In this document: positions 1 to 64,000 of the stretch, piece by piece
Numbering within the stretch: the first letter of the stretch is position 1
Layout of the letters: each line of letters starts with the position of its first letter
NCBI RefSeq assembly: GCF_001971705.1
Contig: NZ_CP019327.1
Coordinates: 1,984,001 to 2,048,000, forward strand
Source of the DNA: Natronorubrum daqingense
GTDB taxonomy: Archaea > Halobacteriota > Halobacteria > Halobacteriales > Natrialbaceae
Reading direction: 5' to 3'
Length of the DNA: 64,000 bases
Made by a program: the position numbers and the translations under genes
The notes under the pieces: generated by a model
What the model was told of the DNA's origin: nothing
Seen by the model: only the letters and a program-made list of their open reading frames with translations
Database searches by the model: none

Positions 1-1
1 A

Positions 2-2362
2 GATAAAGAAATCCTGGTTATCGCTCCCTCAAACGTTACCGAAGAGTGGATAGAAGTGTTCGAGGAATTCAACATCGACTCCGAAACAGAATTCCTCTCG
101 ATGGGGATGTTGCAGAAACAACCACTTGAAGAGGCAACCGAGGGTGATCGCGTCTTTGACTATCGTGAATACACCGACCGGTTCAGTCTGATTATCGTTG
201 ATGAGGCTCACAACTACCGGAACGACAGTAATCGGCGCAACAACCTGGAAGACATTATCCGCCAGAATAACGATTCTGACGTACTCTTAACGAGTGCTAC
301 ACCGATCAACATTAGTCCCGAAGACCTATTCTCTTTGATCGACTTATTTTATCGGGCAGGAAGAGTACAACAATTCGAGAAAGCCGGTCTGAAGTCCCAT
401 TACGAGAGCACCAGACAAGAACTGAAGCAGTTAGACAACTACGACGATCTAAGCAATAGCCTTATTCAGGATATCAAAAAGATCGAGAACGAACTGTCCA
501 TTAAGATCACATGGCGGATTATTCAAGAGGAATTCAAAGAGGATCTTCGGGAATTAGCGGGTGATGATGTTGAGTACGACGATCCCGAAATCACCGAAGA
601 AGAGTACGACTACCCCTCCCGGTATCAGAGCGAAGTTTTCGAGGAAATTGTTCCCTTCCTTGATCAACTCAATTACGAACCCTCGAAACTTTGGGACGGT
701 CAAGGGTATCAGGACTTCGATAACCTAATCTTCCGACATAAGTGGCGGTTATACAAACGGCTGGAAAGTAGCCTCAAAGCATTTCACGACAGTATCGACA
801 ACCTGCACAAGCGTTTTATTTTGTACTATGAGTCACTCAAGAGAGATATCGCGATCGAGGAAAATGACGTGTCCTCGTTGTCTACCAGTGTTGACCCACA
901 GGAAGCCGCCAATGCAACTGATTTCGAACGACTGGAAACCGTCGTCGGTACCTACCGGACTCTCGATTCAGACCTTCAGGAGAAGGTACTTACGAACCTC
1001 AAATCGGACATCGATCTGATTGGACAGATGTTAGATCGAATCAGGTCCTCGTTCGGCCAATCCTCGACCGTCCCCTATCCTGGCGACCGGAAGGTTACGC
1101 GACTACGGTCGATCATCGAAGACGAACTGACTAAAGATAAGCCAGTTGTTATATTCTCACAGTACAGTGATACGGTAGAGTACCTGTATCAAAGCCTCTC
1201 TTCAGAATTCGGGGGTGTACGACGTATTCACGGTGGTTTGTCTAAAGACAAAGAAGAGTTCGTATCCGCCTTCAACCGCGGTGAATTTGACGTCATAATA
1301 ACCACAGACATGTTAGCAGAGGGGGTCAACATTCCGCGCGCGGACGTCATCGTAAATTTCGACCTTCCGTACAATCCGATTACGCTAATTCAGCGAACTG
1401 GCCGTGCATTACGCATTACGAACCCGAAAAAGGTCGAGGTCCATAACTTCCGGCCAGCAGATTCCATTGACCGAGAGCTGGAACTTTACGAAAAATTGGA
1501 CGCTCGACTCGACACTATACTGGATATCGTGGGCCTGGACTTCATCGTCTGGTTGATGGATGAGAAGAAGGTCGAGCAATTGCACGAGGACGAACGTGAG
1601 GAGTACGTCGAGAGTTTAGCGGACTACAATGAAACAATAGCCACCTCCGACCCAAGCGAGATCGCTCCGGAGCAAACACCACCGGAGGAGACGCGGACTG
1701 ATCGTATTCTGCGGCGGGCGATTGACACCTATAACCTGACGTCCGACGATGTGACAGCAGTCTCACCATCGATACGACGGCCGATTTATACTGTGTTGAA
1801 GCCCTCCGGTCGCCAAGAGCAAAACACCGCTGATAGCGACGCTGAGGTTCGGGAATCGGTACTGTCTGACTTCGCTATCCTTGGTGAGACTGGGGGTGCC
1901 CCCTCAATTTGGACTCCGTTACACCGGAGTGTAAAAGCCGGACCGAGTGACGAGGAACTTACCGAGAGTGATATGGGTACCATCGAAGAAATCCGAGAGG
2001 AACGGCAAGAACAGTACAACCGAGAGCGAGTCACAGCTGGTCAATTAGGCCGTGCAGCTTCGCAGTTAGTTGGCCAGGTTGAGGATGCGATGGATCTGAT
2101 TTCTGACGAGGAAATGATGGAGACACTAAGTGCTGTCCGGGGACGATTGGAAGCAGACACGTACACAGTCCCCCAACGAAATAGCCTGGCGGACAACCTA
2201 ACGTCGATTCAAGAAGAGGACTACAGTTGGATGGCGAACCCCGACAACGAAATTCGCAACTCACCAGAATGGCAAACAATTATTCAAATGTCCGAGAAAG
2301 GGGCGGGCAAGTCCGGAGAAAGCGAAGTGAAGGCTGTCATCAAATACCAGAACAATGACTAG
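2..2362 (+). CDS. SNF2-like (superfamily 2) helicase, 5' part outside the window
   Basis: The frame is open from the first bases, so the N-terminus with Walker A lies to the left; the first in-window ATG/GTG (GTG at 56) is internal. Visible are a motif-Ia-like stretch (LVIAPSNVTEEW), Walker B DEAH at about 189-212, motif III (TSATP), a long acidic and charged insertion of about 300 residues, then the second RecA fold with VVIFSQYSD, ITTDMLAEGVNIPRA and the arginine finger motif QRTGRALRI near 1390-1416. The last 280 residues are helicase-specific and not recognised. Long insertions of this kind are typical of RapA/DrmD/type ISP helicases. The stop overlaps the methylase start by 8 nt, so the two are translationally coupled. 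Codon use and GC are unlike the core genes to the right, which suggests transfer. Role inferred: ATP-driven DNA translocation in a restriction/defence system. Confidence 0.93.
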   Translation, partial: DKEILVIAPSNVTEEWIEVFEEFNIDSETEFLSMGMLQKQPLEEATEGDRVFDYREYTDRFSLIIVDEAHNYRNDSNRRNNLEDIIRQNNDSDVLLTSATPINISPEDLFSLIDLFYRAGRVQQFEKAGLKSHYESTRQELKQLDNYDDLSNSLIQDIKKIENELSIKITWRIIQEEFKEDLRELAGDDVEYDDPEITEEEYDYPSRYQSEVFEEIVPFLDQLNYEPSKLWDGQGYQDFDNLIFRHKWRLYKRLESSLKAFHDSIDNLHKRFILYYESLKRDIAIEENDVSSLSTSVDPQEAANATDFERLETVVGTYRTLDSDLQEKVLTNLKSDIDLIGQMLDRIRSSFGQSSTVPYPGDRKVTRLRSIIEDELTKDKPVVIFSQYSDTVEYLYQSLSSEFGGVRRIHGGLSKDKEEFVSAFNRGEFDVIITTDMLAEGVNIPRADVIVNFDLPYNPITLIQRTGRALRITNPKKVEVHNFRPADSIDRELELYEKLDARLDTILDIVGLDFIVWLMDEKKVEQLHEDEREEYVESLADYNETIATSDPSEIAPEQTPPEETRTDRILRRAIDTYNLTSDDVTAVSPSIRRPIYTVLKPSGRQEQNTADSDAEVRESVLSDFAILGETGGAPSIWTPLHRSVKAGPSDEELTESDMGTIEEIREERQEQYNRERVTAGQLGRAASQLVGQVEDAMDLISDEEMMETLSAVRGRLEADTYTVPQRNSLADNLTSIQEEDYSWMANPDNEIRNSPEWQTIIQMSEKGAGKSGESEVKAVIKYQNND

Positions 2363-5300
2363 CGAAATGAGCTATCCGAATACGTTGGACGCGACACCGA
2401 CGGAAAACGTCAGCGGTGATTATGGGTATGAATACTTAGTGAGTGCGGGGTACTTCGAGGATCCAACATCGGACACTGTAACGTACGACTCTGACCACGA
2501 TGTCAAGTACCGATTCAGTATTGAGGGCTCTGTACGGATCGCGTACTTCGAATTCCCGATGGCAAATGTCCCTCGGGATACGCCGAAGAAGATCGCGCAG
2601 GAACTGAAGCGGAGAACCCGTCTGCAGTACTTCTGGTTCTTCGACCCGGAAACCAACCGTGTCCAAGTATTCCGTGCGTCCCGGGGGAACTTCCAGTTCA
2701 TCTACAACCCCAACATCCACACCGGTACGACGGCAGGAAGTAAACTCGATAAACTGGAACAGGTCGCTGAAGACATCAACGTCCTTTTCGACTACAAGGA
2801 CGTTGTTGACCGCTTCTACCGAGAGCTCTGGGACCACCGCTCCGACCTCGCAAGTTCCCTCACCACGAAGAGCGGATACACGCTCAGTAAGCAAGAGGAG
2901 CTCCTTTCCGCGCAACGAATCATCGACCGCTTAATTTTCCTCTACTTCCTCGTTGAACGCGGCGTCGTTATCCCCGTGAACGATTCCAAGGAGATGGTTC
3001 CAGGGAAAACAGACCGCGTGTTCAACACGCTCGTGGACGAGCACGATGACTTCTGGACGCTCCTCCAAACCATCTTCTTCGACCGGCTGAACTCCCGAAA
3101 CACCAACGGCGTTAAATTCACCGGTTCCTACTGGCTCTCCGTCCCGTACCTAAACGGCGGGCTCTTCCAACCGGAGGACCTCACCACGACGGACGGAACC
3201 ATCGTCTCCGAGGACGAAGAACTCGTCGTTGAAGACTTTGACTGGGACGCACTAATCAGCGAACTCAACGAGTACAACTGGCTTCTGGACGGACTGGAGG
3301 GAACAGACGAAGATGAAGCAGACACCGTCGGAAACCTCACCCCGGCCGTCTTGGGGTACATCTACGAGAAGTTCGTCATTTCGGTGAGCAAAGTAGGCGA
3401 TGACGTCCGGCTTAGTGATTTAGACGCTTCCGAGCGAAACGACCTGCTCTCCGAGGGTAACAGCGAGGTCGGTGCGTACTACACCGGTGAGGACATAACC
3501 GACTTCAAAGCCCGCCGTGCGCTGTGGGAAGGCCTACTGGAGAAGATTGACGAAGACCTCGACGAAGGAAAAGCACCGACAGCCCTCAATCCTGACGACC
3601 TGTACCGGGCTGGTGAGAACCAAACCGAGACAATTGAATCTAACCAGAAGGACGGCTTCGACGTCCTTTACGAGGCTTACGAAGCCTCCCCGGAAGTCTT
3701 GGAGTACCTAGATTCGAAGCTACAAGAGTTGAAAGTGTGTGATCCTGCAGTCGGGAGCGGCTCGTTTGCTCTCGCAGTAGCGAACACGCTATTCGGGTGG
3801 CGGTCGATGTGTCGACCTCACACCGATGAGTACGTACTCCGGCGACAGATCATCGCCCAGAACATCTTTGGTGTAGACATCCTCGAGGGGGCAACGGAAA
3901 TCTGTAAGCTACGGCTGTGGCTGTGGCTGATCAGCGCGACTCCAGTAGCAACAACCGAAGGTGCACTCGTAGACGAACGTGACGAGATCCCACCCTTGCC
4001 GGACATCACGTTCAATATCCGAACCGGAAACAGCCTGCTTGGGTTCACTGAAACCGCTACAGCAACCGGGAAACAGCACACTTTGGGTTCTTCTACGATG
4101 GAGAACCAACTACGACAATATGGGGAAGATGTTCGTGACTATAGAGAAGCTACTGACCCCGAGAAAGAGACGAAGCGTAAGCTCGAACGTCGCCACGACG
4201 ACCTGAAAGAAGATCTCGATGAGTGGTACGCAGGAGCTCAGAGCGATTCGAACAACAATCGTCTCTCGATTTCCGATCACGTTGATGACGTGAGTGCAGC
4301 ATGGGACAGTCTGAATGCGGCCCCACAATCCTCCACGACACTCAGCATCAAAATCCCGGACGGAATACCCGAATCCGTTGACGAATATTTGGAAAGTCAG
4401 GAGTTCACCACGTACAAATACAAGGCACGGTTGGACAGCCCGACACTCAATAAGCAGGGTGTCGAGAACATCTTCGACCAACTCCGGGAGCACTTCTCAG
4501 ACCCAGACGATTGGAGTGTTCTCATCGAACGGGAGTACGCCGGACAAGACTTCCGAGAAGACAAACTGGATGCGTGTCACTGGCCCCTCGAATTCCCGCT
4601 CGTGTTCATGAAATACGGCGGGTTCGACGTCATCATCAGCAATCCACCGTACGGGGCGTCCGTGAGCCCGGAAGCGGAACCCTTGTTGAAGAACGAGGCC
4701 AACTACGAATGCCAAGGGACGAATGACTCCTGTGAGTGGTTCTACGAACGAGCACTGGACCTCGTGCATGAACAGGGAGTCATCTCTTACATCGTCAACA
4801 AGAGCATAGCCTTCTACAGTTCGTGGTCCGACATTCGGGAACGACTGCTGGAAGAAACCGAATTCAAGCACGTCTTCGATGTCGGACTCGGGTTCGTCGG
4901 AGTGAACCTCGAAACCATTGCCATAGTCAATACTCTCGGTAGTAATGGCCGGACAAGTGTCCCAACTGTACACCGAAGTAGAGACCTTCGAAGTACGACT
5001 GCGAACCAGCCGGTCCACCTTGGGTGGGTGGACCAGGAGTTCATGATGGACTCGAAAACCATCATTTTCCGACCGATAACTGACGATCAGAGCGACGTTC
5101 TGAAACGGCTGCGCTCTCACGACCGTCGTCTTGGCGACGTAATGTCTACCGAAGACACGACGAGGCAGTTGTATATCCCGGATAGCAAGAAGAAGAAGTT
5201 GGACGATGGCGACGACCACTACATCAACAAAAACCCGTGGGTTCAGGAGTTCTACTTGGAGGACATCTGGCACAAGGACCTCAGTGACTACCAGGACTCC

Positions 5301-5972
5301 GTTACCGAATACGCCGTTCCTCGCGTCATGTTGAAGGTACTCCGTGGTACCCGACTCCGGGCGTGGATCGACGCAAATGGAGAGGTAGTGGGTACGGAGA
5401 AGCTCGTAAATGTGCCCCTCGCAGACAGCAGTCCGGAGGAGATCGCATTCGTATACGCAGCACTCAACCACCCGTGTGCCTCCTACTACCTGCAGAAAGC
5501 AATTTTCTCAGAAACAACGGAGAGTGCACGGGTGATGGACGGACAGTACTCTAAACCGATCCCGATTCCAGCGGTTCCCTCTACCATCGAAACCCCAGTG
5601 GCACATCTCGCGTGGGCACTTACGCTAGCCAAACAACTGAACCACGACTCCAACCGGGATCTTTCAGATCAAATAACAACCCTACAGACCAGCCTGAACG
5701 CAATTCTCAGCTCTCTGTACTTAGACATCCACTCAGAAACGATCAACCGTTGGTGTACTACTGTCGGCAGCGAAGGGGCAGAGACGGAACGGTTTCAGGA
5801 ATTGTTTAACCAGTTCTACACTGAACAGTTCGCCAACCGGAACGGCAGTCCGGAACAGTACTGGGACGAAATCGAAACAGTAGTGGACTCAACAGCCAAC
5901 GCTGTCTCGCAGTGGGATACTGAACAAATATTGAATTCACACGAGATGGAGATTATCGAGGAAGTCCTCTAA
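2355..5972 (+). CDS. Eco57I/type IIG-like adenine-specific DNA methyltransferase, 1,205 aa
   Basis: Start ATG overlaps the helicase stop. SAM-binding motif I is DPAVGSGSF near residue 463, followed by a motif-X/II-like FGVDILEGA segment; catalytic motif IV is NPPYG at residues 763-767, diagnostic of N6-adenine methylation. Residues 1-250 form an N-terminal region that includes a DRLIFLYFLVERG segment common in these large enzymes; residues about 830-1,160 are a target-recognition-like part ending in PIPIPAVP. The first 120 residues have the layout of a restriction-enzyme N-terminal domain (AYFEF, then LQYFWFF) but I cannot identify an intact PD-(D/E)XK triad. Size and order after the helicase resemble DISARM class 1 drmD-drmMI, or a type ISP enzyme split into two genes. 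Function inferred: self/non-self DNA modification. Confidence 0.93.
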   Translation: MTSEMSYPNTLDATPTENVSGDYGYEYLVSAGYFEDPTSDTVTYDSDHDVKYRFSIEGSVRIAYFEFPMANVPRDTPKKIAQELKRRTRLQYFWFFDPETNRVQVFRASRGNFQFIYNPNIHTGTTAGSKLDKLEQVAEDINVLFDYKDVVDRFYRELWDHRSDLASSLTTKSGYTLSKQEELLSAQRIIDRLIFLYFLVERGVVIPVNDSKEMVPGKTDRVFNTLVDEHDDFWTLLQTIFFDRLNSRNTNGVKFTGSYWLSVPYLNGGLFQPEDLTTTDGTIVSEDEELVVEDFDWDALISELNEYNWLLDGLEGTDEDEADTVGNLTPAVLGYIYEKFVISVSKVGDDVRLSDLDASERNDLLSEGNSEVGAYYTGEDITDFKARRALWEGLLEKIDEDLDEGKAPTALNPDDLYRAGENQTETIESNQKDGFDVLYEAYEASPEVLEYLDSKLQELKVCDPAVGSGSFALAVANTLFGWRSMCRPHTDEYVLRRQIIAQNIFGVDILEGATEICKLRLWLWLISATPVATTEGALVDERDEIPPLPDITFNIRTGNSLLGFTETATATGKQHTLGSSTMENQLRQYGEDVRDYREATDPEKETKRKLERRHDDLKEDLDEWYAGAQSDSNNNRLSISDHVDDVSAAWDSLNAAPQSSTTLSIKIPDGIPESVDEYLESQEFTTYKYKARLDSPTLNKQGVENIFDQLREHFSDPDDWSVLIEREYAGQDFREDKLDACHWPLEFPLVFMKYGGFDVIISNPPYGASVSPEAEPLLKNEANYECQGTNDSCEWFYERALDLVHEQGVISYIVNKSIAFYSSWSDIRERLLEETEFKHVFDVGLGFVGVNLETIAIVNTLGSNGRTSVPTVHRSRDLRSTTANQPVHLGWVDQEFMMDSKTIIFRPITDDQSDVLKRLRSHDRRLGDVMSTEDTTRQLYIPDSKKKKLDDGDDHYINKNPWVQEFYLEDIWHKDLSDYQDSVTEYAVPRVMLKVLRGTRLRAWIDANGEVVGTEKLVNVPLADSSPEEIAFVYAALNHPCASYYLQKAIFSETTESARVMDGQYSKPIPIPAVPSTIETPVAHLAWALTLAKQLNHDSNRDLSDQITTLQTSLNAILSSLYLDIHSETINRWCTTVGSEGAETERFQELFNQFYTEQFANRNGSPEQYWDEIETVVDSTANAVSQWDTEQILNSHEMEIIEEVL

Positions 5973-5987
5973 AGTCCTCGGCGGAAA

Positions 5988-6599
5988 TTAATGAAGGTCT
6001 CGAGGGTCACTACTACTTTCGCGGTTGATCTTCCGGAACCACGTGCTAAACTCATCCCAATCCATCCCATTCCCTGATTCTGGAATTGGCTGTGTGTCGA
6101 TGGGTTCAGCATCGTAATCATTGAAATCAGCGCTGAGGTCAATGTCGTTGACCTGTATGACGTGAGCCCCCTTATCTTTCGCAATGTAGTAGTAAACTTT
6201 CTCCTCCTCGTCGGTTCCTGGAGGAATTCGGATATAGGGCTGAGGGATACAGTCGTCCGGTACACCGTCTTCTGATTCAGCCTCTCTTACCGAGTAGTTT
6301 ACGAGAAAGAGCACTCCGTCAAGTGCTTTCGTCAGCTGCCACAGCGACACGAACTTTCGTCCGTTTTTGTGCCAATAATTGTTCGGATGACTTGCATGAA
6401 TGTCGAGTCGGTCCCGCCATTTGTACGGGGGATCAGAAAACGGCCCGCCGAGTTTCAGAAATTCAAATAGTACCCAACCCATTTCTGGATGGTTCAGCAA
6501 GCGTTCCACGTTAACCCCGAAGGTAGGATCATCGCCTAAAGCCTCTTTCACGAAGAGGACTTCAGTCGCGTCTTCCTTGGCCAGTTTCTTACTAGACAT
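5988..6599 (-). CDS. Uncharacterised protein convergent to the methylase (203 aa)
   Basis: I do not recognise this family. ATG at 6599 is preferred over the upstream GTG (6635) because a TATA-like box sits 25 nt upstream, giving a leaderless mRNA. The protein is soluble, with no membrane segment. The central block WRDRLDIHASHP-NYWHKNGRKFVSLW-LT-ALDGVLFLVNYS followed by a polar C-terminal half has alternating charged and hydrophobic strands as in small alpha/beta nuclease folds, but no active site can be named. It ends 15 nt from the methylase stop, in the same low-GC island, so a defence-related role (effector, nuclease or antitoxin) is possible from context only. Confidence 0.75.
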   Translation of the reverse strand: MSSKKLAKEDATEVLFVKEALGDDPTFGVNVERLLNHPEMGWVLFEFLKLGGPFSDPPYKWRDRLDIHASHPNNYWHKNGRKFVSLWQLTKALDGVLFLVNYSVREAESEDGVPDDCIPQPYIRIPPGTDEEEKVYYYIAKDKGAHVIQVNDIDLSADFNDYDAEPIDTQPIPESGNGMDWDEFSTWFRKINRESSSDPRDLH

Positions 6600-6621
6600 G
6601 TAATAGACGATGCAGGTAAAA

Positions 6622-6632
6622 CGATATAATAC
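6622..6632 (-). promoter_or_regulatory. TATA-like box for the unknown gene at 5988-6599
   Basis: On the minus strand the sequence reads GGTATTATATC, with the A/T core at 6624-6630. Its centre is about 27 nt from ATG 6599, the usual spacing for a leaderless haloarchaeal transcript, so it both supports the start and shows that the gene has its own promoter. Confidence 0.55.
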
Positions 6633-6639
6633 CACTGGC

Positions 6640-7344
6640 TGGAGAGCGGAATTGAATACACTGTGTCATAGAACGAGTCGCACAACTCCGATTCACTTTT
6701 GGACACCAGCCGTCACTGACAGGTTCCACATGTGATTGTTGGGGGGTGGTGTCGCAGTTTGAGCCGTAGCTAACAGCGCTAGTGTAAACCACGTATTGTT
6801 TTGTACGCTCGTCCCCTCCGAACTTGTAGTATCCATCAATTCCATATTGCATTATACGATTTATTCTGACTGACCAACCGATATTTCTATCGCTACAAAC
6901 CTCGCCGTGCAGCCTCTCTCATGGGTAAAACCATCTATAATCTAAATCGGGGTGCCAACAGGACACAGATCGACTCAGACACGTCGCCAACAGCACAACA
7001 GTGCAGGGTCGCCTTCGAGAAAGCTGTCGTAGACTCACGATCGGAACGGCGAGACGAATACCCGAAACGATGTACGCCTGATCGTCGACGTGTCCAGCGA
7101 TCTGGTGTACACTGACGTGCAGTGGCTACTCTACCCGTTGGTAGGGCACCCGTCACCACACACCCCCTTGATCTCCTCGTCGGTATCCCCGTCACGAGAA
7201 GACACTGTGATGACCGTCCTACCGCGGTCGACGACACCGCTCGAGCACTCGTTTCGAAACTAAATTCAGCCACCGAGAGCCATCGACTGTCAACGTCGGG
7301 GTGCGTGGCTCGATCAGGGCAGTGATGACTCGTTCTTTCTTCGT
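6640..7344. other. Non-coding boundary between island and core
   Basis: About 700 bases without a convincing gene. The left part (to roughly 6,900) keeps the low GC of the island; from about 6,950 GC rises and CTCGAG becomes frequent. Open frames here lack family-like features. No tRNA, integrase or clear direct repeat was seen that would mark the integration point. Confidence 0.6.
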
Positions 7345-8256
7345 TTACGCTCCGAGATTGGTCACCGTCACGAACGATTCGTCGGCGACCGAGTCAGCCA
7401 GTTCGTCGGTAGCGATATCGTCTGGAACGTGCTGGGGGTACTTCCGTCGGAAGTATCCGACAATATTACGCAAGTCGCGTCGGAGAAACTCGGCTGCATT
7501 TTCGTGGTCGGTCGGAACGGCCTGTGGCCAGTCGAAGATTTTCACGCCCTCTTCGCTGACGAAGACGTTGTACTCGCTCATGTCCGCGTGGACGTATCCG
7601 TTCGCGTACGCGTTGGCAACTTCGGAGAGGAGTAAGTCGAGGACGCCGAGTACCTGGTCAGCCTCGAGTTTCGTCTGGGAAAGCTCGACGCCGTCCATCT
7701 TCTCCATCACGATCGCGTGACGGTTCTGATCGATGGGGCGTGGAACCGAGACGTCGGGATAGAGCTCCTCGAGGATGTCGTACTCTCGCTCGGCGGCCTT
7801 GCGCGCGGTGTACATCCAGGAGACGTGGTCGTTGTCCGACGTGTAATCGCGTTCTTTGTGCACCTCGCGGAAGTTCGTGTAGCCCTCGCGGTGATACTTT
7901 AGCGCGTGTGGCTTGTACGATTTGACCTCGTAAACGTCACTTTCTTTGCCGACGCCCAGCGGGACACCGAACTCACTGATCGTATCGCGTTCGACGAGTG
8001 CACGCAAGGCGAGGGTATCGTATCCCTCAAATTGGAGGGTGTACCCCTCGTATTGGATCGTTTTCTTCTCGACTAACCCCCGTTCGAGACAGCGCTCGAG
8101 TCGGTAGTCGACTTCCTCTTCGGTTAGATTCGAGAACTTCGGTAGCTTTCCTCGCTGGACCCACTCGGAAAAGCGCATTCCCTGTTCGACCCCAGAGAGG
8201 AGATAGTAGTCTTCGGCCTCGAGTTCCGGTAGAAGACCGGCGACGTTCCGGACCAT
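7345..8256 (-). CDS. rio2: RIO2-type serine/threonine protein kinase
   Basis: Atypical kinase/ATPase of the RIO2 family, which in archaea and eukaryotes acts in maturation of the small ribosomal subunit. 303 aa, full length. Residues 1-90 form the N-terminal winged helix characteristic of RIO2; the P-loop is GVGKESDVYE at 101-110, the ATP-anchoring lysine is K120 (HALKYHREG), the catalytic loop is HADMSEYN with H223, D225 and N230, and the metal-binding aspartate is in KIFDWPQ (D242). Single gene in an otherwise ordinary core region; no operon partner is visible. Confidence 0.95.
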   Translation of the reverse strand: MVRNVAGLLPELEAEDYYLLSGVEQGMRFSEWVQRGKLPKFSNLTEEEVDYRLERCLERGLVEKKTIQYEGYTLQFEGYDTLALRALVERDTISEFGVPLGVGKESDVYEVKSYKPHALKYHREGYTNFREVHKERDYTSDNDHVSWMYTARKAAEREYDILEELYPDVSVPRPIDQNRHAIVMEKMDGVELSQTKLEADQVLGVLDLLLSEVANAYANGYVHADMSEYNVFVSEEGVKIFDWPQAVPTDHENAAEFLRRDLRNIVGYFRRKYPQHVPDDIATDELADSVADESFVTVTNLGA

Positions 8257-8489
8257 ACCGTGCGATAACCGGCGAGTACGTAAAAGCGTCGTGACGTGAG
8301 TCTCGAGTGCGTACCCTCGCGGGCACCGACAACCCGGTCAGGACGATCGGAAAGCAAACGGGAGCGATCATAAACCGCATGCTGGGATAGTAAATCCGAT
8401 CAGCGAGAGATTACCGACGCGTCGCGGACACCGGACGGAGAGCGCTTCTCGTCGCAATTCCTAACACGCTCGCCGGCGAGTACATCGAT

Positions 8490-9326
8490 ATGAGCGACCT
8501 CGCCGAGAGAGAGTGGCGGCTAATCCGGGATGATCCGCGCGAGGGACCACTCCAGATGGCCGTCGAAGAAATTGCCGCACGAACTGCACTCGAGGACGAC
8601 CGCCGAACCGTCCGCGTCTACTCGTGGGAGCCGAGTACGCTCTCGCTCGGCTATCGACAGGAGCCGGAGACGGTCGATTGGGAGTACTGCGAGCGAAACG
8701 GGATCGACGTCACTCGGCGACAGACTGGCGGCGGCGGAATCTATCACGACAGCTACGCCGATATCTCCTACACGATCGTTGCGCCCGCAGCGGAGGTTCC
8801 CGGCGATCTGATGGACTGTTACGAGCTGTTTTGTGAACCGATCCTCGAGGGACTCAGGCGGATGGGCGTCGACGCGGACTTCGCCAGCGCCGAGCAGTCG
8901 TCGATCTACCAGCCCTCATGTTACCTCCGGGACATCAACCCGGCCCACGACGTCGTTGCACCGGCGAGTGCGGGTGCGGACGCGAAGAAAATCAGCGGGA
9001 ACGCCCAGTACCGCCAACGAGACGTCGTCATCCAGCACGGCTCGATCAGTTACGACCTCGAGAGCGACCACCACGTCGGGGTGTTCGAGACGGACCTCGA
9101 GACGGACACGTTCGACGAGCGAGTTACGAGCATTCGAGACGAGGTCGGTATCGAGCGCGACGCGGCCGTCGACGCGCTCGCGACGGCACTGGCCGAGTGG
9201 TGTGGGGCCGAAGAAGGGACGTGGCGATCGAGCGAACTCGAGGCAGCGCGCGAGCTGGCCGATCGAAAGTTCGGTTCGGACGCGTGGATTCGCAATCGAG
9301 AGGTACTCGAGGCGGAAGAACACTAA
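8490..9326 (+). CDS. lplA: Lipoate-protein ligase A family protein
   Basis: Member of the BPL/LplA/LipB fold: attaches lipoate, or a related cofactor such as octanoate or biotin, to an acceptor lysine of a carrier domain. 278 aa. The substrate-binding loop RRQTGGGGIYHD is at 76-87 and the conserved lysine motif KKISGNAQ at 166-173, as in active LplA. The C-terminal 80 residues form a small acidic accessory region. Divergent from rio2 with a 233-bp intergenic space. Which acyl group it uses cannot be told from sequence. Confidence 0.9.
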   Translation: MSDLAEREWRLIRDDPREGPLQMAVEEIAARTALEDDRRTVRVYSWEPSTLSLGYRQEPETVDWEYCERNGIDVTRRQTGGGGIYHDSYADISYTIVAPAAEVPGDLMDCYELFCEPILEGLRRMGVDADFASAEQSSIYQPSCYLRDINPAHDVVAPASAGADAKKISGNAQYRQRDVVIQHGSISYDLESDHHVGVFETDLETDTFDERVTSIRDEVGIERDAAVDALATALAEWCGAEEGTWRSSELEAARELADRKFGSDAWIRNREVLEAEEH

Positions 9327-9356
9327 CGCGAAGAAAAGGGCTGGGAGAGGCTGTTC

Positions 9357-9635
9357 TTAGCTGATGATCGCCTTCCAACTCCAGCCGCCGACGATGAGCA
9401 CGATCAGCGCGAGGACGAAGAAGACGCCCCACTGCTGGCCTTCGGTGTCGGCGATCGGTGCAAACACGTCGACGACGCCGGTAAACTGCATCGCCGCGAT
9501 GACGATCAACAGTAGCGCGAAGATCGAGACGACGGCGATCCCGATCCAATTTCGGGCCATCTCCTGCCCTTCCTCCTCGGCTTCCTCCTTGGAGGTGGTG
9601 GGCGTTTCCGTTGGTTCTCGGTCCGGTTCGGACAT
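9357..9635 (-). CDS. Small two-helix membrane protein (92 aa)
   Basis: Residues 1-27 are hydrophilic and very acidic; then two hydrophobic helices, about 29-50 (WIGIAVVSIFALLLIVIAA) and 69-88 (GVFFVLALIVLIVGGW), separated by a short acidic loop. Predicted integral membrane protein with the charged N-terminus probably cytoplasmic. It is convergent with lplA, 30 nt apart. No family recognised; function unknown. Confidence 0.75.
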   Translation of the reverse strand: MSEPDREPTETPTTSKEEAEEEGQEMARNWIGIAVVSIFALLLIVIAAMQFTGVVDVFAPIADTEGQQWGVFFVLALIVLIVGGWSWKAIIS

Positions 9636-9734
9636 ATATTACGCTTGAAGGGACTGGCGGGAAACGGTTGCACCTGCAGGTTCCGGGTGGGAAACGACGG
9701 GTAGGGGAGTCACACGAGACGGCCACCGAGAACC

Positions 9735-10409
9735 CTACTCGAGCGTGCTCCCTCGTTTTCGACGAAGCGTTCCGCGAACGAACGGGGCGACCGGGAAGAA
9801 ACCGAGGTCGAGTCGCTCGATTTCCTCGACGGTAACCGCTTCGTGGGAGACGAATCGAGGGATCGTTTCGCGCGTGAGCTGACAGCCGCCCGCGGTGTGC
9901 GCCCAGAGCGGATTGAGCAGTTCCTGGCCGGACCCTCGCCAGCCGTCGGCGTGGACGTGCTCGAGAAAGCGAAACTCGCCACCGGGTTCGAGTACGCGCA
10001 GGGCTTCCTCGAGTGCAACGTCTGGGTCCTGAATCGTACAGAAGACGAGGCTGGCGATCACGACATCGAAGGAGTCGTCGGGATAGGGGAGTGACTCGGC
10101 ACGAGCGCCGCGAAGGTCGACCGCGAGACCGGTTTCTCCCGCCCGTTTACGGGCTCGTTTACGCATGTGCGGGTCGGGTTCGATCGCGTGATACTCGAGG
10201 GAGGAGGTCGCGTGTTCGGCGACGTACGGAAACATGTCGCCCGTTCCGCAGCCCAGTTCGAGGACGCGACCCGAGAGGTCGCGAGCGAGGTACTCGCGAT
10301 GGGGCTCGAACAGAATCGATTGCGGAAGGACGTCGTAGAGTTTTGCGAAGAGTGGGTGTGAGATTTCGTCGTCCGCTTGTTCGGCCGCCCGTGTACTCGA
10401 GTCGGACAT
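9735..10409 (-). CDS. Class I SAM-dependent methyltransferase
   Basis: Starts at ATG 10409 (MSDSSTRAAEQ); the longer open frame to 10628 would cover the neighbouring gene's end and its extra part is Arg-rich shadow sequence. 224 aa with motif I VLELGCGTGDMFP, acidic motif II (AIEPDP), motif III region (DSFDVVIASLVFCTI) and post-motif LEPGGEFRFLEHV, as in the methyltransferase 11 group (UbiE/PhcB-like). The substrate is not predictable; the hydrophobic C-terminus and the FLEHV motif resemble enzymes that act on phospholipids or quinones. Confidence 0.88.
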   Translation of the reverse strand: MSDSSTRAAEQADDEISHPLFAKLYDVLPQSILFEPHREYLARDLSGRVLELGCGTGDMFPYVAEHATSSLEYHAIEPDPHMRKRARKRAGETGLAVDLRGARAESLPYPDDSFDVVIASLVFCTIQDPDVALEEALRVLEPGGEFRFLEHVHADGWRGSGQELLNPLWAHTAGGCQLTRETIPRFVSHEAVTVEEIERLDLGFFPVAPFVRGTLRRKRGSTLE

Positions 10410-10528
10410 CTCGTTTCCTGTAACGGCCGAGTGCCTAATACTCGTTTCCCCGATTCGAGGACGGTGAGCGCGACAGATGCGGACCGTGGCACAACAGATC
10501 CTCGCTCGAATAGGCCCGCCGCTACCGA

Positions 10529-11305
10529 TCACCGAATCGTGTCCGGAATGCGGTCGATGACGTCGGTCGCGAGCACGCCCGGGCCATACTCGGCGGTGGC
10601 TAACTCGCCGCTCTTGCCGAGGACCCACGCGCCTAATTCCGCGGCGTCGCTGCGATCAGCCCCCTGTCCGAGCAGCGACGCGGTGATTCCGGCCAGCGTA
10701 TCCCCGGTTCCGGCGACCGTCAGCGCCGACGTGCCCGTCTCGTTGCGGATGCGTTCACCGTCGGCGACAATTTCGTCGGTGTCACCGGTCAACGTCAACA
10801 CGGCACCCGTTTCCGTCGAAAACGCCTCGAGCGAGCCGTACTCCTCCCGAATCGGATCGTCTTCCGAGCCGCTCGGTGTGAGAATCGACTTCGAGAGATC
10901 CGCCTCGAGTGCGGGTTCGATGGCGAGGGCGTCGACGACGATCGGGATGTCGACGGTGTCGATTACCTCCCGAACGGCAGCCGGCTCGGCGTCGACGAGT
11001 CCGGGCCCGACGACGAGGGCGTCGGCCCACTCACACATCTCGCGGGTGCGTTCGACGGCGGTCTGTTCGAACTGTTCACCCGCGTATCTGTCGACCAAGA
11101 GATTCGGGTCGTGACTCGCGACGATTTCGTAGATCGGATCGGGCACGAACGCCCGAACGTGATCGGAACCGGTTCGGAGCGCTGCGCGCCCGACCAGCGC
11201 GGGCTGATTCGGGTACTCGGTCGCCCCCGCGACGATGCCGACGCGCCCGCTGTCGGTGCCGGTCTCTTCCGAGATGTTCGAGAGCGTTCGCTGGAGTCGA
11301 CTCAT
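10529..11305 (-). CDS. nnrD: ADP/ATP-dependent NAD(P)H-hydrate dehydratase (carbohydrate kinase fold)
   Basis: Ribokinase-like fold of the YjeF C-terminal domain family, which repairs hydrated NAD(P)H. 258 aa. Visible are GRVGIVAGATEYPNQPALVGRAA near the N-terminus, ALVVGPGL in the middle and the nucleotide/anion-hole motif VAGTGDTLAGI near residue 200. Only the dehydratase half is present; many archaeal proteins are fused to an epimerase domain (NnrE), so an epimerase would have to be elsewhere. The gene is upstream of, and same strand as, the methyltransferase (120-bp gap). Confidence 0.88.
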   Translation of the reverse strand: MSRLQRTLSNISEETGTDSGRVGIVAGATEYPNQPALVGRAALRTGSDHVRAFVPDPIYEIVASHDPNLLVDRYAGEQFEQTAVERTREMCEWADALVVGPGLVDAEPAAVREVIDTVDIPIVVDALAIEPALEADLSKSILTPSGSEDDPIREEYGSLEAFSTETGAVLTLTGDTDEIVADGERIRNETGTSALTVAGTGDTLAGITASLLGQGADRSDAAELGAWVLGKSGELATAEYGPGVLATDVIDRIPDTIR

Positions 11306-11464
11306 ACGATACGTCGAAAGCGCCGCGAGGTAGCCCTTCGGCAGGCGAGTTCTGGTTTGGACGGGTATACCACAAATTCTCGGGTCGCCATCGCGGATCC
11401 GTTACACCACCGTCCCGTCGTATGCTACACCAAAACATAGGTGATCGCCCGCGTAGCTAGAGCC

Positions 11465-12085
11465 ATGTTCGACGACAGAACCGACGCCGGCGAACGACTC
11501 GCCGGAGAACTCGAGTCCCGCGGGCTCGAGGCCGATATCGTCCTCGGAATTCCCCGCGGTGCACTTCCCGTCGCTAGACCGGTCGCGGACGCGCTGAACG
11601 CAGACCTCGACGTGGTCGTCGCCCGGAAGATGGGCGCGCCGAGCAATCCGGAGTTGGCAATCGGTGCCGTCGCGAGCGACGGCAGCGTCTGGTACAACGA
11701 CGACCTCCTCGAGCGACTTTCGGTCGGTAAAGAGTATCTCGAGACCGTCCGAGAACAGGAGGCGGAGAACGCCAGCGAGAAGGCGGATCGGTATCGAGAG
11801 AGTCCCGGTTTGCCGGATCTCGAGGGGAAGCGAGTGGTCGTCGTCGACGACGGCGTTGCAACGGGTGCGACCGCGACAGCCTGTCTTCGACAGGTGCAAG
11901 CGAGCGACGCTGCGTCCGTCGTGCTCGCGGTGCCGGTCGGCTCGCCGCGTGGCGTCGGCGACCTCCGAGACGAAGCGGACGAGGTGATCGCCCTCGAGAC
12001 GCCACAGTCGTTTCGTGCCGTCGGACAGTACTATCGCGTGTTCGATCAGGTGAGCGACGAGGAGGCGATCGCGTACCTCGAATAA
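11465..12085 (+). CDS. Phosphoribosyltransferase (PRTase type I)
   Basis: Starts at ATG 11465 (MFDDRTDAGERL); the upstream TTG/ATA-like alternatives lack support. 206 aa. The PRPP-binding signature is VVVVDDGVATGATA, the family feature of type I phosphoribosyltransferases, and the N-terminal IVLGIPRGALPVA loop is typical of the group annotated as predicted phosphoribosyltransferases of stress or phosphate operons. The base substrate is unknown. It is convergent with glutamate dehydrogenase 40 nt downstream. Confidence 0.9.
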   Translation: MFDDRTDAGERLAGELESRGLEADIVLGIPRGALPVARPVADALNADLDVVVARKMGAPSNPELAIGAVASDGSVWYNDDLLERLSVGKEYLETVREQEAENASEKADRYRESPGLPDLEGKRVVVVDDGVATGATATACLRQVQASDAASVVLAVPVGSPRGVGDLRDEADEVIALETPQSFRAVGQYYRVFDQVSDEEAIAYLE

Positions 12086-12125
12086 AACGCGGACTCGTCA
12101 GCGTGAAAATTGTAAACGCGCTCGA

Positions 12126-13448
12126 TCAGGGCCACAACCCGCGTGCGTCGTGGGCCGCCGCGACGCGAGAGAGCGCGACGATGTACGCCGCGTCGCGCCA
12201 ACTCACGTCGCGTTCGTCCACCGTCTCGCGCAACCCGTTCCAGGCGTCGACCATCTCCGTCTCGAGTTCTTCGTGCACGCGCTCGAGTGACCAGGTTCGG
12301 CGGTTGATGTCCTGGAGCCACTCGAAGTAGCTGACGGTGACGCCGCCTGCGTTTGCGAGGATATCGGGGATCACGGGGATACCGCGTTCCTCGAGGATCG
12401 CGTCAGCGCCGAACGTCGTCGGCCCGTTCGCGCCTTCGATGACGATGTCCGCCTCGATGGCGTCGGCGTTGTCCGCGGTGATGACGTTCCCGACGGCAGC
12501 CGGAATCAACACGTCGACGTCGAGTTCGAGCAGGTCCGCGTTCGACAGTCGGGTCAGCGAGCCCGTGCCGGCGGCGGTTTCGGCGTACCGAGTGACCGCT
12601 TCCGGCTCCTCGTCGTGCGACGGAATGGTCTCGACCGCGATGCCGTCGGGATCGTGGACGCCACCGTTGACGTCGCTGACGGCGACGACGGTCGCCCCCC
12701 ACTCCTCGAGCAAGCGGGCGGCGTTCGCACCGACGCTGCCAAAGCCCTGGACGGCGACCGTCACGTCCGCTAACGGGCAGTCGTAGTACTGACATGTTTC
12801 GCGGGTGACGATAGCGACGCTCCGTCCGGGAGCCTCCTCGCGACCCGCAGAGCCACCGACGACGGGTGGCTTGCCGGTGACGACGCCCGGAATGGTCTCG
12901 CCTTCCTGCATGCTGTAGGCGTCCATCAGCCAGGCCATCGTCGCGGGGTCCGTTCCCATGTCCGGTGCCGGAATGTCCATCGTCGGGCCCACAACCGGCC
13001 GAATTTCTTGCATGAATCGGCGAGTCAAGCGTTCGGTCTCGTCCGTCGAAAGTGACTTCGGATCGACGACAACCCCACCTTTCGCGCCACCGAACGGGAG
13101 GTCCATGACGGCGCACTTCCAGGTCATCCACATCGACAGGCCGACGCACTCGTCTCGAGTGACGCCGGGGTGATAACGAAGACCGCCCTTGTACGGGCCG
13201 CGGACGCTGTCGTGTTGTGCCCGGTAGCCGGTGTAAATGTCGACCGACCCGTCGTCACGCTCGAGTGGAATGGTGACCTCGTGGACTTTTGCCGGGTGTT
13301 TGAGACGCTCGATGACGGAATCGCCGATATCGAGGTGTGTCGCGGCACGCTCGAGTTGCAGACGCGCGGTCTCGAGTGCGGTTTCGGGTTCGTCGTCGGT
13401 CACCTGTCGGTTCGTCGAAGATTCATCTGGTGTGAGTTCAGGGGCCAT
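12126..13448 (-). CDS. gdhB: Glutamate dehydrogenase (Glu/Leu/Phe/Val dehydrogenase family)
   Basis: Interconverts glutamate with 2-oxoglutarate and ammonia using NAD(P). 440 aa, with the usual two domains. Substrate site [11 protein letters not shown] (K87), [15 protein letters not shown] with K111 and the catalytic lysine K123, and a Rossmann segment [14 protein letters not shown]. Acidic N-terminal extension of about 20 residues as in halophilic enzymes. The small zinc-ribbon gene lies 14 nt upstream on the same strand, so they may be cotranscribed. Haloarchaea often carry several gdh paralogues; the letter is a best guess. Confidence 0.95.
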
Positions 13449-13462
13449 ACAAGAAGCGGTGA

Positions 13463-13603
13463 TTACTCGATCGGCGTCCGTCGATTACGCATGTCCGTCC
13501 CGCAGTCGGGACACTGGGCGGGCGCTGTCGTCCGAACGAGCGTCCCACAGTTGAAACACTCGTAGGTCGATTCGTCCTCGGGGTTGAAACGGATGTCTTT
13601 CAT
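13463..13603 (-). CDS. Rubrerythrin-like zinc-ribbon microprotein (46 aa)
   Basis: Very short gene found by translating the minus strand from ATG 13603. The product begins [13 protein letters not shown] and carries two CxxC knuckles (CFNC and CPDC) 16 residues apart, one complete zinc ribbon of the rubredoxin/rubrerythrin C-terminal type. Such 45-50 aa CPxCG proteins are common in haloarchaea; role unknown. It is 14 nt upstream of gdhB, in the same direction. Confidence 0.75.
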
Positions 13604-13694
13604 GTGACGAAGGTTGCTCCATTTAGGAATAATAGGGATATTAGGATAGTGGTATCCATCAGATAACTAGCGTCGGGGATCGAATACACGTTCA

Positions 13695-16600
13695 CTATTC
13701 AACGGGTGCCGTCGTTTTTGCCGGAAGGCCGATTTCGTCGAACAGGATGGTAAACAGTTTCCGCTGAATCGTCCGAATGTGCCGGTAGAACGCGGCCGGC
13801 GAAATCTCGAGCGTCGTGGCGATTTCCTCGCCCGAACGCTCTCGCGGCGACTCGAAGTAGCCGCCGTAATACGCTAGTTGGACGACCTCGAGTTGGCGGT
13901 CCGTCAGTCGCTCGAGGAGTTGAGCGCGAAGGGTGCGTGCAGTCGTCCGGTCGACGGTTCGCTTGGCGACGAGTGAAACGTCCGAGAACGCGTTCGAGAC
14001 GACGTCGATGCTCTCGCTGGCGTCGACGGTTCGGGGGACGTCGACGACGACGTGCGTATCGGTCGGCGTCGCCTCGACGCTTCGTAAGACGACGCCGTGG
14101 TCTGCAAGCTGGAGGGCCAAAAACGGCGGCGCGAGGTTGATGAGGACGGTCTCGCCCGACGCGGGGTCGTCGACGTCCGCACCGTCACCGAGGTGCTGGA
14201 TGTCTTCGACGGCGACGAGATCCGCGGCCGCGTCGACGACGTCGGTGGCGGGCGCTCCCTCGACGGTGGCGAACACGGCCGCCCCGTCTTCGTGAAGCTG
14301 GATCCCGCCGTCGAACGAGAGAGTACACTCCGCACGCGTCGCGAGTCTGGTAAAGATGAAGCCGTCGTCGATCACCTCGAACTCGAGGCGAGTACGGGAG
14401 TCGGTCAGCAGGGCCTGTTTGCGTTCGACGGCCGCGATTGCGGACGCGATCGTTTCGCCGAGTTCGATCAGCACGGAACGGATGACGCCCTCGAACGCGT
14501 CCGGCTCGTCTGCGTAGACGGTCAACACGCCGTACGTGAACTCGTCGTAGGCCAGCGGGACGCCCGCGACGGATTGGTACTCCCGCGAGAGCGCTTCGGA
14601 GCGCCACGGTTCCTCGCGAAGACGCTCCGCGACGTTCGAGACGACCGTGACGTCGTTCGTCGCGGCGGTTCGAGCGGCAGGCTCGCTCGCCTCCTGAAGC
14701 AACGTAGAGACGCTGTCCAGGTACTCCCGTCCGCGGCCCGTCCCGCCGTGCGTGTTCGCCTCGAGGCGCTCTCCCGTGACGTCCGTCGTTCCGATCCAGG
14801 CGAAGGAGAACCGATCGGCGGACGTGAGTCGCTCGCAGACGGCGGCTTCGATCTCCTCGCGCGTCTCCGCCTGAACGAGCGCCGCGTCGATCTCACGGAT
14901 AATCTCGTTGACCTGATTGAGTCGGGAGAGTTTTCGATTCTGCTGTTTGAGTTCGCGGTCGCGTTCTCGGAGCGTCTGTTCTCGTCGCACTCGATCGAGT
15001 GCGGCTTCGGCCGTCGTCGCGAGCAGATCGGTGAGTTCTCGAGTCACGTCGTCGAACGCGTCGGCGTCGGGTGAACCGACGACGAAGACGCCGTGGTCCC
15101 CGAGCGGGACGAGTCCGACGCTCGTGAGGTCCGTCGCCGGATTCGACACGGCCGATGCGTCGTGAACGTCCGCGAAGAACGTCGCGTCGCCGTCGACGAA
15201 CACCTGTCCCGCGAGGCTGCCGTCCGCCGCCCGCCGCTCCGGGAGCGGGCCGTGGGTTCGCTTCATCGCCGGCGATGCGGCCGCCGGAGTGAGTACGTTT
15301 TCGTCGGTATCGAACAGGTATGCACCGGTGTTCTCGAGGTCGAGGACGTCCGTCGCGTCGTCGACGACGATCTCGGCGATTTCGCGTTCGCTTTCGGCGT
15401 ACAGCAGTTCCCGCGTCGTCCGGTGAAGTGCCGTGAGCGCCTCCTCGCGGCGTTTACGCTTCGTCACGTCGCGACAGCTGTAGAGGGTCGTTCCGCCCTG
15501 AATCGAGACCGTGCGGACGTTGACTAACAGCGTGTGCTCCCGGCCCGCGCGGTCGGTCGCCGTACACTCGATGTTGGTCAACACGCCCTCCGACTCGAGT
15601 TCCTCGCGCTCGAAGAGGTCCGGACCGAGGAGGTCGTCGATCGAGCCCATCTCGTGAATTTCCTCGTCCGAGTAGCCGAAGATAAAGTGGACGTTCGGGC
15701 AGACGTAGGTGAACTCGCCCGAGTCGTCCGTGATCAGGACGGTGTCTGTCATGTTGTTGAGCGTCACCCGGTGGAGTTCCTCCGATTCACGGACCTCCTG
15801 CTCGAGGCGCGCCCGGTCAGTGACGTCGGTCACCTGTGCGAGGACGGAGACGACGGTCCCCGATTCGTCTCGAACTGGTCTGACCGTTACCTCGAGCGTC
15901 CGCGGGACGGTACGCTCCGCGGCGCGTTCGGCGTCGGTCTCGAGTTGAGGCTCCTGCGTCAGCGTGAGTTCCCGGTGGGCGACCGTGCCGGCCGCCGCCG
16001 TGTCGATCGCCGTTCGGATCGACTCGCCTCCCGAGTCGGTGGCGTCCCACCACGGAAGCGCCGCGAACTGCCCTCCGCAGGTGACGTCGTCGCCCCCGTG
16101 GACGGTCTCGAGCGCGCGGTCGTTCGCTTGGCGGATGGTACCATCGCGGTCGACGACCCACGCGTACGTCTCCGGATCGTTGAACACGGCTCGAAACTGC
16201 CGAGCCTGCACGCGAGCGTGTCTGCAGTCGTCGCCCCGTTCGAGCGCTCGCTCGAGCGTCTCGGTAAGCGGTTCACTCGAGTCCGCGGCCGGGACGTACT
16301 CCGTGACGCCTGCAGTGATCGCTTCGCTCGCGAGTGCCTCGTCGCCGTCGCGGGGCGCGAGTACGAACGGGAGCGCGACGTCGCGCTCGCGAACGCGCTC
16401 GACGAGTTCGGTTCCGGTCCCGTCGATGAGCGACTGCGCGCTCACCACGCAGTCGATCGAATCCGTCTCGAGGGTCTCGAGCGCTGCCTCCACGCTCGAA
16501 GCCGTCGTGACGACTCCCGCGAGTTGCGTTGCACTCGGTTCCGACGAGTCGGCGTCGGTCGCGCCCTCGCCCCCGTCGGAAAGTCGACCCGAGAGGCTGG

Positions 16601-16715
16601 GCGGGTTCCCCTCGACCCGGTCGTCTGCCGACTCGACGACGAGGAGATGGGCGTCGTCGAGCGTCCGTGCAGTTGCCATTCGATACCCGTAGGGCCCCGT
16701 GATGATAGAAGCCAT
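13695..16715 (-). CDS. PAS/GAF sensor regulator with bacterio-opsin-activator HTH
   Basis: 1,006 aa one-component regulator. Order: an N-terminal receiver-like region (about 25-165) with VVSAQSLIDGTG, a first PAS (about 175-300), a second PAS with NNMTDTVLITDDSGEFTYVCPN and its PAC, a GAF-like region, a coiled-coil (RERDRELKQQNRKLSRLNQVNEI in two parts), a second GAF, the bacterio-opsin activator domain, and the HTH_10 motif LTDRQLEVVQLAYYGGYFESPRE near the C-terminus. The receiver-like part lacks a clear phosphorylation pocket. Start is either ATG 16715 or ATG 16679 (MATARTLDD). The signal and targets are unknown; cytoplasmic, no membrane helix. Confidence 0.9.
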   Translation of the reverse strand: MASIITGPYGYRMATARTLDDAHLLVVESADDRVEGNPPSLSGRLSDGGEGATDADSSEPSATQLAGVVTTASSVEAALETLETDSIDCVVSAQSLIDGTGTELVERVRERDVALPFVLAPRDGDEALASEAITAGVTEYVPAADSSEPLTETLERALERGDDCRHARVQARQFRAVFNDPETYAWVVDRDGTIRQANDRALETVHGGDDVTCGGQFAALPWWDATDSGGESIRTAIDTAAAGTVAHRELTLTQEPQLETDAERAAERTVPRTLEVTVRPVRDESGTVVSVLAQVTDVTDRARLEQEVRESEELHRVTLNNMTDTVLITDDSGEFTYVCPNVHFIFGYSDEEIHEMGSIDDLLGPDLFEREELESEGVLTNIECTATDRAGREHTLLVNVRTVSIQGGTTLYSCRDVTKRKRREEALTALHRTTRELLYAESEREIAEIVVDDATDVLDLENTGAYLFDTDENVLTPAAASPAMKRTHGPLPERRAADGSLAGQVFVDGDATFFADVHDASAVSNPATDLTSVGLVPLGDHGVFVVGSPDADAFDDVTRELTDLLATTAEAALDRVRREQTLRERDRELKQQNRKLSRLNQVNEIIREIDAALVQAETREEIEAAVCERLTSADRFSFAWIGTTDVTGERLEANTHGGTGRGREYLDSVSTLLQEASEPAARTAATNDVTVVSNVAERLREEPWRSEALSREYQSVAGVPLAYDEFTYGVLTVYADEPDAFEGVIRSVLIELGETIASAIAAVERKQALLTDSRTRLEFEVIDDGFIFTRLATRAECTLSFDGGIQLHEDGAAVFATVEGAPATDVVDAAADLVAVEDIQHLGDGADVDDPASGETVLINLAPPFLALQLADHGVVLRSVEATPTDTHVVVDVPRTVDASESIDVVSNAFSDVSLVAKRTVDRTTARTLRAQLLERLTDRQLEVVQLAYYGGYFESPRERSGEEIATTLEISPAAFYRHIRTIQRKLFTILFDEIGLPAKTTAPVE

Positions 16716-16811
16716 CGGATTGTTTCAGCGTGAGAAGTGCGTAACGTCGTTCGAGGAGTCGACGGTCGGGTCACTCGAGCCAGCAGAAAACCGCGGCGCA
16801 ACGCGTCCAAT

Positions 16812-17669
16812 TTAGGGATTCGACTCCGTCCAGACGGCCTGCATCGGGATCCAGCCCTCGTCGGGGTCGACGTGGCCGGAGAGGACAGCGTTCAAAACGG
16901 CACCCAACAGGAGACAGAAGCCACCGAGGTACACCCAGGTGAGGACGAGCAAGATCGCGCCGGCGATTCCAAAGAGCGCGATGCTCTCGGAGGTGGCGAC
17001 GTATACCCTGAAGCTGACGGCCAACGCGGTCCACGAGAGGGCGGCGAACGCGACCCCCGGCAGTACCTCGCCGACGACGACGTCCGGTTGTGGAAAGAGG
17101 TAGTACATCGGCGTGAAGACGGCTACGAGCAGAATCGCGAGGAGAACGGCGCTGGCTGCCGTCGCCACGACCCCGCCGAGGAAGACCGAGAGACTGATTC
17201 CGACGACGCTGACCAACGCGACGGCCAGCGCGACCGTCGCCGTCACGAGCGCCGCGTTGAGCACCGTGACGAGCGTTACCGTCGTCGCCGTGTTCACGTA
17301 CGATTCGTCCTTCCGAGAGCCGTAGACGTCCGTAAACGCGCTGTTGACTGCCTGAAACAAGCGAGCAGCGCTCCACAGCAAAATGAGGAGCGCGAGGATC
17401 GCAGCCCGTATCCTGTCGCCGCTGTTGCCGGCCGCCTCCTCGAGTCCGCCGTCGGTCACGATACCGTCGAGGCCGGCCGCTGACTCGAGCGTCGAAACCA
17501 GCGGCTCGAGCGAATCCGTGAGCGTGGCACCGACGAGCGCGAGGATGACCAGCGGTACGAGGGTGTTGAACGCGTGGTAGGCCAGCCCGGCGGACTTGAC
17601 GCTGATCTGGCGTTCGCGGGAGACGGCAGCGACGTCGCGGGCGAGCGACAGGAGACTCGAGTCGGCCAT
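16812..17669 (-). CDS. YihY/virulence factor BrkB family membrane protein
   Basis: 285 aa with six hydrophobic segments and the family landmarks SAGLAYHAFNTLVPLVILAL near the start, LWSAARLFQAVNSAFTDVYG in the first half and LTWVYLGGFCLLLGAVLNAV near the end. Members are inner-membrane proteins of unresolved transport function (the old ribonuclease BN label is wrong). Same strand as the PAS/GAF regulator, 96 nt upstream of it; cotranscription possible. Confidence 0.9.
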   Translation of the reverse strand: MADSSLLSLARDVAAVSRERQISVKSAGLAYHAFNTLVPLVILALVGATLTDSLEPLVSTLESAAGLDGIVTDGGLEEAAGNSGDRIRAAILALLILLWSAARLFQAVNSAFTDVYGSRKDESYVNTATTVTLVTVLNAALVTATVALAVALVSVVGISLSVFLGGVVATAASAVLLAILLVAVFTPMYYLFPQPDVVVGEVLPGVAFAALSWTALAVSFRVYVATSESIALFGIAGAILLVLTWVYLGGFCLLLGAVLNAVLSGHVDPDEGWIPMQAVWTESNP

Positions 17670-17810
17670 GTATCGATATCGGCGGCGTCGCGGATAGTGG
17701 TTTGGCCGGCACCGGGGCCTGGTGTCTATGGCTGCGGAGAGAACACACGAGTTGAGAGAGGGGCGCTCGACGGAGCCGATACGTAATCGATGCGAGAACG
17801 GGACCGCGTA

Positions 17811-18017
17811 CTATTCGTCGTGGACGACCGACTGGACGTGCCCGACGACGCCGTTTTTCAGTTCGACCTGTGGTCCCTTCGGGTCGTCTTCGTAGACGGT
17901 CGCCACTTCCCCGATGAGGGGCTCTCGATCCTCGGACTCGACGTCCTGATCGCCCTGCACGATTTCGACGGTGATCCCCTGCCGGAGGTCGGATGCAGCT
18001 GGTCGTTCGTTGGACAT
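17811..18017 (-). CDS. YwbE family protein (DUF2196)
   Basis: 68 aa from ATG 18017. Recognised by the family pattern G-TVEIVQGDQ near the N-terminus and G-V-TV..DP.GP-VELKNG-VGHV at the end, a small beta-barrel-like protein of unknown function in bacteria and haloarchaea. The longer open frame on this strand (to 18470) is a shadow of msrB. It lies 95 nt downstream of msrB. Confidence 0.85.
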   Translation of the reverse strand: MSNERPAASDLRQGITVEIVQGDQDVESEDREPLIGEVATVYEDDPKGPQVELKNGVVGHVQSVVHDE

Positions 18018-18112
18018 GGACGAACGTGCGCCAGTGAACAGAAAAACGATGGTGCCTGCACGTTCGCCCTCGTCGTCCGAGCATTCACAAGCGGCGACTT
18101 CGAGCGGTCGTC

Positions 18113-18532
18113 TTACTCGTCGAAGTCGAGGGCGGCGGAGTTGATACAGTAGCGCTTGCCGGTCGGTTCCGGGCCGTCCTCGAAGACGTGGCCGAGGTGG
18201 CCGCCGCATTCGGCACACAGCACTTCGGTGCGGCGCATCCCGTGGCTGGTGTCGAGTCGGGTTTCGACACGGTCGGTATCCGTATCGTAGAAACTCGGCC
18301 AGCCACAGCCGGAGTCGAACTTCGTCTCGGAGTCGAACAGTTCGGCCCCACAGCCGGCACAGACGTAGCTTCCGTCGTCTTTGTGATCGACGTACTCGCC
18401 GCTGAACGCGGGCTCGGTTCCGGCTTCTCGCAGGATTCGATACTCCTCGTCGTCGAGTTCCTCGCGCCACTCTTCGTCGCTCGTGGGGAGGTCGGTGCTC
18501 TCTCGAGGGGTTTCGTCTGTCTCGTGTTCCAT
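18113..18532 (-). CDS. msrB: Peptide-methionine (R)-S-oxide reductase MsrB
   Basis: Repairs methionine-R-sulfoxide in proteins. 139 aa from ATG 18532 ([12 protein letters not shown]); a start 27 nt upstream is possible. Structural zinc ligands C58, C61, C106 and C109 (two CxxC pairs), GCGWPSF with C76, and the catalytic cysteine C129 in [12 protein letters not shown]. Complete and apparently active. Acidic N-terminal 25 residues are a halophilic addition. Confidence 0.95.
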
Positions 18533-18618
18533 GGAAGGGACTACGGACGAGTCACCCAAGAGTCTGTTGTGCGTTCGCCGGGTGCGAGTCGTTGGTCCTC
18601 GCTCGAGTTCAGTTCGTG

Positions 18619-18780
18619 CTACCGACTCGTGATGACGTCCGTGCTCTCACAGTCGGGACACTGAGTCATTCGGCCCAGTTTCGGTACGTCGATTCGTCGC
18701 CAGGCCGCGTCGCCACCAGGTGCTTCGAACCCGCATCGTCGACAGCGAGACTGCCCAGCAGTAACTGATCCACTCGTCAT
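18619..18780 (-). CDS. Small zinc-ribbon protein (53 aa)
   Basis: ATG 18780 gives a 53-residue product with CRRC near residue 13 and CPDC near residue 41, separated by a basic-aromatic stretch ([12 protein letters not shown]). This is a single four-cysteine ribbon of the kind common among haloarchaeal microproteins. Upstream extensions of the frame look like non-coding translation. It is 86 nt before msrB on the same strand. Function unknown. Confidence 0.65.
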
Positions 18781-18964
18781 ACGCTCGAGTATGGGATACA
18801 CTCGCATAGTCGTTGTTCCGAACGATCGTGACTGTTCGCTCGAGAACGAGTTACCAGCCGTCGAGCGACGAGTAGGGAATTGGATCTGTCTCGGGTTCAG
18901 AACCTCCGAGAGACCCGGTCGATAACGCACACATTCACGGTCCCCGGTCGCCAACGCCATAGCA

Positions 18965-20245
18965 ATGACAGTTGCGCGAACCGTCGAACTCGAGGGGCAC
19001 ATCATCGACTCGGGGACGATGGGCATGTGTTTCGGGGTCGTGATGGACATGGGCGGTGAGTTCGAGGTCGAAGACTTCGAAGTTGGCCGTCACAAACACG
19101 CCGAGACGTACTGCCGGATGCGAGTCATGGCCGAGTCCGAAGACGACTTGCGGGCGATCCTCCACGAACTCAATCAACAGGGAGCGACCGTCGCCGATCC
19201 GCGGGATGCGACGCTCGAGAACGCTCCCGAAGACGGCGTCGTCCCGGTCGATTTCTACTCGACGACGAACCACCCGACGTACGTGCGCGTCGACGGCGAG
19301 TGGGTCGAAATCGAGGATCCGGAGATGGACTGCGCGCTCGTCGTCGAAAGAGCGGATCCGGAGGATCCACAGGGAGTCGGCAACGCCGACGAGAGGAGAA
19401 ACGGTGACGGGAACACCCGCGTGCTCACGAAAGTGCTCAACGCCGTGGAGGAAGGCGACCTCGTCGTCACCGGCGAGACCGGCATTCGCGTCGAACCGCC
19501 CGAGCGACCCCGGAACGGCGGTGGCTCCTTTGGCTTCATGCAGGGCGGCGTCTCGAGCGAACGACCCTCTGCGTCGCTGATCGAGGAAATCGCGGACGAG
19601 ATGCGCGAGGTCCGCGAGAACGACGGGAACGTCCTCGTCGTCTGTGGGCCGGCGATCGTTCACTCCGGCGGCCGAGACGCCCTCGCGGACCTCGTCCGTG
19701 CGGGCTTCATCGACAACCTGAGCGCCGGCAACGGCTTTGCCGTACACGACTTAGAGCGGGACCTCTATGGCACCTCGCTGGGCGTCGACACGGAGAGCCT
19801 CGAGCACCCTCGGAAAGGACACAAACACCACATCTACACGATCAGCGAGATCGCCCGCCTCGGCAGCATCGAAGCCGCCGTCGACGAGGGAATCGTCGAC
19901 GAGGGCGTGATGTACGAGTGCATCGACAACGACGTGCCGTTCGTCCTCGCCGGCTCGATCCGCGACGACGGTCCGCTGCCGGATACGATCACTGACGCAA
20001 TCGAGGCCCAGGATGCGATTCGCGAGCAGGCTCACGACGCCGATATCGTGCTCATGCTCTCGACGCTGTTACACTCCGTCGCCGTCGGTAACTGCCTCCC
20101 CTCGACCACGAAGACCGTCTGCGTGGACATCAACCCGGCCACCGTTACGCAGTTACTCGACCGCGGTAGCGCGCAGGCTATCGGCATGGTCACCGACATC
20201 GGGACGTTCATCCCGATGCTTCGCGACGAGTTGCTCGAGGAGTGA
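18965..20245 (+). CDS. LOR/SDH-domain protein, archaeal ornithine cyclodeaminase-like (TIGR00300 family)
   Basis: 426 aa. The N-terminal 100 residues are the conserved LOR/SDH domain (VELEGHIIDSGTMG...), followed by a Rossmann-like half with NVLVVCGPAIVHSGG, the strongly conserved YGTSLGVDTE, KGHKHHIYTISEIAR and a C-terminal CVDINPATVTQLLDRGS. Family members in methanogens convert ornithine to proline with NAD; whether this copy does so is inferred from family only. Single gene, divergent from the small zinc ribbon and msrB. Confidence 0.88.
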   Translation: MTVARTVELEGHIIDSGTMGMCFGVVMDMGGEFEVEDFEVGRHKHAETYCRMRVMAESEDDLRAILHELNQQGATVADPRDATLENAPEDGVVPVDFYSTTNHPTYVRVDGEWVEIEDPEMDCALVVERADPEDPQGVGNADERRNGDGNTRVLTKVLNAVEEGDLVVTGETGIRVEPPERPRNGGGSFGFMQGGVSSERPSASLIEEIADEMREVRENDGNVLVVCGPAIVHSGGRDALADLVRAGFIDNLSAGNGFAVHDLERDLYGTSLGVDTESLEHPRKGHKHHIYTISEIARLGSIEAAVDEGIVDEGVMYECIDNDVPFVLAGSIRDDGPLPDTITDAIEAQDAIREQAHDADIVLMLSTLLHSVAVGNCLPSTTKTVCVDINPATVTQLLDRGSAQAIGMVTDIGTFIPMLRDELLEE

Positions 20246-20299
20246 CGCTGCGATAACCGGCCTCACACCGACTCGCCAGGCCGGTGATGAGACTCTCGC

Positions 20300-20324
20300 T
20301 AGTAAGGGCCGTACGACCCTACTA
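20300..20324. promoter_or_regulatory. Imperfect palindrome upstream of the crtB promoter
   Basis: TAGTAAGGG and CCCTACTA arms flank a central GTAC. The right arm lacks one base relative to the left, so the dyad is imperfect. It ends 13 nt upstream of the TATA-like box, a place where a regulator could bind; it could also be the transcription-end hairpin of the upstream LOR/SDH gene. Confidence 0.35.
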
Positions 20325-20337
20325 ATGAGGGGCTGTC

Positions 20338-20346
20338 TATTTTATA
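20338..20346 (+). promoter_or_regulatory. TATA-like box of crtB
   Basis: TATTTTATA, about 53 nt before ATG 20399. A start of transcription near 20370 leaves a short leader with a GGAG-type ribosome-binding sequence at about 20386-20389. Confidence 0.5.
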
Positions 20347-20398
20347 GCCATCTGACGTAGCTGGTTCATCCGGGCTACTGTGGATCGGAGACAACAGA

Positions 20399-21349
20399 AT
20401 GCAACAGGAGCATATCGACGCGAGCAAGGCGATCCAGAGACGAACCGGCAAGACGTTTTACCTCGCGACGCGCTTTCTTCCGGAGCGCGTTCGTCACGCG
20501 ACCCACGTGCTCTACGCGTTCTTTCGAATCGCCGACGAAGTCGTCGACGACGCGGGCGGAACCCCGCCGGAAAAACAGGCCGCCCGGCTCGAGTCGCTTC
20601 GAGCACAGGCGCTTGGCGAGTCCGAGCCCGAGGACGACGTGCTGATCGCGTTCACCGAACTGCGCGAGCGCTACGACATCTCGGATCGAGAGATAACCGC
20701 CTTCATCGACGCGATGAAGACGGACATCGAGCGGAGTCGATACGAGAGCTACGACGAACTCGAGACGTACATGCGCGGCTCTGCGGCCGCCGTCGGCGTG
20801 ATGATGACCGCAATTATGGACCCAGAGGACCGCCAGACAGCCCAACCCCACGCGATCAAACTCGGCGAGGCGTTCCAGATGACGAACTTTTTACGGGACG
20901 TTCGCGAGGACGTTCTCGAGCGTGATCGAATCTATGTTCCCCTCGAGACCCTCGAGAAACACGGGGTCGATCAGCGCGACGTCGAACGCCTCGAATTTTC
21001 GGAGTCGTTCGCCGCGGCGATGCAGTCAGAGCTCAAGCGGACCGAACGGTTGTACCGCGAGGGCGTCTCTGGGATTCGATACCTTCCGGCGGATTGTCAA
21101 CTCCCCGTATTGCTCGCGGCGGTGCTCTATGCGGAACACCACGCGGTGATCCGAGCGCAGGGTTACGACGTGTTGAACCGGGAGCCGTCGCTGTCGACGG
21201 CGCGGAAACTGCGGTGTCTCGCGAAAACTCGTTGGCACTGGCACTGGAACCGGGACCCCGAGGCCGTCTTCGAGCGTGTTTCGGCCGCCTTGTCGACCGA
21301 CGCTGGGCGGCGAGGACCGGAACACGGAGAACAAGTGCCTACCAGATGA
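20399..21349 (+). CDS. crtB: Phytoene synthase
   Basis: Condenses two geranylgeranyl diphosphates to phytoene, the first committed step to carotenoids. 316 aa. Both aspartate-rich motifs are visible: DEVVDD at 46-51 and NFLRDVREDVLERDRIYVP near 163-181, which bind the diphosphates through Mg2+. The start follows a GGAG sequence. It is separated from CruF-LyeJ-CrtD by the polyglutamate operon, so the bacterioruberin genes are near each other but not in one operon. Confidence 0.95.
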   Translation: MQQEHIDASKAIQRRTGKTFYLATRFLPERVRHATHVLYAFFRIADEVVDDAGGTPPEKQAARLESLRAQALGESEPEDDVLIAFTELRERYDISDREITAFIDAMKTDIERSRYESYDELETYMRGSAAAVGVMMTAIMDPEDRQTAQPHAIKLGEAFQMTNFLRDVREDVLERDRIYVPLETLEKHGVDQRDVERLEFSESFAAAMQSELKRTERLYREGVSGIRYLPADCQLPVLLAAVLYAEHHAVIRAQGYDVLNREPSLSTARKLRCLAKTRWHWHWNRDPEAVFERVSAALSTDAGRRGPEHGEQVPTR

Positions 21350-21898
21350 ACGTCCTGAAAGAGGTGAAAGTGTCCCGATTGGTGTACTGTTCGGATGACC
21401 GAAACGGTTGTCCAGTGTACAATCTCTACACGCTTGGTTCGAGTTCGTGACCAACGGACGAACGGGATCGTTTCACTCCGCCGGCCGAACAACCAGTTTC
21501 GGTCGTCTCGAGCGATTTGAACCCACAATAGTACGTAGATTGATAGAACGGATGGGCGTTCGCGACAACACCAGACACGTTCGAGGGGAGGCTGATTTTC
21601 CCGAATGTGATCTCTTCGCAGTATTTCGAGGACAACAACGATATATTGCTGCTGTAATCACTTCCGAGGCACACAATGAATTGCTAGCTAGATGATAGTT
21701 AAACAGGGGAGAAGCGAACGAGTTGTTGATGCTGAAGGTGATAGGATCGAGAACGTCCGATCCATTCGGGTGTGTTCGGTCGAGAGCAGTCGCAGGCAAT
21801 AGCGGGGGATGGTGCCGCCGGACGGGGTTATCGCATACTCGTCGGCAACGGGAACGATTGGTGCACGTCTGTCAGGACCTCGAGAGGCTTCTCCGGTA
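21350..21898. other. Long leader/promoter region of the polyglutamate operon
   Basis: About 550 bases without a convincing gene, lower in GC around 21,640-21,720. Short open frames here lack family-like features. It contains an A/T-rich stretch at about 21,640 (ACGATATATTGC) and another at about 21,688 that may be promoter elements. The size leaves room for regulation of the downstream genes. Confidence 0.5.
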
Positions 21899-23059
21899 AT
21901 GTTCGCTGCAGCAGCTGTGACGATTCTTGGACTCGTAATCGGGAGTATCATCACCCAGGAGACCGGGTACCGCCTCGGCGGGGTGATCGTGGTTCCGCTT
22001 CTGGCGGTGTATTCGCTCTATTCGTTCGCTGCACTTCCGTTGTTCCTCGTCAGTGGCGTCGTCGCGTACTACCTGGTCGGAATTATCCGATCGCGGACGC
22101 TCGTCCACGGGCGGCAACTGCTCGTAACGAGCCTTCTCGTCGGCGCGATTGTCCCCGTCGGATCCTTCGCGCTGTTCGGATCTTGGAACGTCTTCGGATC
22201 TGCCGTCGAAATCGCGTTCTTCGGGGCGATCCTTCCGGGAATTGCGGCGTACAACTACCACAAACTCGACGCAGACCAACGCCGCGCGGACGTACTCTAC
22301 AGCGCGGGTCTCCTGGCGGGACTGATCGCGTTCGGCGCCGCGATCGTCAACCCGACGATCGCGACGCAACTCGAGAGCGGGATCGCGTCGATCCTGTTTG
22401 CGCCCGCCTCCGACATCGCACAGTTCCGCCAGGCGGTGCGTGGCACGCCCGGAACCGAAGCCGTCCTGGGTCAGTTGTGGATGCTTTTCCTTCTCGGCGC
22501 GGGGTTGCTCGTAGCCGAGTGGGCGAACTCTCGATGGGGCGTCAGATTGGGTGGCCTTATCGCGATACCACTGCTGGTCGCGCTGTCGCTCAGTAACGCG
22601 TGGGCGATCGGCGTCTACGCCCTCGCGCTGGTGATCGTCTACGCGACGATCACGCTCGTCAACGCGAGCACGCTCGTTTACGGTCGCGCGTTGTTGAGCG
22701 TCGGCCTGATCGCGGCGATGACGGTCGGCGCGCTAGTCGCGTCGATAGCGCCCGTCGTGACCGGTTTCACGCTGTATTTCGTCGTGCTCTTAGCTGGGGT
22801 CGGCGCGTACAACTTCCACCGGGTAGCCCCTGCCGAACGGTTGGCATCGGTCAGCCTCTCGGTCGGAACGTTCGCCGCCCTTCTCGTCGGCACTCGGTTG
22901 TTCGTGGAGCCGACGTCAGCGGGCGTACTAACGGAACCAACGACCGTCGAACTAACCGTCCTCGCAGCCGCAATTTCCCTCGGAATCTACTGGACCCTGA
23001 CACTCGAGGGACGTCGCCTAGCAGTTTCGAAACGACACGCCAGAGGTATGTTTTCATGA
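21899..23059 (+). CDS. pgsC: PgsC/CapC-like polyglutamate synthesis membrane protein, double-length
   Basis: 386 aa from ATG 21899. That start gives MFAAAAVTILGLVIGS, matching the usual PgsC beginning (MF...LVLGV...), so it is preferred over ATG 21809. About ten membrane helices. Bacterial PgsC is about 150 aa; here the PgsC-like pattern occurs twice: ETGYRLGGVIVVPLLAVYSL...LVHGRQLLVTSLLVG in the first half and RWGVRLGGLIAIPLLVALSL...LVYGRALLSVGLIAA in the second, indicating an internal duplication. The stop overlaps the pgsB start (ATGA). Expected to partner with PgsB in polymer synthesis and export at the membrane. Confidence 0.82.
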   Translation: MFAAAAVTILGLVIGSIITQETGYRLGGVIVVPLLAVYSLYSFAALPLFLVSGVVAYYLVGIIRSRTLVHGRQLLVTSLLVGAIVPVGSFALFGSWNVFGSAVEIAFFGAILPGIAAYNYHKLDADQRRADVLYSAGLLAGLIAFGAAIVNPTIATQLESGIASILFAPASDIAQFRQAVRGTPGTEAVLGQLWMLFLLGAGLLVAEWANSRWGVRLGGLIAIPLLVALSLSNAWAIGVYALALVIVYATITLVNASTLVYGRALLSVGLIAAMTVGALVASIAPVVTGFTLYFVVLLAGVGAYNFHRVAPAERLASVSLSVGTFAALLVGTRLFVEPTSAGVLTEPTTVELTVLAAAISLGIYWTLTLEGRRLAVSKRHARGMFS

Positions 23060-24333
23060 GTCAACAACATCCGACGAACCCGTCTCAAATCGAAGAAGAT
23101 CGAAGCATCGTCAAGACGATCAAACGCGCCGGTGAGCAGTTCCTACAGCGTGTTCTCCCCGGCGTCGCTCACTCCCGGCGACTCGAGGAGATCGATGCGA
23201 AAATCGTCGTCTCGGGAACCCGCGGCAAGTCGAGTCTCACACGGTGGATGCACGATGTCCTCCACAGTCGAGAGTACGATGTCTACGCGAAAATCACGGG
23301 AAACAACCCGGTCTCTGTCCGTTCGGGGGTCGAAGAACCGATCGACCGGAACGGACTGGTTCGCCTCTACGAGAACGAGCGGGAAATCCGCTCGCACACG
23401 CCAGAAGACGCGATGGTCGTCGAAAACCAGGCGATTTCTCCGTACACGACTCGGCAGTTCAACTCCCGCTTTGCGAAACCGGACGTGCTCGTACTCAGCA
23501 ACGTTCGCGAGGATCACCTGTCGACGCTCGGAACAGACCGCTACGAGGTCGCACGCGGACTGGTTCGGTCGATTCCCGAGGGAACCCACGTCGTCAACGC
23601 CGAGCAGGATCCGGCGCTACGCGAGTACATCGAAACCGAAGCGACCCGTCGCGGCGCGACGGTGAGTCACGTCTCGGTCCCGTCCGAGCACGAACGGATC
23701 CCCGGTATCGAATTGATCTACGCGCTGAACGAGATCCTTGAGGCGATCGACGAGGAGCCACTTTCCGCGGACGAGTTGGCCGTCTACCGCGAAAAGATGG
23801 ACGTCGAGTGGACGCGACTCTCCACCGGTCGGGTCTACAACGCTGCAGAGGTCAACGACGTTCAAAGCACTGAGATGATCCGCGAGGCGCTGTTTTCCAA
23901 GGATCCCTCGGTGGACCAGATCGTCCCGTTTCTCTATCTCCGCGGCGATCGTCGCGGTCGAACCGTCTCGTTCCTGCACTACTTGAACGAGCTGTATCGA
24001 GCGGACGATCCGGTCTTCGAGCGCGTCCACGTCGCCGGCGAGACGACCGACGCCTTCGAACGGAAAGCTGCCTTCCCCGTGACGGTCCACGACGCAACGA
24101 CTGACGCGGGAATCGTCCTCGACGAGATGCTCGCCGGCCAGCAGCCCGTGTTCGTCATGGGTAATACGGTCGCCGACTTCATGCGGGACCTCGAGGTCGC
24201 GATCGACGCCCGCAAAGCGACCGACGAGCCGGTGAAGTTGTTCGACGGTCCGACGACCCCCCAACCCGTTGCCGAACCATCGCCACAAGAGAGGTCACGA
24301 CACGCATCCTCGCAGCTACCGAGCGACGACTGA
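23056..24333 (+). CDS. pgsB: PgsB/CapB-type poly-gamma-glutamate synthase (Mur ligase family)
   Basis: ATP-dependent amide ligase that adds glutamate to a growing poly-gamma-glutamate chain. 425 aa from ATG 23056 in an ATGA overlap. P-loop VVSGTRGKSSLTRW at about 51-64, then the CapB pattern KITGNNP, EDAMVVENQAISPY and LVLSNVREDHLSTLG, which binds Mg2+ in this family. C-terminal region ends with a 'VFVMGNTVADFM' block as in CapB. Longer upstream frame is the shadow of pgsC. The product could be poly-gamma-glutamate or a derived polyglutamine; the sequence cannot distinguish these. Confidence 0.92.
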   Translation: MSQQHPTNPSQIEEDRSIVKTIKRAGEQFLQRVLPGVAHSRRLEEIDAKIVVSGTRGKSSLTRWMHDVLHSREYDVYAKITGNNPVSVRSGVEEPIDRNGLVRLYENEREIRSHTPEDAMVVENQAISPYTTRQFNSRFAKPDVLVLSNVREDHLSTLGTDRYEVARGLVRSIPEGTHVVNAEQDPALREYIETEATRRGATVSHVSVPSEHERIPGIELIYALNEILEAIDEEPLSADELAVYREKMDVEWTRLSTGRVYNAAEVNDVQSTEMIREALFSKDPSVDQIVPFLYLRGDRRGRTVSFLHYLNELYRADDPVFERVHVAGETTDAFERKAAFPVTVHDATTDAGIVLDEMLAGQQPVFVMGNTVADFMRDLEVAIDARKATDEPVKLFDGPTTPQPVAEPSPQERSRHASSQLPSDD

Positions 24334-24447
24334 CACCCCATCGTCCGAAGGAGAATACGCGTTTTACGGCAAATAGACCCATCCAAAACAGTTATTTTCA
24401 ATACTCAAACCGATGTTTTTAACACGTATGGGAGAGGATATTGGTGT

Positions 24448-25539
24448 ATGGGTGACAAACAGAACGAACGTGCGGTATCGAGGCGAAAAACGATGGCTGG
24501 GCTGGCCGGTGCTCCCGTCCTGTTCGGTGGGGCGATCGCCGCGTACGAAGCGAGTGCTCGAGACGACTCCGTGGAGTCGGTCGATAATCAGGCCGTCGAC
24601 AGGGACGGCGAGGCGACTGGAGTCGCGCTCGGCTTCGAATCGCAGTCGGAGACGGACGACGAGACGTTCACCTATCTCACGGCGAGTTCGGACGCCCTGA
24701 ACGACGCCGGGCGGATGACAGGCGAACAGGTTCGCGTCCGACGAGGGGACGACGAGTACGCAGTCTACACGGTTCGTCGAGCCGAAGACGACACGGATCG
24801 TGGGGCGTTCGCGAACGAACTGGCTCGTGCCCGACTCGACCTCGAGAACGTCGAGTGGGAGGACATCGGCGACTGTCGGGTCATCTGCCCGCGACCGGAG
24901 GGGGGCGCTCCGATCAACGACGAGGACGAGATCGAGGTCGAACTCGATCCGGCCGTCGTCGACACCGAGGCGTCCGTCGAGGAAGCCAAAGAACAGGACG
25001 AGTACGTCGAAGTCGTCAACGCGACCGGGGCGAACGCGATCGTCCTCTCGCCACACGGCGGCGACGTCCAGCCCCACACCGACGAGCAAGCCGAAACCGT
25101 CGTCGACGACCTCGACGGCGAGGTCGCCCACTGGGGGACCCGCGGCTACCGCGACGGTGGCGGCGCGTTCGTCCGCTGGTACGTCCCATCCTACAACATG
25201 GCCGAGGCCTCCTACCCTGGGCTCGCCGAGGTCAGCGAGGACGAGTACGAGTACGCGATCGCGTTCCACGGAACCTGCGATCCGGTGATCCAGGTCGGCG
25301 GACAGGCTCCCGAATCGTTCCGGATCGAGATCCGCGACGCGATCAACGAGGTCCTCGAGGATGCCGAGTACGAAGCGGTTCTCGGCACCGGAGAGTACCG
25401 CGTCGACGGCGACCAGACCCTGGCCAACCGACTCGCGACCCGCTGTGGTATCTGGATCGGCCAGGACGAGGAGTCCAGAGAACGCTACGGGACCGAGATC
25501 GCACAGGCGGTCGCCGACGTCCTCGAGACGCGAGTCTAA
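24448..25539 (+). CDS. Secreted poly-gamma-glutamate hydrolase family protein
   Basis: 363 aa. The N-terminus carries a twin-arginine signal (SRRKTMAGLAG, residues 11-21, followed by a hydrophobic stretch), the usual export route for folded proteins in haloarchaea. The C-terminal 200 residues match the zinc-dependent gamma-PGA hydrolase family (DUF867-type): SPHGGDVQPHTDEQ, GGFVRWYVPSYNM-like segment and AFHGTCDPVIQVGG. The first part (about 40-170) is an acidic linker. It is 114 nt after pgsB with a possible own promoter (A/T-rich at 24,390-24,420). It probably trims or releases the polymer. Confidence 0.88.
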   Translation: MGDKQNERAVSRRKTMAGLAGAPVLFGGAIAAYEASARDDSVESVDNQAVDRDGEATGVALGFESQSETDDETFTYLTASSDALNDAGRMTGEQVRVRRGDDEYAVYTVRRAEDDTDRGAFANELARARLDLENVEWEDIGDCRVICPRPEGGAPINDEDEIEVELDPAVVDTEASVEEAKEQDEYVEVVNATGANAIVLSPHGGDVQPHTDEQAETVVDDLDGEVAHWGTRGYRDGGGAFVRWYVPSYNMAEASYPGLAEVSEDEYEYAIAFHGTCDPVIQVGGQAPESFRIEIRDAINEVLEDAEYEAVLGTGEYRVDGDQTLANRLATRCGIWIGQDEESRERYGTEIAQAVADVLETRV

Positions 25540-25648
25540 CCGACCCGTTTTCGACAACGCCGTTTTTCACCGGTTCAGTTCGACTCGAGCGCTGAGGCCG
25601 GCTGATCAGTACAGTGACTCGAGTGATACGGCTGTCCAAGCAGTCGCC

Positions 25649-26542
25649 TTACCGCGACGGCTCGTTGGCAGATCGTCCCAATCGATCGGACAGCGCGGCC
25701 TTCAGCATCTCGAGGTCGTAGCGCTCCGTCCGAAAGAGGCCGACACAGAACAGCCCCGCGACTCCGGCTGCCACCCAGTTTCCGTAGACGACGTTAATCG
25801 TCCCCCACAACAGGACGAAGCTCACCAGATCGTCCAACACGAACTCACAGCGCTCGACGCGCTCGAGTAGCGAGGACCGATTAAACGCGAAATCGACGAG
25901 GAGAACGGCAACGGTTCCCGAGAGCACCCAGCCCAGATAGTTCGAGAGCGGGACGCCGTAGAAACCCCCTGCTGGGACGAATTCCCAGAAGCCGATCGCT
26001 ACGGCAGCGGGGTCGAGCACGAGGTCGATCGCCACGACGGAACCGATCGCAACGGGAATCCGAACGAGCGGCTGTCGACTCCACTCGCCGAGAACGAGCA
26101 GCGTCAGTAAGTAGGCGTTCAACACGAGCGGAATGAAAAACAACGGCAGCGCGAGCGGGACGGTATCGACGAGCATCGGCCCGAGTTGAATCGTGTATTC
26201 GAAGGTGCCGTAGGGCCAGCCCGTCCAGACGCCGACGAGTTCGATCGCGTAGGTGTACGCCGTCAGCACGCCCAGACAGGCGAGCGCTCGCCACCCGATT
26301 CGAGGTAAGATGCCGACGACGAGCGGCGAGCGCATGACCGCCGTTCCGACGAGGATCAACAACGGATTGTACGCCAGCGGCTCCGGCAACAACCCCTCGG
26401 CACTGGCGATCAGCGTCAGCGCACCCACGACGGGAAAGACAAACGCGATGGTCACTCGGTTCTCGCGAACGATCGTCTCGAGTCGTCGCTGGACGGTCGT
26501 CCTGAGTCCCCGCTCCCGACTGTTGTGGTCCGTCGTATCCAT
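25649..26542 (-). CDS. cruF: Bisanhydrobacterioruberin hydratase
   Basis: Hydrates the C50 end groups, the last step to bacterioruberin. 297 aa with seven or eight membrane helices; contains the family feature GWPYGTFEYT, VPLALPLFFIPLVLNAYLL-like segment, and FWEFVPAGGFYGVPLSNYLGW. It follows lyeJ by 2 nt in a crtD-lyeJ-cruF operon, the order known from other haloarchaea. Confidence 0.93.
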   Translation of the reverse strand: MDTTDHNSRERGLRTTVQRRLETIVRENRVTIAFVFPVVGALTLIASAEGLLPEPLAYNPLLILVGTAVMRSPLVVGILPRIGWRALACLGVLTAYTYAIELVGVWTGWPYGTFEYTIQLGPMLVDTVPLALPLFFIPLVLNAYLLTLLVLGEWSRQPLVRIPVAIGSVVAIDLVLDPAAVAIGFWEFVPAGGFYGVPLSNYLGWVLSGTVAVLLVDFAFNRSSLLERVERCEFVLDDLVSFVLLWGTINVVYGNWVAAGVAGLFCVGLFRTERYDLEMLKAALSDRLGRSANEPSR

Positions 26543-26544
26543 CT

Positions 26545-27405
26545 TTACAGGAGTCTCCAGAGGCCCCCCATCGTCAAAAGCGCCCCGACGACGGTGTTAA
26601 CGGCCGGGAACCACCAGTAGGCCCGGTCGATGGCGACGCTCGAGTACCAGACACCGACGAGAAAGGCGGGATAGACGGCCACGAGCGCACCGAGGCGAAG
26701 ATCCAGCGAGGCGAACGCGAGCGCGCTCGCGAGCCAGCAGCCGGTGCAGTAGGCGTAGGTCCTGCCTTCGCCGAGGAGGGTCGCGGTCGTCTCGATTCCC
26801 GCTTCGCGGTCGGGATCGATGTCGCGAATGGCCGAGACGGTGTGCATGCCCATGGCCCACAGCCACCCGCCGAGGACGGCGAGGGCAGGCGGGTGAACAC
26901 CCGCGACGGCGGCGTACGCCGCTGCGCCGGGGGCGATGTAGAGTCCGTTCGAAACCGAATCGAGGAACGGCGTCGTCTTGAGACGGATCGGTGGCGCGCT
27001 GTAGGCCGCTCCGAGAACGACGAAGACGGCCAGCCAGAGCCACGCGGCACGCGGGACGAACGGGACGAGTCCCAACGCTAATAGCCCACTAGCGGCGACG
27101 GCGACGGGAACGATTCGTTGCCCTCGGTAGCGGGCTTCTTTCCGCTCTTTCTTTGGATTCGCGGCGTCGATCTCGCGATCGAAAACGTCGTTGATTCCGT
27201 AGAGGAAGACGTTCGCCGGCACGAGGAAGTAGGCGAACAACGCGACCGTGACGGGCGTGACCAGTTCGTCGACCGACGGCGCTGCGTACGCGACCCCGAC
27301 GAGGACGGGCCCAGCGAGGTAGAGCCAGAATCGCGGGCGTGAGAGTGTCAGCAAGTACGACAGCCGTGATCTGGGGCGTCTCTCGCCTGTAGTCGTCGAT
27401 TTCAT
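26545..27405 (-). CDS. lyeJ: Lycopene elongase / UbiA-type prenyltransferase
   Basis: Adds a C5 unit to each end of lycopene to make C50 carotenoids. 286 aa, integral membrane. First Asp-rich motif NDVFDREID (about residue 77) and second AIRDIDPDREAG (about 190) bind Mg-diphosphate. It begins 21 nt after crtD and is followed by cruF, so one transcript is likely. Confidence 0.93.
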   Translation of the reverse strand: MKSTTTGERRPRSRLSYLLTLSRPRFWLYLAGPVLVGVAYAAPSVDELVTPVTVALFAYFLVPANVFLYGINDVFDREIDAANPKKERKEARYRGQRIVPVAVAASGLLALGLVPFVPRAAWLWLAVFVVLGAAYSAPPIRLKTTPFLDSVSNGLYIAPGAAAYAAVAGVHPPALAVLGGWLWAMGMHTVSAIRDIDPDREAGIETTATLLGEGRTYAYCTGCWLASALAFASLDLRLGALVAVYPAFLVGVWYSSVAIDRAYWWFPAVNTVVGALLTMGGLWRLL

Positions 27406-27426
27406 AGCGCAGCAGTCCTCGATCGG

Positions 27427-28923
27427 TTACGGCGAGTGCGATTGGGCGTGGTCCTCGAGTATCGCTTCGGCGGTCAGTCGGCCGCTGATGAGACACATCG
27501 GGACGCCGATACCGGGCGTAGTGTCGCCCCCGACGAAGTAGAGCCCGTCGACACCCTTCGCCCGATGCGGTGGCCTGAAGAGCGAGGTCTGACGAAGGGT
27601 GTGTGCCAGCCCGAGCGCCGTTCCCTCGTAGCTGTTGTAGCGATCGGCGAAGTCCTCGACACAAAAGCGCTCCTCGAAGACGATGCGGTCGCGAACGTCG
27701 ACACCGGTCGTCGCGGCGACGTGCTCGAGCATCGTATCCCGATACGCCTCGCGGATCTCGGGCGTGTCCTCGAGGCCGGGTGCGACGGGAACGAGGACAA
27801 ACATGGCGCTGTGGCCGTCGGGGGCGACCGTCTCGTCGGTTTTGGATGGCGCGCAGAGGTAGTAAGCCGGGTCGTCGGGCCACTGGGGGTCGTCGAAAAT
27901 CTGTTCGAAGTGTCCGTGCCAGTCGGTGGGGAGAACCAACGTGTGATGTGCTAGCTCCGGAAGGTCGCCCTCGACGCCGAGGTACAGGAGGAACGCCGAT
28001 GGTGCGTAGGTTCGTGACTCCCAGTAGTCGGCGTCGTAGCCGCGGCGTTCGGGAGGTAACAGTTCCTGTTCAGTGTGGGGATAACTCGCGTTAGAGACCA
28101 CGAGATCGGACTGGAGTGGACCCCGTCTCGTTTCGACGAGAAACCCACCCTCACGGCCCTTGATCGCGGTCGCCGGTCGATCGGTGTCGTAGGTCACGCC
28201 CAGTTCGCGTCCGAGGTCGACGAACGCGTCGATGACGCCCCCGATCCCGCCCTCGGGGTACCAGACGCCGAGATTGAAATCGACATGGCTCATCAGATTG
28301 TAAAGCGCCGGCGTGTTGGTTGGCGAACCGCCCAGAAACACGAGCGTGTACTGCATAACCTGCTGCAGTTTTGGGTGATCGAAGTAGCCCTCGACGTGAT
28401 CTTGCATCGACCCGAGCAAGGAGAGACCGCGGGCCTGTCGGGCCACGTCGCGGTCGACGTACTCCCGAAGCCGGGTTCGGTCCTCGTAGACGAAGTGTTC
28501 CATCCCGACCTCGTAATTCGCCCGCGACTTCTCGAGATAGCGCTCGAGCGCCTCGCCGGCACCGGCCTCGTAGGACTCGAAGACGGCTTTCGTTCGCTCG
28601 AGGTCGGGCGTGACATCGATCCGATCGCCGTCGGTGAAGAAGAGTCGGTAGTGCGGGTCGAGGTGCGTGAGTTCGTAGTAGTCCGAGGGAGTTCGATCGA
28701 ATTCCGCGAAAAAGCGCTCGAAGACGTCGGGCATGAGGTACCACGACGGCCCCATGTCGAAGCGAAACCCCTCGGCCTCGAGTCGACTCGCCCGCCCGCC
28801 GAGTTGCTCGTTTTTCTCGATGACGCGAACGTCTGCACCGGCGTCGGCGAGGTGACACGCCGTGGATAGACCGCCGACGCCGGCCCCGATTATCACGACG
28901 GACTCGCCAGCGAGCGAATGCAT
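27427..28923 (-). CDS. crtD: Carotenoid 3,4-desaturase (CrtI/CrtD family)
   Basis: FAD-dependent desaturase of the CrtI family, the first gene of the bacterioruberin operon. 498 aa. N-terminal dinucleotide fold VVIIGAGVGGLSTACHLA, the second conserved block GGRASRLEAEGFRFDMGPSWYLMP (start about 42) and the C-terminal FAD-binding block GLYFVGGDTTPGIGVPMCLISGR. Could alternatively be a phytoene desaturase; the neighbours lyeJ and cruF favour the 3,4-desaturase role. Confidence 0.92.
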   Translation of the reverse strand: MHSLAGESVVIIGAGVGGLSTACHLADAGADVRVIEKNEQLGGRASRLEAEGFRFDMGPSWYLMPDVFERFFAEFDRTPSDYYELTHLDPHYRLFFTDGDRIDVTPDLERTKAVFESYEAGAGEALERYLEKSRANYEVGMEHFVYEDRTRLREYVDRDVARQARGLSLLGSMQDHVEGYFDHPKLQQVMQYTLVFLGGSPTNTPALYNLMSHVDFNLGVWYPEGGIGGVIDAFVDLGRELGVTYDTDRPATAIKGREGGFLVETRRGPLQSDLVVSNASYPHTEQELLPPERRGYDADYWESRTYAPSAFLLYLGVEGDLPELAHHTLVLPTDWHGHFEQIFDDPQWPDDPAYYLCAPSKTDETVAPDGHSAMFVLVPVAPGLEDTPEIREAYRDTMLEHVAATTGVDVRDRIVFEERFCVEDFADRYNSYEGTALGLAHTLRQTSLFRPPHRAKGVDGLYFVGGDTTPGIGVPMCLISGRLTAEAILEDHAQSHSP

Positions 28924-29078
28924 CTACTCAGTGGTCGAGACAGCGAGTGATGAGCGGTACGCTTGCAGGTGTCGTTCCCGTTTACGGTGAGGTGGGCTGG
29001 CTCTCTCGAGGCGGAGCGTTCGCTCGAGCAGACTGGAGAGTGCGCGGAGAAGTATCGTTCAGTGACCGAGGCCGAGAA

Positions 29079-29363
29079 TCAATCGATGTGGCCTTCGCGA
29101 CGCAGTTGATCTGCGTCCTGGCCGGTGTATCGCCATTCGATCGTCGCCTTCTCGTCTTGCCAGTCCCAGGGTTCGGCGACGACGATGTCGTCTTGTTCGA
29201 TCCACGTCCGATATTTCATTCGTCCGGGAATGCGGCCGAGGCGTTCCTTGCCGTCCTCACACCGGAGTTGGACGTGGTTTCCGCCCAGATGTTCGGTTAC
29301 GACGGCGAATACTTCATCGCTGTTGGGCATACGGAGATTCCGACGCCCGGAGTCTTCTGTCAC
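29079..29363 (-). CDS. eif1A: Translation initiation factor aIF-1A
   Basis: Small OB-fold factor that helps place the initiator tRNA on the small ribosomal subunit. 94 aa, full length. Conserved OB segments [34 protein letters not shown] and [17 protein letters not shown] in order, with an acidic tail. Haloarchaea often have more than one copy. It stands alone between crtD and the YkgJ-type gene. Confidence 0.95.
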
Positions 29364-29568
29364 AGGTTACCTACGAACGCGAGACGGTTAAACCATTGGA
29401 GAGGCGTGATACCACATCACGAAGGTATGTCGCCCGGTTTGGCAGTCGCAACCCCACCCCGACGCCAGAACGCACCAGGATTTGTTTGATTTCCGACACT
29501 ACTCAATTCTCTGACTACCAGTTCCTTTTCTGTAATACTCTCCGTTTCGCCGATTCGAATCAAGAATA

Positions 29569-30081
29569 CTACAGTTCTCTGTTCGAATCGGGGTCGTCGA
29601 GCTCCCACAGAATTTCGGGCAAAAAGGCCTCGAGATTGTCGATAACGCTGCGGTCGCTGACATCGAGTCCCTCGCAGTGTTCGTGGGCCGACTCGCGGAT
29701 GTCGACGTGGAGGTCGCCATCCTCGAGCCAGACGGAAAGCGGGAAGACCGAACATCGCGTCGGTTTCCAGTCTTCCTCGAGGTGGAGCGTACAGAGGCCG
29801 TCCTCGCGGAGGAACGCACACGCACAGCCGTCCTCGGCGACGTGGTCGTCTCGTCCCTTTTCCTCTCGAGTGACGAACTTCTCGCCGCGAAAGTCGGTCG
29901 TCGTCTCGGCGAGGTTCGCTCGCTTGGCGAGGCCGATCAGGTCGTCGTCGTAGAGGAGGACGCCGTGGTGACAACACCACGTGCACTCCTCGACACACTC
30001 GAAGGTGAGGTCGGGATCGAACTCGACGACGACCTCACGGTCGGGGTAGACTTCGACGCGTCGCGTAGCGTTCGCGCTCAC
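29569..30081 (-). CDS. YkgJ family cysteine-cluster protein
   Basis: Metal-binding protein with CVEECTWCCHHG near the N-terminus, CACAFLREDGLCTLH in the middle and KPTRCSVFPLS, the arrangement typical of the zinc/iron-chelating family (DUF3109/YkgJ). About 170 aa if GTG 30081 is used; TTG 30108 after a GGAG sequence is an alternative, and no ATG is available close by. The frame reaches 30303 but the added N-terminus looks non-coding. Function unknown. Confidence 0.85.
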   Translation of the reverse strand: MSANATRRVEVYPDREVVVEFDPDLTFECVEECTWCCHHGVLLYDDDLIGLAKRANLAETTTDFRGEKFVTREEKGRDDHVAEDGCACAFLREDGLCTLHLEEDWKPTRCSVFPLSVWLEDGDLHVDIRESAHEHCEGLDVSDRSVIDNLEAFLPEILWELDDPDSNREL

Positions 30082-30187
30082 GAGTTGACGGAGGGACAGC
30101 GAACTCAAGTGCCTTTCTCCCTGCGTGCTCGACACCCGGGCGGCGAGGCTCGAGGAAGGGACCCCAAGATTCGCCGACGAGGGGTCG

Positions 30188-30910
30188 TCAGTCACTCGAG
30201 GACGCGACCGTGTTCTGCAGCGTTCCGACGCCCTCGTAGGTGATTTCGACGGTATCGCCGGGCTCGAGAAGCCCCGGGTTCGCCGGGCTACCGAAGGCGA
30301 CAACGTCGCCGGGCTGGAAGGTGAACCGCCGAGAGAGGTACGAGACGATTTCCTCGGGGCCGAACAGCATTAGTTCGGTGTTCGCCTCCTGACGTCGCTC
30401 CCCGGCGACATCGGTCCACATGTCGATTGCCGTCGGGTCGACGGCCGTCTCGATCCAGGGCCCGAGCGGCCCGGAGCCGTCGAAGGCCTTTCGCGCCGTT
30501 CGGCCCTGCTGGTCGAGTGCGTCCACGTCGTTCATGATGGTGTAGCCGCGCACGACGTCCGAAACCTCGGCTCTCGAGACGTCGTGACAGGGTTCGTCGA
30601 TGACGGCCGCGAGTTCGCCAGCGTACGTCAGTTCCTCGGTGAACTCGGGATAGGGAATCGGATCACGGTGGCCGAGCACCGACGCGGGGGGTTTGATGAA
30701 GAAGTCGGGTTCGTCGGGTCGCTCGTACTCCATCTGGTCGAGCGTCGCCGCGTAGTTTCGGCCGACGCAGTACAGCGCCGAGGGCTCACAGGGAGCCAAC
30801 AGTTCGCCCTCAGAGCCGACTTCGTACGCGCCGTCGTCGCCGTGGACGACGCCGTCTTCGTACCGTCCGGTGATTGTCCCATCCTCAGTCGCGATTCGTG
30901 CGAGTTTCAT
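30188..30910 (-). CDS. Fumarylacetoacetate hydrolase family protein
   Basis: 240 aa with the FAH fold: the conserved YCVGRNYA at about 46-53, FFIKPPASVLGHRDPI, and the metal-binding site EL-AVIDEPC and YTIMNDVDALDQQ. Members include 2-hydroxyhepta-2,4-diene-1,7-dioate isomerases, acylpyruvases and oxaloacetate decarboxylases; the specific substrate is not predictable. Upstream of the YkgJ-type gene on the same strand, separated by about 105 nt. Confidence 0.9.
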   Translation of the reverse strand: MKLARIATEDGTITGRYEDGVVHGDDGAYEVGSEGELLAPCEPSALYCVGRNYAATLDQMEYERPDEPDFFIKPPASVLGHRDPIPYPEFTEELTYAGELAAVIDEPCHDVSRAEVSDVVRGYTIMNDVDALDQQGRTARKAFDGSGPLGPWIETAVDPTAIDMWTDVAGERRQEANTELMLFGPEEIVSYLSRRFTFQPGDVVAFGSPANPGLLEPGDTVEITYEGVGTLQNTVASSSD

Positions 30911-31036
30911 CGTCGGGCATCTCGCAGCCGGCCGATTAGTGATATCGGTTTTCGGGCACCGGACCGTCGTCTACTCGAGTCTAACCGGCAACTGAAAGGC
31001 CGTCGTATTCTACTCTCGAGAAGGTACCGTCAACTG

Positions 31037-31285
31037 ATGTGTGCTAATTTGACGGTCGACGACGAGGGGAAACGAGTCCTCGATACGAACCGACAGGAAA
31101 TCGGCGTCGTTCGAGACGTCGAGGCGGGAATCGCGTACGTCGAACCCGGTCCGGAGATGTCCGACGCGATCAAATCTCGGCTCGAGCGCGACCGCGAGAT
31201 TACAGACGGGATGGAACAGTACCACATCAACGAAGCGCACGTCGACGAGATTACGGACGACGAAATCAGACTCCAGCGACTCTAA
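31037..31285 (+). CDS. Small PRC-barrel-like haloarchaeal protein (82 aa)
   Basis: Starts at ATG 31037 (MCANLTVDDEGKRVLD). Acidic and soluble, with the pattern VLDTNRQEIGVVRDVEAGIAYVEP of PRC-barrel-like small proteins and a C-terminal ELH-like HVDEITDDEIRLQRL. It diverges from the FAH gene. Longer frames on the plus strand are shadow. Function unknown. Confidence 0.7.
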   Translation: MCANLTVDDEGKRVLDTNRQEIGVVRDVEAGIAYVEPGPEMSDAIKSRLERDREITDGMEQYHINEAHVDEITDDEIRLQRL

Positions 31286-31485
31286 CCGTCGAAACGTCCC
31301 GGGCTTCGAACTACCGGTTCATCACCCAACCAATCCCCCGTTTTCTGGCCCCCTCATCCGACCCCCATCGGATTCGGCCGTTTCGTGTCTCACGTCTACG
31401 TTCTGACTCCACGTCCACTCAGCCAGGCTAGCCCTTCCCTCGAGTGCGTCTGGCTGTGCGAACTGTTTTCGATCGAAGCCGCAGT

Positions 31486-31692
31486 TCACTCCTCGAGCAC
31501 GAGGAACGTCCGTGCACCGCGGTGCTCGAGCGAGACCGCGTCGGTGTCGACGTTCGATGCGACGTACTCCTCGATGCCCGCCGCGTGCATGTCGGTGACG
31601 TCGATTCGACGTCGCTCCGTCGGTTCACGGCCCGGGTCGGCGTCGTAACGATCGTGTCGGTCGTGTCGATCAGTCGCTGCGATCAGTGCCAT
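31486..31692 (-). CDS. Small haloarchaeal hypothetical protein (68 aa)
   Basis: Acidic, His/Arg/Asp-rich N-terminus and a compact C-terminal strand (EHRGARTFLVLEE). No membrane segment or motif. Not recognised. The real start may be one of the internal codons. Support is limited to codon use and C-terminal hydrophobic pattern. Confidence 0.5.
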   Translation of the reverse strand: MALIAATDRHDRHDRYDADPGREPTERRRIDVTDMHAAGIEEYVASNVDTDAVSLEHRGARTFLVLEE

Positions 31693-31906
31693 ACAGGGGG
31701 ATGTGACGGGAGGTACCTTAATGCGATCCAGCCGGAGTGAAAGTGAAAGTGTGCGACAGGAGAGGTGTCCCGAACTAATTCAACAGATCGGAGCGACTCG
31801 CTCGAGACTGATTTGTGGACTTCGAGAGATGGTACCCAGACTGGTAACAGAATTTGTGACAGTCTCGAGAATGGAGACTGGTCCGGCGCGGTTTTCGACA
31901 GTGATG

Positions 31907-32329
31907 CTACCCGACCAGTTTGAGGTCGACCGTTTGATTCCCCTCGTCGGTCTCGAGTGTCACTCGCTCGCGAATCGACTCGCGAGCGCGTTCTTGCCAC
32001 GCCTCGACGGCCGCCGCGTGTTCTTTTCGGACGGCGTCCGTCTCGTCGGCGTCGGCCGCCTCCAGCGTCGACTCGAGGTCGGGATAGTCGGCGACGGCGC
32101 GCTCCTCGAGAACCGATTCGGGCGAGAGGTGGATCGCACCCGTAACCATGGTGTCGTCGGTTCGAAACACGTGGATTCGGGCGCGCATCCGCCCGTGAAA
32201 CGGCGGCGTGACGCGAAGCACGGCCGCGCCGGGATTCTCTTGCGTGTACGCGAACGCGTCGACGACGTCCGCCGGCGCGAGTGCGATCGAGCGGATCGCC
32301 GACGGGTCGACGGTATCGTCCTCGCTCAT
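31907..32329 (-). CDS. Haloarchaeal hypothetical protein (140 aa)
   Basis: Begins MSEDDTVDPSAIRSIALAPADVVDAFAYTQENPGAAVLRVTPPF, then an acidic linker and the ending LKLVG. The N-terminal half looks like a small alpha/beta domain with strands ARIHVFRTDD and GAIHLSP. Probably a conserved haloarchaeal protein (DUF8009-like) downstream of the cobamide genes, but separated by 70 nt and unrelated in obvious function. Not recognised with certainty. Confidence 0.65.
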   Translation of the reverse strand: MSEDDTVDPSAIRSIALAPADVVDAFAYTQENPGAAVLRVTPPFHGRMRARIHVFRTDDTMVTGAIHLSPESVLEERAVADYPDLESTLEAADADETDAVRKEHAAAVEAWQERARESIRERVTLETDEGNQTVDLKLVG

Positions 32330-32399
32330 CGGAGAATCGTTCGTGGCGAAGCGGGTTAACGTTTCGAGACGCTCGGCTCAGGAGCCGTCTGTCGGATCG

Positions 32400-33158
32400 T
32401 CAGCAGTCGTCGGCAGGATCGAAGACGGTCGCCCGTCCGTCGGTCGAGACGCCGTAGGGAGCCTCCGCAACCGATTCGGGGAGGGTGTGGTCACCGTCAT
32501 CGTAGTGTGCCTCGAGCGCGGCGCGTACGGCGTCTCGAACGCAGGCGCGCGCCGCCGCACCGACGTCGGTACCGCTTCCGGAGAACGCGACGCGCTCGCC
32601 CGTCGGATCGTGTCCGGCGACGATGGCGTCCGTCGTCGTCCCCGGAAAGCCGGTTTCCGCGAGCAGCGTCGTCGCCTTCGCCTCCGCAGCGACGGCGATC
32701 AGGTTCGCCAGCGCACCGGGTTCGAGTGCCCGAGTGGTCCCGATAACAACGTTGACCGTGCCGCGACCGGGCGGGACGCTCGAGGTGACATCGTCTGCGC
32801 CGTGATCGACAGTCGACGCGTCGTCGTCGGCCATCGGCAACGCGGCGGGATTCGAGATGCCGGCCGTTGCGTAAGCCGTAACGGAGCCACAGCGCGCGCC
32901 GCGGGCGTCGTCCTGATCGACGCCGGTGAGTAAAACCGGGGCCTCGAGCGGAGTGTCGAAGCCAGCGCCCTCGAGGCGCTCGTCGACGTACGCCTCAAGG
33001 TCCGTTCGGTTCCACCCCTCCGGGACCGACACGTTGTACGCAGCCGACGCGACTCGTCGGCCGCCGTTCCAGCCAGTCGAGAGCCACTCGGTTTCGGGCC
33101 GGTGAACCCGAAGCACGCCGTCGCTGCGAGTCGCGTCGTACGCGCCGTCGCCCGTCAT
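32400..33158 (-). CDS. cbiZ: Adenosylcobinamide amidohydrolase
   Basis: Salvages cobinamide by hydrolysing its amide to give adenosylcobyric acid. 252 aa from ATG 33158 (MTGDGAYDATRSD), which overlaps the cobD stop in an ATGA. Recognised by VASAAYNVSVPEGW, GARCGSVTAYATAGISNP and TVNVVIGTTRALEPGALANLIAVAAEAK in the family order, with the closing GTTTDAIV. It is the last gene of the operon. Confidence 0.92.
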   Translation of the reverse strand: MTGDGAYDATRSDGVLRVHRPETEWLSTGWNGGRRVASAAYNVSVPEGWNRTDLEAYVDERLEGAGFDTPLEAPVLLTGVDQDDARGARCGSVTAYATAGISNPAALPMADDDASTVDHGADDVTSSVPPGRGTVNVVIGTTRALEPGALANLIAVAAEAKATTLLAETGFPGTTTDAIVAGHDPTGERVAFSGSGTDVGAAARACVRDAVRAALEAHYDDGDHTLPESVAEAPYGVSTDGRATVFDPADDC

Positions 33159-34318
33159 TCGCGCGTCTCTCCATCGGTCGAGGATACGCTGCCGTTCTCG
33201 TCGGCCACATCGCTCGACGGTTCTCCTCCGCCTCGAGTGCACCCCAGCGCCTCGAGCAATCGATCGTTCGACTCGCGGTCTTTGATCGCCACGCGAACGT
33301 GCGAATCGAGCCCGCGAAACGTCGTCGCGTCGCGGATCGCCACGCCCTCGGCTCGAGCGGATTCGACGAGCGCCTCGACGGCGTCATCCGCGTCGGAGGG
33401 GGACACGGCCTCGGCGTCACCAACCCTCTCGGCGTTACCGCCGCGGTCGTCGACGGCACAGAGCAGGTAGGGCGCGTCCGAGGGAGAGACGTCGAATCGC
33501 CCCTCGAGGTGCTCGCGGAGTCGCTCGCGCTCGCGTTCGACGCGTTCGCGCGTGTCGCGAACGAACTCGTCCTGTCGCAAGCAAAATGCTCCAACACGTG
33601 CGGCCGGCGTGCCGAGCGACCAGGCGCGACGGGCCGTCTCGAGCGCGTCTCGGTTCTGCCCCGAAGCGACCGCGAAACCCGCGCGCAGCCCCGGCAGCCC
33701 GAACAGTTTGGTCAGCGAGCGTGCGACGATCACGTGCTCGGCCTCGAGCGTCGCCGCCGACGGCAGGGTGGTGAAGCCGAGAAACGCCTCGTCGACGAGT
33801 AGCGTCGTGTCGCTATCGCCACAGCGGGCCGCGAACGCAGCCAGTGCGTCGGGGTCGGCCGCTTCGCCGGTCGGGTTGTTCGGCGTGCACACGACCGCAA
33901 GCGAGTGCGTCTCGAGTCGTTCCGCTGGAACCGCCAGCAGTTCGTCGTGGGCGACGAACTCGGGAGTCGCTCCCTGGAGGTGCACTTCGCGGGCGTACTC
34001 GCCGAAGCTCGGGGCGGGGAGCACGGCCGTCTCTCCGGGCTCGAGCGCGGACTCCATCGCGAGGCGAATCGCGGCCAGTCCGCCGGGCGTCGGAATCACC
34101 TGGTCGGGTTCGCAGTCGACGAACTCGGCCGCAGCGGCCCGAAACGCCGAGTACTCGTCGTCGGGATACCGGCGGGACTCCTCGAGTGCGTCCTCGTACA
34201 CGCTCGAGACGCCCGCGGGCGTGTTCGGGTTCGTGTTCGCCGAAAAGTCGAGAATTTGCTGGTCGGGTTCGCCGCCGTGTGGGACGCGCTCGCCCGTGTG
34301 AATGGACTCAGGATCCAC
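33155..34318 (-). CDS. cobD: Threonine-phosphate decarboxylase (cobamide synthesis, PLP enzyme)
   Basis: Makes aminopropanol phosphate, which CbiB attaches. 387 aa from GTG 34318, preceded by a GGAG and overlapping cobT by 11 nt. PLP fold type I: FSANTNPNTP near the start, TPGGLAAIRLAMES, CTPNNPTGEA, LVDEAFLGF, and the Schiff-base lysine in ARSLTKLFGLPGLRAGF. An aspartate-rich insertion sits near the C-terminus. Identity rests on the cob context and on the CobD-like segment; a histidinol-phosphate aminotransferase is the main alternative. Confidence 0.85.
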   Translation of the reverse strand: MDPESIHTGERVPHGGEPDQQILDFSANTNPNTPAGVSSVYEDALEESRRYPDDEYSAFRAAAAEFVDCEPDQVIPTPGGLAAIRLAMESALEPGETAVLPAPSFGEYAREVHLQGATPEFVAHDELLAVPAERLETHSLAVVCTPNNPTGEAADPDALAAFAARCGDSDTTLLVDEAFLGFTTLPSAATLEAEHVIVARSLTKLFGLPGLRAGFAVASGQNRDALETARRAWSLGTPAARVGAFCLRQDEFVRDTRERVERERERLREHLEGRFDVSPSDAPYLLCAVDDRGGNAERVGDAEAVSPSDADDAVEALVESARAEGVAIRDATTFRGLDSHVRVAIKDRESNDRLLEALGCTRGGGEPSSDVADENGSVSSTDGETRE

Positions 34319-35333
34319 GCTCTCCCTCCGTCGGCGGCCGTGCGCGCTCGTCGTCGATCCCGAGCCGGTCGCAGACGACCTCGAATCGGTCCAGTACCGT
34401 CGGCAGTCGATCTTCGGAGACGAGCGAGAGCGCACCGCCCATCGCGACGCCCTCCTTCGCCTCGCCGGCGCAGTAGCGCTCCATCGAGACGTGCTCGCGC
34501 TCGTCGAAGCCGGGATCGGTCACCGTCAACTCGCAGTTCAGTCGATAGCAGGCCTCGCCGAGTCGATCTCCCTGCTCGTCGGCGACGAACGAGGTGGTCG
34601 CGATCGAGAGCGGCCCCTCGAGCCCAGCGTGTCGGAGGAGGGCGGCGACGGCGATCATCTGCGTGCCGCCGGCGAGCGTCACGTCGATATCGGCCTCGAG
34701 CGCACCCGTCACGAGTCCCATAACGGTCGCCTGAACCGGATCGCCCATTCGTTCGATGGCCTCGAGGGGCTGGCCGTCGAGCCCGCCGGAACGGAGGTCG
34801 CTCGCCTCGAGCGCCTCGTCGACGACGCGGCGTTTGCGCTCGATCGGGTTGGCCGGGAGCGAGGAGGAGACGGCGGCGGGTTCGCCGAGAGCAGTGAGGA
34901 CGGCGAGGGCGGTCGTCGTCCCGCCGGGGACCGTCTCGCCGATGACGAGGTCGTCGTCCGGCAGGCTCGAGGCGTAGGTCGCTGCGCGGTCGAAGATCGA
35001 CGCCGCGTCGGGTACCGGGGTTGATTCTCGGATGTCAGCGCCCGGATCGACGCCGAGGTCGACGGTCGGGGCCGCCGTCGGTTCCGCGAGTCCCGCGTCG
35101 ACGATCGAGACGTCGAACTCGCAAACTTCGCGGACGGCCCGCGTGACGGCCGCCGGCGTCGGACAGCCGTTCGGACTCACCGGGGTGACGGGAGCTGCTA
35201 CGGGCTGGCCGTAGGCGAGGATCTCGGCGTCGGCCGAGGGCGTGTGTTTCATCAACTCGGGCGTCGCGCCGGCCGCGCTGATCCCGTCGACGAGCGCCGT
35301 CTCGGTGGTTCCAGCGGGGAGCAAGAGGCGCAC
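34308..35333 (-). CDS. cobT: Archaeal CobT-type nicotinate-nucleotide-DMB phosphoribosyltransferase (TIGR00303 family)
   Basis: Makes alpha-ribazole phosphate, the lower-ligand nucleotide. 341 aa from GTG 35333 (VRLLLPAGTTET), directly after the cobY stop. Pattern GETVPGGTTTALAVLTALG, GDPVQATVMGLVTGA, AGGTQMIAVAALL and CAGEAKEGVAMGGALSL of the archaeal family. The base it activates cannot be told. The extension to 35426 is shadow. Confidence 0.88.
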   Translation of the reverse strand: MRLLLPAGTTETALVDGISAAGATPELMKHTPSADAEILAYGQPVAAPVTPVSPNGCPTPAAVTRAVREVCEFDVSIVDAGLAEPTAAPTVDLGVDPGADIRESTPVPDAASIFDRAATYASSLPDDDLVIGETVPGGTTTALAVLTALGEPAAVSSSLPANPIERKRRVVDEALEASDLRSGGLDGQPLEAIERMGDPVQATVMGLVTGALEADIDVTLAGGTQMIAVAALLRHAGLEGPLSIATTSFVADEQGDRLGEACYRLNCELTVTDPGFDEREHVSMERYCAGEAKEGVAMGGALSLVSEDRLPTVLDRFEVVCDRLGIDDERARPPTEGERGS

Positions 35334-35334
35334 G

Positions 35335-35970
35335 TTAGGGCCCCTCCGAGCTCCTCGCGGTACCAGAGGTCTCTGGATTCGGTTCGTCGGAGCGCAGGAA
35401 GCGCGTTGCAACCCGCGCGTCTTCACGTCGGTTCACGTTGATCGCGAGGCGTGGATCGTAGTGGATGTCTGTCATGGTCTGCTCAGTCGCTGTATCGCCG
35501 ACGACGTTGACCCCCGTCGGCGTGAGGTGCTCGCGCGACTCGAGGCTCGAGTCGACGCTCACGCCGAGTCGTCGTTTGAGGGAAACGGGAACGCAGACGG
35601 TTCGGGAGGCGTCGCGTCCGGCGTGTCGCTCGAGGATTCGGTCGATCGAAGCGGCCTCGAGCGCGGGCAAGTCGGCCGCGACGGTCAGAACCGGCGTCGA
35701 AATATCTGGGCGCTCGAGGAGGGACACGAGATCCGACACGTAGCCGTCGCCCGCCGTTTCGATAGTCGTAAGCGTCGCGTCGGTTTCCAGGTGTGCTCGC
35801 GTTTCGGGTGCGTTCTGTGAGACGGCGGCGTACACCGTCTCGATTCGGCTCCGCTCGAGGGCCCGGTAAACGCGATCGACCATCGCGACGCCGTCGATCG
35901 AGTGGAGAGGCTTTTCGTGAGAACTCTCGAGGCGGGTTCCCTTCCCCCCGCACATCACAAGAGCGTCCAC
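35335..35970 (-). CDS. cobY: Adenosylcobinamide-phosphate guanylyltransferase
   Basis: Archaeal guanylyltransferase, non-homologous to CobU. 211 aa from GTG 35970 (VDALVMCGGKGTRLESSHEKPL), the nucleotidyltransferase signature GGKGTRL with the conserved E-KPL. Continues with PVLTVAADLPALE. Activates AdoCbi-phosphate with GTP before CobS. Overlaps cobS by 16 nt. Confidence 0.9.
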   Translation of the reverse strand: MDALVMCGGKGTRLESSHEKPLHSIDGVAMVDRVYRALERSRIETVYAAVSQNAPETRAHLETDATLTTIETAGDGYVSDLVSLLERPDISTPVLTVAADLPALEAASIDRILERHAGRDASRTVCVPVSLKRRLGVSVDSSLESREHLTPTGVNVVGDTATEQTMTDIHYDPRLAINVNRREDARVATRFLRSDEPNPETSGTARSSEGP

Positions 35971-36716
35971 ACGATCACCCCCGCGTGGAGCCCGGCGAGT
36001 CGGCCGATTTCGTTCGCCGCGCCGAAGACGTCGCCGGTGACTCCCTCGAGGTGTCGTCTCGCCCACAGCCAAGGAAGACACGCCCCGGCGGTGGCCCCCA
36101 GTAGCGCCGTGGCGGCGACCGGTTCCGGCCACGAGAGGAAGACCACGGGAACGGCTGCGACGGCGGGCGCGGCGAACGAATGGGGGGCTGCTTTCGCCGT
36201 GAACTGACTGCCCATTCCGTCGTGGCTCGCTCGAGCGCCACAGGCCATCGCGGCCATCCCGAGTTTCGCGCCGACTTCGGCGGCGACGACGACGGCGACC
36301 GCAGTGGCAAGGGGGAGGGCGGCGACTCCGAGGGCCCCGAGCGCGAGGCCGGCGACGGCGAGCGAGACGGCGAGGAGGGCCCCCACACCAGTCGTGGTGT
36401 CTTTCAGCACCTCGCGTCTTCGGGCCGGGTCGCCGTGAACGACGAATGCGTCTCCGAGGTCGGCGACGCCGTCGAGGTGGTGGATGCCCGTGACGGCGTA
36501 GACCGCGAGCAGGTAGCCGAGCGCGATCGTTGGCTCGGGGAGCGCGTTTGCTGCCAGGAGCGGAATCGCTGCGATCGCGCCCGCGATTGCGCCGACGATC
36601 GGAAAGACGACCGGCCGTGCGCGAAACGCGTTCCAGTCGCCCTCGCGCGTGGTGACGGGCAGTCGGGTCAAAAACGCGAGTGCACCTCTGAGGGCAGCAC
36701 TCGGTGACGAGCTCAC
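35955..36716 (-). CDS. cobS: Adenosylcobinamide-GDP ribazoletransferase (CobS)
   Basis: Joins AdoCbi-GDP with alpha-ribazole phosphate. 253 aa membrane protein from GTG 36716 (in a GTGA overlap with the cbiB stop). Family motif GIHHLDGVADLGDAFVVHGDP, then several helices and KLGMAAMACGARASHDGMG-like segment. Overlaps cobY by 16 nt. The longer frame to 37001 is shadow of cbiB. Confidence 0.92.
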   Translation of the reverse strand: MSSSPSAALRGALAFLTRLPVTTREGDWNAFRARPVVFPIVGAIAGAIAAIPLLAANALPEPTIALGYLLAVYAVTGIHHLDGVADLGDAFVVHGDPARRREVLKDTTTGVGALLAVSLAVAGLALGALGVAALPLATAVAVVVAAEVGAKLGMAAMACGARASHDGMGSQFTAKAAPHSFAAPAVAAVPVVFLSWPEPVAATALLGATAGACLPWLWARRHLEGVTGDVFGAANEIGRLAGLHAGVIVWTLL

Positions 36717-37756
36717 CGGACCACCTCGAGGACCGTTTCGAGGACGAACGAGTCGAGTGCGAGCAAGAGGGGAGACGAGCCGGAAAGTTCGTACTCGAGC
36801 GCGTCGCCCTCGAGCGCCCTCGTCACGGCGAGTGCGAGGACGATCGCGGCGACGATCGCGACGACGCCGGCCGTGGCGACGACTCGAACCGCGCGCCGGC
36901 CGTCCTCGAGAGTCGGCAAGTCGGCGTGCGGGTTCAGGTCGTACACGCCGGGCTTCGTGAGTCGGACCGAGAGGACGCAGGCGAGCGTCGCCATCGGCCA
37001 CCCGGAGTTCGGCGACGGCGGGGCGCGTGCCCAGCGTCGAGCGTCATCGAGGGCGAACGCGTTACGTCCAGCGATCGCAATCGTGAGCGCCGCGAATCGA
37101 GCCGGAATCCACATGACGAGATCGTCGAGCAGTGCGCTCGCGGTGCCGTGGGGTTTCGACGGGTAGCCGAGCATCGAGTCCAGAGTGTTGACGCCCTTGA
37201 CCCACGCGGCGGCGGCGGCCGCAGCCGGCAGCGAAATCGGTGCCAGGAGTGCGAACGGCAAGAGCGGGGCGATCAGCCCGTCCGCGAGGTTCTCACTGAC
37301 GCTCTCGACGGCCGCGCTCCGGAGCTCGGCAGCCGAGAGATCGGTGGTATCCCGACCGACGAGCCCGCGAATCTGGTCGCGGGCTGGGTCGAGGGCGTCG
37401 GGTTCGCCGTCGGTGGCTGGTTCCGTCGCGTCGACGACCGTTCGCGTCAACTCGAGCAGCGAGCGGAGGCTCGTCGAAACGAAGAGCACGACGGCGGCGG
37501 CGACGGTTCCGAGAAAGGGCGAGTACGCGAGGAGGGCGAGCACGATCGTTCCGGCGAGCAACGCTGGCGCCAACGGTGCGAAGAGTGCGATCGCGACGCC
37601 GACCAGTCGCTGGCCGCGTTCGCTCTCGGCGTCGGTGCGATCGAGTCGCGCGACGAGACGGCCGAACCAGGCCACGGGATGGAGCGCGTTCGGTGGTTCG
37701 CCGATCAGGGTGTCGAGGCTGAACGCCAGCACGAACAACGCGATCGTCGTCAACAT
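36713..37756 (-). CDS. cbiB: Cobalamin biosynthesis protein CbiB (adenosylcobinamide-phosphate synthase)
   Basis: Attaches aminopropanol (phosphate) to cobyric acid. 347 aa membrane protein from ATG 37756. N-terminal helix FSLDTLIGEPPNALHPVAWFGR is the family motif, followed by ESVSENLADGLIAPL and WVKGVNTLDSMLGYPSKPH. Ends at GTGA with cobS. Extension to 37969 is shadow of the upstream gene. Confidence 0.92.
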   Translation of the reverse strand: MLTTIALFVLAFSLDTLIGEPPNALHPVAWFGRLVARLDRTDAESERGQRLVGVAIALFAPLAPALLAGTIVLALLAYSPFLGTVAAAVVLFVSTSLRSLLELTRTVVDATEPATDGEPDALDPARDQIRGLVGRDTTDLSAAELRSAAVESVSENLADGLIAPLLPFALLAPISLPAAAAAAAWVKGVNTLDSMLGYPSKPHGTASALLDDLVMWIPARFAALTIAIAGRNAFALDDARRWARAPPSPNSGWPMATLACVLSVRLTKPGVYDLNPHADLPTLEDGRRAVRVVATAGVVAIVAAIVLALAVTRALEGDALEYELSGSSPLLLALDSFVLETVLEVVR

Positions 37757-37847
37757 CCCAGCCACCGGGAGTTTGCGTCGGTCGACGACGAGTCGCGTTC
37801 TCGAGTCGGTTCCGTCGAACGCGTCGTGTCTTCGATAGTCGTCGGCG

Positions 37848-38483
37848 TCATGACTTCGGTGATCGTCGTGTCGCCAGTGCCGCCGGAATCGTCTCGAGCG
37901 GGTGTTCCTCGAGCAACAGCGGCGTTCCGTCGACGGTCTCGACGCCGCCGTCCGCGTCTGCGTCGTCACCGATGTGAATCAGGTTGGATGGAGGAGTCTC
38001 GAGGTGGGACGCGGTGAGTTCGAAAATCTGGGGCGCGGGCTTTCGCCAGCCACAGCCGACGCTCGTGACGATGGCGTCGAAGTCCGATCGGTCGAACGCG
38101 GAGCGAACGAGCGTGCGACCGACCAGTTCGGGAACGCTGCAGTTCGAGCAGATCGCAACCGGCCCGTAGTCGCGGGCGGCCTCGACGGCAGCCTCGGCCC
38201 CGTCTCTGGTCTCGACCGTCGGATCGAACGCGGAGACGACCGCCCGACGCGGCGCGTTTCCGTCGAAGTCGACGCCGCGACTCGCGAGCGCTCTCGAGAC
38301 GTGTGCCGGGAGCGGTATCTCCGCGCCCTCGGGGGCGTCCACGTGGGCCTCCGCGTACGCGTCGGCCCAGTCGTCGGGGACGGTCACGTCGCGAGCCTCG
38401 AGTTCGGCCGCGACGGCGGCGGCTGGATCGGCTGGCTTCTCGGCGCTGACGAGCGTCCCGAAGAGGTCGAACGATACTCCCAC
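37848..38483 (-). CDS. HAD family hydrolase heading the cobamide operon
   Basis: 211 aa haloacid-dehalogenase-like phosphatase: motif I FDLFGTLV (D6, although the usual second Asp is replaced within DLFGT), motif II CSNCS near residue 110, motif III K in GWRKPAPQIFEL and motif IV IGDDADADGG. In many cobamide pathways a phosphatase (CobC/CobZ) removes the phosphate from alpha-ribazole phosphate or cobalamin phosphate; none is otherwise present here, so this HAD protein is a candidate for that job. 91 nt before cbiB. Inference only. Confidence 0.85.
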   Translation of the reverse strand: MGVSFDLFGTLVSAEKPADPAAAVAAELEARDVTVPDDWADAYAEAHVDAPEGAEIPLPAHVSRALASRGVDFDGNAPRRAVVSAFDPTVETRDGAEAAVEAARDYGPVAICSNCSVPELVGRTLVRSAFDRSDFDAIVTSVGCGWRKPAPQIFELTASHLETPPSNLIHIGDDADADGGVETVDGTPLLLEEHPLETIPAALATRRSPKS

Positions 38484-38685
38484 GGCTATGTGACTAGCCC
38501 AATCTACCTTTAATTTCGCGGTTAGCTACCGCTGGGTATCCGGCGATGAATCCGTCTCGAACAGGATGAGACTCGAGAGTGCAGCGGGGTGGACGGGCGA
38601 ACGGCGAGACGGTGGGAAGTACAGCGGAGCGAAAGTGAGTGCAGGGAAACGGCAGAGAGAATAACGGAGCGGAAGGGAGATTCGA

Positions 38686-39297
38686 TTACTCGCGGCGAGC
38701 GAACGCGAGGTTTCCGGAGATGTTCTTGATGTAGATCTCGACGACGTCGCCTTCCTCCGCGCCGGGGACGAAGATCGTGTACTTGCCTTTCTCGGCGACT
38801 CCGTCGCCCTTGCGGCCCGTGCCGGTGATCTCGACGGTGTAGGTCTTGCCCTCTTCGACGGCCTCGGCCTGTTGTTGCTGTTGGCTGCTCGAGGAGCGCT
38901 TCGTGACCGGGCGGAAGGCACCACAGGCGTCACAGCGAAGCATCGGGGTGCGATCCTCGCGGACGAGGCGCGTGTCCGGCAGGCCACACTCCGAACAGAG
39001 GACGTACTCGTCGACGTAGGCCTCGACGGCCATGTTGAAGTCCCGCTCGGAGAAGGTGCCGTTGTAGCGACCGCGGCCGTCCTCGAACTTGCCGCTGGTC
39101 CCCATTTCGCGCTGGATGAATCGGTGGAGGTGTTCGTCCTCTCGAGAGAGGACGTCCGCGATCTCGCCCAGGTTGGTAAATCGGGTGAACGCGCCGTCCT
39201 TTTGGGTCTGGGCGTCGGGAATCTGCAGTCGCTCTTCGCTGCCCGCGATGTCGGGTACGTCGTCCATCGCTCGATCGAGGCTCGCTTCGTAATCCAT
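38686..39297 (-). CDS. eif2b: Translation initiation factor aIF-2 beta with C-terminal TRAM domain
   Basis: Subunit of the initiator-tRNA carrier aIF-2. 203 aa from ATG 39297 (MDYEASLDRAMDDVP). Central aIF-2 beta domain with HLHRFIQREMGTSG, then the zinc ribbon (CSECGLPDT, CDACGAFRP), a Ser/Gln linker, and a TRAM domain (KTYTVEITGTGRKGDGVAEKG and ISGNLAFA) at residues about 145-203. The TRAM fusion is a known haloarchaeal form. Confidence 0.95.
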   Translation of the reverse strand: MDYEASLDRAMDDVPDIAGSEERLQIPDAQTQKDGAFTRFTNLGEIADVLSREDEHLHRFIQREMGTSGKFEDGRGRYNGTFSERDFNMAVEAYVDEYVLCSECGLPDTRLVREDRTPMLRCDACGAFRPVTKRSSSSQQQQQAEAVEEGKTYTVEITGTGRKGDGVAEKGKYTIFVPGAEEGDVVEIYIKNISGNLAFARRE

Positions 39298-39443
39298 ACG
39301 CGAAACCAGGCGACGGTGACGTAAATCCGTTCTGCTATCAGAATCGGGCGACTGAACGGCCCGTCGATAGCGTCCGGGGAGTGCCTCGAGCGAGTCTGGA
39401 CGACCCAGCGAGTAGTGGGTCCGGACAGCCACGACGGGGTGGC

Positions 39444-39830
39444 TTAGAGCGCGTCACCCCCGCGCTCGCTGGGAGAGCCCTGGGCCTCCTCGTCGAGACT
39501 CGAGAGGTCGCGTTCGGGATTGGCCTCGTTCGGACTACCGGCTTCGCCGGTGACCTCGCCGTGGACCGCCTCGCGGACCTCCTCGGGCGAGTCGTACTGC
39601 TCGCCGGCCAGTCGGTCGAAGACGCTGCCGAGGGACTCGGTTTCGTTGGGCATATCCACGGGATCGGTCGCGTACTCCGCGGCGAGTTCCTCGCTCGAGA
39701 CGGGATACTCGAGACTGCCAAGGTCGCGTTCGACGGACTCGAGGATGGATTCGGCGCTGTCGGCGCGCTCTGCTTGTCGGGACTCGGCGCGATCCTGTGC
39801 GCGGTCGCGGCTCGGGCCGTCGTTGCTCAT
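39444..39830 (-). CDS. DUF5789 family haloarchaeal protein
   Basis: 128 aa, strongly acidic and soluble. The first 25 residues are Arg/Ala/Asp-rich; the middle SLEYPVSSEELAAEYATDPVDMPNETESLGSVFDRL matches the DUF5789 pattern (Y.V...EL...Y....L.LP.G.E.L.DVL), then an acidic, Ser/Glu-rich tail. Function unknown. Alone between aIF-2 beta and the pilins. Confidence 0.75.
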   Translation of the reverse strand: MSNDGPSRDRAQDRAESRQAERADSAESILESVERDLGSLEYPVSSEELAAEYATDPVDMPNETESLGSVFDRLAGEQYDSPEEVREAVHGEVTGEAGSPNEANPERDLSSLDEEAQGSPSERGGDAL

Positions 39831-40571
39831 GTGCGTGGCTATCTCGAGCGGAGGGAAAAGCGACTGGCCTGTGTTCGCCTGTCGGATCGTGGGTTCGGGG
39901 AGTCGTCGGCTCTCGTCGGTTCCAGATCGTGTTCACTCGGGGAACCGGGTTGGGCGAGACTCGAGCGGACGGGATTGGTCTCGAGCGGTCGCACGCGAGT
40001 GGGGTGGCCAGCGGGACTCGAGCACCGGCGCTAATCGGTCGGCGCTCGAGCGCGGGCGGTCCGGCGAGAATTCGGCTCGGACACAAAGGCGTTGTGGCCG
40101 GAAACGACGGTTTCGCGTACGATTTAGGCCATTTTGGTTGAGAGAAACCCCCTGGGAACGGGCTCGATGGGACCCGTTCAACCCGTCCTTGGAAGCTTCA
40201 CAGAGCGTTTATTCCGGGCCGACTCGCTGAGCAATCAGAAACGGTGTGTCTCGACTGAGGAATCGGTTCTCGCGACCCCATCGCTCGAGACGGGGTATTT
40301 CGACCACCTGAGGGACTTCAAGGCAGTGCTGGAACCGCTCCACGGTCGCCTGATTCTCAACTCTGAAAGTCACATCAGGTAGATAGACTTTCACGATACT
40401 GTACTTATTTATGCACTTACTGCCGACAGTTGCTCGAGCACCAACTGCGAACGGTACGGATGGCTGACGTGTGCTAACGACGAGGTGGTGTGGTAATCAC
40501 CCGCGGTGGGCACGCGAGGGACGGGTCCCTCGAGACGAAGCGTTCGGGCTGTTCCGGGTGCGTGACAAACC
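39831..40571. other. Long intergenic region before the pilins
   Basis: About 740 bases. Short open frames show no family signal. An A/T-rich sequence CTTATTTATGC at 40403-40413 could be the promoter for the pilin pair, which would leave a leader of roughly 135 nt. GC falls toward the pilin genes. Confidence 0.5.
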
Positions 40572-41033
40572 ATGGATTTGAAAGAATACCGAAACAAGTT
40601 AGTCGGCAACGAGGAGGAGCGTGCTGTCTCCCCGGTTATCGGCGTTGTATTGATGGTCGCAATTACCGTGATCCTGGCTGCCGTGATCGCAGCGTTCGTG
40701 ATGGATATGGGCGATGATATGGGTGAATCTGCACCTGCGCCATCGATGGACGTTGAGGAAGGCGCTGGCGAGAACATCACTATCAATCACGAAGGCGGAG
40801 ATAGTCTAGAAGCTGGGGATATTACAGTACAGATTGATGGTGGAGAAGTAGGTGATGATGACCTCTATGAAAGCGATAGTGAAGAGGATTCTCTAGCGAC
40901 TGACGACGAAATCTCTGCTGGAGGGCAAATTGTCGTAGATAGTGACGCTAATGAGTATGGTGAGCATGAAGGAGATGAGCTACAAGTCATTCACGAGCCA
41001 AGTGACAGCATTGTCTACGATACTGAAATATAA
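40572..41033 (+). CDS. Type IV pilin (first of a tandem pair)
   Basis: 153 aa. N-terminus [30 protein letters not shown] is the DUF1628-type prepilin signal: cleavage is expected just before SPVIG, by a PibD-type peptidase, followed by the hydrophobic assembly helix. The rest is very acidic (Asp/Glu/Gly-rich). The second pilin begins 18 nt downstream. Possible surface adhesion pilus subunit; pilus genes other than these are not in the window. Confidence 0.9.
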
Positions 41034-41051
41034 CTCAAACGCCATAAAATA

Positions 41052-41588
41052 ATGAATCTGAAAAAATGTCGTAATAAGTTGGTTGGAAGCGAGGAAGAAC
41101 GAGCAGTCTCCCCAGTCATTGGCGTTGTGTTAATGGTTGCAATCACCGTTATCCTGGCCGCCGTGATCGCGGCGTTCGTGATGGATATGGGTGACGATAT
41201 GGGAGAATCAGCGCCGAATGCGAACTTCGAATTCGAGGAAAATACGAGTTGGGACTTCGACGAAGCGGGAGAGGGTGACAGTGTTGGAACACTTAGCCAC
41301 GATGGCGGTGACGCAGTAGATACCAGTAATATCGAAATTCAGATTAGTGGTGACATTGATTCTGACATAGCCCTTAACTCGAGTAATGACTTTGGCGACG
41401 AAGACAAGGACATAAAACTCGAAACAGATGTCAATGATGATGATGATATTAGCACTGGGGCGTCGTTTGACCTCGTGAACAACGATACTGGCCAAGGCGA
41501 ATTCGATGACGAAGATGATGAATATGAGTTGACCATCATTCACGAGTCGAGTGACAGTATTATCTTCGATACTGAATTCGAGTTGTAA
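41052..41588 (+). CDS. Type IV pilin (second of a tandem pair)
   Basis: 178 aa. Same prepilin signal and helix as its neighbour (starts [26 protein letters not shown] in two-part match), with the first 57 residues almost identical in protein and close in DNA. The centre differs and is longer, while the C-terminus ([17 protein letters not shown]) resembles the other copy. A recent tandem duplication with a divergent middle. Lower GC than the core. Confidence 0.9.
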
Positions 41589-42030
41589 ACTCTCACCCGA
41601 CTTAATCGTCTTCTAATATTTTCATCCGAATATAACCCTAAAGGATGAGCACTAACGAATAACACGAAACGTCATTATTTGATTTAGCCAAGCAGTATCA
41701 TCGAACAATTACTGTAGTGAACTCCCTTCATCACCTTTCTACCAAGCCTCGGTCACTATCTTCCTCGAGTCTGCGCCGTTAGTCAAAATCTGTAGCCGTA
41801 GACGGTGAACAGAACGGTTCGCGCCCAGAAGGGCTTCTCAACCATTCGATGAGAGAACTCTGCTAACACAAGACGAACACATACCGAGAAAGAACAAGAG
41901 GTTGACATATACACCCCATGCAGAAACGGGGTCCTCGAGTCCGCTACCACTACCCAACCCAAATGCCTTATTAGCTTATCAATTTCAAGAAGACATTTAA
42001 CGTCCAGTGATACTCTCTGTAGACAACTAA
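41589..42030. other. A/T-rich intergenic region before the surface protease
   Basis: About 440 bases without a gene. Lower GC than the flanks. A short hairpin-capable sequence ACCCC...GGGGT lies near 41,916-41,933. Probably holds the pilin terminator and the promoter of the protease gene. Confidence 0.5.
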
Positions 42031-45000
42031 ATGCGAGTTGGCGGTCTTGGAATCACCTGTTTGATTCTCATCATCCTGTTAGGTGGAGTAACCGGCGTCG
42101 TCGGTAGCGACGCGTTAGAACTGAACGACAACGAGTCCGAACTGGATTCGGGTGGCCACGATATCGAGATCGACGCCGCACTCGAGGACAGCGACGGCGA
42201 AACGACCGTCCTCGTACACCTCGAGGACCGACCCGACGCCGCGGTGCAGGCGACGACCGACGAACACCAGGTCGAGTCGATGCAATCGCACGCGAACGAC
42301 ACGCAGACGCCGTTCGAGCGATTCGCCGCGGGCAATCCACACGTCGAAATCGAACGCCAGTATTGGGTCACGAACGCCGCACTGGTCACCGTGGATACCG
42401 ATCGCGTGCCACTCGAGCGACTCGGAACGGTCGATCACGTCACCGACATTCACGACAACTTCGAGGTGGAAAGCCACCACACCACCGCGCCGACGGACGA
42501 AGCGACGGTATGTAACGAAACCGACGACAACGAGACCGTCGACGGCCCCAATTCCGAGCCGGACGACGAGGTGACCCCACACACCGGAGACCACACCTGG
42601 GGTCTCGAGCAGATCGACGCCCCCAACGCGTGGGAGACCTTCGATACCCGCGGCGAGGGCTCGAGCGTCGCCGTCCTCGACACTGGCGTCGACGGTGACC
42701 ACCCGGACATCGATATCGACGACGAGAACTGGCGGGATTTCGACGACGAACCTACCAGCGACCCCCACGATTACGATAGCCACGGCACCCACGTCAGCGG
42801 CACCGTCGCCGGCGGAAACGAGAGCGGCGAATCCATCGGCGTCGCACCCGAGGCGGAGTTACTCCACGGGGCGGTCCTGACCAACTGCGATAATGGGGCG
42901 TGTTCGGGCACCGTCGGCCAAATCTTAGACGGGATGGAGTGGGCGCTCGAGGAAGACGCCGACGTCATCAGTCTGAGCCTGGGGTCGGACGGCTACACGG
43001 ACCTGTACATCGACCCCATCCGAAACGCCGAATCCGCCGGAACGCTCGTCGTCTCCTCGAGCGGAAACGACGGCCCGGACACGAGTGGGTCACCCGGAAA
43101 CGTCTACGAGGCGTTCAGCGTCGGCGCGTCTACTGAGGAGGGGGACATCGCGGGGTTCTCGAGTGGCGAAACGATCGACACGGAGAGTGACTGGGAGAGT
43201 GTTGCGCCCGACGACTGGCCGGAATCGTACACCGTCCCGGACGTCACCGCACCGGGTGAGGACATCACAAGCGCGGTACCCGTGGATCACCCGGAATTCG
43301 ACGACGAGTACAGATCGACGAGCGGAACCAGTATGGCCGCACCCCACGCCTCCGGGTCCGCAGCGATCGTCCAGTCGTCGACCGAAGACGAACGCTCGCC
43401 CGCAGAACTCCGGTCGACGCTCGAAGACACTGCGACTTCACTCGAGGAAGACGAGGAGAGAGCGGGTGCCGGACAGATCGACGTCTACGAAGCCGTGTTA
43501 CAGACGCTCGAGGACACCCTCGACCCCGAAATCGAGGTCGAAACAGCCCAGGTCGGCGAGTCGACGGCCGTCTCCGTCGAAGCCGATCACTCCTTCGAGT
43601 CCTACGACTGGGAAGTTGGCGGTGAATCCATCGACGAAGACGGATCCCAAATCGAACACACGTTCGACGAGGTGGGCGAGGAATCGATCGACGTGACCAT
43701 GTCGGACGGGTCAGACCTGGAACTGACGACGTCCACAGCGATCGACGTGATCGACGAACGCTCACCCACCGCGGCTCTCGAGGTCAACCGGACCGAGGAC
43801 GTCGAAGTAGGGATCGACGCTGTCGAATTCGATGCAAGCGAGTCGACGGACAACGACGGAATCGCGGCGTACGAGTGGACGGTCGACGGCGACCGTCTCT
43901 CGAATACGACGGATCCGACTATCGAACACACGTTCGACGAACCTGGAACGCACTCCGTAACCGTCACTGCGGTCGACGAATCAGGGAACGAGAACACGAC
44001 ATCGGTCCCCGTCGACGTCGTGGACACGACCGATCCCACACCGGCGCTAGACGCGCCGGGGAACGTCAGCGCCGACTGGGACGCGTCGTTCGATGCGAGC
44101 GATTCGACCGATAATCACGAGATAGACACCTACACGTGGGACTTCGACGACGGAACGACGACGACCACGACAGATGCCGTCGAAAATCACTCGTTCGACG
44201 ATGTCGGTTCGCACACGGTGAACGTAACCGCCGTCGACCCGAGCGGAAACATTGCTGTCGTCGAAGAAACGATTCAGGTCCACGATCCACCGTCGGTTTC
44301 TCTCACAGAGCCTGCGAACGACACGGTGACGAACGAGTCGAACGTCACCGTCGAGTACGACCTCGAGAACACGAACGTGGCGGATGCAGCCGGCGTCGAA
44401 CATCGAGTACTCGACGCGAATAGCACCGACGACGGTGCCGACGAGTGGACGGACGGCGATTTCACTGAAACGGGCACGTCGAACACCTCCACGTTCGCCG
44501 CGACCACTGGCGACCTGGACGATGGGACCTACGAAGTCGAACTTCGCCTGGTCGACGAGGAGGGAACGCCGCTACCTCACGAGAACGCAACTGACAGTCG
44601 GACCGTGACCGTCGACACGACCCCACCGACCGTCACCCTCGACGTCGACCCGGCTGACGAGAGTTACGACGAAATTGGTTCAGCAAATCCAGCGTCGATA
44701 AACGTGAACGCCACGGACGAGAATCTCGAATCGACAACGGTCGCAATCACTCCCGTCGATGAAGACACGGAAGACACGGAAGACACGGAAGCGGCGGTCA
44801 AGAAGTGGGACCGAAGCGACGCAACCGGCGGGGAGGAATCGACAGCGATCGAGTGGCCCGCGACTGACTCGAGCGACGAACCGGTCGACAGCGGAAACTA
44901 CACGATCACGCTCTCAGCGACCGATACAGCTGGCAACGAAAACGCCACGTCGGAAACGGTGACTGTCGACACCGATGACCCAACTCTTTCGTTCGAAACC

Positions 45001-46893
45001 ATCGTCGACGAATCGAGCGACGAATCGGGAGAGGTCGTCCACGCGAACGACTCGAGTGAGATAACGGTAACAGGGAAGACGACCGACGGCGGAAGTACCA
45101 CGGGGTCCGTCTCCGATGTGTCAGTGACCCTCGAGTCGACAGACACGACGTACCGACACGAAGTCCCCGCTGAATACGACAAAGCCACCCACGAGTGGGA
45201 CGCGACGATCGAAGCCGCCGACATCCCGGACGACGGCCGGTACGTACTCGCCGCTACCACGGAGGACTCGGCGAACAATACGGTTCGAGAGCGCGCTGAC
45301 GGGCCGGAAGTGGACATCGACCGAACCTCGCCAACGTTGACCGCAGTAGTATCCGACGTCGACGACGCTGAAGCGGTGGTGGACGTCCACTCGAGCGAAG
45401 CACTCGACGGAGATCCGACGGTCGACGTAACTGACGCCGACGGGACGAACACGACGGTCGAGAATCTCACGCAGGAGTCCGAGCACCAGTGGAATGGCTC
45501 GATCGACGTCGATCCAGACGGCCGTTACGACCTGACGGCGTCCGGTACCGATCTCGCCGGAAACGCCGGGAACGAAACGACGACGGTGTCGCTCGAGACG
45601 GACCCAACGACGGACGACGGAACGGTGACCATCTACAACGAGCAATCGGGTGCCTTCCTCACGATGAACGCGACGGAAGACGTTTCAGCGTCGCCCCTCG
45701 CCCTCTCAGAGACCGACACCGCACCGACCGATCTCGACTCGAGTCGACTCGGTGTGGAGTTTCTGACCGCCGGAGCAGGTGACGCATTAGACAGAAACAT
45801 GGAGAACGCGACGATTGGGATTCCGACCGACGAAGCGCAACTCCCGGAGGGAGTCAGTGTCGACGACGATACCGTTGGGTTACAACAGTACGACGAAGAG
45901 ACCGGCCAGTGGGATGAACGGAGTGTCGACGTAGAATCGTTCGAAAACGGCCAGGGACCAGTTGGTAGTCCCGACTCGGTCGATGGTGAGTACTGGATTG
46001 CAACCGTTGACGACGTGTCGACGTACGGGATTACGGTCGAAGACACCAGTTCGCCGAATTTTGTCGAGAGCGTACCGGAAGACGGAACCACGATTGACGA
46101 AGCCGAGGAGACGGCGACCATCGAGTTCGCGTACGAAGATAACGTCACCGGGATCGACGCCTCCTCGGTCGACCTCTCCGTCACTCAAGAAGAGGGGTCG
46201 TCGACTGCTCTCACAGACGACGACGCGACGCAGATCACCACTACCGAAACCGTTCACGAAGACTTCGACGTCGAGGCCAACTCGACGTACACTGCAACAC
46301 TCACCGTTTCCGACCACGCCGGTAACGAAGCCGGCCCCGACGACGGGTTCGAAACGACGTTCGACGTTGCCCCAGAAGACGACGGCGATGACGATGATGA
46401 CGATGATGACGATAGCGGTGGCGGTGGTGGCGGCATGCTCCCACCAACTCCGGACGAGACGGACGACGACGATGACGGTCCCTCGGCGGAGATAACCATC
46501 GACCCGGAGACGGCAACCGTAGACGACGAGGTAACGTTCTCGGCGAGTGACTCTTCGTACGACGGCGGCGAACTTGCAGACTATACCTGGGAAATCGACG
46601 GAGAGACGTACGACGGAGAAACGGTGACCGAGCGCTTCTCAGCGGGCGGAACGGTCGACATCCACCTCGAGGTCGCTACTCACGCGGGCAATAGTGATCG
46701 CGTGACGGACACGCTATCGGTCGACGAAGCTGATTCACCCGATTCCGATGCTGACGATAATGAAGCCACCGCCGACGATGAAGGAGACGATACCGGTTCG
46801 GACGACGATAGTGACGATGGTGTCCCAGGTTTCGGCGCGGTGAGTGCGATCGTCTCGTTGCTCGCTGTGATAGCCCTATTCAAACGGCGATAA
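42031..46893 (+). CDS. Large surface-anchored subtilisin-like serine protease with PGF-CTERM
   Basis: 1,620 aa. Signal peptide (LGITCLILIILLGGVTGV), inhibitor-I9-like propeptide (about 50-150), then the S8 protease domain: catalytic triad D217 in VAVLDTGVDGDHPD, H251 in HGTHVSG, S434 in GTSMAAPHASG, and oxyanion N346 in SSSGNDGPD. The rest holds tandem Ig/PKD-like domains (three or more, with DPT.. and DASDSTDN patterns), an Asp-rich and Gly-rich linker near residue 1,455-1,475, a last PKD domain and an acidic tail. The C-terminus VPGFGAVSAIVSLLAVIALFKRR fits a PGF-CTERM archaeosortase signal, so the protein should be lipid-anchored to the cell surface. Halolysin-like. Confidence 0.92.
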   Translation: MRVGGLGITCLILIILLGGVTGVVGSDALELNDNESELDSGGHDIEIDAALEDSDGETTVLVHLEDRPDAAVQATTDEHQVESMQSHANDTQTPFERFAAGNPHVEIERQYWVTNAALVTVDTDRVPLERLGTVDHVTDIHDNFEVESHHTTAPTDEATVCNETDDNETVDGPNSEPDDEVTPHTGDHTWGLEQIDAPNAWETFDTRGEGSSVAVLDTGVDGDHPDIDIDDENWRDFDDEPTSDPHDYDSHGTHVSGTVAGGNESGESIGVAPEAELLHGAVLTNCDNGACSGTVGQILDGMEWALEEDADVISLSLGSDGYTDLYIDPIRNAESAGTLVVSSSGNDGPDTSGSPGNVYEAFSVGASTEEGDIAGFSSGETIDTESDWESVAPDDWPESYTVPDVTAPGEDITSAVPVDHPEFDDEYRSTSGTSMAAPHASGSAAIVQSSTEDERSPAELRSTLEDTATSLEEDEERAGAGQIDVYEAVLQTLEDTLDPEIEVETAQVGESTAVSVEADHSFESYDWEVGGESIDEDGSQIEHTFDEVGEESIDVTMSDGSDLELTTSTAIDVIDERSPTAALEVNRTEDVEVGIDAVEFDASESTDNDGIAAYEWTVDGDRLSNTTDPTIEHTFDEPGTHSVTVTAVDESGNENTTSVPVDVVDTTDPTPALDAPGNVSADWDASFDASDSTDNHEIDTYTWDFDDGTTTTTTDAVENHSFDDVGSHTVNVTAVDPSGNIAVVEETIQVHDPPSVSLTEPANDTVTNESNVTVEYDLENTNVADAAGVEHRVLDANSTDDGADEWTDGDFTETGTSNTSTFAATTGDLDDGTYEVELRLVDEEGTPLPHENATDSRTVTVDTTPPTVTLDVDPADESYDEIGSANPASINVNATDENLESTTVAITPVDEDTEDTEDTEAAVKKWDRSDATGGEESTAIEWPATDSSDEPVDSGNYTITLSATDTAGNENATSETVTVDTDDPTLSFETIVDESSDESGEVVHANDSSEITVTGKTTDGGSTTGSVSDVSVTLESTDTTYRHEVPAEYDKATHEWDATIEAADIPDDGRYVLAATTEDSANNTVRERADGPEVDIDRTSPTLTAVVSDVDDAEAVVDVHSSEALDGDPTVDVTDADGTNTTVENLTQESEHQWNGSIDVDPDGRYDLTASGTDLAGNAGNETTTVSLETDPTTDDGTVTIYNEQSGAFLTMNATEDVSASPLALSETDTAPTDLDSSRLGVEFLTAGAGDALDRNMENATIGIPTDEAQLPEGVSVDDDTVGLQQYDEETGQWDERSVDVESFENGQGPVGSPDSVDGEYWIATVDDVSTYGITVEDTSSPNFVESVPEDGTTIDEAEETATIEFAYEDNVTGIDASSVDLSVTQEEGSSTALTDDDATQITTTETVHEDFDVEANSTYTATLTVSDHAGNEAGPDDGFETTFDVAPEDDGDDDDDDDDDSGGGGGGMLPPTPDETDDDDDGPSAEITIDPETATVDDEVTFSASDSSYDGGELADYTWEIDGETYDGETVTERFSAGGTVDIHLEVATHAGNSDRVTDTLSVDEADSPDSDADDNEATADDEGDDTGSDDDSDDGVPGFGAVSAIVSLLAVIALFKRR

Positions 46894-47043
46894 GGAATGG
46901 ACTCGACAAGACAGCGTGTTGTTCGATCCACGTTTTTTGGTATATTTGGATGCGTTGTGCCTCTCGGTCGTTCTACGAGCGTTGAGGAGTAGGGAGTCTC
47001 GAGTTATCCGCCTTTAGACCGAGTTCACTCGAGAAGCGAAGTT

Positions 47044-47219
47044 CGCCCTCCCCGATTTGAACAGATGGAAGACGGTCCTGCTCGCCTCGCTCACGCTCGG
47101 CTGTGCGGGCTGCGACTTCCGTGTTCAAAATCGGGTCGAGATCTCCTTTTGCGACGACCAGTCGTTCGCATTGCTCACGAGTTTGGTCGTCGCAAAAGTC
47201 CGCCCTCCCCGATTTGAAC
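47044..47219. repeat. Direct repeat of the tRNA-Tyr 3' end (att-like)
   Basis: Nineteen identical bases occur at 47044-47062 and 47201-47219. The right copy is the 3' acceptor and T-arm part of tRNA-Tyr; the left copy is a detached duplicate downstream of the tRNA. Integrases that target tRNA 3' ends leave such a pair. The 138 bases between contain a 14-bp inverted repeat and no integrase. Confidence 0.6.
47147..47197. repeat. 14-bp perfect inverted repeat (23-nt loop) next to tRNA-Tyr
   Basis: Arms TTTTGCGACGACCA at 47147-47160 and TGGTCGTCGCAAAA at 47184-47197 can form a perfect stem. It starts 2 nt beyond the tRNA-Tyr 3' end on the minus strand, so it may end or process the transcript, or be part of a mobile-element remnant. 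Confidence 0.6.
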
Positions 47220-47272
47220 GGGGGGCAAGTCGATCTACAGTCGACTGCTCTACCAGTCTGAGCTAAGGGCGG
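47199..47272 (-). tRNA. tRNA-Tyr (anticodon GUA)
   Basis: 74-nt cloverleaf on the minus strand. Acceptor CCGCCCT/AGGGCGG with discriminator A, anticodon stem GTCGA/TCGAC around loop CTGTAGA, giving anticodon GTA, and T-stem CCCCG/CGGGG with TTCAAAT loop. The CCA end is not encoded. An A/T-rich stretch upstream on the minus strand (47305-47320, TAATAACC) is a probable promoter. Confidence 0.92.
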
Positions 47273-47400
47273 TCGCATATGAACGTAGCCGCCCTGTGTG
47301 ACATAAGGGTTATTATTCGAAGCCGAAAACGCGGCTCCCATCACCGAATCGGGAGTATGATTGATATAGGAGTATGTTGAATACAAGTACACTCTCGAGC

Positions 47401-47997
47401 ATGAGTAAGATCACGTTCCGCGCCGACGACGACCTCGTCGAGCAACTCGAGGCCCTCGAACTCTCGAAGAGCGAAGCGATGCGGGAGGCCCTTCGCGAGT
47501 ACCTCACCGCGTCGAGTCAGACGGAGGGCACTCGAGGCGCGGACTCATCGATGGCCGAGCGTGACGCGACGCAGGCCATCGACGACCTGATTCGCCACCG
47601 TGTCGACACACTCCTCGCAGCGCGTTCGGACACGAGCGAACACGCACGCACGGAAACACACGCACCCGACGTAAACATCACCGTTACACTCGAGGACGAG
47701 CGAGCCACGACTCGAGTTACCGGAGAGTCCTCGTCCACGCGTGAGGACACGTCGTCGGACACGACGTCCCACGACGCCAACCGTCGATCACTCGAGGACG
47801 AATCGACGTGTGAGTGTAATCAGTGTGGCGAGCACGTCGACGACGAGCACGTGTACTGCCCGAACTGTGGGGAGAAAACCTCGCGACGACTCTTTTGTGA
47901 GTGTGGCGACGAAATCCGTTCGGACTGGTCCTTTTGCCCCGGTTGCGGTCGTCGGACCCCGGCTGCAGACGTACTCACGCGTGAGACACAGCCGTAA
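47401..47997 (+). CDS. cdrL: Ribbon-helix-helix / double zinc-ribbon regulator CdrL
   Basis: 198 aa from ATG 47401. The N-terminus is a CopG-type RHH (ITFRADDDLVEQLEAL, KSEAMREALREYL), the centre is acidic and disordered, and the C-terminus has two CxxC zinc ribbons (CNQCG, CPNCG, CECGD, CPGCG). The arrangement and position match CdrL, which in haloarchaea sits ahead of cdrS-ftsZ2 and controls them. ATG 47374 (MLNTSTLSS) is an alternative start. Confidence 0.85.
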   Translation: MSKITFRADDDLVEQLEALELSKSEAMREALREYLTASSQTEGTRGADSSMAERDATQAIDDLIRHRVDTLLAARSDTSEHARTETHAPDVNITVTLEDERATTRVTGESSSTREDTSSDTTSHDANRRSLEDESTCECNQCGEHVDDEHVYCPNCGEKTSRRLFCECGDEIRSDWSFCPGCGRRTPAADVLTRETQP

Positions 47998-48005
47998 CGA
48001 CCAGT

Positions 48006-48173
48006 GTAAGACACGGACAGTCACCGTCGCCGAAACCTTTATTATCTAAGCCAGTATTCGACTTATTCGCGTAAGACGGTCGTCTTACAACGCTCGGCGA
48101 AAGTCGAAATCGCCCGATGGCGGGCATCGCGTGTAAGACAGACCGCGTCTGACAGGGGCGCGCGCCGTCTTAC
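48006..48173. promoter_or_regulatory. Array of five GTAAGAC motifs between cdrL and cdrS
   Basis: GTAAGAC occurs at 48006-48012, 48071-48077 and 48133-48139, and its reverse complement GTCTTAC at 48082-48088 and 48167-48173. The middle pair makes an 18-bp dyad (7-bp arms, 4-bp spacer) on the expected transcription start; the outer pair makes a second dyad with a 27-bp gap. Likely operators for a RHH regulator such as CdrL or CdrS; inferred from position and repetition. Confidence 0.6.
48038..48045 (+). promoter_or_regulatory. TATA-like box of cdrS-ftsZ2
   Basis: TTTATTAT preceded by CGAAACC, a B-recognition-like element. Transcription would begin near 48,067-48,072, so the mRNA start lies on the central GTAAGAC dyad and leaves a leader of about 120 nt. 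Confidence 0.5.
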
Positions 48174-48191
48174 CCCAGAGGGAATACAATA

Positions 48192-48371
48192 ATGGAGCGT
48201 GTGACACTGCGAATTCCGGAACAGCAGATCGACGAGGTCGAACAGCTGGTCGACTCGGGCGAGTTTCCGAACCGGAGCGAGGCAATCCGGTCGGCCGTCC
48301 GAGAGATGATCAACGAACAACACGACGCCACGAGCGAGCGCACTGGCAAACGTAACTGGGCCAAGGTTTAA
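48192..48371 (+). CDS. cdrS: Ribbon-helix-helix cell division regulator CdrS
   Basis: Short gene that is easily missed: ATG 48192 to TAA 48371, 59 aa. Begins [17 protein letters not shown] and continues with the RHH core [16 protein letters not shown]. It precedes ftsZ2 by 3 nt, the layout known for the haloarchaeal cdrS-ftsZ2 operon, where CdrS regulates ftsZ2 and cell division. Likely DNA-binding dimer. Confidence 0.92.
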
Positions 48372-48374
48372 ACG

Positions 48375-49556
48375 ATGCAGGATATCGTACAAGACGCACT
48401 CGAGAACGCAGAAGAAGAGGCCCAAGAGATGGACGCCGACATGGATGGCGACGAGTTCGGCGATCCACGAATCGTCATCGTCGGTGCCGGTGGCGCGGGG
48501 AACAACACGATCAACCGACTGTACAACATCGGCGTCGACGGTGCCGATACCGTGGCGATCAACACGGACAAACAGCACCTGAAGATGATCGAAGCCGACA
48601 CGAAGATCCTCGTCGGCAAGTCGCTCACCAACGGACTCGGTGCTGGTGGCGACCCATCGATGGGCGAACGCGCCACCGAGATGGCTCAGGGAACGATCAA
48701 AGAGGTCCTCGGTGACGCAGACCTCGTCTTCGTAACCGCAGGTATGGGTGGCGGAACCGGTACCGGTGCCGCCCCCGTCGTCTCGAAAATCGCCAAAGAG
48801 CAGGGCGCAATCGTCGTCGGCATGGTCTCGACGCCGTTCAACGTCGAGCGTGCCCGGACGGTCAAAGCCGAAGAGGGTCTCGAGAAACTCCGCGATCAGG
48901 CGGACTCGATCATCGTCCTCGACAACAACCGGTTGCTCGATTACGTCCCGAACCTGCCGATCGGCAAGGCGTTCTCGGTCATGGATCAGATCATCGCCGA
49001 AACCGTCAAGGGTATCTCGGAGACGATCACCCAACCGAGCTTGATCAACCTGGACTACGCGGACATGTCCACGATCATGAATCAGGGTGGCGTCGCCGTC
49101 ATGCTCGTCGGCGAGACGCAGGACAAGAACAAGACCGACGAGGTCGTCAAGGACGCGATGAACCACCCGCTGCTGGACGTCGACTATCGCGGTGCATCCG
49201 GTGGTCTCGTCCACATCACTGGCGGTCCCGACCTCACCCTCAAAGAGGCAGAGGGCATCGCGGACAACATCACGGAACGTCTCGAGGCCTCCGCGAACGT
49301 CATCTGGGGCGCTCGCATCCAGGAGAACTACAAGGGCAAGGTTCGCGTCATGGCGATCATGACCGGCGTCCAGAGTGCCCAGGTACTCGGTCCAACGACG
49401 CAAAAGCAAGCGGACAAGTCCCGACAGAGTATCGAAGGCGTCAGTAATGCCGACTTCGACGCGAGCAAGAACGCCGAAGAAGCCGGCTACAACGCCCACA
49501 GCGACGGCGGACGCGACGAACTCGAGAAAGAAAACGGCGTCGACGTGATCCGGTAA
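48375..49556 (+). CDS. ftsZ2: Cell division protein FtsZ2
   Basis: Tubulin-like GTPase of the division ring. 393 aa. GTP-binding loops VGAGGAGNN (37-44) and the tubulin signature [11 protein letters not shown] at 123-133; T7 loop NLDYADM. The acidic 28-residue N-terminus ([17 protein letters not shown]) and the C-terminal tail are of the FtsZ2 type rather than FtsZ1. Translated with cdrS from one mRNA (3-nt spacing). Confidence 0.96.
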
Positions 49557-49791
49557 CCGCAGGCAGACTTCGGCCGGCGTTCGGAGAGCCACACCACACT
49601 ATCGACACACCACTGACACACCACCGCGCTCTCCTCGCCGTCGATTTTTCCGTTCTCCACGAGTCGAATAGCGACCGCTCGATTCGACGGGATCTCGAGT
49701 GCGTCGCCTCGCCAGTCAACTACCAGTGCTAAACTAACCACACACCTCGTTTACGGGCGTATACGGGCCTCGAGACGAAGTTCGTGTGAAA

Positions 49792-50751
49792 TTAGACGAG
49801 CGACTCGAGAAGCGAGCACTTTCGGCAAATCTCTCGCGTCGTGGTCGACCCGCACTCGGCACAGTTTCGCAAATCAGCGCCGTCCTCGCCGCTGAATTCC
49901 TCAGAGGTGATCGCACCGAGTTCTTCGTAGCCCGAGAGAATCGAGTGGCGGGTCCCGGGGTGATTCTCCTCGAGATCGTAGAGTAACTGCTGTATCTCGC
50001 CGCGGTAGGCTTCGCTCGAGTGGGGACACTCGGTAATGTGGGCGGGAAGGTCGTTGACGTGGGCGTACAAGGCGACTTCCTTCTCGGGAACGTCGCGCAA
50101 CGGTTTGGCCCGCGGGACGAACTCGTCCTGTTCGTCGCGTTCTGAGAGGGGACCGAGGCTCGCGTCGAAGTGTTTCGCGACCTGCTCGACATCTCCTTCG
50201 AGGAAGTTCATCAGGGCGGTCTGGGCCTCGTCGTCTAGATTGTGCCCGGTCAACAGCAAGTCGGCCTCAAGTTCGTCGGCGTAGCGAGAGAGCACGTCTC
50301 GCCGGAAGACGCCACAGTAGGCACAGGCGGCCATGTTTTCGGGGTCGTCTTCAACCACGTCGTCCATCTGAATACCAAATTCCTCTTCGTAGCTGACGAC
50401 TTCGTGGGGAATCTCGAGGTCTTCGGTGAGATCGACACAGGCTTCGAGGCTCTTATCGCGATAGCCCTCGATACCCTCGTGAATCGTCAACCCGACGAGT
50501 TCGATGCGGGGGTCGTCGGCGAACGTCTCGGAGAGGATCTGCGTGAGGACGACGCTGTCCTTGCCACCGGAGAGGCCGATTACCCACGTCTGGGGGTTCT
50601 CCGGCGTCGCCTCGTGAGGGACGAGGTCGTCTCGGCGGACCCGTCTTCGCACCCGCTTTTCGACCGACTCGCGAAAGTGATCGGTACAGAGGTGTGCCCC
50701 GGAGTACGCCGCGTGCATGATCGCGTCCTCCCCACACCGGTTGCAGTCCAT
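49792..50751 (-). CDS. ncsA: tRNA 2-thiolation protein NcsA (Ncs6/TtuA family)
   Basis: ATP-pyrophosphatase that activates the wobble uridine for thiolation. 319 aa. N-terminal zinc ribbon CNRCG (C3, C6), PP-loop SGGKDS at 61-66, catalytic CAYCG (C143, C146), the conserved TGHNLDDEAQ, third cysteine in ITECPHSS (about 241) and a C-terminal four-Cys ribbon (CAECGS, CRKC). All hallmark residues are present. Sulfur is supplied by ubiquitin-like SAMPs in haloarchaea. Confidence 0.94.
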   Translation of the reverse strand: MDCNRCGEDAIMHAAYSGAHLCTDHFRESVEKRVRRRVRRDDLVPHEATPENPQTWVIGLSGGKDSVVLTQILSETFADDPRIELVGLTIHEGIEGYRDKSLEACVDLTEDLEIPHEVVSYEEEFGIQMDDVVEDDPENMAACAYCGVFRRDVLSRYADELEADLLLTGHNLDDEAQTALMNFLEGDVEQVAKHFDASLGPLSERDEQDEFVPRAKPLRDVPEKEVALYAHVNDLPAHITECPHSSEAYRGEIQQLLYDLEENHPGTRHSILSGYEELGAITSEEFSGEDGADLRNCAECGSTTTREICRKCSLLESLV

Positions 50752-50820
50752 CGGGGGGACGTTACCGACGGATGCGTATGTCCGTTTCGTCTCGAGAACT
50801 CGCGCGAACGTGAAATCGTC

Positions 50821-51561
50821 TTAGGCGGTCACGTGAGCCTGCTCGTCCGTGTCGTCGGACTCCTCGACGACCGCGGCACCGTCCTCGAGTGCGGCGAGGA
50901 GGGTGTCGATGTGTCGCTCGCGACTCGCGGAGGAGAAGAGTTCGTGGCCGCCGTCGTAGAGGACGACGTGCTCGGCGGGAACGCGAGTTCCAATCGGTCG
51001 CAGACTGACGACGGGGTCGCGAAGCGAGCAGAAGACGACGGCGTCGTGATCGATCGTCAGCAGATCCTGCTGGGCGAGACGGGTCTCTCGGACGAATGCG
51101 GGCGAGACCCAAGACGGCGTCGTTGCGATTTGGTGGTCGGTCGCGAGTTCGCCGAGTGCCTCCCGATCCATCTCGTCGACCGGTAGACACGGCAACGTCG
51201 TCGGGACCTTCGAGACGGCCTCGAGTACCGGTTCTGGGTAGGCGTCGCTGTAGCCCCACCACGGGCTGAGATAGACGTGGTTTTCCGCGCCGTCTAAGGC
51301 CTGAGCGACGAGTGCGCCCGCGCTGTGGCCGAGGAGCTGGTACTCCTCGTCGAACTCGACGACGTACTCGGCGATCGGCTCGAGCCAGTCGGCTTTGAAG
51401 TCGCCGATGTTCGTCGGGAGTTCGAACGCGTGGACCCGGTAGCCGGCGTCAGTCAGCTTTCCGATGAGCCAACTCACGTTCTCGTGGGTCCAGCGGTTGC
51501 CCCAGCCCATGACGAACACGAGTTCCGACTCGCCGTCTTCGTTGAAGATCCGGTGTCTCAT
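50821..51561 (-). CDS. Alpha/beta hydrolase fold protein
   Basis: 246 aa. Nucleophile elbow LGHSAGALVAQ (S about 99), then an acid in SLRDPVVSLRP and the histidine in LYDGGHELFSSASRE complete a catalytic triad. N-terminus (VFVMGWGNRWTHENVS) has the oxyanion-hole-like loop. The substrate is unknown; RBBP9-like or esterase are options. Acidic halophilic C-terminus. Gene 69 nt upstream of ncsA on the same strand. Confidence 0.88.
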   Translation of the reverse strand: MRHRIFNEDGESELVFVMGWGNRWTHENVSWLIGKLTDAGYRVHAFELPTNIGDFKADWLEPIAEYVVEFDEEYQLLGHSAGALVAQALDGAENHVYLSPWWGYSDAYPEPVLEAVSKVPTTLPCLPVDEMDREALGELATDHQIATTPSWVSPAFVRETRLAQQDLLTIDHDAVVFCSLRDPVVSLRPIGTRVPAEHVVLYDGGHELFSSASRERHIDTLLAALEDGAAVVEESDDTDEQAHVTA

Positions 51562-51885
51562 ACGATTCCCTTCGCAACGAACCGATAAAAAAGGTGCTCT
51601 CCTGACACGAGGGCGCGTCGGTCGAGAACTCGAGTGCGCACCGAACTCGTGAGTGCGGGCCGACCGACAACACGTCGAGAACAGTACCCCGACTCAACAG
51701 TCGGCACTCGAGGCCTAGTAGCGAGTCGAACCGAGCAGTGGCGAGTCTGTCGGAGTACGACCCACTGCGAGCAGTTTGGTCAGTAGATACGACACCCTCG
51801 ATGGATTGTCAGACGATGTCATACATTCGCCGTTCGACTGGGCGGGGAAGAAACCGTTTTGCGACTCGAGGTCCGAGTTTCGTCA
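51562..51885. other. Intergenic region, no gene seen
   Basis: About 320 bases upstream of two divergent genes (alpha/beta hydrolase and DUF7095-like). No tRNA, ORF with codon support or strong repeat seen. It should contain both promoters. Confidence 0.5.
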
Positions 51886-52554
51886 ATGACTGGCTTTACC
51901 CGCCACGACGCGGTCGACCGTCTCGAGACGCTGGTCGACACGGTCGAAGACGAGCGGATGCCGGTTCCAGTGCGAGAGGTCTGGGCCGTCGGCGACGTTG
52001 CACTCGGACTCGACCCCGTCGAGCGCCTCGACGTCTACCTGACGAAGGATATCCTGTTGCGCGACGAGAGTGCGGCCGACGATGTCCTCGAGTCTGCGTC
52101 ACCCCCGAAGGCTAACAGTGTCGAGGGCGTCGGGAAGTCGGTACGTGCTGACTGGGCCGCCGAGCACCCCGAGTACCTCCGGGCGAACGCGAACGGCCAC
52201 GCTGCACCGGAGCAGTGTCTGGCGGCGCACCTACTCGAGGACGAGGAGCCGATTCACCTCGAGGTCTGCAACGCTTCGTTCGAGGACAACGTCACTCAGC
52301 GCCTGCGCGGGGCGAAGCTACGCGAGGACTATACCCAACTCCTCGACCCGCGCGGCGTCTGCCTCTGGGCGGCGGGGACGCGCAGCGAGGAGGCGTTCCG
52401 AAAGCTCCGAGAGAGTGACCTAGCGTTGCCGACGCTGTCGGCAGCACTCGAGATGCTCGGTATGGACGAGGACGAAGCGACGACGGCCGCACGAGAAGTA
52501 CACGCGTGGCGGGAAGACCAGGACGGCGTCACGGTTCGTGGCGACGTCGTGTAA
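51886..52554 (+). CDS. DUF7095-like haloarchaeal protein
   Basis: 222 aa from ATG 51886 (MTGFTRHDAVDRLETLVDTVE). Soluble, acidic. Central VREVWAVGDVALGLDPVERLDVYLTKDI and LRGAKLREDYTQLLDPRGVCLWA blocks look like a compact conserved haloarchaeal domain (DUF7095-like). It ends adjacent to the convergent winged-helix gene with stops abutting. Function unknown. Confidence 0.8.
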   Translation: MTGFTRHDAVDRLETLVDTVEDERMPVPVREVWAVGDVALGLDPVERLDVYLTKDILLRDESAADDVLESASPPKANSVEGVGKSVRADWAAEHPEYLRANANGHAAPEQCLAAHLLEDEEPIHLEVCNASFEDNVTQRLRGAKLREDYTQLLDPRGVCLWAAGTRSEEAFRKLRESDLALPTLSAALEMLGMDEDEATTAAREVHAWREDQDGVTVRGDVV

Positions 52555-52932
52555 TTAATCGATTCCCATCCACTCGCTATCCGCGCGTTCGTGTTGTATC
52601 TCCTCGACCGTCAGTCGAAGCGAATCGAGCGCACCGTCCAGAAGCTCGTAATTAGGGCTGATTCGTTCCGCAACCAGATCGTACTCGAGGAGTCCCGCGT
52701 CGGCCAGTTTCGGGAGGTGTACGTGACGAAGTTTCGTTTGCACGTCTGTGAGGTCGAGGGGACCGACGACACGATCCGTGAGTGCGGTAGCGAACTCGTC
52801 GACGAGAAACGTGCCCGAACGATATCGTGTGGCATATCGGGCGAAAAATCGACGCCACGGATGGGAGAGTACGACGACTGCAGTTTCGAGCAACTCGTCC
52901 TCGTCGTGCGATATCATACCAGTATCCGGCAT
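52555..52932 (-). CDS. Winged-helix protein of a haloarchaeal regulator family (DUF7344-like)
   Basis: 125 aa. N-terminal HPWRRFFARYATRYRSGTFLVDEFATALTDR followed by KLRHVHLPKLADAGLLEYD is the pattern of a single winged helix that binds DNA. Start ATG 52932 or ATG 52917 (MISHDEDELLE). It is divergent from the HTH_10 regulator at 53044 (111-bp shared promoter), so the two may regulate each other. Targets unknown. Confidence 0.8.
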   Translation of the reverse strand: MPDTGMISHDEDELLETAVVVLSHPWRRFFARYATRYRSGTFLVDEFATALTDRVVGPLDLTDVQTKLRHVHLPKLADAGLLEYDLVAERISPNYELLDGALDSLRLTVEEIQHERADSEWMGID

Positions 52933-53043
52933 TGTTCACTAGTGGTGAGATCTGTCGGATAAGGCCATCGCGTAAGTATTCACGTCGTTTATAACGTGGC
53001 CGTAACCGAGTTATAGTATTGGTTCTTACCAACGGTATCTCGA

Positions 53044-53706
53044 ATGTTGCTCAGTGTTTTTTGGATCGACAACCCAATTTTGCGTCATACGCTTTCAGTT
53101 GCGCCGTCCGTAACCGTCCGATGGGAAAAGTCCGACATCACCGTCGATGGTGTCCACCAGTTGCTCGTTTGGGTACACGCCGATGAGTACGAGGCGTTCG
53201 AAGCGGGACTCGAGGACGATTCGACGATCGAAGAGCCACACCAAATCGTCTGCTTAGACGACCGTCGACTCTATCGCCTCGAATTGACGTGTGAAGGCCA
53301 CCAGGCGAGCGTCTATCCGCTCGTCGTCGAGGTCGGTGGGGTACTCCAAGAAGTGACGGCAGATCACGACGGGTGGCGATTTCAGGCGGCATTCCCATCT
53401 GAGGACGCCCTCGAGCGCTTCCATCGCTTCTTTCGTGAACGTGATTCTAGCATCGAACTCCGTCGACTGTACGAAGAACGGGAGGCGACCGGGCGAACGC
53501 GCTACGGCATAACCGAAGAACAACGCGAACTGCTCGTCGGAGCCGCCGACGAGGGGTATCTGGACATTCCGCGAGCGTGCTCACTCGAGGAACTCGGCGC
53601 GGAGTTCGGTATCTCCTCGAACGCGGCCTCCGAGCGCTTTCGGCGCGGCGTGAGCACGCTCGTCGAGAACACGATTCATCCGTCCTCGAGTCCCCATCGA
53701 TACTGA
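53044..53706 (+). CDS. Bacterio-opsin-activator-like HTH_10 regulator
   Basis: 220 aa. N-terminal 130 residues form the bacterio-opsin activator domain (VTVRWEKSDITVDGV..., ELTCEGHQASVYPLVVEVGG); the C-terminus is HTH_10 with ITEEQRELLVGAADEGYLDIPRACSLEELGAEFGISSNAASERFRRGV. Lacks the PAS/GAF sensor part found in the 1,006-residue protein earlier in the window. Divergent from the winged-helix gene. Confidence 0.9.
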   Translation: MLLSVFWIDNPILRHTLSVAPSVTVRWEKSDITVDGVHQLLVWVHADEYEAFEAGLEDDSTIEEPHQIVCLDDRRLYRLELTCEGHQASVYPLVVEVGGVLQEVTADHDGWRFQAAFPSEDALERFHRFFRERDSSIELRRLYEEREATGRTRYGITEEQRELLVGAADEGYLDIPRACSLEELGAEFGISSNAASERFRRGVSTLVENTIHPSSSPHRY

Positions 53707-53807
53707 CGGCACGAGTCGGCGTCGAGTACACCTTGCTCGGGCCCAAATTGGGGTCATTGCAGCCGTTTACGAACGCGGAACTCGATCGCCGTCGACGATA
53801 TCGACGG

Positions 53808-54602
53808 TCAGTTGATGTCTCGTCGACTGAACCAGTACTGGGCGACGAGCAGACAGGCGAGCGTCATCGCGAGGAGCACGGCGACGTTCGTGAGGTCGTA
53901 CGTGCTCTCGAGGAGGACCTCGTTCGGATCGAAGTAGCGCATCGGAGCGATCGCCCCAACCGATTCGTAGTCGGTGTCCACGAGCAGCGACTCGAGCATG
54001 AAGAGGCCGAACGTGACGCCGAGAGCGATGCGCTGGGCGATGCTCGTACGATCGACGGCGACAGAGGCGATCACGCCGATGCCGGCACAGGCGAACAGGT
54101 ACGGAATCGAGAGCGCGTGGAGCGCAGCGAGATCCGCGGCAGAGAGCGATTCACCGACGGCCAGTGCGGCCGCGTAGACGACGACCGGCGTGACGACGTT
54201 GACGGCGACGATCGGAACGGAAAGCGAGAGGAACTTCTCGGTGACGACGCGAGTCCGGGAGACCGGCATCGAAAGCAGAATATCCATTCGCCCGCGTTCG
54301 ACGTCGTCCGCGATCGACCCTGCGCCGAGGTAAGCGAGGTAGAGGCCGAGCAGAATAACCCACCCGAAGATGTAGAGTTCGAAGGCGAGAAACCCCTCGA
54401 GTGACGTCATCGTCTGAATGTCGAAGAGTTGGATGATCTGATCGGGGTACGCCTGCAGAAACTCCTCGTCGACGTCCTCGAAGGAGTCGCTGAACGAGGG
54501 ATAGATCCAGATGACGACGACGGCCAAAAGCGACATCGCGATCGAGAGGTAGAAGCTTCCCTTCAGCCGGTGACGGCCATCGTATCGCGCGAGTTCAAGC
54601 AT
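53808..54602 (-). CDS. ABC-2 type transporter permease
   Basis: 264 aa with six hydrophobic segments and the ABC-2 permease layout: N-terminal helix SMSLLAVVVIWIYPS, long loop, then IYLGAGSIADDVERGRMDILLSMPVSR in two-part match with AYLGAGSIADDVERGRMDILL near residue 100, typical before helix 3. Start overlaps the ATPase stop by 8 nt. Together with that gene forms an exporter of unknown substrate. Confidence 0.9.
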   Translation of the reverse strand: MLELARYDGRHRLKGSFYLSIAMSLLAVVVIWIYPSFSDSFEDVDEEFLQAYPDQIIQLFDIQTMTSLEGFLAFELYIFGWVILLGLYLAYLGAGSIADDVERGRMDILLSMPVSRTRVVTEKFLSLSVPIVAVNVVTPVVVYAAALAVGESLSAADLAALHALSIPYLFACAGIGVIASVAVDRTSIAQRIALGVTFGLFMLESLLVDTDYESVGAIAPMRYFDPNEVLLESTYDLTNVAVLLAMTLACLLVAQYWFSRRDIN

Positions 54603-55599
54603 CGTCGCTCACCCCGGTTTCAGCCGAGCGGTCCCCCGGACTCGTCTCTTCCGCCGCTCCCTCCCCTTCTTCACCGTAGAATCTCATGAAAACGTCCTCG
54701 AGGGGCGCTTCTTCGATCGAGAGATCCTGGAGGGGATACTCGCGAAGGCGCTCGAGTAACGCGTTGACGTCGCCCGTGAACGTAAACGTACACTCGGTGA
54801 TCGTCGCTTCCGAATCGGCTCCGTCGACACCGTCGCGGTGTCCGTCGAATCCGTTCGACGTCGCCTCGAGGTCGTGAACGCCGTCGATCGCGAACGTCTC
54901 GATCGGGATTCCTTCGACGGCACGAACCCGGACGACCTTCCCGCTTCGATCGAGGAGGGATTCCACCGGTTCGACGGCGACGAGACGACCGTTTCGAATA
55001 ATCCCGACACGATCACAGAGCCGTCTGACTTCGCCGAGCACGTGCGAGGAGAAAAAGACGGTCACGCCCCGCTGGCGCTCGCTTCGTAGAAACTCGGCGA
55101 ATCGGTGTTGCATCAGCGGATCGAGGCCGCTCGTGGGTTCGTCAAGAATCACGAGCTCCGGTTCGTGCATGAACGTCGTCACCAGCCCGAGTTTTCGAAC
55201 GTTTCCGTGTGAGTACTCGCGGACGAGCCGATCGAGCGGCGGATCGAACAACTCGAGGAGGTCGTCGCTGCGTTCGTCGCCGGTGATCGAGGCGTGTAAC
55301 TCGAGGATCTCTCGCCCGGTCGCGGTTTCGTCGAACGCCGGAGTGTCGGGGAGGTAGCCGAGTTTTCGTTTTGCTTCGATAAGTTCGGCTTCGTCCGTTA
55401 CGTCGTGACCGAGCAATCGACCCGTGCCGGACGTCGGCGAGAGTAAGCCTAGGAGCGTGCGTATCGTCGTGGTCTTCCCGGCACCGTTTGGCCCGAGGTA
55501 GCCAAAAATTTCGCCGCGCTCGACGCTGAACGTCACGTCGTCGTTCGCGCGAACGTCTCCGTAGTGTTTCGACAACCCCTCGAGTTCGATCGCAGCCAT
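54595..55599 (-). CDS. ABC transporter ATP-binding protein (ABC-2 type)
   Basis: Energises the permease. 334 aa from ATG 55599 (MAAIELEGLSKHY); ATG 55623 is possible. Walker A GPNGAGKTTT (about 36-45), signature loop EYSHGNVRKLGL, Walker B VILDEPTSGLDP, and the switch His in SSHVL. The usual LSGGQ is modified to YSHGN, as in some drug or Na+ exporters. The C-terminus is extended and acidic. Confidence 0.93.
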   Translation of the reverse strand: MAAIELEGLSKHYGDVRANDDVTFSVERGEIFGYLGPNGAGKTTTIRTLLGLLSPTSGTGRLLGHDVTDEAELIEAKRKLGYLPDTPAFDETATGREILELHASITGDERSDDLLELFDPPLDRLVREYSHGNVRKLGLVTTFMHEPELVILDEPTSGLDPLMQHRFAEFLRSERQRGVTVFFSSHVLGEVRRLCDRVGIIRNGRLVAVEPVESLLDRSGKVVRVRAVEGIPIETFAIDGVHDLEATSNGFDGHRDGVDGADSEATITECTFTFTGDVNALLERLREYPLQDLSIEEAPLEDVFMRFYGEEGEGAAEETSPGDRSAETGVSDDA

Positions 55600-55708
55600 A
55601 CTTCGCCTACGGTTCCCGTTCACATGTATCCTGACACTCGTTCAGTCCTGAGTTACTCGAGTCGCTGACGACAACAACGGCTATAACCTGCTAGCTCACT
55701 TTTCGAGT

Positions 55709-55909
55709 ATGAACGATTCGTCGGTCCTCGAGTGGGTTCGCTCACCACAGGTCGCGTTGCTCGCGAACGTCGCCCTCGTCATGACGGGGTCGGTGCTCGC
55801 CCTGCTCGCACTCGTCGATATCGTCACCGGAATCATCCTCGTCTCCATCGGCTTCGTCGGCATCGCAGCGTCGTTACTCGGACAACGCGAAACGCAGACG
55901 AACGGGTAA
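55709..55909 (+). CDS. Small membrane protein (66 aa)
   Basis: Two hydrophobic helices, roughly 15-35 (QVALLANVALVMTGSVLALLALV) and 36-57 (IVTGIILVSIGFVGIAASLLG), with short charged ends. Divergent from the ABC ATPase. Resembles small membrane proteins of haloarchaea with no known role. Confidence 0.6.
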   Translation: MNDSSVLEWVRSPQVALLANVALVMTGSVLALLALVDIVTGIILVSIGFVGIAASLLGQRETQTNG

Positions 55910-55924
55910 ACCCCGGCAGTGACG

Positions 55925-56809
55925 TTAGACGCGACCGACGGTGACGTAGAACGGAACGGATTCGCTGCGGCGATACGCGCGGTCGTCCATCTGCTCGACG
56001 ACGGTTCGGCCCATCTCTCGCCACGCACCGCGCAACTCGTCGTATTCGGGTTCGGTCAGCGGTCCCGACAGGAGCGTCTCGCGGTCGTCGGCCAATCCCG
56101 CCCCGGTCGCTTTTCGTCGCGCCGCGAGCAGCGCTCCCTCGCTGTAGGGCGGTTCGACCGTTCGAACGTGATCGTAGCGTCGCGTTTCACACACGTCGAG
56201 TCCGGCGGTCTCGAACGCCTCACGCGCGTCGGCACCTAACGCGACGTCGGTCGAGACGCCCGCCAGATAGGCCCGTCTGGCCCGTCGTTCGAGAGAATCT
56301 TCCGCGGGCACGCTCGAGTCGAGGCTCACGTCGGCGTTGTTCGGTTCGACGGCCGCGACCAGGTCGCGTGAGACACGGGCGAACTCGGCGAGTGCGGCCG
56401 TCGGATCCGGCAGGTTGATCAACAGCGCCTGACAGACGACGAGGTCGAACGTGTCGTCGGGGAACGGCAACTCGAGTGCGTTCCCCGCGAGAAACGAACT
56501 CGAGTCGGCCCCGCGCTCGGCGGCCACCTCGAGTAAATCCGTATCGACGTCACAGCCGACGAGGGTTGCCCCAGAGGCCATCTCCGTACGCAACACGCGG
56601 CTCAACTCGCCGGTTCCACAACCCACATCGAGAATTCGGTCGTGGGACTCGAGCGAGAGGGTCTCGAGCGCTTCGCGAGAGTCGTCCCACATGCCCTCGC
56701 GGGTTCGGCGGAGGTAGTCCTCGGAGAACTCGCGCACGGCCGGGAATTCGGGAGTCGTGAGTAAAAACGGGTCGGTTCGGAGTCGGTTCGGAGTCGGTTC
56801 CAGAGGCAA
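55925..56809 (-). CDS. Class I SAM-dependent methyltransferase (294 aa)
   Basis: Motif I RILDVGCGTGELSRVL, acidic GCDVDTDLLEVAAERG, and DDTFDLVVCQALLINLPDP as in Methyltransf_11. N-terminal 55 residues contain TTPEFPAVREFSEDYLRRTREGMW, and the C-terminal 90 residues are a separate cap-like part. Substrate unknown. A different enzyme from the one at 9,735-10,409. Stop is 15 nt from the small membrane protein gene (convergent). Confidence 0.88.
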   Translation of the reverse strand: MPLEPTPNRLRTDPFLLTTPEFPAVREFSEDYLRRTREGMWDDSREALETLSLESHDRILDVGCGTGELSRVLRTEMASGATLVGCDVDTDLLEVAAERGADSSSFLAGNALELPFPDDTFDLVVCQALLINLPDPTAALAEFARVSRDLVAAVEPNNADVSLDSSVPAEDSLERRARRAYLAGVSTDVALGADAREAFETAGLDVCETRRYDHVRTVEPPYSEGALLAARRKATGAGLADDRETLLSGPLTEPEYDELRGAWREMGRTVVEQMDDRAYRRSESVPFYVTVGRV

Positions 56810-56840
56810 GTGCGGTATCGCCTCGGCTAGCGAGCAGCGA

Positions 56841-57338
56841 TCAGTCAGGGGATTCCTCGCGGTGGCCCCGATAGTCGTCCCTGACGGTCGAGCCGATCAC
56901 GAGCGCGGCCCCGATGATCACGAGGTTCTTGACGATGTATTGGCCCTCCACCGTGAGCGCGTAGGGGAACGAGACGAACACCACGTCCGGGAGGAGAACG
57001 ATCGGCAAAAAGGTCCCCGGGAGCTGGAAGAAGAGGAGGAAGAGCCCCACTCGGATCAGCGGGCGATAGAGGAGACACAACCCGATCAGAACCTCCCAAA
57101 CGCCGAGGATCGGAACGAAGAGGTCCGCCGGAACCAGATAGACGGTCGCGGCGACGAGATCTCCCGCCGGTGACACCTCGAAGATCTTGAGCGCGCCGAA
57201 CCAGATGAAGACGATCGCGACCGCGCCCCGCAGTATCGTCATTCCCCAGCGGTCCATCTGGGCTGCGATCGCGGCGTCGAGTTCGTCGAATTTTCGTCGG
57301 TATCGTCGCGCCCGCTCGCTCGTGAGCGTAGGTAACAC
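56841..57338 (-). CDS. DoxX/DUF417-like membrane protein
   Basis: 165 aa, four membrane helices: about 32-50 (GMTILRGAVAIVFIWFGALKIF), 62-80, 88-106 and 128-150, with a conserved WFGALKIFEVSPAG beginning and WEVLIGLCLLY. This fold is a small quinone-type or respiratory accessory family; the exact function is unknown. Same strand as the methyltransferase. Confidence 0.8.
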   Translation of the reverse strand: MLPTLTSERARRYRRKFDELDAAIAAQMDRWGMTILRGAVAIVFIWFGALKIFEVSPAGDLVAATVYLVPADLFVPILGVWEVLIGLCLLYRPLIRVGLFLLFFQLPGTFLPIVLLPDVVFVSFPYALTVEGQYIVKNLVIIGAALVIGSTVRDDYRGHREESPD

Positions 57339-57497
57339 GGTAATCTGCTACGTGTACGGTATCCAGCCGTGATAAACCCTCTCGCCGACAAGGCCAGGCC
57401 GAACCGTTCGGCGCTCACTCGAGCACACAGCCGCGTCGTAGCGTTACGGTCGTCAAATCAGTCCTCAGATTCGTCAGGTCAGCCGTCGACCGGCAAC

Positions 57498-58370
57498 TCA
57501 GCCGTCTTCTCGGAGTTCTTTGACTTTCTCGATGTTCCAAGCGAAGCCGCGGCCGTCCTCGGTCGGCGTCTCGAGTGCGAACGGCAACTCGCGGAGGTCG
57601 GGGTGGTTCACGATGGCTTTCATGCCGTCCTCGCCGATGTAGCCCTCGCCGATGTGGGCGTGTTCGTCTTTGTGCGTGCCCACGTCGTGTTTCGAGTCGT
57701 TGAGGTGGATGTACTCGAGGTGCTCGAGGCCGACCTCGTCGTCGAAACGGCCGACCGTCTCGTCGACGGCCTCGGGCGTCGTGAGGTCGTTGCCCGCGAC
57801 GAGCGTGTGCGCGGTGTCGATGCAGATGCCGATATCGGTCTCGGTACGGTCGATGATACCCGCGAGTTCGGAGAACTCGCCGCCGAGTTTCGTCCCGCTG
57901 CCGGCGTCGGATTCGATGAGGATCTGAACACCCTCGGGAACGTCGAGTTCGTCGATGAGACTCGCCGCGTTGTCGAGGCCGCCTTCGACGCCGGCACCCG
58001 TGTGCGCGCCGAGGTGGACGTTGACGTACGGAATGTCCAGTCGCTCGGCGGCGTCGAGTTCCGCCTGCATGCTCTCTTTGGACTTCCGTCGGAGGTCGTC
58101 TTTGGGGGTACAGAGGTTGACCAGATAGGACGAGTGGATGACCCACGGCCCCTCGAGTTCGTCGTCGGTTTCCGCTTGAAAGCCTGAGGCAGCCTCGTCG
58201 CTGATCTCGGGTTGTGCCCAGACCTGCGGCGAGGTGGTAAAGACCTGGCCGCAGTTGCCGCCGAAGGCGAGTTGTCGGTGGACCGCGTTCCGAATGTCGT
58301 CGTAGGGCGGTGTTTCGTCGTCGGACGAGACGCGCGAGCCGGAGATGGATACGTGTGCGCCGACCTTCAT
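57498..58370 (-). CDS. nfo: Deoxyribonuclease IV (apurinic endonuclease)
   Basis: Base-excision repair AP endonuclease with a TIM barrel and three zinc ions. 290 aa from ATG 58370 ([12 protein letters not shown]); GTG 58376 is two codons upstream. Zinc ligand motifs: GAHVS near the start, [52 protein letters not shown], and a closing ALETPTEDG in the usual order. Complete. Confidence 0.95.
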
Positions 58371-58544
58371 GGTCACCTGTCAGTACCGGTTCGTGATAGG
58401 GATACTGATTTCTGGAACCGCTGGAGGATCGTTCGACGCGCCATTCCTAAGAGTAGTGTCAACGGTGGTAAGAGCGAATAGCCGATTCCCATCGTAATAG
58501 AAACGGACGACGCTTCACTTCCCTGCGATTCGTACGTTCACTCG

Positions 58545-58667
58545 ATGTCGTTGAGTGAGATTCTCAATGGAGAGAATATGACTGGAAAACAGGCGGCCAC
58601 GGTATTCTTCCTGTGGCTCGGGTTAGTACTGACTGCCGGCTTCTTGCTCGTTCTTACTGTCCCGTAA
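58545..58667 (+). CDS. Candidate small membrane peptide (40 aa)
   Basis: ATG 58545 to TAA 58667: one hydrophobic helix of about 20 residues (TVFFLWLGLVLTAGFLLVL) and a short polar N-terminus. Internal ATG 58578 (MTGKQAATVFF) is the alternative start. Typical of tiny membrane proteins, but nothing besides hydrophobicity and codon use supports it. Confidence 0.4.
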   Translation: MSLSEILNGENMTGKQAATVFFLWLGLVLTAGFLLVLTVP

Positions 58668-58766
58668 TCCGGTCGGCCCGCCTTTAGAAGGCGAGCGCCG
58701 TTCGCGAATCCGCTCGTGTTCCGCTTCACAGGTATCGTACACGAAAACCACCCCTTTCACTGAAAC

Positions 58767-59042
58767 ATGGACTCATCACCGGACATCCTGAAACGCTTCG
58801 ATATCGACGCGACAGACGCGGTCGTGAAAGCACACCTGCAGACGGCATTCGTCGACCACCCGACGCGAGGGCCGTACGTCACCTCTCGGAAGTTGTACGA
58901 GGACGTCGAAGGAGAGATCGACGACCGGTTCTCGGTCGAACTCTTCGGCATGTTCTGTGAGAGCCGATCGTACCTGGAACGGTGGTCGCGCGGATACAGC
59001 GGCGCGTACCGCTACCGAATCATCGAGTCCGAACTCGAGTAG
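58767..59042 (+). CDS. Haloarchaeal hypothetical protein (91 aa), possible winged helix
   Basis: Compact, no membrane segment. HLQTAFVDHPTRGPYVTSRKLYEDVEGEIDDRFSVELFGMFCES followed by LERWSRGYSGAYRYRI suggests a helix-turn-helix core with a wing (YRYRI strand). It is 91 nt before ychF on the same strand. Function unknown. Confidence 0.65.
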   Translation: MDSSPDILKRFDIDATDAVVKAHLQTAFVDHPTRGPYVTSRKLYEDVEGEIDDRFSVELFGMFCESRSYLERWSRGYSGAYRYRIIESELE

Positions 59043-59133
59043 TCGCCAGTAGCCGTCGTTCGTGCCATGGTCCCTCGTAGCAACCCGCTACCGGAAGGAA
59101 ACGCGTTTAGTGAGGGCGGACGAGAGACGGCTA

Positions 59134-60333
59134 ATGAGCAAGAGTTACCGGATCGGACTCGTCGGCAAACCCTCCGTCGGCAAGTCCTCCTTTTTCAACG
59201 CCGCGACAATGAACGACGTGCCCGAGGGTGCCTACCCCTTCACGACCATCGACCCGAGCGTCGGCGAGGCCTACGTTCGCGTCGAGTGTGCGGCCCCCGA
59301 ATTCGACGAGGAGTGTACGCCGAACGTCGGCTACTGCCAGCACGGCACCCGATTCGTTCCGACGAAACTCGTCGACGTCGCTGGGTTGATCCCCGGCGCT
59401 CACGAAGGCAACGGGCTTGGCAATCAGTTCCTCTCGGATCTCAACGAGACCGACGTGCTCGTCCACGTCGTCGACTTCTCGGGGGAGACCGACCTCGAGG
59501 GCGAACCCACCGAGGGTCACGACCCGCGCGACGACATCGCCTTCCTCGAGGAGGAACTCGACCAGTGGTACCTCGGCGTCCTCGAGAAGGGGATCAATAG
59601 GTACGAATCCGGGTATACGACCGAAGACGACGCCATCGAGGAAGAGCTCGCCGAACAGATGAGCGCGTTCAAGACGAACGAAGACGAGATCAAGCGACTG
59701 ATCCGGCGGACGGACGTCGGTTTCGAACCCGAGGAGTGGGGCGACGAGGACAAACTCGAGTTGGCCCGCGAAGTTCGAAAGGAGACCAAGCCCATGGTCA
59801 TCGCGGCGAACAAGATGGACACGCCCGAGGCACAGGACAACTACGAGGAGATTACGGGCGACCCCGACTACGAGCACCTGACGATCGTCCCCTGTAGCGC
59901 ACACGCCGAGAAAGCGCTCAAATCGGCCGAGAAAGCCGGCGTTATCGACTATCGACCCGGCGACGACGACTTCGAGATTCTGGACGATGTCTCGAGCGAC
60001 CAAGAAGACGGCTTAGAGCAGATCCGCGACTTCCTCGACGCCTACGGCGCGACGGGCGTGCAGGCGGCCCTCGAGACCGCGCTCTTCGACGTGCTCGGTG
60101 TGACGCCGGTGTTCCCCGGTGGTGCGAACGGATTGGGGAACGAACGAGGCGAGGTGCTTCCCGACTGCTACCTGATCCCGCCGAACTCGAGTGCGGAGGA
60201 CTTCGCGTACAGCCTGCACTCCGACATCGGTGACGGCTTCCTCCACGCCATCGACTGTCGAAGCAACCGCCAACTCGGGAAGGACTACGAGGTCGAGTCT
60301 CGAGACGTCATCGAGATCATCACGACGAACTGA
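59134..60333 (+). CDS. ychF: YchF/OLA1-type P-loop GTPase (ATPase)
   Basis: 399 aa from ATG 59134 (MSKSYRIGLVGKPSVGKSS). G1 GKPSVGKS, G3 DVAGLIPGAHEGNGLGNQFL, G4 ANKMD, and a C-terminal TGS domain (DCYLIPPNSSAEDFAYSLHSDIGDGFLHAIDCRSNRQLG in split match). Members bind ribosomes and act in translation or stress. Extension to 59062 is shadow. Confidence 0.92.
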   Translation: MSKSYRIGLVGKPSVGKSSFFNAATMNDVPEGAYPFTTIDPSVGEAYVRVECAAPEFDEECTPNVGYCQHGTRFVPTKLVDVAGLIPGAHEGNGLGNQFLSDLNETDVLVHVVDFSGETDLEGEPTEGHDPRDDIAFLEEELDQWYLGVLEKGINRYESGYTTEDDAIEEELAEQMSAFKTNEDEIKRLIRRTDVGFEPEEWGDEDKLELAREVRKETKPMVIAANKMDTPEAQDNYEEITGDPDYEHLTIVPCSAHAEKALKSAEKAGVIDYRPGDDDFEILDDVSSDQEDGLEQIRDFLDAYGATGVQAALETALFDVLGVTPVFPGGANGLGNERGEVLPDCYLIPPNSSAEDFAYSLHSDIGDGFLHAIDCRSNRQLGKDYEVESRDVIEIITTN

Positions 60334-60511
60334 GCGCTGCGCTTCTACCGCCACCGAGACGACGCCAACGAAACCGGTTCCCCGTAAACGGGTGACTCCG
60401 TTCGGCGAGAGTGCGTAAATCGGGTGTTCGAAAAGCAGTGGTGAACCGACCGCACGTGACTCGCTCGGACAACGCGAACGGCGAGCGACGGTGTTCGAGT
60501 AGCGAATCCGA

Positions 60512-60745
60512 CTACGACGGCGGCTTTCGTTCGCGGACGTGGCCGGTCGCCTCGAGGAACATCACGATCGTGAACACCGTTGGGATGCCGGCGAAGATGA
60601 GGACGGGGAGTCCCACTTCGACCGTTCCGGCCGTCTCGAGTGGCAGTTCGGCCGGTATCGGAATCGGAACCGTCTGTCCGTTCACCAGCCAGACGCCGGG
60701 TAACAACAACGCGAGCATCGCGACCGCGCCGAAGGTTCGTTTCAT
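60512..60745 (-). CDS. Small membrane protein downstream of the ATP-grasp gene (77 aa)
   Basis: Two hydrophobic segments: about 5-22 (FGAVAMLALLLPGVWLVNG, signal-like) and 46-67 (VGLPVLIFAGIPTVFTIVMFLE). ATG overlaps the ATP-grasp stop, so the two are coupled. Likely a membrane partner in the same process. No family known. Confidence 0.7.
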   Translation of the reverse strand: MKRTFGAVAMLALLLPGVWLVNGQTVPIPIPAELPLETAGTVEVGLPVLIFAGIPTVFTIVMFLEATGHVRERKPPS

Positions 60746-61908
60746 CGGTCGTTCACCCCTCGAGAGTCGCCGACGGTGTTTCCTGGGGCGGAATCGGTCG
60801 CCTCGCTCGAGGACGACTCGTCGGCGCTTCCGTGTTCACCGTACATGGTGAGTTCGACCGCGGGCTGGCCTCGCCCGTCGTCGTCGAGGTCGGCGTAGAC
60901 GCCGCCGACCATGTCGCTGGGTGGTTCGACGGGAAGTTCACCGTCGCGCTCCCACTCGGGGGCGTCCCAGCGTTTGGCCAACTCGATACCGTTTTCGTGC
61001 CAGTTCGCCGCGTCCCACTGACGCGCCAGTTCGATCTTCTCCTCGGGGGATTTGAGGTCGAAGGAGTCCGGCAGCGACTCGATGAAGGAGGTTCGCTTGA
61101 GGAGTCCGTTGAACGTCGAGTTCTGGATCCCGAGACCGGGTCGGGCGTTGATCTCGAGGACCATCGGTCCCTCGTCCTCGTCGATAACGATGTCGACACC
61201 GGTGTAGCCGAGTCGGGAGACTTCGGCCGCTTTGACGGCCGTCGAGAGTACCGACGACCAGCCGGGGATAGCGAACGACTCGAGGTCGACTTTGGTGTCG
61301 GGGTGTTCGTTGAACCACTTGTTCGTACTCTGGTAGCCACCCTGTGCCTGACCGTTGGCGACGTCGAGACCGACGCCGACGGCACCCATGTGGAGATTCG
61401 CCGCGCCCTCGGACTCTTCGGTCGGTAGCCGGGTCATCGCCATGATCGGGAACCCTTTGAAGACGATCACGCGGATGTCCGGAACACCCTGTCCGGCGAT
61501 CGAGAGCAGGTGATCGTCCGGGTGGATCAGGCCCTCGATGACTGCAACTCCCTCGAGTCCCATCGGGTCGTACTGCCCTTCGGTGATCGACCGGACGTGG
61601 GCGAGCAACTGGTCCGGCGATTTGAGTCCCTTCGAGGTCTCGAAGTCGCCGGCGTCGGTTCGGTCCGTGACGACGATGATCCCTTCGCCGCCGTAGCCGC
61701 TGTCGGGTTTGATGACGAACTCGTCTTTCGCCTCGAAGATCGCTTCGGCATCCTCGAGTTCGGACGGAGATTCGACGAGCGCGTACGTCTCCGGCGTTGG
61801 GACGCCGGTGCCGTGGAACGCACGTTTCATCGAGGCCTTGTCGAGTTCCGGATTGAGGTGGGGCGGGTTGTATTCTTTGATGAGTCGGTTTCGCCGGTTC
61901 ATCGACAT
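60742..61908 (-). CDS. Alpha-L-glutamate-ligase-like ATP-grasp protein
   Basis: 388 aa; ATP-grasp enzyme of the RimK-like / TIGR02291 type, ligases that join a carboxyl to an amine with ATP. Visible are FVIKPDSGYGGEGIIVV (ATP-binding), QGVPDIRVIVFKGFPIMAMTRLP, YTGVDIVIDEDEGPMVLEINARPG (Mg-binding E and N). An acidic Ser/Asp-rich tail follows. The start ATG lies inside a 92-bp tandem duplication. In bacteria this gene sits with a 7TM/transglutaminase-like partner, as here. Confidence 0.9.
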   Translation of the reverse strand: MSMNRRNRLIKEYNPPHLNPELDKASMKRAFHGTGVPTPETYALVESPSELEDAEAIFEAKDEFVIKPDSGYGGEGIIVVTDRTDAGDFETSKGLKSPDQLLAHVRSITEGQYDPMGLEGVAVIEGLIHPDDHLLSIAGQGVPDIRVIVFKGFPIMAMTRLPTEESEGAANLHMGAVGVGLDVANGQAQGGYQSTNKWFNEHPDTKVDLESFAIPGWSSVLSTAVKAAEVSRLGYTGVDIVIDEDEGPMVLEINARPGLGIQNSTFNGLLKRTSFIESLPDSFDLKSPEEKIELARQWDAANWHENGIELAKRWDAPEWERDGELPVEPPSDMVGGVYADLDDDGRGQPAVELTMYGEHGSADESSSSEATDSAPGNTVGDSRGVNDR

Positions 61909-62078
61909 GACTTCGGAGGGTTCGACGCGCGAGGCGTCACTGCCGACTAGTCGTCGGACGGGAACCGTGAGGTTGTGGAGTTTCGCCGGTTCATCGACAT
62001 GACTTCGGAGGGTTCGACGCGCGAGGCGTCACTGCCGACTAGTCGTCGGACGGGAACCGTGAGGTTGTGGAGTTTCGC
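61888..62078. repeat. Perfect 92-bp tandem duplication spanning the 7TM/ATP-grasp junction
   Basis: Unit 61888-61979 is repeated exactly at 61980-62071, and the first 7 bases of a third copy follow (62072-62078). Length 92 is not a multiple of 3, so the second unit shifts the reading frame. It holds the end of the 7TM gene and the first codons of the ATP-grasp gene. Confidence 0.97.
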
Positions 62079-62903
62079 GCGGATCGTACTGACGACGGCT
62101 CCGAGCCGTGAGCCGCCGTAGACGTTTGAGAATCGAAGGTACTCCTTGACGCGCATGGACGACTGCGTGCCGAGATAGACGTTCGCTGCGAGAATAACGG
62201 CCCACGTCTCCGGCGTGTCCATAATCCAGGTGATCAGCGTCTCGTTGCCGATAATGGCTGCGGCGATTATGATCGAGACGACCGTCCAGGAAAACCGTAC
62301 TGCGGGTGCACGCCAGCCGCGTTCGGAGAGTTCACGCGCGAAGCGGTCCGCGTACCAGGCGGTGACGATCGCCGGGAAGAATACCTGCAGGGCATCGATC
62401 TGCTGTGGCAGTACGCCCGTATCGCTCATCACGTGAAACGACGTGATCCCGATGGAGACGACCATGACGAGTCCGCCGATTCGGTGTGCCGTCCCGAGTC
62501 GGAACGGCTCGAGGATGAGGTACGTTCCGAGCGCGAGCAAGAAGACGTTAGTAAACAAGACGAGCCCCCAGAAGATTCCGCTTTCGACCAGGATGAACGA
62601 GATGATGATCGGCCCGAACATGCCATACGTGACGAGTCCGACCTTACTCCGAAGGACGGCGATGATGAGGCCGGCGATCAGCAACTCGAAGAAGATGCGA
62701 TAGGGCTCGAGTGGCTGTTGTGCGAAATCGAGTTGATATCTAAACTCAACGCCGAGAATGACAATAGTCGCAAGTAACCCGAGGAGCGGAGCGTACTTCG
62801 CGAACGCCGAAGCGAGTGCAGACGAGATGCGCGATCCGTCTGCCGTTGATCCGACGCCTCCATTTCGAAGTGACATTACCGGATCGTCGGCAAAGTTAGT
62901 CAT
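61947..62903 (-). CDS. 7TM membrane protein paired with the ATP-grasp ligase
   Basis: 318 aa from ATG 62903 (MTNFADDPVMSLRNGG); ATG 62876 and 62990 are alternatives. Seven hydrophobic helices (about 40-60 through 235-260) of the 7TM domain found in bacteria fused to an inactive transglutaminase; here the transglutaminase part is missing. The C-terminus ...VEPSEVMSMNRRN is followed by STTSRFPSDD only because of the 92-bp duplication; without it, the frame runs straight into the ATP-grasp protein. Probably works in cell-surface or peptide-ligase chemistry with its neighbour. Confidence 0.87.
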   Translation of the reverse strand: MTNFADDPVMSLRNGGVGSTADGSRISSALASAFAKYAPLLGLLATIVILGVEFRYQLDFAQQPLEPYRIFFELLIAGLIIAVLRSKVGLVTYGMFGPIIISFILVESGIFWGLVLFTNVFLLALGTYLILEPFRLGTAHRIGGLVMVVSIGITSFHVMSDTGVLPQQIDALQVFFPAIVTAWYADRFARELSERGWRAPAVRFSWTVVSIIIAAAIIGNETLITWIMDTPETWAVILAANVYLGTQSSMRVKEYLRFSNVYGGSRLGAVVSTIRAKLHNLTVPVRRLVGSDASRVEPSEVMSMNRRNSTTSRFPSDD

Positions 62904-63030
62904 TGCTATCAACGAGATAAGCGAACATACGAAGACTGTATCAACGGCTGCAAACAGTTGCAAAGTTTGAAAGTGTTGACTGACTCCCACTAACTGTTCG
63001 TTAGTAGATACTGGCCTCGAGCGCGAATCG

Positions 63031-63255
63031 TCACCGATTCCAGACGAAACGGGTCGTCGCTCGCTCGAGTTTGCTCGTTACCTTCGAGAGCCAGAATCCC
63101 GGAGAGACGTAGCGGAGTTCTCGTTCCTCTACCTCGATTCGCTTACCACTGTACGGGCCGTACTCGCCTTCCTCATCGGTCCCCTGGTGTGCACGCACAA
63201 CGTCGACCGTAACGGACATCGAACATCGGCCACACGATTCACGGTCGGGTGCCAT
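63031..63255 (-). CDS. Small haloarchaeal protein with a CxxC pair (74 aa)
   Basis: N-terminal CGRCSMSVTVDVVRAHQG, acidic middle and a basic/aromatic C-terminal LSKVTSKLERATTRFVWNR. One CxxC only, so it may bind zinc as a dimer or not at all (DUF7835-like). Upstream A/T-rich region 63,256-63,417 holds the divergent promoters. Function unknown. Confidence 0.6.
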   Translation of the reverse strand: MAPDRESCGRCSMSVTVDVVRAHQGTDEEGEYGPYSGKRIEVEERELRYVSPGFWLSKVTSKLERATTRFVWNR

Positions 63256-63417
63256 ATCGGATGTACGCTCGCTCGAAGCAAAACCATTGTGTCCCGATCA
63301 ACATTCTGTGTCGATTCTCAGACGATCACGATCACGATAGGTGTCAATTAAATTTTAGAATTCCGGTAAGGCCCCCGACGCCGACGCACTTTTCCCCTCC
63401 CCGTGGTATCACCAGCC

Positions 63418-64000
63418 ATGGACGGAACCGACCGCGACTCGCCGATCGAACGCGAGGAGTCCGAGCAGACTGGGTCTGGGGAAACCGAGTGGGACGAGTC
63501 GACGGTACCACCCGAAGTCGTCGAAAACGTCCCAGTCTGGGACGACGAGTACCTCGATCGCGTCAGCGACCGGCTCATGCACACCTACGACCTCGATAAG
63601 GACGTCCGAGTCGACGGCGAGTCGTTCGACCTGTACGGAGAGCTACGAGTCGAGAGCAGCAAACACCTGTTTCATCCCTCAGTTCAGTACGCGAACCACC
63701 ACATGCGTGAGTATCTCTACGCGGATCGTCGCTCGAGCGTCTCGCTCGCCGACCTCGAGCGCCTCGTGGAGTTCGGCCACGAACTGGCAGACGAACGCGT
63801 CGAACCCAACGACCAACATCGGGCGACGGAGTTTACGTTCGTCGTAATCGTGCCGGAAATTTCCGAGGACGTCCACTCGTTCGTCAGAGGATTTACGGAC
63901 CGAACGCTCCTTCGTTTCGGGTTTCACGGTCACTACGAGATTCATTGTTGTGTCGTCGCACCCGAGGAAAAACGACTCGTCGCGAGCAAACGCACGGAGA
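63418..64000 (+). CDS. Haloarchaeal hypothetical protein, 3' end outside the window
   Basis: ATG 63418 opens a frame that is open to the last base (194 codons visible). The N-terminal 30 residues are acidic and disordered; then VWDDEYLDRVSDRLMHTYDLDKD, ELRVESSKHLFHPSVQYANHHMREYLYA, LERLVEFGHELADERV, and EFTFVVIVPEISEDVHSFVRGF, and a Cys-containing EIHCCVVAPEEKRLVASK segment. I do not recognise the family. The rest of the gene, including any membrane part, is not seen. Confidence 0.8.
   Translation, partial: MDGTDRDSPIEREESEQTGSGETEWDESTVPPEVVENVPVWDDEYLDRVSDRLMHTYDLDKDVRVDGESFDLYGELRVESSKHLFHPSVQYANHHMREYLYADRRSSVSLADLERLVEFGHELADERVEPNDQHRATEFTFVVIVPEISEDVHSFVRGFTDRTLLRFGFHGHYEIHCCVVAPEEKRLVASKRTE

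Follow-up and report, generated by a model that had tools for sequence, protein, structure and literature searches.

X, a short conserved protein linked to DNA methylases in restriction-type loci, encoded in a mobile helicase-methylase cassette of Natronorubrum daqingense

What does a small gene without a Pfam family do beside a helicase gene and a DNA methylase gene in a haloarchaeon? The question is raised by a stretch of 64,000 nucleotides of the Natronorubrum daqingense genome (contig NZ_CP019327.1, positions 1,984,001 to 2,048,000), referred to here as the window. It opens inside a helicase gene (1-2362, plus strand), which is followed by the gene for an Eco57I-like DNA methylase of 1205 residues (2355-5972, plus strand; Pfam Eco57I, 6e-25; NPPY motif at residue 763). 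On the minus strand, a frame encoding a 203-residue protein, here called X, runs from an ATG at 6599 to 5988, and its end faces that of the methylase gene across 15 nt. A sequence-only reading of this DNA had described such a convergent 203-residue gene, correctly, and had taken its product for an accessory effector or an antitoxin, possibly a new defence component, of no recognised family.

X is a real gene under purifying selection. The longest stop-to-stop frame within 5973-6700 spans 225 codons, an alternative GTG start would extend X to 215 residues, and none of 1000 mononucleotide shuffles of that interval reached 203 codons (maximum 194). Across five haloarchaeal orthologues, dN/dS lies between 0.045 and 0.084 in seven of the ten pairs, with dS above 1.4 in four of these seven, the other three pairs being saturated and giving no value. 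The TATA-like element GTATTAT (6632-6626, minus strand) ends 25 nt before the ATG, and all five orthologues retain both the box and, without gaps, its spacing from the start codon, which is GTG in one of them. It is on the shuffles, the low dN/dS and the retained box and spacing that we base the status of X as a gene. The spacing would be compatible with a leaderless transcript. Both the box ahead of the ATG and the low GC common to the island, as previously described, held up on inspection: X has a GC content of 0.492, the methylase gene 0.535 and the helicase part 0.491, against 0.623 for window positions 8257-64000. A further low-GC stretch (0.498) lies at window positions 40001-42000, where the 2-kb windows two steps off have values of 0.62-0.66.

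The helicase gene is cut by the start of the window; at full length in the genome it encodes 1086 residues, with an N-terminal HxK...GSxN motif of the PLD/HKD type followed by helicase domains. Its best PADLOC model is C3a139 'HKD+Snf2' (1.9e-37), and in Pfam its helicase domains are matched while PLD domains appear below the cut-off only. The cassette is present in two of the ten genomes of the genus, that of N. daqingense and G352, where it sits between a subtilase gene (named by eye) and a RIO kinase gene. X was not found in the other eight genomes. In seven of these, the sequence available beyond the RIO kinase gene, on the side where the cassette would sit, includes a ribosomal protein L15e or subtilase gene, both names assigned by eye; the eighth, G165, shows neither there. 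The cassette is plasmid-borne in Natronococcus (G131), and in G164 the methylase gene and X are flanked by other genes of the chromosome. Because of this patchy presence in the genus, the plasmid location and the different chromosomal site, we regard the cassette as a mobile unit rather than part of a core or housekeeping context, the setting that, according to the sequence-only reading, would have spoken against a new defence component.

Within the cassette, X is tied to the methylase and not to the helicase. This is evident from G352, the closest relative, where the helicase is internally deleted (contig L013, 5240-5944; residues 1-145 and 999-1086 remain) while the methylase and X are intact at 97% identity, and from G164, where no helicase of this kind lies within the stretch fetched around the methylase and X. 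An Eco57I-like methylase gene adjoins X in all five haloarchaeal orthologous loci. The methylase itself is matched in 17 of 391 genomes of the class: seven matches have at least 73% identity, four have 47-50% and six, which are partial, have 31-35%. X stands beside five of the first seven and is missing in G337 and G244. The methylases at 47-50% (G150, G378, G386 and G370; L053-L056) have neither X nor a helicase of this kind next to them; in L053, L055 and L056, one neighbouring gene seems by eye to recur, which suggests vertically kept orphan methylases. Contig L002 carries a full-length methylase gene, whereas its X has lost about 0.9 kb relative to L001 and is reduced to a stub. Methylases thus occur without X, and in the cellular loci examined X does not occur without a methylase, a pattern that fits a restriction enzyme and would fit a dispensable accessory too. 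An excerpt of PMC6471742 describes restriction genes as patchy in Halobacteria and cites bacterial orphan methylases lying next to degraded restriction genes.

Homologues of X occur in haloarchaea, in another archaeon (G598), in Chryseobacterium, Campylobacter, Priestia and Enterococcus, and on phage contigs. With the protein as query, X is found in six of 391 class genomes, its own included, and a nine-row profile recovers the identical six; a four-row profile finds it in two of 392 phylum genomes, again with its own, in a draw whose haloarchaeal content is not given. Plasmid records with X come from Natronococcus, Chryseobacterium and Campylobacter, followed by Priestia and two Enterococcus faecalis records, and viral contigs with X are L021, L022 and L023, followed by L065. 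Scans of the viral collection returned few relatives (none; three; two already known; one, identical to the L023 contig; and L065 together with the L023 contig). The DNA pattern for SHPNRYW picked out seven stretches, of which five are chance frames and the others L022 and, as L061, the L023 contig, and searches of phage records gave no match to window X (P0001), to P0003 or to the L022 protein. In eight Enterococcus faecium plasmid records the match to an X homologue is confined to a tail of 48 residues; in one of them (L028, 9001-9144) the tail lies near a restriction endonuclease gene, an Eco57I-type methylase gene and a DUF262 gene.

The neighbours of X were compared across 12 distinct intact non-phage loci: G000 (the N. 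daqingense genome), G352, G213, G131, G164, G250 and G598, with those of Chryseobacterium, Campylobacter, Priestia, E. faecalis and L023. The locus shared by L001 and G213 was counted once, as were the two E. faecalis records, for one of which the surroundings were read; L023, a contig of the viral collection carrying a complete restriction locus, was counted as non-phage. L002, with its eroded X, and L065, with a broken one, were left out, and a methylase gene adjoins both remains. In all 12 loci a DNA methylase gene is next door or one gene off, as would be expected of a type II restriction enzyme, and several also contain helicases. The methylases are of three unrelated kinds. Eco57I-like enzymes accompany X in each of the five haloarchaeal orthologous loci and in G598, there with one small frame separating the two genes; type III Mod genes with Res are found in G250, Chryseobacterium, E. 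faecalis and L023; and Dam/D12 methylases occur in Campylobacter and in Priestia, there together with AlwI-family enzymes. The two phage contigs differ: no methylase was recognised among the ORFs of at least 100 residues on L021 and L022 (7.0 and 7.6 kb), where X precedes a packaging gene and a RusA gene, respectively. On Enterococcus-like contig L065 (778-5820), an X homologue in two frames lies between two type III Mod genes, while in L020 the first Mod gene is truncated and X is intact. The two X sequences are about 95% identical and the adjoining Mod proteins 68.6%, with a differing central region; in this one case, the arrangement suggests swapping of Mod target domains.

These neighbourhoods bear on two further explanations. 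X could belong to the methylase as a subunit for specificity or stability, serving methylation instead of restriction, as a constant partner that is a methylase and not a helicase might indicate. We consider this unlikely, given that the close methylases of G337 and G244 remain open without X, as do more distant ones in four genomes, and that the partners of X belong to unrelated methylase classes. The antitoxin or immunity protein of the sequence-only reading fares worse still. The small size of X and its own promoter-like box would suit such a protein, and the N-terminal region of the 327-residue Priestia form matches Pfam RnlB_antitoxin with E 0.034 and 14.9 bits, below the cut-off of 27. 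That region is missing from window X, however, which matches no antitoxin family in four libraries, and inspection by eye found no recurrent toxin-like partner, the constant neighbour being the methylase; a role as antitoxin is therefore very improbable.

To which family does X belong? Neither Pfam nor PHROG matches it and NCBIfam does so at chance level only, sequence searches of PDB chains gave a best E of 0.2, and a literature search found no title or abstract start describing such a family; an excerpt of PMC10609329 had no bearing on it. The earlier statement that the family is not recognised holds for these resources but not for PADLOC, whose 324-position model PDLC03429 (REase_II, 'type II restriction enzyme') matches all four members of alignment A1 (best 2e-18), the proteins of L020 (2e-23), L023 (1e-10) and L022 (3e-16) and, among the longer members, that of L019 (4e-36). 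Window X itself is matched weakly, at 4e-4 over 35 residues. What is shared is a C-terminal domain common to archaeal, bacterial and phage members, with an adjoining methylase in the non-phage loci. At 203 residues, X falls short of the full length of about 324: it begins at this domain, lacks the N-terminal region of some 100 residues present in the forms of 318-327 residues, and sits in a helicase-methylase cassette. Among the bacterial members Chryseobacterium, too, has a short form, of 145 residues. The related family is thus already modelled in PADLOC, and the short form in such a cassette is new. The sequence-only reading is partly borne out: homologues keep company with methylases and, at several loci, with helicases, and the family is only in part unrecognised. 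We did not accept the idea that the N-terminal part of the 318-327-residue forms is a second copy of the domain: in an hmmsearch of 1000 sequences (two real, 998 shuffled) the Priestia part ranked third and the Enterococcus part was absent among the 22 matches listed, and hhalign gave P 0.015 over 23 columns.

In all 11 homologues compared, residues S3, K4, D10, E46, L48, P72, Y75, K82, L86, L97, L99, V100, Y102, V150 and N192 are invariant. Residue 32 is aspartate in nine and glutamate in two, the window clade having glutamate, and E19 is present in nine and missing in two. The codons of E19, E32, E46 and K82 lie at 6545-6543, 6506-6504, 6464-6462 and 6356-6354, respectively, on the minus strand. 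Assigned by order and spacing, residue 32 and E46 correspond in 11/11 to the carboxylates of PD-(D/E)XK motifs II and III, while the motif III lysine (ExK) is replaced by L48 throughout. K82, in the next helix, is a candidate stand-in for that lysine, mapped by order and spacing only. For the Holliday junction enzyme Hjc, an excerpt of PMC1913061 gives the motifs as E9, D33, E46 and K48, and D61, and notes that several PD-(D/E)XK families have the motif III lysine shifted into the following helix. The spacing of D33 and E46 in Hjc is similar to that of D/E32 and E46 in X; unlike Hjc, X lacks the motif III lysine and has its conserved lysine one helix later.

The predicted model of window X (pLDDT 42) was not used, and structural comparison relied on the phage member from L022 (pLDDT 71), in which residues 41-140 have block means of 71-94 and a confident order b-b-a-b-b-b-a. 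In this model the counterpart of E46 falls in the second confident strand and that of K82 in the first long helix. Foldseek against the PDB gave 718 matches to E 10, none at or below 0.001 (best 0.049); the best 50 include HincII 26 times, bunyavirus cap-snatching endonuclease six times and Hjc five times, with TM-scores of about 0.2-0.4. There is no YTH domain among these 50, which is no evidence against a YTH fold. The 50 entries listed in a second comparison (Z 4.6-6.4) comprise 22 YTH domains, 14 DHH-type phosphoesterases or relatives, nine Hjc and five RecU/PrfA, and the best scores are about tied (DHH 6.4, Hjc 6.2, YTH 5.4); the Hjc match extends over 98 residues at 3.6 A and is not significant. 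These groups were assigned by entry titles, Cdc45 being counted as a relative of the DHH proteins. A search of BFVD gave one nameless match (E 4.8e-4), below which are entries named 'endonuclease', VRR-NUC, PD-(D/E)XK nuclease and UL24. Taken together, these comparisons of the predicted L022 model lean towards a nuclease as the candidate fold.

From its gene neighbours we infer a defence role for X, and because of the methylase beside it in 12/12 loci, the one-way dependence, the PDLC03429 matches and the invariance of E46 and K82, we favour a restriction-type nuclease subunit working with the adjacent methylase, a proposal to which we give an even chance. The methylase would mark self DNA. 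X would act as a nuclease that depends on metal ions, its PD-(D/E)XK-like site being formed by D/E32, E46 and possibly E19, with K82 contributed by the following helix. It would attack unmarked DNA, partnered either by just the methylase or by the methylase and the HKD helicase. Its fold and its cutting are putative, as is the choice of target by the methylase. Several findings argue against a nuclease: the canonical lysine is leucine in every homologue and E19 is missing in two; X occurs in systems that own a nuclease, namely type III Res or AlwI-type enzymes; the PDB comparison gave no significant match, and most of its 37 nuclease entries among the best 50 are HincII; and X is present on two phage contigs with no recognised methylase among their ORFs.

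Some of the same observations suit a non-cutting adaptor or reader of modified bases, which would bind adenine methylases or methylated DNA and so tune recognition or gate restriction by the HKD helicase, type III Res or AlwI-type enzyme. Such a protein could be expected to accompany complete restriction systems with their own nuclease and to do without the ExK lysine, and domains that read methyl-adenine (YTH) make up 22 of the 50 entries listed in the second comparison, at Z 4.6-5.4. In archaeon G598 the surroundings of X and the Eco57I-like methylase gene include an EVE-domain gene (L026, 8117-8563). Yet neither E46 nor K82 varies, which is what a catalytic site would demand. In Campylobacter, moreover, PADLOC names no restriction enzyme among the four neighbours tested, the methylase included (an annotated 3'-5' exonuclease lies farther from X), and in G164 none was noticed by eye beside the methylase-X pair, one neighbour of which resembles a DHH-family protein. 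A reader or adaptor is the main rival to the nuclease and in our view the less probable account. A bolder form of the nuclease proposal, which we regard as doubtful, is that X is a portable restriction module: a very small protein of nuclease fold, its lysine displaced into the helix, would plug into three unrelated methylase classes and borrow their sequence recognition. Archaeal, bacterial and phage systems of the Eco57I-like, type III and Dam types would then share one part.

Among the known systems closest to X are type III systems that, according to an excerpt of PMC8259958, have an additional SF2 helicase-like gene 5' of mod; its role is unclear, and it is found close to these systems in more than 500 genomes. 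X likewise occurs in Mod and Res loci, and in L023 the entire helicase is matched by PADLOC C3a139 (413 bits) and is probably the extra helicase of that study, whose excerpt does not mention a small gene. In contrast to type III loci, the window has an Eco57I-like methylase with no Mod or Res adjoining. The type-2 BREX-related systems (DUF499/Hma) of PMC12839542, described in the excerpt as HKD-helicase and methylase systems with DUF499, share with the window an HKD-SNF2 helicase and an adenine-type methylase; no component named in that excerpt equals X, and DUF499 (PF04465) has no match in the N. daqingense genome, which sets the cassette apart from BREX-related type 2 (Hma). As for DISARM, the window part of the helicase scores 109 bits with DrmD, whose curated cut-off is 610. 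We conclude that X is genuine and conserved, an accessory of restriction-type loci linked to their methylases. No Pfam family covers this short protein, which recurs beside unrelated methylase classes in both prokaryotic domains. If X cuts, it would explain how a methylase and one small gene could restrict DNA, and the role of the extra gene in some type III systems; if it reads methylation, it would be a general sensor. On either reading, several seemingly solitary methylases would become testable as systems.

In Haloarchaeobius (L001, 2318-3363), a homologue of the TATA-binding protein (Pfam TBP) and a 168-residue gene without a Pfam match lie beside X, and frames that by eye are similar to both occupy the same place in L002.
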